Below, piece after piece: positions 1 through 34,430 of a DNA stretch of 34,430 nucleotides. The notes under the pieces are model-generated. The model was not told the origin of the DNA and searched no databases. It saw nothing but the letters and a program-made list of their open reading frames with translations. Positions within the stretch are counted from its first letter, which is position 1. Every line of letters starts with the position of its first letter. The DNA is from Actinomycetota bacterium (GTDB lineage: Bacteria > Actinomycetota > Acidimicrobiia > Acidimicrobiales > JAJPHE01): assembly GCA_021325435.1 (NCBI GenBank), contig JAJPHE010000092.1:1-34430 (forward strand), in the 5' to 3' direction. The position numbers and the translations under genes are program-made.

Positions 1-84
1 CACCGAGCAGCCCAACTCTCCTTCGTGGTCGCCATCCTCCTCACCATCAAGCTCATCGACCGAGGCCACCTCCCCCGACCCTGA
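1..84 (+). CDS. C-terminal fragment of an unidentified protein (cut by window edge)
   Basis: Frame 1 is open from the first base to a TGA at 82-84 and encodes 27 residues. The middle is hydrophobic (FVVAILLTIKL) and the end is basic and proline-rich. The start lies outside the window. The tail loosely recalls the C-terminal helices of some transposases, but this is too little to assign a family. No further gene is visible between 85 and 224. Confidence 0.35.
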   Translation, partial: HRAAQLSFVVAILLTIKLIDRGHLPRP

Positions 85-224
85 CGGCGCCTATCCGCTC
101 ATCCTCTAAGTCCGACTTGGGGCAATCCTCATCGGCCGGGTGCCGGCTCACTTGAGGGCGCTTGCGGTGAACCAGACAATGGCTGGAGACGTCGGGTCCG
201 ACCCGAGGGCTTGGGCTCCTCGCC

Positions 225-455
225 TCAGCGCTGCAGGTCGAGGATGGCCGAGCGCACATCCCTGATGGTCAGGTCGATCTCGTCGATCACCGCCTCCACC
301 CGGCAGCGAACGGCAGGGATCTCGATCATTGAGAGCAGCCCCTGGAGGCCGAGGCCGGCGGAGAACAGTCGCCGTACGACCGTATCGGTCAGATCCTCAC
401 CGACCTGCAAGGCCCTGGCCTCCAGGCTCCCCGCCGCGTCCACTCTCTGCAGCAT
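225..455 (-). CDS. Stand-alone DHp-like (HisKA_3/DevS-type) fragment lacking the phospho-accepting histidine
   Basis: The 76-residue product matches the two-helix dimerisation domain of NarL/DevS-type sensor kinases: an EDLTDTVVRRLFSAGLGLQ segment, then a second helix ending in TIRDVRSAILDLQ. In the kinase family this first segment normally reads DLHDTV, so the phospho-accepting His is Thr here. There is no ATPase domain and no GAF domain. A GAGGAG ribosome-binding site overlaps the stop of the upstream kinase gene, and the ATG lies 9 nt after that stop, so the two are probably translationally coupled. It may be a non-catalytic dimerisation partner or modulator of a kinase, or a decayed remnant. 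The well-placed start signal and intact reading frame favour a working gene. Confidence 0.7.
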   Translation of the reverse strand: MLQRVDAAGSLEARALQVGEDLTDTVVRRLFSAGLGLQGLLSMIEIPAVRCRVEAVIDEIDLTIRDVRSAILDLQR

Positions 456-464
456 GGGTTCTCC

Positions 465-2123
465 TCAGTTCGACGAGGGCGCCGGCACGGTGACCGACTC
501 CTCGGGGGCGCTCGCCAACTTGGGGAGCGTTATGACCAGTCGTGCCCCGTGTGGCTCCGCCGGTCGGTATTCGATTGAGCCGCCCGTCGCCTCCAGGATC
601 TCCCGGGCCAGGGCGAGGCCCAGTCCGGCCCCATCGGAATCGGACCCGGCCCTCCGCCCCCCGCGCGTGAAGGGCACGAAGAGCTTCGGCACCAGGTCGT
701 CGTTCACGCCTACTCCGTCGTCCTCCACGCTCAGCACCGCCTGCCCCGGCCGATCCTCCAACCCGACGACGATCCTGGATCCGCCGTAGCGGTAGGCGTT
801 GGTGAGGAGATTCACCACCACCCGGGCCAGCCGGCGCCGGTCGCCCAGGACGCTCACCGACGTTGGCGCCGGACGGACGATGACCGTCTTGCCGTCGGGC
901 GGAGGGGCGGTCTCCAGTGCGTCGCTGATGGCGTCCTCGAGCAACACCGGCTCGGCGGCCCGGCTGACCCGGTTGTGGCTGCTGCCGAGCTCCAGCAGCT
1001 CCTCGAGAAGGCCGCCGAGGCTCGAGCTCTGCCGTTCGAGTACGGCGAAGGCCGTTTCCACGTCCTCGGCGGACATACGGTTGCGGTCCTCGCGCAGCAT
1101 GGTGGCGAAGCCGTTGATGGCGGTCACCGGGCGGAGGAGTTCGTGGGCGGCGGCGGCCAGAACCGTCTCGGGATCCTGCAGCAGCGCGTTTCTCCGCTGG
1201 CGGGGTCGCCCACTCTCTTCAGCTCCCTCATCCTGGATCCTGGCGCCCCGGGCGAGGTACATGGCACGATCAGCCCGATCCACGATGTCCGCCGGCGCCA
1301 CGTGATGGTCGTCGGCCAGGGCCACCCCGACGCTGAGACTGAGCGACTCGTCGGTGGCATCACCCTGGCGTGAGAAGCTGCGGATGCGGGCGGCAATCGA
1401 GTCGGACTCCTCAGGAGACTGCAGGTCGTCACACAGAACGGCGAACTCGTCTCCTCCGTAACGGGCCACCACGTCCTGGGGGCGGACCGACGAGGAGATG
1501 CGGGCCGCCGCCGCCCGCAGGAGACGATCTCCGGCGGAGTGACCATGGCGGTCGTTGGTCTCCTTGAGACCGTCGACATCGATAAACAGGACGGCGGCCA
1601 GCCGGCGGCGGTCGCGGCGGCGGCGGTCCAGGGCATGGCCCAGGAACTCGAGGAACTGGGCCCGGTTGTACAACCCGGTGAGCGGGTCGTGGGACGCCTG
1701 GTGAGCCAACCGTCGGGTGGCGGCCCGCTGGTTGGTGATGTCGAACACGGTCGCCACCATCCGTACGACCCTCCGCCCGGCCAGCTGGGGCACGACCGTG
1801 ACGTGCAGCGCCCGCTCGGACTCATCCGGGCCGCGAACCACCCAGTCCGTACTGAAGGTCTCCCCCGCCCGGGCAGCCGACAGGAGGGGGTCACGTAGGC
1901 CGACCCCCCCGGACGCCTCCAGGGCGTCGAGCCAACCCTGCCCGCGCCACTCAACGTCGAGTTGGCCGGTCATCTCCAGCCACGCCCGGTTGGCGAAGCT
2001 CGCTGATCCATCGGCTCCGGCGACAACCACTCCGACGGCCAACAGGTCGGCCAGCTGGCGCACCGGCGCCACTCGCGATGGCACCACCGCATTTCGCTGC
2101 CGGTTCTTCCGCTCTGCCGACAT
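465..2123 (-). CDS. PAS-GGDEF-HisKA-HATPase hybrid (diguanylate cyclase / histidine kinase)
   Basis: The 552-residue protein has an N-terminal PAS domain (about 25-130) and a GGDEF domain (about 140-295). The latter has an intact GGDEF at 223-227 and an RxxD inhibitory site (R214-D217) five residues before it. A HisKA helix with His327 in AAHELLRPV and an HATPase domain (about 425-535; N442, DDG at 468-470, glycine-rich GAGLGLAL from 498) follow. No membrane segment is seen, so it is probably cytosolic. GGDEF and a complete histidine kinase in one chain is an uncommon order. The chosen ATG at 2123 has GGGAGG upstream; the frame stays open to 2267, but that extension has no ribosome-binding site. 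No response regulator lies nearby. Confidence 0.88.
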   Translation of the reverse strand: MSAERKNRQRNAVVPSRVAPVRQLADLLAVGVVVAGADGSASFANRAWLEMTGQLDVEWRGQGWLDALEASGGVGLRDPLLSAARAGETFSTDWVVRGPDESERALHVTVVPQLAGRRVVRMVATVFDITNQRAATRRLAHQASHDPLTGLYNRAQFLEFLGHALDRRRRDRRRLAAVLFIDVDGLKETNDRHGHSAGDRLLRAAAARISSSVRPQDVVARYGGDEFAVLCDDLQSPEESDSIAARIRSFSRQGDATDESLSLSVGVALADDHHVAPADIVDRADRAMYLARGARIQDEGAEESGRPRQRRNALLQDPETVLAAAAHELLRPVTAINGFATMLREDRNRMSAEDVETAFAVLERQSSSLGGLLEELLELGSSHNRVSRAAEPVLLEDAISDALETAPPPDGKTVIVRPAPTSVSVLGDRRRLARVVVNLLTNAYRYGGSRIVVGLEDRPGQAVLSVEDDGVGVNDDLVPKLFVPFTRGGRRAGSDSDGAGLGLALAREILEATGGSIEYRPAEPHGARLVITLPKLASAPEESVTVPAPSSN

Positions 2124-2367
2124 CCTCGGGCCTCCCTTTCCCATGTGACCTAGTAGGTCGCGGGACCGGGGACCGGGGCTCGCTTCGGCACCATCGAACG
2201 TGCCGGTGCCTCCACAGTACGCCCTAACCCGAGCCGCCGCCAGACGTACGAGTGGACCAATTCCCAAACAGCCGATCCGCCGCTGCCGGAGGCCCGACGG
2301 CGCCCCGGGGATGAGCGCCCGGGGTTGAGCACCCGAAACCGGTGCCCTACCTAGCAGCCGATGGTGG

Positions 2368-3087
2368 TTAGGGCCCCCATGCCGCTGGGTCGAGGCTGCC
2401 GTCGATGGCGTCTTGGGCCACCTTGGTGAGACGGAGGTTGTGACTGCGGGCGTAGCTCCTCAACCGATCGAAGGCCTCTGCCATGCCGATGCCGGCGCGC
2501 TCGAAGATGACGCCCTTGGCCTGCTCGATCAGAACCCGGCTGTCCAGGGCCCGCATCAGCTGCTCGTTCAGCAGCTGATTCTCGATGGTGGACCAGTGCT
2601 GAACCACGCTGATGGCGGCCAGGTCGGCGAAGGCCCGGGCGACCACCAGGTCCTCGTCGGTCATCGGGGTCTGTCCCGCGTTGAACAGGTTCAACGCCCC
2701 TACGGTCCGGTCGCGCAGCCGCAACGGGAGGGCGAAGGCGGATCGGAAGCCCGCCTCCAGCGCCCCCGACGCGAAGCGGGGCCAGGGACCTACCCCCGCC
2801 TGGAGGTTCTGGTGCTCGACCGGCTCACCGGTCCGAAAGGCATCCAGGCACGGGCCCTCCTGGGCCTGAAGCTCGAACAGCTCCAGGACCCGCATCGCCT
2901 CGCTGGAAGAGGCGGCGAGGCGCAGGTCGTTGTCAGGAGACGCCAACATGACGCCGGCGGCAGAGACCCCGAGCAGACTGACGCACCGGTTGGCGAGCCC
3001 GGTCAGCAGCTCGATTACGTCGAAGTCGCTGACCAGCGTGTCGGCCAGCTCCACCAGAGATCGAACCAGAGCAGTTTCTCTTGCCAT
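2368..3087 (-). CDS. GAF-ANTAR domain protein (putative RNA-binding antiterminator)
   Basis: The 239-residue protein has a GAF domain (about 17-164, with EGPCLDAFRTGEPV and the ALPLRLRDRTVGALNLF strand) and a C-terminal ANTAR domain (about 172-228, with LIEQAKGVIFERAGIGMAEAFDRLR). ANTAR domains bind paired hairpins in nascent RNA and allow read-through of terminators; the GAF part presumably senses a ligand or redox state. The ATG at 3087 has AAGGA seven bases upstream, directly behind the stop of the preceding GAF-ANTAR gene at 3099. The in-frame ATG at 3102 has no ribosome-binding site. It is the second gene of a tandem pair; the targets are not evident. Confidence 0.88.
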   Translation of the reverse strand: MARETALVRSLVELADTLVSDFDVIELLTGLANRCVSLLGVSAAGVMLASPDNDLRLAASSSEAMRVLELFELQAQEGPCLDAFRTGEPVEHQNLQAGVGPWPRFASGALEAGFRSAFALPLRLRDRTVGALNLFNAGQTPMTDEDLVVARAFADLAAISVVQHWSTIENQLLNEQLMRALDSRVLIEQAKGVIFERAGIGMAEAFDRLRSYARSHNLRLTKVAQDAIDGSLDPAAWGP

Positions 3088-3098
3088 GTCCCCATCCT

Positions 3099-3791
3099 TC
3101 ATCCGAAACGGAGCTTTCGCTCCACCACATCCCTGGCCACATCGCGCAGCGGCCGATCGGTGCTGAAGGCATGAGCCCGCAGGGCGATCATCGCCTCCGT
3201 GACAGTGACCCCGAGCTGGACCGACACCACGCCGGCCGCGTTCTGCACGACGAAGTAGAACTCGGCGCCCAACTCCAGCTCCTCGGCCAGGGCGCCGGGA
3301 CGGGCCTCGGCCTGGACATCGAGCAACCAGTGAGCGACCACCTCGGCCATCACCAAGGCGTCGGCGTGTTGCTCGTCGCTCAACGGGCCCGAACGGTCCT
3401 GGTAGACGTTGAGCGCACCGAGGCGCACCGCTCCCACCCGCAAGGGGAAGCCGAACACGGCTCGGGCGCCGGCCTCGAGCGCCTTGGGGGTGAAGGCCAA
3501 CCAGCGAGGCGTGCGGGGATCGGCCAGATCCGGCTCCAGGACGGCCCGGTCCTGCTGGTAGGCGTCCACGCAGGGACCCTCTCCGAGGACGTACTGCAAC
3601 TCTTCGATGGCGGCGCTCACCGCGTTCGTATTGCACACCGACCCGCGGGCCTCGTCGCCAGCCATGAGCATCACCCCTGCACCGGAAACGGCGAGGACGT
3701 CGGTGGCCACCTCGCATAGCCCCCGGGCGGTGCGACCCCTGTCATCGGCGGCGAGCCCGGCGAGGATTCGAGTCAGTCGTTCTCCTGGCAC
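3099..3791 (-). CDS. GAF-ANTAR domain protein, first of a tandem pair
   Basis: The product is about 230 residues if the GTG at 3791 is the start. The GAF part contains LGEGPCVDAYQQDRAV and GFPLRVGAVRLGALNVYQ. The C-terminal helical part (NAAGVVSVQLGVTVTEAMIALRAHAF) is an ANTAR-like domain of the type common in actinobacteria. The start is uncertain: the frame stays open to a TTG at 3863, and the strongest ribosome-binding site (AGGAGGTGGAGG) serves an ATG at 3844 in another frame. The stop overlaps the ribosome-binding region of the next GAF-ANTAR gene, so the two are co-translated. Tandem, diverged GAF-ANTAR genes suggest two inputs acting on related RNA targets (inference). Confidence 0.82.
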   Translation of the reverse strand: MPGERLTRILAGLAADDRGRTARGLCEVATDVLAVSGAGVMLMAGDEARGSVCNTNAVSAAIEELQYVLGEGPCVDAYQQDRAVLEPDLADPRTPRWLAFTPKALEAGARAVFGFPLRVGAVRLGALNVYQDRSGPLSDEQHADALVMAEVVAHWLLDVQAEARPGALAEELELGAEFYFVVQNAAGVVSVQLGVTVTEAMIALRAHAFSTDRPLRDVARDVVERKLRFG

Positions 3792-3844
3792 CCGGCGCCC
3801 TCGCCCTCGGCTCGAGCAAGGGGTCCGACCACTCCCACAATCAT
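3773..3844 (-). CDS. Possible 23-codon leader peptide upstream of the GAF-ANTAR pair
   Basis: An ATG at 3844 follows AGGAGGTGGAGG, the best ribosome-binding sequence in this area, and opens a 23-codon frame ending in TGA at 3773-3775. It overlaps the probable GTG start of the GAF-ANTAR gene at 3791, an arrangement suited to translational coupling. The peptide has no recognised family. It could equally mean that the downstream start is misjudged. Confidence 0.3.
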   Translation of the reverse strand: MIVGVVGPLARAEGEGAGCQEND

Positions 3845-4018
3845 GCGCCCTCCACCTCCTCAATAGAGCGAGATGGCGCCAGCGGGGTCTCGACTGAACG
3901 CGTTTCCGGGCCCGCGGGACGGGCCGCTCCGCCGCTCATCCTACCCCGGATCTATGGGTACCAGTCCCGAATCCGCCTGACGGCGCCCCGCCGCGGCCCT
4001 GGTGACTGATTACTGGGC

Positions 4019-4201
4019 TTACTGGGCCGGTCGCTTGCACAGCACGGCGACCGCCCCGTCACCCAAGGCCGTCATGCCGACGGCCTCCCAACCCATGGCT
4101 CCTTCACGGTTGAGCACCTCCACCGCCTCTGAACTTGCCGGGGCGTTGGTCGGGGCCCGAAAGGCAGGAAGGGCGATGATGATGTACTCCCATTTCGTCA
4201 T
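4019..4201 (-). CDS. Small DUF4177-like protein
   Basis: This 60-residue protein has the DUF4177 pattern: an N-terminal KWEYIIIALP strand, a middle helix (EAVEVLNREGAMGWEAVG) and a final strand (AVAVLCKRP). The function of the family is unknown. It lies alone on the minus strand between the GAF-ANTAR genes and the divergent RsbW-type gene. The ATG at 4201 has only a weak ribosome-binding site. Confidence 0.75.
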   Translation of the reverse strand: MTKWEYIIIALPAFRAPTNAPASSEAVEVLNREGAMGWEAVGMTALGDGAVAVLCKRPAQ

Positions 4202-4297
4202 GGACCCAAGTCCACCACGAAACGGCGGCGTGGTCGGAGGGCACCAGGGGTATGGTCAGGCAGAGTCAAGCTCTCATGCCGACCGCCCCGGACCCCG

Positions 4298-4762
4298 GTG
4301 GTCACTTCGAGCGATGTGTTCGGGGGAATCGTGGCCGACGAGGAAGGCGCGGACCGGTCGGTTTCGGCCACCTTCGCTCCCCATGCCCAGGCGCCCGGCC
4401 AGGCTCGCGCCTGGGTGCGTGCGGCGATGACCGAATGGGAGGTAGACGATCCAGACGGCATGGTGCTGCTCGCCCTCAGCGAGCTAGCCACCAACGCGGT
4501 CGTGCACGGAGGGTCCGACTTCACCGTGCGGGTCTCGTGTGAACCAGGTGGTCTGGTGATCGGGGTTCGTGACCGCAGCCCGGCCGCCCCGGTCCAGCTC
4601 GTCTTCAGCGCCGCGTCGGAATGGGGACGGGGCCTGGGAATCGTCCGGGCCCTCGCCAGTGACACCGGCGTCGAGGAGCACGGAGCGGAGGGCAAGACCG
4701 TCTGGGCCCGAATCCCCGTCGGCGGCCCCGCCGGTGACACGGAGGGACACCCGGCGCGCTAG
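4298..4762 (+). CDS. RsbW-like ATP-binding anti-sigma factor / serine kinase
   Basis: The protein is a single HATPase_c_2 domain of up to 154 residues. It has the N-box SELATNAVVHGG (E62, N66), the VRDRSP motif (D92) and GRGLGIV (110-116). Family members bind a sigma factor and phosphorylate an STAS anti-anti-sigma partner; neither partner is visible here. The GTG at 4298 has no clear ribosome-binding site. The in-frame GTG at 4331 is preceded closely by GGGGGA and may be the real start, giving 143 residues. A GGGTAT element at 4248-4253 resembles the -10 of sigma-B/F promoters but lacks a convincing GTTT partner. Confidence 0.85.
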   Translation: MVTSSDVFGGIVADEEGADRSVSATFAPHAQAPGQARAWVRAAMTEWEVDDPDGMVLLALSELATNAVVHGGSDFTVRVSCEPGGLVIGVRDRSPAAPVQLVFSAASEWGRGLGIVRALASDTGVEEHGAEGKTVWARIPVGGPAGDTEGHPAR

Positions 4763-4789
4763 TCGCTCCTTCCCCCCTCCACAACGGGA

Positions 4790-5029
4790 TCAGCTGGCCG
4801 GCGCGCTCGGCATCACGTCAGCTTCACTCTGAAGCCCCGGCAGCACCCTCCCGTCCGACACCCGCTGGAGCCGGTAGTGGAGCTCCGAGCCCCGCAACTC
4901 CGCGTCGACGATCAGGAACCCGCCACTCCAGCGCCCGTCGAAGGACGAGCGAACATCGACCCGAGTGCCCTCCGCGATACGCGGCCAGCCCCCACCGCCC
5001 GCCGCGCCCTCGGACCCGAAATCGGTCAT
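4790..5029 (-). CDS. Small actinobacterial protein of unknown function
   Basis: The 79-residue product begins with a glycine-rich segment and contains EGTRVDVRSSFDGRWSGGF followed by LHYRLQRVSDGRVLPG. This is the pattern of a small beta-rich protein that I recall as widespread among actinobacteria without a defined role. The frame stays open to a TTG at 5146, but the upstream residues look non-conserved, so the ATG at 5029 is preferred. It lies downstream of the PIG-L gene on the same strand, 126 bases away. Confidence 0.6.
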   Translation of the reverse strand: MTDFGSEGAAGGGGWPRIAEGTRVDVRSSFDGRWSGGFLIVDAELRGSELHYRLQRVSDGRVLPGLQSEADVMPSAPAS

Positions 5030-5155
5030 CACGCCACCCCCGTCAAGCCTTGCGCTCGGGTCGCCGGGGTCCGGGGCGACTGACACCCGGCCGTCAGCTG
5101 GCACTCGCCAGACACGACCGGTCCGCGTGATGGTAGTTCGGGTCAACGGGAAGGG

Positions 5156-5902
5156 CTACCGCCGGGTTCGTTGGCCCTCCGGTGGAGGCCGATCGGCTGG
5201 GTCACGAGGATGGATCAGCCACCGCAGGTGCTCTCTGGCCCCCGACAGCTCGAGGCGTCGGCCCAGCACCGGATTGTGGGTCGACTGGCTGGCGTGGCAT
5301 GCGATGGCGTCGTGCTGGCGGTCCCGGTCGATGTCGATGGTGATGTCGATCTGGTCCGGCGCCCGTCCGACGAAGCCGGTGCCCAGCTCGGCGTTGAGCT
5401 GGCCGGCGACCTGGTCGGGCAGCGCCCAGGCGAGGACGGGGATCCGGTGGGCAGCGCCGACGGCACAGGCGGCCTCGGTAGCTCGGCGGTGGTCAGGGTG
5501 GCCGGTGATGCCGCCTTGGTCGAACACGAGGAGGAGGTCGGCAGGGGCGAGGGCGTCGGCTACCAAGGCGGTCAACTCCTCGAGGGGAACCTCGCCCAGG
5601 CAACCATCCGCATAGGCCAGGAGCTCCACCTCGTCGATGCCGAGGACGTCGGCGGCGGAGCGCAGCTCTGCGGCACGAGCCTCCGCCAGAGGGGGGCCGG
5701 TCTGACCGAGGGTGGAGGCCTCGCCGTGGGTGAAGCACACGACCCGGACCCGGGCTCCGTGGTCAGCGAAGGCGGCGAGGACAGCTCCCAGCCCGAAGGA
5801 CTCGTCGTCGGGATGAGCGACCACCGCCAGCACGTCGGCCGCCCCGGGCAGCTTCTCGTATGTCCTGTCTGGGGCGGGGTCGTGGATCAAGAGCGTCTTC
5901 AT
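5156..5902 (-). CDS. PIG-L (LmbE/MshB-type) zinc deacetylase
   Basis: The 248-residue protein has both zinc motifs of the family: AHPDDES (H30, D32, D33) and GHPDH (H135, D137, H138). Relatives remove N-acetyl groups from glucosaminyl sugars (MshB, BshB) or cleave mycothiol S-conjugates (Mca). The length is between BshB and MshB/Mca. The ATG at 5902 has GAGGAG upstream and is only 5 nt behind the stop of the ArsR-rhodanese gene, so both form one operon. That context suggests a role in low-molecular-weight thiol or sulfur-conjugate metabolism, but the substrate cannot be read from the sequence. Confidence 0.88.
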   Translation of the reverse strand: MKTLLIHDPAPDRTYEKLPGAADVLAVVAHPDDESFGLGAVLAAFADHGARVRVVCFTHGEASTLGQTGPPLAEARAAELRSAADVLGIDEVELLAYADGCLGEVPLEELTALVADALAPADLLLVFDQGGITGHPDHRRATEAACAVGAAHRIPVLAWALPDQVAGQLNAELGTGFVGRAPDQIDITIDIDRDRQHDAIACHASQSTHNPVLGRRLELSGAREHLRWLIHPRDPADRPPPEGQRTRR

Positions 5903-5907
5903 TGACG

Positions 5908-6576
5908 TCACTCCTCTCCAACGGCGACCGGTAGGCCGGCCAGGCGCCACTCCGGCATCCCCTCGGCGAGGCGGCGGGCCTTGTATCCCCTGGCCCGCAG
6001 CCGTTCGACGGCCTGGGGGGCCATGACGCAGTACGGCCCGCGGCAGTAGGCGACGATCTGGGCCCGGCGGGGCAGCCGGGCCAGGGCGGCGTCCAGCCGG
6101 TCGAGGGGGACCGACAGCGCGCCAGGAATGTGCCCGGCGGCGAACTCCTCGGCCGGGCGCACGTCGAGGATGACGACGTCGCCCCGTCCGGCCCGCTCGA
6201 TCAGCTCGGCCCGGCTGACTGGCTCCAGAGAGTCCCGGGCCACGAAGTAATCGGAGACGATGCGGTCCACCTCGGCCAGGCGTCCCCGGGCCAGGTCGCG
6301 CAGCGCGACCAGGAAGGTGGCCACCTCGTCGCCGGCCAGCCGGTAGAAGACCTTGGTCCCCTCCTTGCGGGTCTCCACCAGCCGGGCCCGGCGCAGGACC
6401 TGGAGATGGGCCGAGGTGTTGGTCACCCCCATGGCGGCGTACTGGGCCAGCGCCTCGACAGTGTGCTCGCCCTGGGCCAGCACCTCCAACAACTCGATCC
6501 TCTTGGGGCTCGCCACCGCCTTGGCGGCGCGGGCGAACTGCTCGTACAGCGCATCTTTCGCCTCTCGACCCTCCAT
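5908..6576 (-). CDS. ArsR-family repressor fused to a rhodanese domain
   Basis: Residues 10-100 of 222 form an ArsR-type winged helix, with NTSAHLQVLRRARLVETRKEGTK split as recognition helix and wing. Residues 125-217 form a rhodanese domain with active-loop CRGPYC (C178, C183). The HTH half contains no cysteine, so it cannot use the Cys pair of BigR/SqrR-type persulfide sensors. The rhodanese cysteines are then the likely sensing site (inference). The ATG at 6576 follows AGGAGG. It is divergent from the metallo-beta-lactamase-rhodanese gene at 6725 and probably controls it from the 148-bp shared region. Confidence 0.9.
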   Translation of the reverse strand: MEGREAKDALYEQFARAAKAVASPKRIELLEVLAQGEHTVEALAQYAAMGVTNTSAHLQVLRRARLVETRKEGTKVFYRLAGDEVATFLVALRDLARGRLAEVDRIVSDYFVARDSLEPVSRAELIERAGRGDVVILDVRPAEEFAAGHIPGALSVPLDRLDAALARLPRRAQIVAYCRGPYCVMAPQAVERLRARGYKARRLAEGMPEWRLAGLPVAVGEE

Positions 6577-6639
6577 CCGGCGCCTCCTCTGATCCTGAAA
6601 GTGACGGTATGCCCGGGGCCCCGCAGCCCGGCAGGGCCG

Positions 6640-6672
6640 TTGGTCGCTATTTTTCCATAGATCTGTAGAATA
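6640..6672 (+). promoter_or_regulatory. Divergent promoter/operator region of the sulfur-stress genes
   Basis: Within very GC-rich DNA, bases 6647-6672 form an AT-rich island with an imperfect inverted repeat (TATTTTTC at 6648-6655, GTAGAATA at 6665-6672). TAGAAT at 6666-6671 fits a TANNNT -10 box for the plus-strand gene starting at 6725; TTGGTC at 6640-6645 is a weak -35 with a long spacer. This is the natural binding site for the divergent ArsR-type repressor. Confidence 0.45.
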
Positions 6673-6724
6673 CTGGAGGAGCGGTCCCGGTTGGGCTCAT
6701 GCACCGGCAGCGGAGGACTGTGCG

Positions 6725-8071
6725 ATGACCGACATCGTCTCGATCGTCGACGAGGGCCTGGGCAACTCGTCCTACGTGGTCGACCTGGGCGACGGCCGAG
6801 CCCTGGTGCTCGACCCCGAGCGCGACCCCGCTCCCTATTTGGAGGCGGCCGAGCGGCGCCACCTGCGAGTGGCCTACACCGTGGAGACCCATCTACACGC
6901 CGACTTCGTCTCCGGAAGCGGCGAGCTCGCCGCCCGGGGAGCCACCGTGGTGGCCTCGGCCGCCGGGAACCGCCAGTTCGCCCACCACGGGCTCGGCGAC
7001 GGCGACGAGCTCGACCTGGGCGGCCTGACGCTGCGGGCGATGGCCACCCCGGGCCACACCCCCGAGCAGGTCTCCTACCTGCTGCTCGACGGGGGCCGCC
7101 CGCTGGCGCTGTTCTCTGGCGGGTCGCTGCTGGTCGGCGCGGTGGCCCGCACCGACCTGATCGCCCCGGACCAGACCGAACCGTTGGCCCGACAGCTGTG
7201 GCGGTCGTTGCACGAGCGGATCCTCACCCTGCCCGACGACCTGACCGTCTATCCCACCCACGGGGCGGGGTCGTTCTGCTCGGCGCCGTCCGGCGCCGAG
7301 CGAACCACCACCATCGGACGCGAACGCGCCACCAACCCGCTGCTCGCCGCCCCCGACGAGGACGCCTTCGTCAAGGCGCTCCTGGATCGGCTCGGCAGCT
7401 ATCCGGCCTACTTCCGCCGCCTCGCCGAGGTGAACCGGCGCGGCCCGACCGTGTACAGCACCGAGCCGCCCGCCCTGACGCCACTGACCGTCAACCAGAT
7501 TCAGAACCTCGTCGCCGAAGGAGCTCAACTGGTCGACGCCCGACCCGTCGACGCCTTCGCCGCCGGGCGCGTCCCCGGATCGCTGTCGAACCCTCTACGC
7601 CCCCAGTTCGCGACCTGGCTGGGTTGGCTCGTCGAGCCCGCCCGGCCCCTCGTGTTCGTCCTCGCCGCCACCCAGGACCGCACCGAGGTCGTCCGCCACG
7701 CCCTCAACGTCGGTTACGAGAACCTCGCCGGCGAGCTGGCCGGCGGCATCGCCGCCTGGGAGGCCGCCGGCCTCCCCCTCGGGCGTATCGACCTGGTCGA
7801 CGCGGCCAAGGTCACCGGCCCGGTCCTCGACATCCGCCAGGACGCCGAGTTCGCCGCCGGGCACCTCCCCGGGGCCAACCACGTCGAACTCGGCACGCTG
7901 ATCGAAGCCCCGGAGGAAGGACCGCTGACCCTCATGTGCGGCCACGGGGAACGGGCCATGACCGCCGCCAGCCTCCTGGCCGCTCGCGGCCGCACCGGCC
8001 TCGCCGTCGCCGTGGGAGGCCCGGACCACTGGTCCGCCGCCACCGGCCGGCCCCTCGAGACCGAGCGATGA
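6725..8071 (+). CDS. CstB-like persulfide dioxygenase/sulfurtransferase (MBL-rhodanese-rhodanese)
   Basis: The 448-residue protein begins with a metallo-beta-lactamase fold: THLHADFVSG (H56, H58, D60; the last His of HxHxDH is Phe61) and TPGHTPEQ (H111). Residues 255-355 form a rhodanese-like domain with no catalytic Cys (LAATQDR at the loop). Residues 362-446 form a second rhodanese domain with Cys405 in LMCGHGERA. This order matches CstB of Staphylococcus, which oxidises low-molecular-weight persulfides and makes thiosulfate. A GGAGG lies eight bases before the ATG. The next gene overlaps by ATGA. Divergence from an ArsR-rhodanese regulator supports a role in persulfide or sulfide detoxification. 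Confidence 0.9.
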   Translation: MTDIVSIVDEGLGNSSYVVDLGDGRALVLDPERDPAPYLEAAERRHLRVAYTVETHLHADFVSGSGELAARGATVVASAAGNRQFAHHGLGDGDELDLGGLTLRAMATPGHTPEQVSYLLLDGGRPLALFSGGSLLVGAVARTDLIAPDQTEPLARQLWRSLHERILTLPDDLTVYPTHGAGSFCSAPSGAERTTTIGRERATNPLLAAPDEDAFVKALLDRLGSYPAYFRRLAEVNRRGPTVYSTEPPALTPLTVNQIQNLVAEGAQLVDARPVDAFAAGRVPGSLSNPLRPQFATWLGWLVEPARPLVFVLAATQDRTEVVRHALNVGYENLAGELAGGIAAWEAAGLPLGRIDLVDAAKVTGPVLDIRQDAEFAAGHLPGANHVELGTLIEAPEEGPLTLMCGHGERAMTAASLLAARGRTGLAVAVGGPDHWSAATGRPLETER

Positions 8072-9456
8072 CCTTGACTGTGCCGCCGGGCCGGCCGATC
8101 CGACTCGGCCTGCGCCAGAACCTGGCCCAGTTCGCCCTCCTCGTCGGGGTCAACGCCCTGGTCGGCGGGATGATCGGCCAGGAACGCACCGTCCTGCCGC
8201 TCATCGGCACCCGGACCTTCCACCTCCACGCCGTCACCGCCGCCCTCACCTACATCGTGGCCTTCGGGGCGGTGAAGGCGGCCACCAACTTCTTCGCCGG
8301 CACCCTGTCGGACCAGGTCGGCCGCAAGCCGGTCCTGGTCACCGGCTGGCTCATCGGCATCCCGGTCCCGTTCCTCCTCGCCTTCGGGCCCGGGTGGGGC
8401 TGGATCATCCTCGCCAACGTCCTGCTCGGCATCAACCAGGGGCTGACCTGGTCCACCACGGTGATCATGAAGATCGACCTGGTCGGCCCCCAACGCCGGG
8501 GCCTGGCCATGGGCCTCAACGAGGCCGCCGGCTACGGGGCGGTGGCCGTCACCGCCTTCGCCACCGGACTCATCGCCGCCCGGGCCGGGTTGCGCCCCGA
8601 CCCGTTCTTCCTCGGCATGGCCTTCGCCGGGCTCGGCCTCGGCCTTTCCACCCTGTTCGTGCGGGAGACCCACGGACACGCCCGCCACGAGGCCCGGACC
8701 CACGTCGCCGCCTCGGCCGAGGCCCACGCCGGGCTGTCAACCAAAGAGGTCTTCGCCCTCACCAGCTTCCGCGAGCGCGCCCTGTCGGCGGCCAGCCAAG
8801 CCGGCATGGTCAACAACCTCAACGACGGCGTGGCCTGGGGCATCTTCCCCCTCTACTTCGCCGCCGGGGGCCTCTCCATCGGGCGCATCGGCGTCCTCGC
8901 CGCCCTCTACCCCGCCGTGTGGGGCCTCGGCCAGCTCGTCACCGGAGCGCTGTCCGACCGCATCGGGCGCAAGTGGCTCATCGCTGGAGGCATGTGGACC
9001 CAGGCCGTGGCCATCGGCCTCATCGCCGTGGTCCACGGCTTCTGGCCCTGGGCCGGCGGAGCGCTCCTCCTCGGGGCCGGCACCGCCATGGTCTACCCCA
9101 CCCTGCTGGCCGCCATCGGCGACGTCGCCCACCCCAGCTGGCGGGCATCGTCGGTAGGGGTCTACCGGCTGTGGCGCGACGGCGGCTTCGCCGTCGGCGC
9201 CCTCCTCGCCGGGGCCATCGCCGATGCCCTCGGCATGACCGCCGCCATCTGGGCCGTCGCCGGCCTCACCGCCGCCTCCGGGGCCGTCGTCGCCGTCCGC
9301 ATGTACGAAACCCATCGCCGACCAACCGCCCGGCCGACCGGGGGAACGGGCGGTGGCGGCCGTCGCCCCGTGAACCGGGTCCCGGAATCGGGCCCATCGG
9401 CTCTAGCAAGCCGACCCCTGCCGTCCCACGCTGTGATCGTGAGGTGGAGCCGATGA
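8068..9456 (+). CDS. MFS transporter, probably part of sulfur detoxification
   Basis: The 462-residue protein has about twelve hydrophobic segments and two MFS signature loops: GTLSDQVGRKPVL in the N-terminal half and GALSDRIGRKWLI in the C-terminal half. The ATG overlaps the stop of the preceding MBL-rhodanese gene (ATGA), and its own stop overlaps the next start the same way, so it is the middle gene of a tightly coupled operon. The substrate is unknown; export of a sulfur oxyanion or thiol product would fit (inference). The frame is open upstream to 6691, but that part is a shadow of the MBL-rhodanese gene. The last 40 or so residues are polar and non-conserved in appearance. Confidence 0.9.
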   Translation: MTLTVPPGRPIRLGLRQNLAQFALLVGVNALVGGMIGQERTVLPLIGTRTFHLHAVTAALTYIVAFGAVKAATNFFAGTLSDQVGRKPVLVTGWLIGIPVPFLLAFGPGWGWIILANVLLGINQGLTWSTTVIMKIDLVGPQRRGLAMGLNEAAGYGAVAVTAFATGLIAARAGLRPDPFFLGMAFAGLGLGLSTLFVRETHGHARHEARTHVAASAEAHAGLSTKEVFALTSFRERALSAASQAGMVNNLNDGVAWGIFPLYFAAGGLSIGRIGVLAALYPAVWGLGQLVTGALSDRIGRKWLIAGGMWTQAVAIGLIAVVHGFWPWAGGALLLGAGTAMVYPTLLAAIGDVAHPSWRASSVGVYRLWRDGGFAVGALLAGAIADALGMTAAIWAVAGLTAASGAVVAVRMYETHRRPTARPTGGTGGGGRRPVNRVPESGPSALASRPLPSHAVIVRWSR

Positions 9457-9725
9457 TGTGGTGGGGACCGGGCGGCGGGTGGGGCTGGGGCGACTGGCTG
9501 GCCATGGCGCTCATGATGCTGGCGTTCTGGGGCCTGATCGCCGCCGTGGTGTTCGCAGTCATCAGGTCGGCGGGCCACTCCCCCGGCCCCACCCACGCCA
9601 ACGGCCCACCGCCCCCGGGACCAGGCGGGGACCAGGCCCGGCGGATCCTCGATGAGCGCTTCGCCCGGGGCGACATCGACGCCGAGGAGTACCGGAGCCG
9701 CCGCGAGCTGCTGCGCTCCCCGTGA
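9453..9725 (+). CDS. Small membrane protein with SHOCT domain
   Basis: The 90-residue protein starts with a Trp/Gly-rich segment (MMWWGPGGGWGWGDW) and has one membrane helix (about 16-42). A Pro/Gly linker follows, then a C-terminal SHOCT motif (ARRILDERFARGDIDAEEYRSRRELL). SHOCT domains are short C-terminal helices of uncertain role, often in membrane-associated proteins. The start overlaps the MFS stop (ATGA) with GAGGTGGAG just upstream, making it the last gene of the operon. No terminator is evident in the 27 bases before the convergent gene. Confidence 0.85.
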   Translation: MMWWGPGGGWGWGDWLAMALMMLAFWGLIAAVVFAVIRSAGHSPGPTHANGPPPPGPGGDQARRILDERFARGDIDAEEYRSRRELLRSP

Positions 9726-9752
9726 GGCCGGTCCGCGCCCGGCCCCCGCGGT

Positions 9753-9989
9753 TCAGTCTTCCGGGAGTTCAGCGAACCGGCGCTTGGCGTCCCTGTACCA
9801 ACCCATTCCCGCGATCGGACGTCGCCATCTGGCCTTCATCGCCTTGAGGGCGGCCTCGTGGGACTGGTCGCCGCCGGCGACCACCTCCTTGAGGTGGCGA
9901 TCCTGCGCCTTGATCACCTCGTCGGCGGTGGCGCCGCGGTGAGGAAGATCGCACAGCCCACCCAGCTCTTTGCACGTCATGGTCTTCAT
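9753..9989 (-). CDS. DUF1059-like small protein
   Basis: The first 30 of 78 residues (MKTMTCKELGGLCDLPHRGATADEV) match the DUF1059 pattern with its two cysteines, followed by a helical, basic segment. Family function is unknown. The ATG at 9989 has a strong AAAGGAGG site. Upstream lies a threefold 15-bp repeat. It follows the ECF sigma gene on the same strand at 87 bases. Confidence 0.78.
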   Translation of the reverse strand: MKTMTCKELGGLCDLPHRGATADEVIKAQDRHLKEVVAGGDQSHEAALKAMKARWRRPIAGMGWYRDAKRRFAELPED

Positions 9990-10000
9990 CGGCCCTCCTT

Positions 10001-10045
10001 TAGATGATGGTCTCGTAGATGCTGGTCTTGTAGATGCTGGTCTTG
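10001..10045. repeat. Three tandem 15-bp direct repeats upstream of the DUF1059-like gene
   Basis: Plus-strand copies start at 10001, 10016 and 10031, consensus TAGATGCTGGTCTTG. The first copy differs at two positions. The array ends one base before the ribosome-binding site of the minus-strand gene starting at 9989. It may be a slippage product or binding sites for a regulator of that gene. Confidence 0.75.
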
Positions 10046-10076
10046 GGGTTGTCCGCCAACGGTCCTGTATCCCGGT

Positions 10077-10955
10077 TCAGAGGATCTCGACCTGCAGCGC
10101 CGCCACCACGGAACGGTCGGTGACGATCTCGATCTCGGCGATGGTGTCCCCGACGACGTGGAAGGCGAACACGGCCCGGGGCCGCCCGCCGGGCGCCCAC
10201 ACCGCTCCGGGGGCGCCGTCGATGAGCGCCAGCTGCGCCGCCTGGGCCTGCCCGGACAGGACGGAGGCGACCGCTTCCGCCCCCCGTATCTCGGCTTCCA
10301 GCCGGGGCGCCCCCCGGCTGCGGTTGGCTCTGGCCGCGGCCACCGCGGCGCGGTCGGCCCGCAGCACCGCGTCGGGGTCGAGCAGCGTGACGAGGGCCTC
10401 GAAGTCGCCTTGGCGGGAGGCGGCCAGGAAGGCGGAGACGACTTCCTGCTGGCGCCGCCTGCTCCCGGGTCCCAGCCTGTCGCTGCCCTGGATCCGTCGC
10501 CGAGCCCGGCTGGCGAGCTGGCGGGCGGCGGCCGGGGAACGGCCCACGATCGGGGCGATGTCCTCGAAGGGCACGGCGAACAGGTCGTGGAGGACAAAGG
10601 CGAGACGCTCCGAGGGACCGAGCGTGTCGAGGACCAGGAGCAGGGCCGGGCCCAGGGCGTCGGCCAGCAGGACCTCGTCCTCCGGGGAGGCGACCTCCGG
10701 CTCCGCCTCGTCCTGCTCGAGCGGGTGCTCGGGCCGGCTGCTGCGGGTCCGCAGCACCCCCAGGCACACCCGGGACAGGACCGTGGTGAGCCACCCCGCC
10801 AGGTTGTCGATTTCCTCCGGGTCCGACCGGGCGAGGCGGATCCACGTCTCCTGAACGGCGTCCTCCGCCTCGGTCAGGGAGCCGAGCATCCGGTAGGCCA
10901 AGGAGTTGAGCCTCGGCCGGTTGGCCTCGAACTGGGCGGCGAGGTCGGGTGCCAT
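10077..10955 (-). CDS. ECF41-like sigma factor with SnoaL-type C-terminal domain
   Basis: The 292-residue protein has sigma region 2 (about 5-75, FEANRPRLNSLAYRMLGSLTEAEDAVQE), region 4 (about 112-160, RLAFVLHDLFAVPFEDIAPIVGRS) and a SnoaL-like extension (about 165-290). In ECF41 this extension replaces a separate anti-sigma factor. The linker lacks the WLPEP motif usual in classic SigJ proteins, so the exact subgroup is uncertain. The ATG at 10955 is chosen from the conserved N-terminus. There is no ribosome-binding site, and the start is only 11 nt from a CGTC -10 element, suggesting a near-leaderless, autoregulated transcript. The divergent gene is the typical ECF41 partner. Confidence 0.9.
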   Translation of the reverse strand: MAPDLAAQFEANRPRLNSLAYRMLGSLTEAEDAVQETWIRLARSDPEEIDNLAGWLTTVLSRVCLGVLRTRSSRPEHPLEQDEAEPEVASPEDEVLLADALGPALLLVLDTLGPSERLAFVLHDLFAVPFEDIAPIVGRSPAAARQLASRARRRIQGSDRLGPGSRRRQQEVVSAFLAASRQGDFEALVTLLDPDAVLRADRAAVAAARANRSRGAPRLEAEIRGAEAVASVLSGQAQAAQLALIDGAPGAVWAPGGRPRAVFAFHVVGDTIAEIEIVTDRSVVAALQVEIL

Positions 10956-10966
10956 ACGGCCACATT

Positions 10967-10993
10967 GACGCGCCGGCGGCCGCCGATGTGACA
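10967..10993 (-). promoter_or_regulatory. ECF41-type promoter of the sigma factor gene
   Basis: Read on the minus strand, TGTCACA (10993-10987) is followed by 16 nt and CGTC (10970-10967). This matches the ECF41 promoter TGTCACA-N16-CGTC as I recall it. The sigma-factor ATG is 11 nt further on, implying autoregulation. Confidence 0.75.
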
Positions 10994-11031
10994 ACCCAGG
11001 AGCGCGACTCATGCCCGGTGCCTCGAAACCG

Positions 11032-11057
11032 GTCACACACCGGTGCCCGGGCGCGTC
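11032..11057 (+). promoter_or_regulatory. ECF41-type promoter of the decarboxylase-family gene
   Basis: GTCACA (11032-11037, preceded by G where the consensus has T) is followed by 16 nt and CGTC (11054-11057). Spacing equals that of the divergent promoter at 10967-10993. The ATG at 11067 is 9 nt downstream, so this transcript also looks nearly leaderless. Confidence 0.72.
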
Positions 11058-11066
11058 AGAAGGGCC

Positions 11067-11522
11067 ATGACAGCGAGAATCGATAATCCAGCCGGCCTGC
11101 TGCCCGACTCGATGAATGGGATCCAGTTCATCATCAAGGCGGTGCACAGCGCCGGGGTACCCCGGGCCACGATGGAGCTCACCCACCTGCGGGCCAGCCA
11201 GATCAACGGGTGCAGCCCCTGCGTCTACAGCGGAGCGGTCAGCGCCAAGAAGGCCGGCGAGAGCGATGAGCGTCTCTTCGCGGTGGCAGCCTGGCGGGAG
11301 ACGGACTTCTTCACCGACGCCGAGCGGGCTGCCTTGGCCCTGGCCGAGGCGATGACCCGGCTGGCCGATCGGGCCGACCCGGTCCCCGATCAGGTGTGGG
11401 ACGAAGCAGCCCGGCACTTCGACGAAAAGCAGCTGGCCGGCCTGGTCCTGTGGATCGCCACGACCAACCTGCTCAACCGGATCAACGCCGCCACCAAGCA
11501 GCCGGCCGGTACCGTCTGGTGA
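11067..11522 (+). CDS. Carboxymuconolactone decarboxylase/AhpD-family protein
   Basis: The 151-residue protein has the AhpD-like core with QINGCSPCVYSGA: a CxxC at C49 and C52. The His that usually follows in CxxCxxxH is Gly56 here. Family members act as peroxidase partners or small-molecule decarboxylases. Genes of this family are the classic targets of ECF41 sigma factors, and this one is divergent from such a factor with a matching promoter. A GTG at 11043 would lie inside that promoter, so the ATG at 11067 is preferred. The next gene starts at its stop codon. Confidence 0.88.
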   Translation: MTARIDNPAGLLPDSMNGIQFIIKAVHSAGVPRATMELTHLRASQINGCSPCVYSGAVSAKKAGESDERLFAVAAWRETDFFTDAERAALALAEAMTRLADRADPVPDQVWDEAARHFDEKQLAGLVLWIATTNLLNRINAATKQPAGTVW

Positions 11523-11815
11523 TGGCCTCCGACCTCGACGCCCCGACGAGGGGCAGCCCGCAAGTGCCCGCCGGGGCGGTGCACAAACTTCCGGCGGACC
11601 TGCGCCGGGCGCTGATCGCCAGCCCCGCCGCACTCGATGCCTGGCGCGACATCACACCTCTCGCCCGCAATGAGTTCATCTGCTGGGTAGAGGACGCCAA
11701 GCAGGAGAGCACCCGCCAACGCCGCATTCGTCGGACCCGGGAGGAGCTCGAGGAGGGCCAGCGTCGTCCATGTTGCTGGCCCGGGTGCAAGCACCGCGAG
11801 CGCAACGGCAGATAG
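11522..11815 (+). CDS. YdeI/OmdA-family protein
   Basis: The 97-residue product contains LPADLRRALIASPAALDAW and ARNEFICWVEDAKQESTRQRR, the OmdA (YdeI) pattern. It ends in CCWPGCKHRERNGR with three cysteines. The family is linked in name to bacteriocin protection or OmpD expression, but its biochemical role is unclear. The ATG shares one base with the stop of the decarboxylase-family gene (TGATG), so it belongs to the ECF41-controlled transcript. The Cys-rich tail could bind a metal (inference). Confidence 0.82.
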   Translation: MASDLDAPTRGSPQVPAGAVHKLPADLRRALIASPAALDAWRDITPLARNEFICWVEDAKQESTRQRRIRRTREELEEGQRRPCCWPGCKHRERNGR

Positions 11816-11847
11816 CCCCCGCGGCGGACCGCCGATGACCGGCCTGC

Positions 11848-11923
11848 TGGTGGAGACGATGGGACTCGAACCCACGACCCCCTGCTTGCAAAGCAGGTGC
11901 TCTTCCAGCTGAGCTACGTCCCC
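11848..11923 (-). tRNA. tRNA-Ala(TGC)
   Basis: The minus strand folds as a complete tRNA: acceptor GGGGACG/CGTCTCC with one G-U pair, D-arm GCTC...GAGC, anticodon stem CCTGC/GCAGG with loop TTTGCAA (anticodon TGC), T-loop TTCGAGT, discriminator A and an encoded CCA at 11850-11848. No intron is present. Confidence 0.97.
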
Positions 11924-11934
11924 TTGGCCGCCCC

Positions 11935-11940
11935 AGTCTA
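11935..11940 (-). promoter_or_regulatory. Probable -10 box of tRNA-Ala
   Basis: TAGACT on the minus strand fits TANNNT and lies 11 nt before the tRNA 5' end. No convincing -35 element is seen at the expected distance. Confidence 0.4.
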
Positions 11941-12052
11941 CGGCGCCGCCCGGCAGCTGCCCCCCTCGCCGAGGGCGCTACGAGCGTTCGGGGCGCGCCC
12001 GAGGGGCGCGCCGTAGCATCCCGGGCGGGCATCGAGCGGGGAGGAGGCTGCG

Positions 12053-13717
12053 ATGGACGGGGACATCGTCCTCAGTGGCGGCACGGTCGTGGACGGCACC
12101 GGGGCTCCGGGCCGGCGAGCGGACGTTGCCGTGGCCGACGGCAGAATCACGGCCATCGGCGAGAACCTGAGCGGTCGGCGCCAGCTCGACGCGTCCGGCC
12201 AGGTGGTGAGCCCCGGGTTCATCGACATCCACACCCACTACGACGCCCAGGTGTTCTGGGACCCGTGGCTGACGCCCTCGTCGCACCACGGGGTCACGAC
12301 CGTCGTAGCCGGCAACTGCGGCTTCTCCATCGCCCCGGTGCGCTCGCCCGACGTGGCCCTGCTGGCCCGCACCCTCCAGCACGTCGAGGACATGAGCTTC
12401 GACACCCTGTCGGTCGGTGTTCCATGGGACGACTTCGAGACGTTCCCCCAGTACCTCGACGCCGTCGAGCGTCGAGGCGCGGCGCTCAACTACGCCTGCT
12501 ACGTGGGCCACACCGCCGTGCGCCTCTACGTCATGGGTGACGATGCCTATGAGCGTCCGGCCACTGACGAGGAGATGGCCGCCATGCAGCGGGCGGTCGC
12601 CGACGCCATGGCCGCCGGGGCGATCGGCTTCGCCACCAGTGCCTCGCCGACCCACAACGGCGACAAGGGCCGACCGGTGCCATCCCGGGTCGGGGACCTC
12701 GAGGAGCTCCGCCGCCTGCTGGCGCCGGTGCGCGACGCAGGCAGGGGAGTGGTGGCCCTGCTGCCCGGCGGGGTCCTCAGCAACGAGGAGGTCTTCTCCC
12801 TGCAGCAGGAGATCGGCCGCCCCTTCACCTGGACGGCCCTGCTCACGGTGAAGGGCTTCCCCTACCACGAGAAGGTCGTCGCCGAGCACGACGAGGCCCG
12901 CCAGCGGGGGGTGGAGGTGTGGCCCCAGGTGTCGTGCCGGCCGCTGGTGTTCCAGATGAACCTGGCCGAGCCCTTCACCCTCAACACTCGGCCGTGCTTC
13001 TCGCGGCTGATGGGCCAGACCCGTGAGGAGCGCACGGCCGCCTACCGCGATCCGTCCTGGCGTCAGGAGGCGTGGGAGGAGCTCACCGCCAAGGGGGGCA
13101 TACCTTTCAATTTCAGTTCCCTGTCGGTGGCCGAGTCGGACTCGCGCCCCGACCTCGTCGGCCGCAAAGTCGTCGACCTGGCCGAGGAGCTGGGCTGCAC
13201 CCCGCTGGACGTGATGCTCGACGTGTCGCTCGCCGACGGGCTCAAGACCCGCTTCTGGTCGGTGCTGGCCAACGACGACCCCGACGGCATCGCCTGGCTC
13301 CTGCCGCGCGACAACGTGTTGCTGGGCCTGGCCGACTCCGGGGCGCACGTCTCCCAGCTGTGCGACGCCTGCTTCGCCACCGACCTGCTGGGCAACTGGG
13401 TGCGCGAGCGCGACGTCATGCCCCTCGAACGGGCGGTGCACAAGCTGACCGGCGAGCCCGCCGCCGTCTACGGGATGACCGACCGGGGAACCCTCGAAGT
13501 CGGCAAGGCTGCGGACATCTGCGTTTTCGACCCGGTGACGATCGCCCCCGGTCCGCTGGTGCGCAAGCGCGACTTCCCGGCCGAAGGCGAGCGGCTCACC
13601 GCCGAGTCACCGGTGGGGATGACTCACGTTCTGGTGAACGGCATCCCCATCCGGGTGGACGGGGCCGCCTCCGCTGAGGGACTCGACTCTCGCCCGGGGA
13701 GGGTGCTCCGAGCCTGA
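12053..13717 (+). CDS. D-aminoacylase-like amidohydrolase
   Basis: The 554-residue protein is an amidohydrolase-superfamily TIM barrel of the N-acyl-D-amino-acid deacylase type. It has the metal motif DIHTHYDAQ (H60, H62), a possible metal-bridging Cys89 in GNCGFS, the late barrel Asp428 in LADSGAHV, and a C-terminal LEVGKAADICVFDP segment that closes the beta-sandwich. Such enzymes hydrolyse N-acyl-D-amino acids or related amides; the substrate is not evident. GGAGGAGG precedes the ATG. The gene is isolated and ends at a strong hairpin terminator about 100 bases further on. Confidence 0.9.
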   Translation: MDGDIVLSGGTVVDGTGAPGRRADVAVADGRITAIGENLSGRRQLDASGQVVSPGFIDIHTHYDAQVFWDPWLTPSSHHGVTTVVAGNCGFSIAPVRSPDVALLARTLQHVEDMSFDTLSVGVPWDDFETFPQYLDAVERRGAALNYACYVGHTAVRLYVMGDDAYERPATDEEMAAMQRAVADAMAAGAIGFATSASPTHNGDKGRPVPSRVGDLEELRRLLAPVRDAGRGVVALLPGGVLSNEEVFSLQQEIGRPFTWTALLTVKGFPYHEKVVAEHDEARQRGVEVWPQVSCRPLVFQMNLAEPFTLNTRPCFSRLMGQTREERTAAYRDPSWRQEAWEELTAKGGIPFNFSSLSVAESDSRPDLVGRKVVDLAEELGCTPLDVMLDVSLADGLKTRFWSVLANDDPDGIAWLLPRDNVLLGLADSGAHVSQLCDACFATDLLGNWVRERDVMPLERAVHKLTGEPAAVYGMTDRGTLEVGKAADICVFDPVTIAPGPLVRKRDFPAEGERLTAESPVGMTHVLVNGIPIRVDGAASAEGLDSRPGRVLRA

Positions 13718-13792
13718 GGCGGAGATCCGCCGCTCGAACTCGTGGTACTCCTCGCATATGAAGTCGAGGTAGGTGGTTTCGCGCTGTCCCAT
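13607..13792 (-). CDS. Possible small protein, antisense to the amidohydrolase 3' end
   Basis: A 61-codon frame starts at an ATG (13792) with AGGGGG five to six bases upstream and encodes an acidic, well-formed N-terminus (TTYLDFICEEYHEFERRI). The first 25 codons lie outside any other gene; the rest overlap the end of the amidohydrolase gene on the opposite strand. High GC at third positions fits coding but is not decisive. No family is recognised. Confidence 0.35.
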   Translation of the reverse strand: MGQRETTYLDFICEEYHEFERRISASGSEHPPRARVESLSGGGPVHPDGDAVHQNVSHPHR

Positions 13793-13820
13793 CGCGACCC
13801 CCTTCGGGGACCATGATGCC

Positions 13821-13861
13821 AGAAGGGCCCTCCCGGGGGGAGGGCCCTTCTTCGCTTTTTT
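13821..13861 (+). terminator. Rho-independent terminator after the amidohydrolase gene
   Basis: A perfect 14-bp stem (13821-13834 with 13838-13851) with a 3-nt loop is followed by a run of six T at 13856-13861. It terminates plus-strand transcription. On the other strand the T-run is absent, so it is a weaker stop for the CBS gene. Confidence 0.92.
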
Positions 13862-13890
13862 AGTTACGTGACGTGGATGATGGCGCCGCC

Positions 13891-14313
13891 TTACGGCGCG
13901 GCGGAGATGGCCTCCACCAGGTCGCCGACCCTCTCGTTGGGAAGCGACGTGGCGATGTCGCCCTGACTGACCATGCCCACCACCTCGCTGCCGTCGACGA
14001 CCGGCAGGCGGCGCACCTTGTGGTCCTTCATGGTGCGCAGCGCCTCCTCGATGCTGTCGTCGGCACCGATGGTGACGACCTCGGTGCCCTGGGCGACATC
14101 CGACACCTTGGTCTTCTGCGGGTCCTTGCCCTGGGCGATCACCTTCACGACGATGTCGCGGTCGGTGAGCATGCCCTGCAGGCGCTTCTGGTCGTTGCAG
14201 ATCGGCAGGACGCCGACGTCCGACTTCGCCATGCGCTTGGCCGCCTCGGCGATGGACTCCTCCATCTTGGCGAACTCGGTTCCCTTGGTCATGATCTCGC
14301 GGGCCTTGGTCAT
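13891..14313 (-). CDS. Two-CBS-domain protein
   Basis: The 140-residue protein is a CBS pair (Bateman module). CBS1 covers about 5-62 (VGVLPICNDQKRLQGMLTDRDIV) and CBS2 about 72-130 (VRRLPVVDGSEVVGMVSQGDIA). Such stand-alone pairs bind adenine nucleotides and are often linked to energy or hypoxia stress. The ATG at 14313 has AGGAGG five bases upstream; the longer frame to 14385 has no support. No partner gene is adjacent. Confidence 0.92.
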   Translation of the reverse strand: MTKAREIMTKGTEFAKMEESIAEAAKRMAKSDVGVLPICNDQKRLQGMLTDRDIVVKVIAQGKDPQKTKVSDVAQGTEVVTIGADDSIEEALRTMKDHKVRRLPVVDGSEVVGMVSQGDIATSLPNERVGDLVEAISAAP

Positions 14314-14452
14314 CAGCACCTCCTGGGTCGGGCGGACATTCACGACAATCGGTAACTTCCCTAATTGGCGCGTACCCGGCCCCATACCGGTGGAAACGAC
14401 GAAACCCGCCGGTGCGGCGGGGTAGATGACGTCAGCGCGACAAGGGGGGACA

Positions 14453-15313
14453 GTGACTGAGCAGGTGATCGGCAGGGTGGCGGCGCTGTGGCGCTACCCC
14501 GTCAAGTCCATGTACGGCGAGCAGCTGTCGGCTGCGTCGGTGGATCATCGCGGCCTGGCCGGCGACCGGGCCTACGCCGTAGTCGACGTCGAGACCGGCC
14601 AGGTGGCCAGCGCCAAGCGGCCCCGCCAGTGGGGCGGGCTGATGCTGTACTCCTCGACGGTCGTGGACCCCGCCGCCACGCCCCCCGCCGTGCGGGTCAC
14701 CCTGTCCGACGGCTCCGCTTACCTCATCGGGCAGGGCGACGACATTGCGGCCGAGGAAGCGCTGTCGGCGGCGCTCGGTCGCCGGGTCCGGCTGGTGAGC
14801 ACTGCGCCCCAGGGGGCCGAGTTGGAGGAGATCTGGTCGGAGGAGAAAGGTGACGCCCTCTACGGCCCGGTGGTCGACCGCGAGGACGACCAGCCCGTCA
14901 TCCGCTACTCCCCTGCGCTGGGCGCCCCGCCGGGAACGCTGTTCGACTTCTCCGCCGTGCACCTGGTGACCACCAGCTCGCTGCGTTCGCTGGGCATCGA
15001 CGTCGACGTGCGCCGGTTCCGCCCCAACCTGGTCATCCACACCGACGCCGACGGCTTCCCGGAGAACGAATGGGTGGGCCGGTCGCTGCGCGTCGGCGAC
15101 TCACTGACGGTGGAGGGGCTGATGCTCACCATGCGCTGCGTGATGATCACCCTGCCCCAGCCCGACCTGAGCGCCGACCGCTCGGTCATGCGGGCCGTCA
15201 CCGCCAACCGGGTGGAGGTGCCCGGCCTCGGCACCTATCCCTGCCTCGGCCTGTACGCCCGGGTGACCGAGCCCGGAGACATCGCCGCCGGCGACCCGGT
15301 GACGCTGCTCTGA
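14453..15313 (+). CDS. MOSC domain protein
   Basis: The product has about 286 residues. An N-terminal MOSC beta-barrel region (LWRYPVKSMYGEQL) is followed by a MOSC domain with FRPNLVIHT and a late cysteine in MRCVMITLPQPDL. MOSC proteins carry sulfur or act in molybdenum-cofactor-dependent reduction (mARC/YiiM/YcbX type); the electron partner is not visible here. The GTG at 14453 has AAGGGGGG just upstream and is preferred to the ATG at 14426. Confidence 0.88.
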   Translation: MTEQVIGRVAALWRYPVKSMYGEQLSAASVDHRGLAGDRAYAVVDVETGQVASAKRPRQWGGLMLYSSTVVDPAATPPAVRVTLSDGSAYLIGQGDDIAAEEALSAALGRRVRLVSTAPQGAELEEIWSEEKGDALYGPVVDREDDQPVIRYSPALGAPPGTLFDFSAVHLVTTSSLRSLGIDVDVRRFRPNLVIHTDADGFPENEWVGRSLRVGDSLTVEGLMLTMRCVMITLPQPDLSADRSVMRAVTANRVEVPGLGTYPCLGLYARVTEPGDIAAGDPVTLL

Positions 15314-15346
15314 CTCAGCCGCCTGGCAGCTCTCAGGTCGGGCGCC

Positions 15347-16099
15347 TCAAGTTCGCACTCCGGCCGTCATGCCCCCGTCGACCACGAACTCCGACCCCGT
15401 CGAGTACCCGCTCTCGTCCGAGGCGAGGTAGAGGGCGAGCTGAGCGACGTCCTCAGAGGTGGCCAGCCGGCGGATCGGCAGGTTGGCCACCAGCATTTGC
15501 GGGTCGACCCCGAGGTTCCGGTAGGCGTCGAGCATGGGCGTCTCCACGATGCCGGGATGAATGGAGTTCACCCGGATGCCCGCCGGGCCCAGCTCGATGG
15601 CCGCCGTCTTGGTCATCCCCCGCACCGCCCACTTGGTGGAGGCGTAGGCGACGTGGCCGACGGCGCCGATGAGGCCGGCCACCGACGAGATGTTGATGAT
15701 TGACCCACCCCCGCCCGCCTGCATCGGGGCGGCGACGGCCTTCATGCCGAGGAAGACACCGAGCTGGTTGACCTGCACCAGCTTCATGTAGCCCTCGGCG
15801 CTCAACCCGCTGATCGGAGCCACCTCGAGGATGCCGGCGTTGTTCACCAGCACGTCCAGCCGGCCGTGCCTCTCCACGGTGGACCCCACCGCCGCGTCCC
15901 ACGAGGACTCGTCGGTCACGTCGAGGTCGACGAAACCGCCGGCGCCCCCGAGGGACTCGGCCAGCTGGCGGCCCTCGGTGGCAAGGACGTCGCCCACCAC
16001 CACCGACGCCCCCTCCGCGGCGAACAGCCGGGCCTCGGCGGCTCCCATTCCCCGGGCCCCTCCCGATATCAGCGCCACCTTGCCCTCGAGCCTTCCCAT
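15347..16099 (-). CDS. Short-chain dehydrogenase/reductase (SDR)
   Basis: The 250-residue protein is a classical SDR: cofactor loop SGGARGMG (12-19), NNAG (86-89), catalytic Ser138/139 (INISS), Tyr152 and Lys156 (YASTK), and the late IHPGIVETPM loop. Asp37 after the second strand favours NAD over NADP. The ATG at 16099 follows GGGGGGA. The substrate is not defined by sequence; close relatives are often annotated as hydroxysteroid or cyclohexanol dehydrogenases. It is convergent with the MOSC gene and divergent from the RodZ-like gene. Confidence 0.92.
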   Translation of the reverse strand: MGRLEGKVALISGGARGMGAAEARLFAAEGASVVVGDVLATEGRQLAESLGGAGGFVDLDVTDESSWDAAVGSTVERHGRLDVLVNNAGILEVAPISGLSAEGYMKLVQVNQLGVFLGMKAVAAPMQAGGGGSIINISSVAGLIGAVGHVAYASTKWAVRGMTKTAAIELGPAGIRVNSIHPGIVETPMLDAYRNLGVDPQMLVANLPIRRLATSEDVAQLALYLASDESGYSTGSEFVVDGGMTAGVRT

Positions 16100-16183
16100 C
16101 GTCCCCCCCTGCCGCGGCCGCCGCACAGTACGACTCCGGCCCGGCGACGTTTCGACTACGCCCCGTGGTGAGAAGTCTCCCCT

Positions 16184-17116
16184 GTGATCAACTCACCCCA
16201 TCGCTTCGGCGCCGGCTCCGAACTTCCGCCCGCGGTGTGGGTCGGAGTCGCCGCCCGGCTCCGCCAGGCCCGCCGGGCCGTCGGCCTCGAGCCCTCCGAC
16301 GCCGCCCGGGCCATCGAGGTGAGCGTCGAGGACCTGCTCGCCCTCGAGTCGGCCCACCCTGACCGTTTCGCCGACCGGGCCGACGCCCTCTGCTGCCTCT
16401 ACAGCTACTGCTCGCTGCTCGGACTGCCCGCCGAGCGCTTCGTCGACGACGTGGTGGCCGGATGGGAGATGGTCTCGGCCGGAGCGCCTCCGACCGCCGA
16501 TGACACCGCCGCCGTTCCTGCCGTGCGGCCTGCCACTCCCGCCGCCCGGCCTGCCGCCGCCAGGGCCACGGAAGCGGCGGCGGCCGAGTCCTGGTGGGAG
16601 CCGCCCGGCGAGGCCACCGGCCAGCTGCCCGCCGTGGTCGATGAGCCGACCTCGAGCCTGCCGGCCCTTCCCCCCCGCCAGCGTCGCCTCCGCTCGGCCG
16701 TGGCCGCCACCGGGGTGGCCGTGGTGCTGGCCAGCGCCGGGGTGCTCGGTGTGCAGGTGTGGGCGGCGCCGTCGGCCCCGGCTTCCAAGGCGGCGGCCAG
16801 CGCCCCGGCCCCGGCCGCCTCGCTGTTGACCCAGCAGTCGAGCGGCTGGTCGTCGGCCTCGTACTCGTTGGCTACCGCCGGCTTCGTCATCCGGGTCACC
16901 GACCCGTCGCGTCCGTGCTGGCTGCAGATCCGCAGCGACGCCGGCTCGTGGGCCGGCGTGCTGCAACCGGGCGCCAGCGCCATGGTGCGGGCCGACCGCA
17001 CCGCCACGGTGGAGCTGGGGGCCGGCGGCGCGACCGTAGAGGTCCGCAGTGGATCGCACCACCAGCAGCTGCACCCGCAGGAAGCCCCCTACACCTTGAC
17101 GTTCCAGGCGGGGTAA
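16184..17116 (+). CDS. RodZ-like protein (HTH, membrane helix, DUF4115-like C-terminus)
   Basis: The 310-residue protein has a cytoplasmic helix-turn-helix (about 20-95, LRQARRAVGLEPSDAARAIEVS) of the RodZ type and an Ala/Pro-rich linker. A single membrane helix (about 171-193) and an outside domain of the DUF4115 kind (VIRVTDPSRPCWLQIRSDAGSWAGVLQPG) follow. RodZ links MreB to the cell-wall elongation machinery; in bacteria without MreB the role is less clear. The start is a GTG with a weak ribosome-binding site. It opens an envelope-rich part of the window. Confidence 0.82.
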   Translation: MINSPHRFGAGSELPPAVWVGVAARLRQARRAVGLEPSDAARAIEVSVEDLLALESAHPDRFADRADALCCLYSYCSLLGLPAERFVDDVVAGWEMVSAGAPPTADDTAAVPAVRPATPAARPAAARATEAAAAESWWEPPGEATGQLPAVVDEPTSSLPALPPRQRRLRSAVAATGVAVVLASAGVLGVQVWAAPSAPASKAAASAPAPAASLLTQQSSGWSSASYSLATAGFVIRVTDPSRPCWLQIRSDAGSWAGVLQPGASAMVRADRTATVELGAGGATVEVRSGSHHQQLHPQEAPYTLTFQAG

Positions 17117-17123
17117 GCCCCGC

Positions 17124-18083
17124 TCAGCCCCAAACGGCCGCCAGGTCCGAGCGGCCCGGGTCGCCGGCGTGCCCGAGGAGCGGTAGGCCGAGTGCCTCCT
17201 CCACCGTCCGCAGCAACGAGTAGTGGCTGGCGGGGGTGGACACCCTCCGCCCGGCGGGGATCGAAGGCGACAGGGCGAAGGTGAGGACGTGCCCGCCGCC
17301 GCCCCGGTCGTCGCCGCCTTCGGCCTCGTCCCACGTGACGAACACAGCCGCGTCCTTATCCCACGACGGGCTGGAGGTGACCCGCCCCACAAAGCCCTCG
17401 AGCCAGCGGGCGGCCTGGGCCGGGTCGCAGTCGTGGCCGTCGTGGCACAAGTCGGGGGTCACCCAGGCGAACGACGGCAACGAGCCCGGCGGCCCGGACA
17501 GGTCTGCGTACAGCTCGGTCAGCGGGCGGATGCGGCCGCACAGTGAGGGGGAACCCCGCACCTGGCGCACGTAGCGGAACGGGTCGTGCTTGCCGGCGTA
17601 GTTGCCGGTCGAGGACCCGAGCCAGCACGGGGAGGGCAGGCCCTCCATGAACGCGCCCCAGCTGATTCCCGCCGCCGACAGTTGCTGGGCCAGGTCGGGG
17701 CCCGACACGTAGCAGTCGGTGCAGTCCGAGGTGATCCCCCACGTGGAGCCGGTGTCGAGGGCGAGGTAGTTCGGCAGGCTCGGATGGGCGACGGCGTAGT
17801 AGTCGTCGGCCCGGGCGCCCCGCGCCGCCAGGGTGGCGAAGGCCGGCACCGCCGCGTCGTAGCCGAGGTTCTCCATCACCACCAGGACCACGTGGCGCAG
17901 GCGGGGCACCACCGCCGCCGGGGTGGCGGCCGGTGACGACGGGGCTGGCGTCGATGAGGCCGTGGGCGTCGGCTTCGTCGTGGTCGACACCGACGACGCC
18001 GCCCGGCCCCCTCCGGTGGAGCAGGCGGCCAACGCCAGCGCGGCCGCCGCCGTAACCAGGGCCACCGCGCGGAGGCCGGCCAC
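17124..18083 (-). CDS. Lipoprotein phosphoesterase (PF04185-like)
   Basis: The 319-residue protein has a lipobox LALAAC (Cys21), a Ser/Thr/Pro-rich spacer (about 27-60) and a phosphoesterase domain. The domain begins RHVVLVVMENLGYD and contains AVAHPSLPNYLALDTG, TPDLCHDGHDC, TWDEAEGGDD and GGGGHVLTFALSP, the metal and phosphate ligands of acid phosphatase/phospholipase C-like enzymes. It should be anchored outside the membrane. The GTG start is two bases after the stop of the small membrane protein, so they are coupled. Confidence 0.9.
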   Translation of the reverse strand: MAGLRAVALVTAAAALALAACSTGGGRAASSVSTTTKPTPTASSTPAPSSPAATPAAVVPRLRHVVLVVMENLGYDAAVPAFATLAARGARADDYYAVAHPSLPNYLALDTGSTWGITSDCTDCYVSGPDLAQQLSAAGISWGAFMEGLPSPCWLGSSTGNYAGKHDPFRYVRQVRGSPSLCGRIRPLTELYADLSGPPGSLPSFAWVTPDLCHDGHDCDPAQAARWLEGFVGRVTSSPSWDKDAAVFVTWDEAEGGDDRGGGGHVLTFALSPSIPAGRRVSTPASHYSLLRTVEEALGLPLLGHAGDPGRSDLAAVWG

Positions 18084-18085
18084 GC

Positions 18086-18322
18086 TCAGGCCGAGCGCGA
18101 GTCGGGGTAGTCGGAGCTCTCCTCACCCGCCAGCCGGCGGGTATGGCGCACCGACTCCTCGCGAGCGCGGCGCATGGCGGCCCGGGCGGAGTTCGCCCGG
18201 CGGATGGTGCGGCGGGCGTCGTCTTCGACTGCCCGCCGGGCCGCGTAGGCGGCGGACACGATGACAAGAGCGAGGAGAACGACTACGACGAGGGTCACGG
18301 CGAGAGGGATGACCGCACGCAC
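18086..18322 (-). CDS. Small single-pass membrane protein
   Basis: The 78-residue protein has one N-terminal membrane helix (about 4-28, LAVTLVVVVLLALVIVSAAY) and a highly basic cytoplasmic tail rich in Arg and Ala. No family is recognised. It starts with GTG at 18322 about 28 bases after a clear promoter and ends two bases before the lipoprotein phosphoesterase gene, so it heads a two-gene operon. Confidence 0.7.
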   Translation of the reverse strand: MRAVIPLAVTLVVVVLLALVIVSAAYAARRAVEDDARRTIRRANSARAAMRRAREESVRHTRRLAGEESSDYPDSRSA

Positions 18323-18357
18323 GCCGCTCGACAGGGCTTCGGCGCGGTCTACCCCTC

Positions 18358-18385
18358 ACCCTATCGATCACGCCCCTTTCGTCAA
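18358..18385 (-). promoter_or_regulatory. Sigma-70-type promoter of the small membrane protein/phosphoesterase operon
   Basis: On the minus strand TTGACG (18385-18380), a 16-nt spacer and TAGGGT (18363-18358) form a good promoter. The same TAGGGT -10 recurs at 21893 and 30849. Confidence 0.65.
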
Positions 18386-18428
18386 GAGCGACCGGGCCTA
18401 GCGAAGGACGCTGGAGACAGGGGACGGC

Positions 18429-18830
18429 TCAGCGGTGCTCGTGGTACCCGCCCAGGGCGTCCCACGCCGCCTGCACCGTCGCAAAGGTGATGCCCTCCGG
18501 CAGTTGACGGATCAGGGCGAGGACGCGGTCGGGCGCCTCGTCGCCGACGGCCGCGTCCAACAACTGGGTCCGGTCGGCCGGGAACACCGTGCGCGACAGG
18601 TGGCGGGCCAGCTCCGAGCGGGCGTCGATCTCCTCCGGGCTGAGGCCGCCCGGCAGGGCCAGGTCGGGTCGGGCGCCGGGGTCGATCGCCGCCTCGTCCT
18701 CCGAAGGGCTCTCCTGCACCCGCTCCTCGCGGCTGCGCGACTCGACCGGGGCGCCGCGGGTCATCGATGCCGACTGGTGGCTCAGCTCCTCGTCCAGGCG
18801 GGCGGCGTGCTTGGTGGTCTCTCGCTCCAT
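18429..18830 (-). CDS. DUF2795-like protein
   Basis: The 133-residue protein has a polar, charged first half and a C-terminal domain. There, RHLSRTVFPADRTQLLDAA and DRVLALIRQLPEGITFATVQAAWDALGG match the DUF2795 helix pattern seen in many actinobacteria. The function is unknown. It starts at an ATG at 18830 and is followed at 107 bases by the promoter and operon of the small membrane protein. Confidence 0.75.
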   Translation of the reverse strand: MERETTKHAARLDEELSHQSASMTRGAPVESRSREERVQESPSEDEAAIDPGARPDLALPGGLSPEEIDARSELARHLSRTVFPADRTQLLDAAVGDEAPDRVLALIRQLPEGITFATVQAAWDALGGYHEHR

Positions 18831-18942
18831 CGGGTTGCCACTACCCCCGTCGAGCGTCCACCAGTCGCCGTCCCCCGCCCGCCATGCTCTGCCCGGTTAG
18901 AAGCCTCACACCTGCCGGCGCGGCCCGCCGAACCGCCCATAA

Positions 18943-19047
18943 CGACCGGACGGGACTGACCGCTCAACTCAGCGGCGTCGTTGACGAAGCAAGGGGTTGT
19001 CGCGCCCTGGCGACGGCTGGAGCAGCCACTGGGGCTGCTGCCGGTCG
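18943..19047 (+). promoter_or_regulatory. Candidate structured RNA leader of the repeat/hydrolase gene
   Basis: A possible closing stem (CGACCGG 18943-18949 with CCGGTCG 19041-19047) encloses three hairpins: 18960-18964/18971-18975, 18999-19003/19010-19014 and 19021-19027/19033-19039. The ribosome-binding site and TTG start follow within 30 bases. I recognise no known riboswitch class. In such GC-rich DNA short stems arise by chance, so this is tentative. Confidence 0.35.
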
Positions 19048-19076
19048 CGGCCACATCGGATCCCACGAGGACTCAC

Positions 19077-21014
19077 TTGCACCCCTCATCGCGTACTGAG
19101 CCCGAGCCCCTGGTCCTGGCGGACCGTCTCCGCCTGCCCTCCCGCCGCTGGTGGCCCTCGGCCACCGCCGGGCTGGTCGCTCTCGCCGTCGCCCTGGGCC
19201 TGCTACTGCCCCTGGTGGCCACCGCCGTCACCGGGCGGACCGGCCTGCCCGGGGTCGAGCGTCGCGCTGCCGCCACCTTCCTCGGGCCGGCTGGCTGCCT
19301 CGTCACCCAGGGCTGCGGACCGGCCACCACCCACGGTGCCCAGGCCTCCAGTTCGGCGGCGGGGCCGGCCTACGGGCCCGGCTACCGGCTGGCCGGGGCC
19401 GACGGCGGCGTGTTCGCCTTCGGAAACGCCCGCTATCTCGGCGGCATGGGCGGCCAGGGCCTGACCGCCCCCATCGTCGGCCTCGCCAACACCTCCGACG
19501 GCGAGGGCTACTGGGAGGTCTCCTCCGACGGCGGCGTGTTCACCTACGGCGACGCCCGCTACATGGGCGGCATGGGAGGCCAGCGCCTGTCGGCCCCCAT
19601 CGTCGGCATCGCCGCCACCCCCGACAACCACGGCTACTGGCTGGTGTCGCGCGACGGGGGCATCTTCACCTACGGGACCGCCCGCTACATGGGCGGCATG
19701 GGCGGCCAGCGCCTGTCGGCCCCCATCGTCGGCATCGCCGCCACCCCCGACGGCACCGGCTACTGGCTGGTGTCGCGCGACGGGGGCATCTTCACCTACG
19801 GGACCGCCCACTACTACGGGGGCATGGGCGGCCAGCATCTCGCCTACCCGATCGTCGGCATCGCCGCCACCTCCGACGGCACCGGCTACTGGCTGGTGTC
19901 CTCCGACGGGGGCATTTTCACCTACGGGACCGCCCGCTACTACGGCGGCATGGGCGGCCACTGGCTCTCCTCCCCCATCGTCGGCATCGCCGGATCACCC
20001 GACGGCAACGGCTACTGGCTGGCCTCGGCGGACGGTGGCGTCTTCACCTACGGCGACGCCGGCTACTGGGGCGCCCCCGGCGGCTTCCAGCTCAACCGTC
20101 CGGTGACCGCGGTCGCCGCCGGCATCAGCCCGGCGTTCCGCCAGCCCCACGTGGAGGTGGGCGGCCGCTACGGCTTCGACATCTCCTGGCCCCAGTGCAG
20201 CAACCAGACCCTGCCTCCCGCCCACGCCTTCGTGGTCCTCGGGGTCACCGGCGGCCAGGCGTTCACCGCCAACCCCTGCCTCAGCTCGGAGTGGGCCTGG
20301 GCCACCGGCGCCGCCGGGGCGTCGGGCGTCTACGTGAACCTCAACGGCCCCGACGACCTGCCTTCGCCCCGGTCGGCGTCAGGACCGGCCGGCCGGTGCG
20401 CCGACGGCGACCTGGCCTGCGCCGCCTACAACTACGGGGCCAACACCGTCCTCGACGCCTTCGCCACCGCCCAGCACTCCGGCATCGCCGCCCCCATGTG
20501 GTGGCTCGACGTCGAGACGGAAAACACCTGGAGCGACCACACCGACGTCAACGCCCTGGTCATCAAGGGCGCCATCGACGAGCTCCACAAGCACCGCCTG
20601 CTGGCCGGCATCTACTCGACCTCCCTGCAGTACGGGGAGATCGCCGGCGACGCCACCTTCGGCGTGCCCGTCTGGGTGGCGGGCTCACCCGACCTGTCCA
20701 GCGCGGCCAGCTACTGCGCCCGGGGCTTCAACGGCGGGCCAGTGTGGATGGTCCAGACCATGCTCGACTACGACGTCAACTACCTGTGCACCCCCGACCT
20801 GGCCGGTCAGGCCTTCGGAGTGCACCCGCTGCCCACCGCCCCCGCCTGGACGGTGCAGTCGGCCCCCGCCCCGGTGCGGGCGACCATCCTGGCCAACTTC
20901 CGTCCGCCGGCCCCCCCGGCGGCGGCCGCCGGCCGGCCCGCCCCGGCGGCACGGCGTGGGCCGGTCAAGCCGGGCAGCCCGTCGCTCAAGAAGGCAGCCC
21001 GAGCCGCCGACTGA
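19077..21014 (+). CDS. Membrane-anchored repeat protein with DUF1906/GH25-like glycoside hydrolase domain
   Basis: The 645-residue protein has an N-terminal membrane helix (about 27-51), then about six 42-residue repeats (about 102-347) with the motif [15 protein letters not shown] and GGMGG. A C-terminal domain (about 361-585) starts YGFDISWPQC and includes VVLGVTGG, YVNLNGP, WWLDVETENTW and GIYSTSLQYG, as in DUF1906 (Rv2525c-like) and GH25-type TIM barrels. A basic Pro/Ala tail ends it. The protein is probably exported and acts on the cell wall or binds glycans. The TTG at 19077 has GAGGA upstream; the frame is open to a TTG at 18981. Confidence 0.85.
   Translation: MHPSSRTEPEPLVLADRLRLPSRRWWPSATAGLVALAVALGLLLPLVATAVTGRTGLPGVERRAAATFLGPAGCLVTQGCGPATTHGAQASSSAAGPAYGPGYRLAGADGGVFAFGNARYLGGMGGQGLTAPIVGLANTSDGEGYWEVSSDGGVFTYGDARYMGGMGGQRLSAPIVGIAATPDNHGYWLVSRDGGIFTYGTARYMGGMGGQRLSAPIVGIAATPDGTGYWLVSRDGGIFTYGTAHYYGGMGGQHLAYPIVGIAATSDGTGYWLVSSDGGIFTYGTARYYGGMGGHWLSSPIVGIAGSPDGNGYWLASADGGVFTYGDAGYWGAPGGFQLNRPVTAVAAGISPAFRQPHVEVGGRYGFDISWPQCSNQTLPPAHAFVVLGVTGGQAFTANPCLSSEWAWATGAAGASGVYVNLNGPDDLPSPRSASGPAGRCADGDLACAAYNYGANTVLDAFATAQHSGIAAPMWWLDVETENTWSDHTDVNALVIKGAIDELHKHRLLAGIYSTSLQYGEIAGDATFGVPVWVAGSPDLSSAASYCARGFNGGPVWMVQTMLDYDVNYLCTPDLAGQAFGVHPLPTAPAWTVQSAPAPVRATILANFRPPAPPAAAAGRPAPAARRGPVKPGSPSLKKAARAAD
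19380..20115 (+). repeat. Tandem 126-bp coding repeats
   Basis: Repeat boundaries recur exactly every 126 bases (matching sites at 19467, 19593, 19719, 19845, 19971 and 20097). The copies at 19593 and 19719 are almost identical at DNA level, suggesting recent duplication or gene conversion. Each encodes one 42-residue propeller-like blade. Confidence 0.92.
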
Positions 21015-21021
21015 ACTGGCT

Positions 21022-21768
21022 TCAGCCGAGCGACACCAGCCGGCCGAGGCCCACCACCCGCATGCCGGCCTCGAGCTCGGTGGTGACCCACGCCAGCCGG
21101 TCCATCACCAGCAGCACACCGAACGCGCCCATGACCGACACCGACGCGACCGTGACCGCCCGCACCCGGGCCCGCACCCAGGCCATGGCCCCGGCCAGCC
21201 GGCCGAAGGCCAGCCCGGTGGCGAGGAAGGGCAGCCCCAGCCCGGCCGAGTACGCCGCCAGCAGGAGGGCACCCCGGGCCGCTCCTCCCTGGATGGTGGC
21301 GGCGGCCAACACCGAGGCCAGCACCGGGCCGACACACGGCGTCCAGCCGAACCCGAAGGCGACCCCGGCGACGGGGGCGGCGACCGGGCCGAGGCGGGCG
21401 TGAACCGGGTGGAAGCGGGCCTCGCCGTACAGCCGGGGCGCCCGCAGCACCAGCGAGCCGGCCATGAACACGGCCATGGCCAGCACCACGCCGCCGGACA
21501 CCCGGGTGAGCAGCAGGTGATTGGCGAACAGGGCCCGGCCCAGAGTCGTGGCCGACAGGCCCAGCAGCACGAACACCGCCGAGAAGCCGGCCACGAACAG
21601 CCCGGTCTGCCAGGCGATGCGGGCCAGCCGGTCGCCCTGGCGCAGCTCGGCGAGCTCGAGGCCGGTGACCACGGACAGGTAGCCGGGGACGAGGGGCAGG
21701 ACGCAGGGGGACAGGAACGAGGCGATGCCGCCGCCGAAGGCGACCAGATAGCCGGCAGCGCCGCTCAT
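21022..21768 (-). CDS. ccdA: Cytochrome c biogenesis protein CcdA (DsbD membrane domain)
   Basis: The 248-residue polytopic membrane protein carries the two redox cysteines of CcdA in SFLSPCVLPLVPGY (Cys22) and FGWTPCVGPVLASV, with about six membrane helices. It moves electrons from cytosolic thioredoxin to extracytoplasmic thiol-disulfide partners, for cytochrome c maturation or other secreted thiol proteins. The ATG at 21768 has no strong ribosome-binding site; the upstream open frame to 21861 is polar and unlikely. No ResB/CcsB or thioredoxin-like partner lies next to it. Confidence 0.92.
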   Translation of the reverse strand: MSGAAGYLVAFGGGIASFLSPCVLPLVPGYLSVVTGLELAELRQGDRLARIAWQTGLFVAGFSAVFVLLGLSATTLGRALFANHLLLTRVSGGVVLAMAVFMAGSLVLRAPRLYGEARFHPVHARLGPVAAPVAGVAFGFGWTPCVGPVLASVLAAATIQGGAARGALLLAAYSAGLGLPFLATGLAFGRLAGAMAWVRARVRAVTVASVSVMGAFGVLLVMDRLAWVTTELEAGMRVVGLGRLVSLG

Positions 21769-21867
21769 GCTCGACGGGGTCGGGGCCCGGCCACGACCAG
21801 ACGCTACCGACGCCGCGGCCGCCTCGACCACCCGTCCGACGCCCACACGCCCAGGTCGCACCGCGAG

Positions 21868-21898
21868 TTGACACTTTCGAACCGCCCGCTGTTAGGGT
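21868..21898 (+). promoter_or_regulatory. Promoter of the NlpC/P60 gene
   Basis: TTGACA (21868-21873), a 19-nt spacer and TAGGGT (21893-21898) precede the ATG at 21910 by 11 nt. There is no ribosome-binding site, so the transcript is probably leaderless or nearly so. Confidence 0.65.
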
Positions 21899-21909
21899 TT
21901 CGCCCCACC

Positions 21910-23103
21910 ATGTGGCGGAGAAGGGTCTGGCGGGTCGCGCTCGCCGTCGCGACGGGGGTCGTATCCCTCCCGATGGCCCACCCGGTGCCGGCCGCGGCCG
22001 ACGCCGTCACCTCGGCCCGGGCCCAGGCGGCGGCCATCGCCTCCCGGCTCGACGCCCTGGCCCGCCAGGAGATGCAGGCCGACGAGCAGTACAACCAGGC
22101 CCAGATCGCCCTGGCCGCCGCCCAGGCCCGCCAGGCCCGGGCGGCCGCCGCCGTGGCCGAGGCCGCGCAGCAGGTGACGGCCAAGCGGGCCGTGGTGCGC
22201 AAGGTGGCGGTCAACTCCTACATGGGCAGCGGCAGCGCCGGCTCGGTCCAGGTGCTCATGCAGTCGGCGGCCACCCAGCTGATCCTGCGCCAGGGCTACC
22301 TGCAGCAGGTCGTCGACACCCAGCAGACCGCCATCGACGGGCTCCGCCAGGCCGAGGCCAGCCTTTCCCAGCAGCAGTCCCAACTGGCGGCGGCCTCCGC
22401 CCAGGCGTCCCACTCGGTGTCATCCGCCGACGCCAGCCGCCAAGCGATCGCCTCCACCGTGGCCTCCGAGCAGACGCTGCTCAACCAGGCCCAGGGGCGG
22501 TTGGCCACTCTGGTGGCCCAGGCCCAGGCGGCCCAGGCCGCGGCCGCCGCCGCCCGCCAGCGGGCGCTCATCGCCGCCCGGGCCACGGCCCACGCCGCCC
22601 CCTCGGTCGCCACCCGCTCCCAGCCGCTGCCCGCCCGCAGCCCGTCCGGGCTGGGCGGGGGCCCAGGCCCGGCCCCGACCGGCGGCGGTGGAGGCGGGCC
22701 CACCGGCGGGGGCGGGTCGGCCAACCCGAGCCCCGCTGGGCCTCCGCCTCAGGCCGGCGGAGCCTCGGTCGCCGTGCACTGGGCCCAGCAGGAGATCGGC
22801 AAGCCCTACGTCTACGGCGCCGCCGGGCCGGACAGCTTCGACTGCTCGGGGCTCACCATGTACGTGTGGGGCAAGGCGGGCGTGGGCCTGCCGCACTCGG
22901 CCGCCGGGCAGTGGGACGACACCATCCGGGTCTCCTACGCCGACCTGCGGCCGGGCGACCTCGTCTTCTACTACCAGCCGGTCGACCACGTCGGCATCTA
23001 CGTCGGCAACGACACCATGATCGTCGCCGACCACACCGGCACCAACGTGCGCTACGCGTCGATCTGGCGCGACGGCCTCGACGGTTTCGGCCGGGTCAGC
23101 TGA
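21910..23103 (+). CDS. Secreted NlpC/P60 peptidoglycan hydrolase with coiled-coil (RipA-like)
   Basis: The 397-residue protein has a signal peptide (1-31, ending AAADA) and a long Ala/Gln-rich coiled coil (about 32-235). A Gly/Pro linker (about 236-285) and a C-terminal NlpC/P60 domain follow, with Cys312 (FDCSG), His360 (DHVGIYVG) and a third polar residue His375. These enzymes cleave stem peptides between D-Glu and meso-DAP during cell separation; the coiled coil probably serves autoinhibition or recruitment by FtsEX-like partners. The stop codon lies inside the first unit of a 20-bp tandem repeat. Confidence 0.93.
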   Translation: MWRRRVWRVALAVATGVVSLPMAHPVPAAADAVTSARAQAAAIASRLDALARQEMQADEQYNQAQIALAAAQARQARAAAAVAEAAQQVTAKRAVVRKVAVNSYMGSGSAGSVQVLMQSAATQLILRQGYLQQVVDTQQTAIDGLRQAEASLSQQQSQLAAASAQASHSVSSADASRQAIASTVASEQTLLNQAQGRLATLVAQAQAAQAAAAAARQRALIAARATAHAAPSVATRSQPLPARSPSGLGGGPGPAPTGGGGGGPTGGGGSANPSPAGPPPQAGGASVAVHWAQQEIGKPYVYGAAGPDSFDCSGLTMYVWGKAGVGLPHSAAGQWDDTIRVSYADLRPGDLVFYYQPVDHVGIYVGNDTMIVADHTGTNVRYASIWRDGLDGFGRVS

Positions 23104-23165
23104 GCTTCGGCCGGGTCAGCTGAGCTTCGGCCGGGTCAGCTGAGCTTCAGCCGGGTCAGCTGAGC
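23086..23165. repeat. Four tandem 20-bp repeats spanning the stop codon of the NlpC/P60 gene
   Basis: The unit TTCGGCCGGGTCAGCTGAGC starts at 23086, 23106, 23126 and 23146; the last copy has one change. The first copy encodes the final residues FGRVS and the TGA. AGCTGA and TCAGCT in neighbouring copies can pair around a 12-nt loop, so the array can form a series of hairpins between two convergent genes and might serve as a terminator. Confidence 0.92.
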
Positions 23166-23218
23166 CCGGGCCGTTCGGCGGCCGGGGCGGGGCCTGCCAG
23201 CCGGCAGATCTCCTCGGG

Positions 23219-24664
23219 TCAGCAGGTCTTCGGGTCGTAGGGCGGCACCGAGTTGGGCGACTCCGGCGCCACCGCCGGGGTGGTGGTGGACGTGACGCCC
23301 GACGAGGTGGCCGGTGCCCCCTTGAGCCCCTGCCACTGCGAGCCGACCACGAGGGTCACGTCGGCCCCGGTGAGGGTGGGGTCCTCGCGGATCAGCGCCC
23401 CGCCGACCACCCGGCCCTGGAGCTCCTGGGCCTTGGCCAGCTTGCCCGGGGCGTACAGGACGGTGGCCTCGGTGTAGCCGAGGGTCGGGGCGTCGCCGGT
23501 GGCGACCACGTTGAAGCCCTCGGCGGCCACCACCGCGGCGGCCCGGTGGGCCAGCTGGTAGGTGCCGACCCCGTTGAGTACCTTCACCGACACTTCCGAC
23601 GGGCTGATGGCGCCCGGCCCCGACGAGGCCGGCCCCGGCGGCCCGTTGGACAGGAACTGGGCGATCACCTGGGAGTCCTGAGGCTGCTCGGGGAACAGCA
23701 CGTCCCCGTAGCCGAGGTAGTTGTTCACCGGCCTGGTCGGCAGGGTGTAGGTGGCCAGGTTGTTGGGGTTGAAGCCGTGGAAGTCGCGGGCCAGGCCCAC
23801 CAGGTCGAGCACGCCGAGCTGGTCGTCGATGGTGAAGTTGTGGACCACCGCCCCGATGAAGGCGTTGGCGGTGAACGGGTTGGTGAGTCCCCGCGACAGC
23901 GCCCGCTTGGCCACCGCCCGCAGGAAGGTGTGCTGGCGGCGGATGCGCCCGAGATCGCTGGTCGGGTCGGTGTGCCAGTAGCCGTTCTCGTAGTACTGGT
24001 AGTGCCGGGCCCGGGCCACGGCGAGGGCCTGGTCGCCCTGGAGCAGCTGGCAGCCGGTCTGGGTGATGTGCAGGCCGGAGTAGGCGTCCCGCGCCGGGTA
24101 CGGGAAGTTGAGGTCCACGCCCCCCAGGGCGTTCACCGCGTTCTGGAAGCCGTCGAAGTTCACCTCGACGTAGTGCTGGATCGGTATGCCGAGCTCGGTC
24201 TGGATGGTCTGGATCAGGCGGTCGGGACCGGAGTCGAACGCCGTGTTGATGCGGTTGGAGCCGTTGGTGCCGGCGATCGGCACGAACAGGTCCCGGGGGA
24301 TCGACAGGATCGCCGCCCGGTGCCCGACCGGGTCGATGTGCATGATCGAGGTGACGTCGCTGCGCTGGCCGGCCACCTGCGAGGCCGAGCCGAACGACTG
24401 GACGGCGTTGGGGCCGGTGAGCCCGGCCCGGCTGTCCGAGCCGACCAGCAGCACGTTGAACGGCTGGCTGGTGTCGCCGTGGGTCAGCGACCCGATGGAC
24501 ACCGATTTGATCTGTGAGTAGCGGAAGCGCAGGTAGGCATAGCCCCCGCCGACCACCAGCAGGGCCACGATGACCAGGCCGATGGAGCCGATCACGAAGC
24601 GGCGCCGCCAGCGGCTCCGTGGCGGGAGCGGGGCCGGACCCGCGTGCGCAGGCTCGGCGCTCAC
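23219..24664 (-). CDS. LytR-CpsA-Psr (LCP) family wall-glycopolymer ligase
   Basis: The protein has about 481 residues. A short basic cytoplasmic segment, one membrane helix (VIGSIGLVIVALLVVGGGYAY) and an LCP domain come first, with NVLLVGSDSR, RSDVTSIMHIDP, ILSIPRDLFVPI and NRINTAF. A LytR_C domain (about 350-445) and a Ser/Thr/Pro tail ending in Cys follow. LCP enzymes transfer lipid-linked glycopolymers to peptidoglycan outside the membrane. The GTG at 24664 is preferred; a GTG at 24700 would add 12 residues. Neither has a clear ribosome-binding site. It is convergent with the NlpC/P60 gene and divergent from the SGNH esterase. Confidence 0.93.
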   Translation of the reverse strand: MSAEPAHAGPAPLPPRSRWRRRFVIGSIGLVIVALLVVGGGYAYLRFRYSQIKSVSIGSLTHGDTSQPFNVLLVGSDSRAGLTGPNAVQSFGSASQVAGQRSDVTSIMHIDPVGHRAAILSIPRDLFVPIAGTNGSNRINTAFDSGPDRLIQTIQTELGIPIQHYVEVNFDGFQNAVNALGGVDLNFPYPARDAYSGLHITQTGCQLLQGDQALAVARARHYQYYENGYWHTDPTSDLGRIRRQHTFLRAVAKRALSRGLTNPFTANAFIGAVVHNFTIDDQLGVLDLVGLARDFHGFNPNNLATYTLPTRPVNNYLGYGDVLFPEQPQDSQVIAQFLSNGPPGPASSGPGAISPSEVSVKVLNGVGTYQLAHRAAAVVAAEGFNVVATGDAPTLGYTEATVLYAPGKLAKAQELQGRVVGGALIREDPTLTGADVTLVVGSQWQGLKGAPATSSGVTSTTTPAVAPESPNSVPPYDPKTC

Positions 24665-24768
24665 GGGCGGGAAAGCTACCAACCGGGCCCAGCGACCCAC
24701 ACGTCGGCCCTGAGAGGGGACTGAGACCCCCGCCTCAGGCCGGGCCCCGCCCCGCCGAGTGAGAGGGC

Positions 24769-25773
24769 GTGCCCGGTCGGCTCCGCCTGTTGCTGGCCGC
24801 GGCGGCAGTGGCCATCGCCGGCGTCGGCACCGGCACCGTCGCCCTCGGCCTTCCCGCCCGCCCGGCCGCCGCCTACTACGTGGCCCTCGGCGATTCCCTG
24901 TCCCAGGGGTTCCAGCCCATGGCCCGCCGGGGCGGGGCGGGCGTCGACACCGACGCCGGCTACCCGGACGTGGTCCAGGCCGCCCTGTCCCGGGCCGCCC
25001 CGGCCGCCGCCCGGCCCACCCTGGTCAAGCTGGGCTGCCCGGGCGAGACCACCACCACCATGATCCGGGGCGGCATCTGCCGCTACGCCGGCGCCGACGG
25101 CCAGCTGGGGGCGGCCGCCGACTTCCTGGCCGCCCACCGGGGGCGGATCGACCTCGTCACCCTCGACATCGGCATCAACGACGTCGTGCGCTGCGAAGGC
25201 CGCGACCCGTCGCCCCGGTCGGCGGCGTGCGCGTCGGCCGGGCTGGCGGCGCTGGCCCGCGACCTGCCGGTGATCCTCGCCACCGTCCACCGTCTCGCCG
25301 GGTCCGCCGCGGTGATCGGGCTCAACTACTACGACCCCTACGCGGTGGACGCCGCCCTCGGCGGCGACGGCCCGGGTCGGGCGGCGTGGGCGGCCCAGGT
25401 CACCTCCCGCCTCAACGCCGCCCTGGCCGCCACCTACGCCCGGTTCGGCATCCCCGTGGCCGACGTGGCCGACTCCTTCTCGCCCGAGGACCCGACCACC
25501 CTGTGCCGGCTCACCTGGATGTGCTCGGGACCGCCGGTCGGCCAGAACCTCCACGCCGACGCCGCCGGCTACCGGGTCATGGCCTCCGCCGTCGAGGCGG
25601 TCGAGCCGGTAGCCCTGGCCCGGCCGGTCGGATCAGTCCGCCGGCTCCCAGCGCTCGGGCAGCTCGCCGGCGGAGCGCACCCGCCCGCGGTCGGCCAGCA
25701 CGACCAGGTGGGCCAGCGCCTCCCCGAGAGCGGCCCGCTGCATGAACCCGGCGATCTCGTCCCACGGCCGTGA
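24769..25773 (+). CDS. Secreted SGNH/GDSL esterase
   Basis: The 334-residue protein has a signal peptide (about 1-35), the nucleophile block ALGDSLSQGF (Ser43), DIGINDV (block III) and the late NLHADAAGY block with His262. The residue before Leu-His, usually the Asp of the triad, appears to be Asn, which may weaken or change catalysis. The GTG start has GAGAGGG upstream. The last 47 residues are low-complexity and lie antisense to the convergent metallo-hydrolase gene (141-base overlap). They may be a read-on tail with no fold. Confidence 0.85.
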   Translation: MPGRLRLLLAAAAVAIAGVGTGTVALGLPARPAAAYYVALGDSLSQGFQPMARRGGAGVDTDAGYPDVVQAALSRAAPAAARPTLVKLGCPGETTTTMIRGGICRYAGADGQLGAAADFLAAHRGRIDLVTLDIGINDVVRCEGRDPSPRSAACASAGLAALARDLPVILATVHRLAGSAAVIGLNYYDPYAVDAALGGDGPGRAAWAAQVTSRLNAALAATYARFGIPVADVADSFSPEDPTTLCRLTWMCSGPPVGQNLHADAAGYRVMASAVEAVEPVALARPVGSVRRLPALGQLAGGAHPPAVGQHDQVGQRLPESGPLHEPGDLVPRP

Positions 25774-26712
25774 CCACGTGAGCCGGGTGGTCACCTCCCA
25801 GGCGGTGAGACCGGGCTCCGACGCCACCACCTTCTCGATCTCGTCGAGGCGCTCCTCGTGGTGGGAGTGGAGCTCGGACACTCGGGCGGCCAGCCCCCGG
25901 AAGCGGTACTCGTGGGCGGGCAGGACGTCGTCGACGTCGAGGGCCGCCACCTTGGTCAGCGACTCGAGGAAGTCGGCGAGGGGCGACTCGGTCTGCTGGG
26001 TGTGGATGGCGATGTTCGGGCTGATCCGGGGCAGCACGTGGTCGCCCGACAGCAGCATGCGCCGCTCGCCCGAGTAGAAGCAGAGGTGGCCGGCGGTGTG
26101 ACCCGGGGTCCACACCGCCGTCAGGTCCCATCCGGGCAGGTGGGCGCGGTCTCCGTCCTCGAGCAGCACGTCCGGGGTGGCCTGGCGCACCAGCTGGCGC
26201 ACCCCCATCGACGAGTTGGTGAGCTCGTCGACCGGCCCGGTCGGCACGCCGTGGCGCAGCAGGAACCGGCGCATCTCGGCCAGCAGGCCCTCGATCCCCT
26301 GGCCGTAGCGGGAGGCGAGGAACTCGGCGTCGGCCGGGTGCAGGGCGATCCACGCCCCCGACTCCTCCCGCACCCGCCCGGCCAGCCCGTAGTGGTCGGG
26401 ATGGATGTGGGTGACCAGCACGGCCCGCACGTCGCTGACCCCGCCGCCCACCTGGGCCAGGCCCGAGGTGAGCGCCGACCACGCCTCGTCCGTGTCCCAG
26501 CCGGCGTCGATGATGGCCACCCCGTCGCCCAGCTCGAGGGCGTAGACGAGGACGTAGCGCAGCGGGTTGTTCGGGATCGGCACCGGTATCGACCACAGCC
26601 CCGGCGCCACCTTCTCGACCGGCGGCAGCACGTTCTCCTGCCAGGCCCGGTGTTGCTCCCACCCGGTGATCTCGAAGCCGGGGGCCCGGCCGGCGTGGGG
26701 GTCGGAGGCCAA
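25633..26712 (-). CDS. Metallo-beta-lactamase-fold hydrolase
   Basis: The 359-residue protein has the full metal motif THIHPDH (H102, H104, D106, H107), TPGHTAGHLCFYSG and LLSGDHVLP, as in glyoxalase II-type hydrolases. A C-terminal extension (HEERLDEIEKVV onwards) of the kind found in LACTB2-like proteins completes it. The substrate is unknown. The start is a TTG four bases after the pntB stop, so it is the last gene of the transhydrogenase operon. Its 3' end overlaps the convergent esterase frame. Confidence 0.88.
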   Translation of the reverse strand: MASDPHAGRAPGFEITGWEQHRAWQENVLPPVEKVAPGLWSIPVPIPNNPLRYVLVYALELGDGVAIIDAGWDTDEAWSALTSGLAQVGGGVSDVRAVLVTHIHPDHYGLAGRVREESGAWIALHPADAEFLASRYGQGIEGLLAEMRRFLLRHGVPTGPVDELTNSSMGVRQLVRQATPDVLLEDGDRAHLPGWDLTAVWTPGHTAGHLCFYSGERRMLLSGDHVLPRISPNIAIHTQQTESPLADFLESLTKVAALDVDDVLPAHEYRFRGLAARVSELHSHHEERLDEIEKVVASEPGLTAWEVTTRLTWSRPWDEIAGFMQRAALGEALAHLVVLADRGRVRSAGELPERWEPAD

Positions 26713-26716
26713 CGGC

Positions 26717-28092
<1,376 letters not shown>

Positions 28093-28096
<4 letters not shown>

Positions 28097-28410
28097 TGAA
28101 CCGTCTCCTCCGGTTCGGGGCGACGCTGACCCCGGCCCTTGAACATCTCGAGCATGCGGTCGGTGACGACGAAACCGCCGACGACGTTGAGGGTGGCGAG
28201 GATGACGGCGAGGAAACCCACCGCCTGCAGCAGGGTGGTGTCGGCGTGGATGATGACTTCGATCGCCCCCACCAGGATGATGCCGTGGATGGCGTTGGTC
28301 CCCGACATGAGCGGGGTGTGCAGGATGCTCGGCACCTTGGAGATGACGTAGAAGCCGAGGAAGGCGCAGAGCACGAAGATCGTGAACTCGCCCAGGAAGC
28401 CCTGGTTCAT
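28093..28410 (-). CDS. pntAB: NAD(P) transhydrogenase alpha-2 subunit (membrane part of PntA)
   Basis: The 105-residue protein has three membrane helices and the signature GGFVVTDRMLEMFK, the C-terminal membrane portion that is fused to PntA in Escherichia coli but separate in many actinobacteria and alphaproteobacteria. The ATG at 28410 overlaps the alpha1 stop (ATGA) and its own stop overlaps pntB. The open frame upstream to 28473 is inside the alpha1 gene. Confidence 0.95.
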
Positions 28411-29537
28411 GAGGGGTTCTCCAGCAGCAGTCGGGTGGGCTCGTGCGGCACGTCGCCGTCTCGGGTGACGCACGTGGTGGCGAGGATCTCGTCGTCCCAG
28501 TCGGGGGCGAGCTTCCCGTCGGCCAGCATCAGGCCCAGCAGGTTGGCGATGTTGCAGGCGTAGAGCTGGCTGGCGTGGGTGGGCAGCCCCGACGCCGGCA
28601 GGGTGACGCCGACGACGGTCACGCCGTGGTGGTCGATCTCCTGACCCGGCTGGGATATGTCGACGTTGCCGCCGGTGTCCGACGCCAGGTCGATGACCAC
28701 CGATCCGGGCTTCATGCCCGCCACCATCTCTCCGGTCAGCAGCACCGGGGCGGGCCGGCCGGGGATCTGGGCCGTGGTCACCACCACGTCGACGTCGGCG
28801 ACGACGGGCGCCAGCGCGTCGCGCTGGCGGCGCTGCTGCTCCTCGGCCTGCTCCGCCGCGTAGCCGCCGGTCCCTTCGGCCGTCTCGAGCCGGAGGTCGA
28901 CGAAGCGGGCGCCGAGCGATTCGACCTCGCCTTTGGCCGCCGCCCGGACGTCGTAGGCCTGCACCTGGGCGCCGAGGCGGCGGGCGGTGGCGACCGCCTG
29001 CAGGCCGGCCACGCCGGCCCCGAGGATCAGAACCTTCGCCGGGGGCACGGTGCCGGCCGCCGTCATGAACATCGGGAAGAACCGGGGCAGCCGGTCGGCG
29101 GCCATCAGCACGCCCCGGTAGCCGGCCACCGTCGCCTGCGACGACAGGGCGTCCATGCTCTGGGCCCGGGTGATGCGGGGCAGCAGCTCAAGGCTGAACG
29201 CCGTCACCTTGCGCTCGGCCAGCACCCGGACCGTGTCGAGGGACCGGCCCGGGCTGAACAGGGCGATGAGCGTCGAGCCCTCGGTCAGGGAGCGGGCCTC
29301 CTCGGGGCTCGGCCCGTGCACTTTCACCACCACTTCGGCCCCGAGCGCCTCGGCCGCCGACCCGGCCACGGAGAGGCCGGCGTCTCGGTAGGCGCCGTCG
29401 GGGAAGCCGGCCCGGGCGCCGGCGCCGGACTGGACGGCCAGCTCCACCCCGGCCGAAAGCAGCGAGGGGGCGACAGCGGGAACCATCGCCACCCGGCGCT
29501 CGCCCGCGACGGTTTCGGTCGGGATGCCCACCTTCAT
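28407..29537 (-). CDS. pntAA: NAD(P) transhydrogenase alpha-1 subunit (NAD-binding PntA)
   Basis: The 376-residue soluble subunit starts MKVGIPTETVAGERRVAMVP and has the NAD loop GAGVAGLQAVATARRLGAQV followed by YDVR. It ends in the domain-I pattern with VIDLASDTGGN and CNIANLLGLML. It is the first gene of the pntAA-pntAB-pntB-MBL operon, all joined by overlaps. No ribosome-binding site precedes the ATG; TAACTA about 14-20 nt upstream could be the -10 of a near-leaderless transcript. Confidence 0.95.
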   Translation of the reverse strand: MKVGIPTETVAGERRVAMVPAVAPSLLSAGVELAVQSGAGARAGFPDGAYRDAGLSVAGSAAEALGAEVVVKVHGPSPEEARSLTEGSTLIALFSPGRSLDTVRVLAERKVTAFSLELLPRITRAQSMDALSSQATVAGYRGVLMAADRLPRFFPMFMTAAGTVPPAKVLILGAGVAGLQAVATARRLGAQVQAYDVRAAAKGEVESLGARFVDLRLETAEGTGGYAAEQAEEQQRRQRDALAPVVADVDVVVTTAQIPGRPAPVLLTGEMVAGMKPGSVVIDLASDTGGNVDISQPGQEIDHHGVTVVGVTLPASGLPTHASQLYACNIANLLGLMLADGKLAPDWDDEILATTCVTRDGDVPHEPTRLLLENPS

Positions 29538-29610
29538 GAGGGCGGCAGCATAGTTAGGGGGTCTCACAACCCTTCCAGTCCGGCCCGGGCGGATCGTTCG
29601 CCGCCCGCGG

Positions 29611-30756
29611 TCAGCCGAGCGTGGCCGGGCCCTGCCAGCGCCCGCCGGCGTGACGGGTGGCGGCGGGGTCGTCGGGCGTGCGGTCGAGCGGCCGCAGCGG
29701 CTGCAGCTCCCCGATCCGGCGGCGCGGCCCCGACCAGGGGGCGGCCACCGCCGTCACCAGGTCGGCGATGGCCCAGGCGATGGCCTCGTAGTTGACCCGC
29801 CACCCCCGGAACTGGACCCATGCCTCCTCCGGGCTGCGCTCGATCGGAAAGCCGGTCTCGCGGATGCGGGCCACGCCGGCGAGGAACTCGTCGTAGGTGA
29901 GCTCGACGGGGTCGTTGGGCATCGGGTCGGGGTCGTAAGGCAGGCCCTGCACCCGGGCCAGCTCGCGCAGGCAGGTGAAGCCCATGCGCAGGCACAGGCG
30001 AGACTCCGACGGCGCCGCCGCCGGGGACAGCGCCTGGTAGAGGGCGGCCGAGTCGAGCACGGCGAGGAGGGCCACGATCCACGACCGCATCGGGTGGGGG
30101 GAGCGGAAGTGCATGAGCACCGTGTAGTTGGAGTGGGTCTCGGCCAGGTCGGCGGCCCACTGCTCCCAGGCGGCGTAGAAGGCCGGCAGGCTGCCGGTGA
30201 TGCCCACCAGCTGGTGGCGGGCCAGGACCTCCGGGCCCCACGCCGGTGAGCCGGCCCGGCCCTCGAGCAGGGTGACCAGCGTCTCGCGCCGGTTGAAGGC
30301 GCCGTAGATGGTGGGCAGGTAGGCGATCTCGAGGGCGATGGCCAATAGGCCGGTGGCCGCCGCCGCGTAGTCGACGGTCGTGGCCGACCCCCGCGGCGAG
30401 CTGGCCAGGCCCAGGGTGAACAGGGACGACCCGGCCTGGCGCAGGGCGGCGCCCAGGCCCCCGGGGACCAGCGGCCACAGGATCAGGGCGAAGCCCACCA
30501 TGAAGAGAAGGAGCCAGGAGGTGAACAGGCCGAGGAGGGCCAGGGGGCCCACCACGGCCAGGACCCGGTCCTGGCTGCGGTAGTCGGCCCGCCGGTCGCC
30601 GGCCGTGCGCCCCAGCCCCGCCGCCACCACCGTGGCCAGCCGGGCCGCCCGGGCCGTGTGCCCCCTCGGCACGATCAGGGTGTACAGCAGGGACAGGCCG
30701 GTTCCGCCCACCAGGGCCAGGCCGGCGACGAACCCGAACCAGCGCACGGCCGCCAC
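29611..30756 (-). CDS. Polytopic membrane protein with ion-channel-like pore segment
   Basis: The 381-residue protein has membrane segments at about 6-28, 66-97 and 129-152, then a long cytosolic helical region. Between the second and third segments lies GSSLFTLGLASS, placed like the pore loop of two-helix potassium channels, but without the GYG filter. The later NRRETLVTLLEGRAG and QFRGWRVNYE regions look conserved, yet I know no function for them. The start is GTG (30756 or 30747). It is divergent from the 3D-domain gene. Confidence 0.75.
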   Translation of the reverse strand: MAAVRWFGFVAGLALVGGTGLSLLYTLIVPRGHTARAARLATVVAAGLGRTAGDRRADYRSQDRVLAVVGPLALLGLFTSWLLLFMVGFALILWPLVPGGLGAALRQAGSSLFTLGLASSPRGSATTVDYAAAATGLLAIALEIAYLPTIYGAFNRRETLVTLLEGRAGSPAWGPEVLARHQLVGITGSLPAFYAAWEQWAADLAETHSNYTVLMHFRSPHPMRSWIVALLAVLDSAALYQALSPAAAPSESRLCLRMGFTCLRELARVQGLPYDPDPMPNDPVELTYDEFLAGVARIRETGFPIERSPEEAWVQFRGWRVNYEAIAWAIADLVTAVAAPWSGPRRRIGELQPLRPLDRTPDDPAATRHAGGRWQGPATLG

Positions 30757-30848
30757 GGCCGCCAGATTGGCACCTCGCCCGCCCCCGCGGCGCCGGTGCA
30801 GAGAATTTCCGGTTTAAGCCGTTTGGGCCCCTGCCGGAGGGGTACTGG

Positions 30849-30854
30849 TAGGGT
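30849..30854 (+). promoter_or_regulatory. Probable -10 box of the 3D-domain gene
   Basis: TAGGGT is identical to the -10 boxes at 18358 and 21893. The start codon is 160 bases away, so the transcript would carry a long leader. No clear -35 element is present. Confidence 0.4.
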
Positions 30855-31014
30855 GCTAACCGCAGTTACACACGTCGCCTGGCGCGGCCTCCGGACGCAT
30901 CTGTGTCCGGATCAGCCTGCCGCCGTGCCCGAGGGCCTCAGTAGAGGCCGGAGGCGGCCCTGAGAAGACCCGCTCTGCCGCCGCGCGCGGCCGGGCCCGT
31001 CACAAGGAGCATCG
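30855..31014 (+). promoter_or_regulatory. Structured 5' leader of the 3D-domain gene
   Basis: The leader holds a hairpin (CCGGAC 30891-30896 / GTCCGG 30905-30910) and a two-part stem: GCCGCC 30919-30924 / GGCGGC 30953-30958 enclosing GGCCTC-AGTA-GAGGCC at 30934-30949, with a 9/3-nt internal loop. Genes for 3D and Rpf proteins in actinobacteria are often under c-di-AMP (ydaO) riboswitches, but I do not see that consensus here. It is a candidate cis-acting RNA of unknown class. Confidence 0.4.
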
Positions 31015-31641
31015 TTGGCTGACGCAGTTACCGAACTGTCCACGCGCCGCACCGGCCCCGGCACCTCCCGCCGGGCGCCCGCCACGGCCACCAAGACCCG
31101 GCGGGCCCGCCGGGCCCGCACCCGGGTAGCCCTGGCCGTGGCGGCCGGCGCGGGCATCGCGGCGTCCCCCGGGGTGGCCAAGATCGCCGCCGCCGCTCAG
31201 AACGGGGGCTCGGGCGCCGCCCGCCCCCGGCTGGTGCTAACCGCCGCCGAGGTCCCCGCCGGTCACGGCCGCGCCGTGTTCGGCCCGGACGGAGAGGGCC
31301 TCTCCGGCCCGGCGCCGGCGGCCACGCCCGAGCCGGCCCCGCCGACCGCGGCTGCGTCCGCCGCCGAGTCCTCCACCCACGAACTCGGCACGTTCCTCGT
31401 CACCTGCTACGCCCTCGGCGGCGCCACCGCCACCGGGGCGCACGCCGGCCCGGACAGCGTGGCGGTGGACCCGTCGGTCATCCCACTCGGCACCCGGATC
31501 GACATCGAGGGCGTCGGGGTCCGGGTGGCCGACGACACCGGAGGCGCCATCCACGGCCACCGCCTCGACATCTGGGAGCCGTCCGCCGCCGCCTGCGACG
31601 CCTTCGGACGCCGTTCCCTGTCGGTGAGCCTCGCCGGCTGA
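31015..31641 (+). CDS. Secreted 3D-domain protein (putative cell-wall lytic/resuscitation type)
   Basis: The 208-residue protein has a basic N-terminus, a signal or anchor helix (about 37-61), a Pro/Ala spacer and a C-terminal 3D domain (about 123-207). The domain includes FLVTCYALGG, VAVDPSVIPLGTRI, VADDTGGAIHG and LDIW; the three conserved Asp give it its name. It is a double-psi beta-barrel related to MltA and typical of resuscitation-type wall hydrolases. The TTG start has AAGGAG five bases upstream. A long structured leader suggests RNA-level control. Confidence 0.88.
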   Translation: MADAVTELSTRRTGPGTSRRAPATATKTRRARRARTRVALAVAAGAGIAASPGVAKIAAAAQNGGSGAARPRLVLTAAEVPAGHGRAVFGPDGEGLSGPAPAATPEPAPPTAAASAAESSTHELGTFLVTCYALGGATATGAHAGPDSVAVDPSVIPLGTRIDIEGVGVRVADDTGGAIHGHRLDIWEPSAAACDAFGRRSLSVSLAG

Positions 31642-31662
31642 CGGGGTCGACGCCGGGCGCGG

Positions 31663-32037
31663 TCAGCCGGCGCGCAGGTCGAGGTGGGCCTCCTGGCCCG
31701 GGTCGAGGAAGAGCTGGACCGCCGGTCCCGACACCCCGTCGGGGCCGGTGGCCCGAAGGCTCCACTCCCCGGCCAGCAGCGACAGCTGGTAGTGGCCCGT
31801 CCCGTCCGCCCTCACCTGGTGGACGCCGTCCTTGCCGGAGGCGGCCACCACCGCCGCCGGCACGTTGCGCACCAGGCACGGTTGAGCGACACCCCCACCG
31901 GACGGCGGGCAGCCGGGGCCGGCCACGACCGTTCCGGAGATCACCGCCGGGGTCTGGGAGGCCAACGACTGCCCCCCCGGGCCGCACCCGGCGCTGACGG
32001 CGGCCACAACCGCCAGAACCACCGCTACCCGACCCAC
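31663..32037 (-). CDS. Small lipoprotein with carboxypeptidase-regulatory-like fold
   Basis: The 124-residue protein has a lipobox VSAGC (Cys18). A beta-sandwich region follows, with ISGTVVAGPGCP, NVPAAVVAAS, GTGHYQLSLLAGEWSLRATG and EAHLDL, resembling CarboxypepD_reg/prealbumin-like modules. The role is unknown; such modules often bind partners or stabilise secreted proteins. The GTG lies 13 bases after the stop of the NAD(P)-binding gene, so it is probably its operon partner. Confidence 0.72.
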   Translation of the reverse strand: MGRVAVVLAVVAAVSAGCGPGGQSLASQTPAVISGTVVAGPGCPPSGGGVAQPCLVRNVPAAVVAASGKDGVHQVRADGTGHYQLSLLAGEWSLRATGPDGVSGPAVQLFLDPGQEAHLDLRAG

Positions 32038-32050
32038 CGTCGGCCCCGAC

Positions 32051-33070
32051 TCAGCCCCCGGCCCCGACTCGGCCGCCGACCTGGCCGGCGCCGGTGAACA
32101 CCGCCGCCCGGACCCCACGCTCCGACAGGTCGCGCAGGAACGGCACCGGCTCGGCCACCAGCTCGGCCAGGCCGCCGGCGCCGGGGCCGGCCAGCCGTCC
32201 CGCCGCCGCCCAGTGGGCCGCCAGCGCCGCCACCGCCCCGGTGGCAATCGAGGGTCGGTCGATGGCCCCGAGCACCCTCGAGTCGACCGCCGACCCCGAC
32301 CGGCCGATGACCTCCACCCGCAGGGCACCGACCAGGCCCTCGCGATGGGGAGGGCGCAGCATCGGGAGGCGCGCCGTCAGCCGGTCGCGCCGCGACGCCG
32401 CCCGCCGGGCGCTGATGCGGGCGGCGGCCGGGAACGCCCGCTGGAGCAGGAGGGGCTCGGCCAACGCCCCCCGGTAGCAGTCACGGGGCCCCACCGGGTC
32501 CGGGAACCAGCACAGCTCACGCCCCGATCCGGCCCGGCGGCGGACCCAGCCCGAGGCGCCCCACTCGAGGCCGGCCGACGACAGTGACCGGTGGTGCTGC
32601 CGGGCGCAGGCGGGGCCGGCCGTGCCCGCGCTGGCCACCCGGATCTCGTCCACCGCGTCCAGCTGGGCCGCGCCGTGGGCGGCGATGACGCAGGACATCC
32701 CGGGGGAGAACCCGGCCCCGGCGACGACGGTGCGGCCCAACCGGCTGGCGTGGGCGTCCAGCTCGAGGAGGGCCGCGACCTCCTCCTCGCCGTCGGCCAC
32801 CGACACCACGTGGGCGCCGGCGTCGAGCGCCGCCGCCGCCAGCCGGGCGTGGCCCGGGCCCCCGGCCAGCACCACCGTGTCGGGCCCCTCGGCCAGGGCC
32901 TCGTCCCAGGCCGCCAGCCGGGCCGGCCCACCGAGGGCGGCCACCACCGCCTCCGCCCGCGACGGGGTGCCGCCCACCACGCTCAGGGAGTCCACCGGGC
33001 CGACGGAGAGGAGCTGGCGGGCGGCCCGGGCGCCGACCACTCCCGGGCCGTGAAGGACGAAGCGGGCCAC
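32051..33070 (-). CDS. NAD(P)-binding protein of saccharopine-dehydrogenase-like fold
   Basis: The 339-residue protein opens with a Rossmann motif ([19 protein letters not shown]8-G10-G13) and continues as a saccharopine dehydrogenase/homospermidine synthase-like protein ([46 protein letters not shown]). The GTG at 33070 shares a base with the stop of the small upstream gene (TAGTG). The frame stays open to 33487, but that stretch overlaps other genes. The substrate is unknown. Confidence 0.85.
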
Positions 33071-33216
33071 TACCGCAGGTCGGGCCCGGACAGCTCGCGC
33101 CAGGCGCCCGAAGGGGATTCGGGGGTCGGTCGGCTGCCCCGCAGCGCCACCCGCAGGGCCGTGGCAACCAGACTGGCGACGCCGAGGGCGACCGCCGCCC
33201 TGCGCAGGACTCCCAC
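33070..33216 (-). CDS. 48-residue membrane protein heading the NAD(P)-binding/lipoprotein operon
   Basis: The product has one hydrophobic helix (about 7-27, [19 protein letters not shown]) and a polar end with [12 protein letters not shown]. Its GTG follows a TACAGT -10 box by 8 nt and it overlaps the next gene by TAGTG. I recall similar short proteins with a [10 protein letters not shown]-type tail in actinobacteria, without known function. Confidence 0.55.
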
Positions 33217-33224
33217 TGGCCGGG

Positions 33225-33230
33225 ACTGTA
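33225..33230 (-). promoter_or_regulatory. -10 box for a leaderless transcript
   Basis: TACAGT fits TANNNT and ends 8 nt before the GTG at 33216, leaving no room for a ribosome-binding site. TTCTCG 18 nt further upstream is a weak -35. Confidence 0.4.
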
Positions 33231-33260
33231 CCGGGCCGGCCGGCCGGCCGAGAATGGGGG

Positions 33261-34430
33261 ATGCGACCCCGCCGGCCCGCCGCTCTGATGGTGGGCGCTG
33301 CCGGCCTCGCCGCCGCCTGCGCCGTTCCCGTCCACCAGGGGGTGGCCCGGGCCTCGACACCGGTCCCCGGGGCCCCGGCGTGCCCGATCTTCCCGGCCGA
33401 CAACGTGTGGAACGCCGACATCTCCGGCCTGCCGGTCGACCCGCACTCGGCGGAGTGGCTGGCCTCGATGTCGGCGTCGACGACCAACCTGCACCCGGAC
33501 TTCGGACCGTCAGGCGATCCGAGCGCCCCCTACGGGATCCCCTACACGGTGGTGGACTCCTCCCACCCGAAGGTGAGCGTCAGCTTCACCTACGCCGACG
33601 AGAGCGACCCCGGTCCCTACCCCTTCGGGCCCGACACGCCGATCGAGGGCGGCCCCAGCTCCACCGGGGACCGCCACGCCATCATGGTCGACTCGTCGAC
33701 CTGCACCCTCTACGAGCTGTACGACGCCTACTACTCGTCCAGCGGATCGACCGCCGGTTCGGGTGCCATCTGGAGCCTCACCTCCGACGCCCTGCGCCCG
33801 GCCGGATGGACATCGGCCGACGCCGCCGGCCTGCCCATCCTGCCGGGGCTGCTCCGCTACGACGAGGTGGCGGCCGGCTCGGTGACCCACGCCATCCGGT
33901 TCACCGCCCAGCGGACCGACCAGGCCTACGTGTGGCCGGCCCGCCACCAGGCCGGGGCGGCCAGCGACCCGACCCTGCCCCCGATGGGAGCGCGCTTCCG
34001 GCTCAAGGCGGGCTTCGACATCTCGCACTTCTCGCCGGCGGCCCAGGTGATCCTGCGGGCCATGCAGCACTACGGGCTGATCCTCGCCGACAACGGGTCC
34101 GACTGGTACTTCACCGGGGCGGCCGACAACCGGTGGGACCCGGCCCTGCTGGACGAGCTTAAGACGGTGCCGGCGTCGGCCTTCGAGGCCGTCGACGAGT
34201 CCTCTCTGATGGTCGACCCGAACTCGGGGGCCACCCGCCAGGCGGCGCCCACCCAGGGCTACCGGATGGCCGGCGCCGACGGCGGCGTGTACGCCTTCGG
34301 CACCGCCGCCTTCTACGGCTCGACGGGCAACCTGCACCTGGCCCGCCCGGTGGTGGGCATGGCGTCCACCCCCGACGGGGCCGGCTACTGGCTCGTCGCC
34401 TCCGACGGCGGCATCTTCACCTACGGCGAC
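33261..34430 (+). CDS. Secreted protein with unknown N-terminal domain and 42-residue repeats (truncated by window end)
   Basis: The frame runs from an ATG (with GGGGG just upstream) for 390 codons to the window edge without a stop. Residues 1-31 are a signal peptide. Residues 40-320 form a secreted domain with [42 protein letters not shown] and [16 protein letters not shown]; similar domains occur in secreted proteins of unknown function. From about residue 333 the same repeat as in the gene at 19077 begins ([29 protein letters not shown]), so more blades probably follow outside the window. Confidence 0.85.

Follow-up and report, generated by a model that had tools for sequence, protein, structure and literature searches.

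What is a metal-dependent amide hydrolase of the PIG-L superfamily doing beside genes for handling sulfane sulfur? Accounts of persulfide clearance in bacteria are built on SQR, rhodaneses, dioxygenases and exporters, and to our knowledge the N-acyl hydrolysis of persulfidated thiols has no place in the known schemes. A metal-dependent amide hydrolase recurring in persulfide loci would add an unrecognised step to clearance, and could show how glutathione-less bacteria carry, cut and recycle thiol persulfides. The locus considered here lies in a stretch of 34,430 nucleotides from an Actinomycetota bacterium (hereafter the window). We consider it probable that this is a response locus for persulfides and polysulfides (sulfane sulfur), whose PIG-L enzyme would hydrolyse an amide bond in a small thiol or in its persulfide.

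Gene content of the divergent locus

The five genes of the divergon described in the earlier note were all confirmed, two reading leftward and three rightward (Table 1). The PIG-L gene is separated from the ArsR-rhodanese gene by 5 bp, the two transcripts diverge from a 148-bp region, and the MBL/MFS and MFS/SHOCT junctions are 4-bp overlaps. The same note counted six junctions, five of them tight or shared; five genes make four internal junctions, all of which are tight or shared. Among 16 close relatives, 15 have the MFS gene next to the gene for MBL-rhodanese, and the remaining one is cut by a contig end. Membership of the SHOCT-like protein in the set is unsupported: its profile score is just below the Pfam cut-off, and tblastn of the regions around the 16 close MBL-rhodanese relatives gave no match, although a protein this short is easily missed by such a search.

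Table 1. Features of the divergent locus (positions in the window)
Feature	Position	Strand	Evidence
PIG-L (LmbE-like) metal-dependent N-deacetylase/amidase, 248 aa	5156..5902	-	PF02585 97.5 bits; AHPDDE and GHPDH motifs
ArsR-type winged-helix regulator fused to rhodanese, 222 aa	5908..6576	-	PF01022 and PF00581
Shared divergent intergenic region, 148 bp; both promoters and operator expected here	6577..6724		
Metallo-beta-lactamase/rhodanese/rhodanese protein (MBL-rhodanese-rhodanese), type III persulfide-dioxygenase-like, 448 aa	6725..8071	+	
MFS transporter, 462 aa, no Cys	8068..9456	+	PF07690 138 bits
Short SHOCT-like membrane protein, 90 aa	9453..9725	+	PF09851 26.1 bits (cut-off 27)

A tRNA was the sole match in an Rfam scan, and a promoter scan gave no sigma-70-like site. 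The best palindrome of the intergenic region (6650-6673, 8 of 12 arm positions) was dropped as a candidate operator after 263 of 300 shuffles scored equally, and no operator stands out above chance in this shuffle test.

The regulator contains just two cysteines, C178 and C183, both within the rhodanese loop (CRGPYC). This pair is kept in all 43 non-redundant two-domain relatives, the window protein counted (44 rows before truncated copies were removed). Since 15 of these 43 carry an additional cysteine pair in the ArsR part (positions 34 and 86), sensing in the family may not be confined to the rhodanese loop. The window protein falls outside BigR/SqrR, with no cysteine before residue 178 and 52.3 bits against a cut-off of 155 for NF040642.

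In the MBL-rhodanese-rhodanese enzyme, an MBL domain is followed by rhodanese domains, the layout of type III persulfide dioxygenases and CstB. At the third histidine position of the THxHADH motif, where type III enzymes carry Phe or Tyr instead (PMC6060420), the window enzyme has F61, and Phe or Tyr occurs there in 44 of 48 non-redundant relatives, the window enzyme counted (55 rows before truncated copies were removed). The 2-His-1-Asp iron site is incomplete: H56 and H111 are kept and the Asp position is Gly133. Hence the description "CstB-like" in the earlier note holds for the domain layout and not for the iron ligand. In ETHE1, Asp154 is an iron ligand (PMC4383860), and changing D130 of AcPDO to Ala, Glu or His leaves 0.5-2% of the activity (PMC6060420). 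Glycine occupies this position in 37 of the 48 non-redundant relatives and in 36 of the 42 full-length ones, again counting the window enzyme. Taking Gly133 as proof of a dead enzyme was dropped because the same motif occurs in the guide sequence for Scpdo and in a Streptomyces gene with the same surroundings; judging by that guide sequence, ScPDO, an enzyme with measured activity, apparently shares the glycine. Conserved loss of the iron-ligand Asp in a branch that seemingly includes an active enzyme would question the metal requirements of persulfide dioxygenases. Cys405 of the second rhodanese domain is kept, and C185 is the only other cysteine, therefore the first rhodanese domain has none.

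A separate PIG-L clade among sulfane-sulfur genes

The PIG-L protein is a clear member of its superfamily (PF02585 cut-off 28.2 bits). Both signature motifs are retained (alignments A1 and A4) and the catalytic and metal residues H30, D32, D33, H135, D137 and H138 are invariant (A4). It falls in one clade of 45 rows (SH-aLRT 99*), with clade-specific residues present and the catalytic ones intact. The earlier note spoke of a thiol-type deacetylase, which was not borne out: scores of 38-60 bits against cut-offs of 182-277 place the protein outside the named thiol deacetylase families. It reaches 39.2 bits for Mca (TIGR03446, cut-off 277.15), 38.5 for MshB (TIGR03445, 224.35) and 60.1 for BshB1 and BshB2 (TIGR04001 and TIGR04000, 182.5 and 195.25). 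Identity with Mca, MshB or BshB was rejected on these scores and on the separate clade, and a true Mca is encoded elsewhere in the genome. Its predicted fold is close to those of MshB, BshB, LnmX and other deacetylases (Z 19.8-22.4).

Among close PIG-L relatives in named genomes, 50 of 65 loci contain at least one sulfane-sulfur gene within 5 kb, and 43 at least two, whereas none of 40 other PIG-L genes has one so close. Fisher values overstate the significance of this contrast, because the loci share ancestry and some of the marker queries were themselves taken from PIG-L neighbourhoods. A draw from the order of the window genome, partly overlapping with the 65 loci, gave a marker in 13 of 18 PIG-L-bearing genomes, two markers in 10 and an ArsR-rhodanese in 7. 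No marker was found within 5 kb in 15 of the 65 loci, some on short contigs, nor in 5 of the 18. These counts were taken from tblastn because gene calling was incomplete at lower GC, leaving L100, L105, L122, L127 and L128 with few or no called genes. Because the association recurs in other genomes, the gene set is more than chance. The gene is thus not confined to this genome's neighbourhood; such confinement is what the earlier note had named as refuting its reading, and the link that it drew between PIG-L and sulfur genes stands.

By gene content these are sulfane-sulfur operons, with PIG-L linked to a sensor, a dioxygenase or rhodanese, SQR or DsrE. The divergon of ArsR-rhodanese, MBL-rhodanese, MFS and PIG-L recurs in Cryobacterium fucosi (L160), while in an Ilumatobacteraceae genome (L150) the same genes stand together but PIG-L is convergent and outside the operon. 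Among called genes, whose starts come from a simple in-house caller, on which the junction lengths depend, gaps of 4-5 bp separate SQR and PIG-L (L129, L132, L133), and 4-bp overlaps join PIG-L to DUF302 (L145, L162, L165, L192), MFS (L160, L167) and DsrE (L160) genes. The clade stands beside two unrelated types of regulator, ArsR-rhodanese and CsoR-type. PIG-L is not a usual member of the core divergon. Of 14 other genomes that encode a close MBL-rhodanese (at least 54% identity), 13 gave no close PIG-L match at E 1e-30, so the ArsR-rhodanese/MBL/MFS core works without it. No report of PIG-L in such sulfur operons was found among the literature matches listed (titles and starts of abstracts).

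Candidate roles of the PIG-L enzyme

In the scheme that we favour, the ArsR-rhodanese would repress transcription in both directions from the common promoter region and be released when sulfane sulfur modifies C178 and C183. The MBL-rhodanese-rhodanese enzyme would then oxidise or transfer sulfane sulfur and the MFS protein may export a product. PIG-L, co-encoded with the regulator, would most probably hydrolyse an amide in a low-molecular-weight thiol or in its per- or polysulfide adduct, and cleavage would free the thiol or adduct for oxidation, export or recycling. A bolder version, which we put forward tentatively, is that the whole clade, in Actinomycetota and Dormibacterota, is a dedicated sulfane-sulfur enzyme cutting the N-acyl bond of a low-molecular-weight thiol in per- or polysulfidated form (in some hosts mycothiol, elsewhere a different thiol), and standing in the window beside a branch of type III dioxygenases that has lost the carboxylate ligand of the iron.

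The earlier note suggested that persulfides of a mycothiol-like thiol, or their conjugates, are processed here. Taken strictly, PIG-L would be a Mca-like amidase turning mycothiol per- or polysulfide into N-acetylcysteine persulfide and GlcN-Ins, thereby feeding the dioxygenase and the exporter. The window genome plausibly makes mycothiol, since it contains MshA-like (424 bits, cut-off 462), MshC-like (412, 485), MshD (250, 163) and Mca (324, 277) genes, the last two over the cut-off; most named carriers of the clade are Actinomycetota, and the predicted fold resembles MshB (Z 22.2). However, a separate true Mca is already present, the PIG-L scores for Mca and MshB are far too low, and in 7 of 15 tested carriers, all seven draft genomes, none of MshC, MshD and Mca exceeds its cut-off. 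Five of them (four Dormibacterota and one other bacterium) have no convincing match: MshC matches are at the level of cysteinyl-tRNA synthetase, MshD is absent at 1e-20 and Mca reaches at most 154 bits. Intermediate scores were obtained for the remaining two: one has MshC at 391 and Mca at 225 bits, the second MshD at 98 and Mca at 218. Because of these five carriers, two of which (L151 and L179) have no sulfur marker near PIG-L, mycothiol is unlikely to be the only substrate, and we regard the strict route as unlikely. Presence or absence of MshC across the order was uninformative as a test for mycothiol, with about 380-450 bits in most of 148 genomes and none over 485, and the test was shifted to distant carriers for this reason. 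A search of one full-text library found no literature linking persulfide, PIG-L and mycothiol.

PIG-L might instead have no part in persulfide handling and be a passenger: a deacetylase of sugars or natural products, placed in sulfur loci by repeated operon shuffling. The usual absence of PIG-L from the core, the 15 loci without a nearby marker and the varied N-acetyl sugars on which structurally known PIG-L enzymes act, to judge by titles, are in keeping with this. We nevertheless find it quite improbable, given the sharp difference from other PIG-L genes in proximity to sulfur markers and the presence of the gene beside two different regulators and, at overlapping junctions, several sulfur partners. 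An arsenic or soft-metal response would explain the ArsR family membership of the regulator, the MFS exporter, the cysteine pair in the ArsR part of some relatives and the ArsM-like methyltransferase (best NCBIfam matches, under cut-off) beside ArsR-rhodanese in several relatives. This appears very unlikely: the ArsR part in the window has no cysteine, the cysteines kept throughout are those of the rhodanese loop, the window set contains no ArsM-like methyltransferase, and the partners elsewhere are SQR, DsrE, rhodaneses and dioxygenase-like proteins.

Comparison with known systems

With Mca, MshB and BshB, the window PIG-L shares the fold and the metal-site motifs, but it scores far below each family cut-off and forms a separate clade. 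Its second-best sequence match in the PDB is LnmX (5bmo, Z 21.7), presumably from the leinamycin cluster. The leinamycin family bears hydropersulfide-derived sulfur, according to the accessible part of one paper (PMC8479088). In one full-text library, no literature joining LnmX with leinamycin or PIG-L was found.

The cst operon of S. aureus, whose regulator is CstR-type, shares the MBL-rhodanese-rhodanese layout (PDB 3r2u, which we take to be CstB; Z 40.2 over 323 residues, E 2e-45). In the alignment, the iron-ligand Asp is present in 3r2u (GD), and the window enzyme shows GG at this site. BigR and SqrR, ArsR-type sulfide sensors, resemble the window regulator in their ArsR fold and sulfane-sulfur regulons. 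They differ in that both of their sensing cysteines belong to the ArsR-type protein proper (PMC9774590), whereas the only cysteines of the window protein lie in the fused rhodanese.

The ScCsoR circuit of S. coelicolor comprises ScCsoR, ScPDO (SCO0618), TauE and a rhodanese, as set out in a paper (PMC7533328) whose main text does not mention PIG-L. It differs from the window locus by its CsoR-type regulator and by a sulfite exporter in place of MFS. The two are alike in that an actinobacterial sulfane-sulfur sensor controls, or in the window would control, a type III PDO, and the Scpdo guide RNA gives the window enzyme's Gly motif, TGGSLL, as does the Streptomyces gene noted above (FTGGSLLIG).

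Gene content and arrangement of the locus

Judged by its gene content, the locus is a putative sulfane-sulfur response locus carrying an accessory PIG-L gene, whose clade is found repeatedly in such loci. The window is one complete contig (C39, 34,430 bases) of a 4.0 Mb draft genome in 160 contigs. Coordinates and Pfam matches agree with the order and strands that an earlier note had assigned to the five-gene set; that note counted six junctions, whereas the set has four internal ones, of 5 bp, 148 bp (divergent) and two 4-bp overlaps.

Genes of the locus and two other groups observed in the window
Feature	Position	Strand	Basis
PIG-L	5156-5902	minus	Pfam, 97.5 bits
ArsR-rhodanese	5908-6576	minus	Pfam HTH_5 and rhodanese
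MBL-rhodanese-rhodanese	6725-8071	plus	Pfam Lactamase_B and two rhodanese stretches
MFS	8068-9456	plus	Pfam MFS_1
SHOCT-like protein	9453-9725	plus	Pfam SHOCT, slightly below cut-off
Two neighbouring genes, related to each other	2368-3671	minus	by eye, resembling GAF/ANTAR-type regulators
Three overlapping genes	26717-29537	minus	by eye, resembling a pyridine nucleotide transhydrogenase operon

The gene set is not unique, because related architectures recur at other loci (L-numbers) and in other genomes of the order (G-numbers). In architecture (a), an ArsR-rhodanese gene is followed by an optional cysteine desulfurase, DsrE-like, SQR-like and PIG-L genes (L129, which is G033, L130, L133 and L146; also G120, G043 and G083), while architecture (b) consists of thioredoxin, DUF302 and PIG-L genes with an adjoining CsoR-type regulator (L141, L145, L157 and L165). 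Architecture (c), the divergon of Cryobacterium fucosi (L160), has ArsR-rhodanese divergent from MBL-rhodanese, MFS, PIG-L and DsrE-like genes joined by 4-bp overlaps; PIG-L thus comes late in the enzyme operon of Cryobacterium but beside the regulator in the window. MFS also precedes PIG-L on the 3.6 kb contig of L167, and the genes of architecture (c) are grouped in an Ilumatobacteraceae draft (L150), with PIG-L convergent with the ArsR-rhodanese operon and outside it.

SufS-like cysteine desulfurases (15 loci) and TehB-like methyltransferases (16 loci) are repeated neighbours of PIG-L. The latter, possibly thiol or persulfide methyltransferases, stand directly downstream of it in L143, L149 (8653-9291), L174 (8635-9273) and L188. 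An extra gene separates ArsR-rhodanese from DsrE-like in L133 (5217-6413; NifS/IscS-like, 409 bits against the NifS model, below its cut-off), L126 (5461-6579) and L108 (5156-6340). ArsR-rhodanese is followed in many relatives by an ArsM-like methyltransferase (about 201 aa) that the window set lacks (e.g., L109:6905-7510, L111:9068-9673, L113:3318-3923, L114:7668-8273 and L150:9274-9879).

Association of PIG-L with sulfur genes

Of 148 genomes of the order that were searched whole, 19 have close PIG-L relatives (E <= 1e-30), the window's own genome counted, 86 have MBL relatives (E <= 1e-20) and 46 have ArsR-rhodanese. Among the 18 other PIG-L genomes, 13 carry at least one sulfane-sulfur marker (sensor, dioxygenase/rhodanese, SQR or DsrE kinds) within 5 kb of PIG-L, 10 at least two and seven ArsR-rhodanese, so the gene is not restricted to this genome's neighbourhood; such a restriction, which the earlier note had named as refuting its claim, does not hold. 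In named genomes, the best 80 of 417 PIG-L relatives comprise 65 close loci (L129-L193, 46-65% identity), with at least one marker in 50 and at least two in 43, and 15 far loci, with a marker in one (L195, Streptomyces), which the tree places inside the clade. No marker was found near any of 40 control PIG-L genes, which were all 39 non-focal genes of eight sampled genomes and one from a ninth, out of a pool of 95 matches in 18 genomes (18 being focal). In the neighbourhood analysis that the note proposed, the linkage of PIG-L to sulfur genes therefore recurs elsewhere. Fisher values for this contrast are too small, because some of the marker queries were taken from PIG-L neighbourhoods, at least five genomes are common to both samples (as judged by contigs of equal length), some loci come from a single draft genome or seem nearly identical (L152, L153) and some contigs offer little sequence on either side; the contrast is nevertheless large.

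ArsR-rhodanese, MBL-rhodanese and MFS occur together in 14 of 16 regions around close MBL relatives; contig ends truncate the other two, and PIG-L is absent from all 16. An MBL relative of 54% identity or more is present in 14 other genomes, of which only G045 has a close PIG-L, at a separate sulfur locus. Hence PIG-L is an accessory acquired by several kinds of sulfur locus.

The PIG-L clade and its predicted substrate

In a tree of 95 rows, made by a quick method with approximate (starred) support values, the PIG-L relatives form one group (45 rows, support 99*), separate from two others, one that includes Mca and MshB-like proteins of the window's own genome and one of BshB1-like proteins of that genome. 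Catalytic residues are retained across the clade, and L38, C56, S63, T142, W159, R193 and Q196 mark it (42-45 of 45 rows vs 0-12 of 50 other PIG-L rows). The predicted model (mean pLDDT 87.9) matches chitobiose deacetylases, MshB, LnmX, BshB and other deacetylases with Z of 19.8-22.4, values too similar to rank. The likeliest substrate class would be an N-acyl thiol or its per/polysulfide.

The own genome likely makes mycothiol, since MshA-like (424 bits, cut-off 462), MshC-like (412, 485), MshD (250, 163) and Mca (324, 277) matches are present, though two of the four lie below cut-off. On one contig of this genome (G000:C153:44687-93790), 16 glycosyltransferase-like matches to the MshA model lie close together and may represent a polysaccharide cluster. 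Cut-offs for MshC, MshD and Mca are all passed by eight of 15 PIG-L carriers and none by seven. Intermediate cases among the seven are a Dormibacterota draft (MshC 391, Mca 225) and one named Chloroflexi (MshD 98, Mca 218). Five of the 15 (four Dormibacterota and one other bacterium, all drafts) have no convincing MshC, MshD or Mca match, and their PIG-L genes have markers nearby in L171, L182 and L186 and none at L151 and L179. Draft genomes can miss genes; the same three missing in five exceeds our expectation. Given these five carriers, a shared mycothiol substrate cannot be taken for granted.

Iron site, regulator and known systems

The best PDB matches of the MBL-rhodanese enzyme are 3tp9 (E 7.7e-77) and 3r2u (2e-45), to which its predicted model (mean pLDDT 88.3) aligns with Z of 43.5 and 40.2. 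At the position of the third iron ligand in persulfide dioxygenases, which PMC4383860 gives as Asp154 in ETHE1, the window enzyme has Gly133. Glycine occurs there in 36 of 42 full-length relatives and in 37 of 48 overall (window counted in both, truncated duplicates removed; for L180, one of the 37, the alignment is broken), while the remaining metal-site residues are retained in nearly all. In AcPDO, changing this Asp to Ala, Glu or His left 0.5-2% of activity, and the account in PMC6060420 apparently includes no Gly variant. ScPDO (SCO0618) of S. coelicolor has been assayed with GSSH and is active (PMC7533328), its Vmax being 1.19 micromol O2 per min per mg. It apparently shares the glycine, as judged from the guide RNA for Scpdo printed there, which translates as TGGSLL, and from Streptomyces sp. 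MMG1533, rather than from SCO0618's own sequence; in MMG1533, the MBL gene encodes FTGGSLLIG and stands ahead of rhodanese, TauE-like and CsoR-type genes (L256/L195 overlap checked). Gly-for-Asp is a mark of a type III dioxygenase branch with a putatively unusual metal site.

Palindromes upstream of ArsR-rhodanese score 11/12 in L112 and L111, a level reached by 0 and 1 of 300 shuffles, respectively, and 10/12 in L150 (7 of 300), while the best in the window does no better than chance, with 263 of 300 shuffles equal to it. C178 and C183 are the sole cysteines of the window regulator. Both are conserved in all 43 non-redundant relatives (window counted), among which no cysteine of the ArsR part is conserved throughout. 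In 15 of the 43, the ArsR part has a cysteine at both position 34 and position 86 (window numbering), perhaps a second, SqrR-like sensing pair, which is absent from the window. In the window regulator, sensing presumably falls to the rhodanese loop. BigR and SqrR, as described in PMC9774590, sense by two cysteines within the ArsR protein itself, whereas those of the window regulator lie solely in the rhodanese loop.
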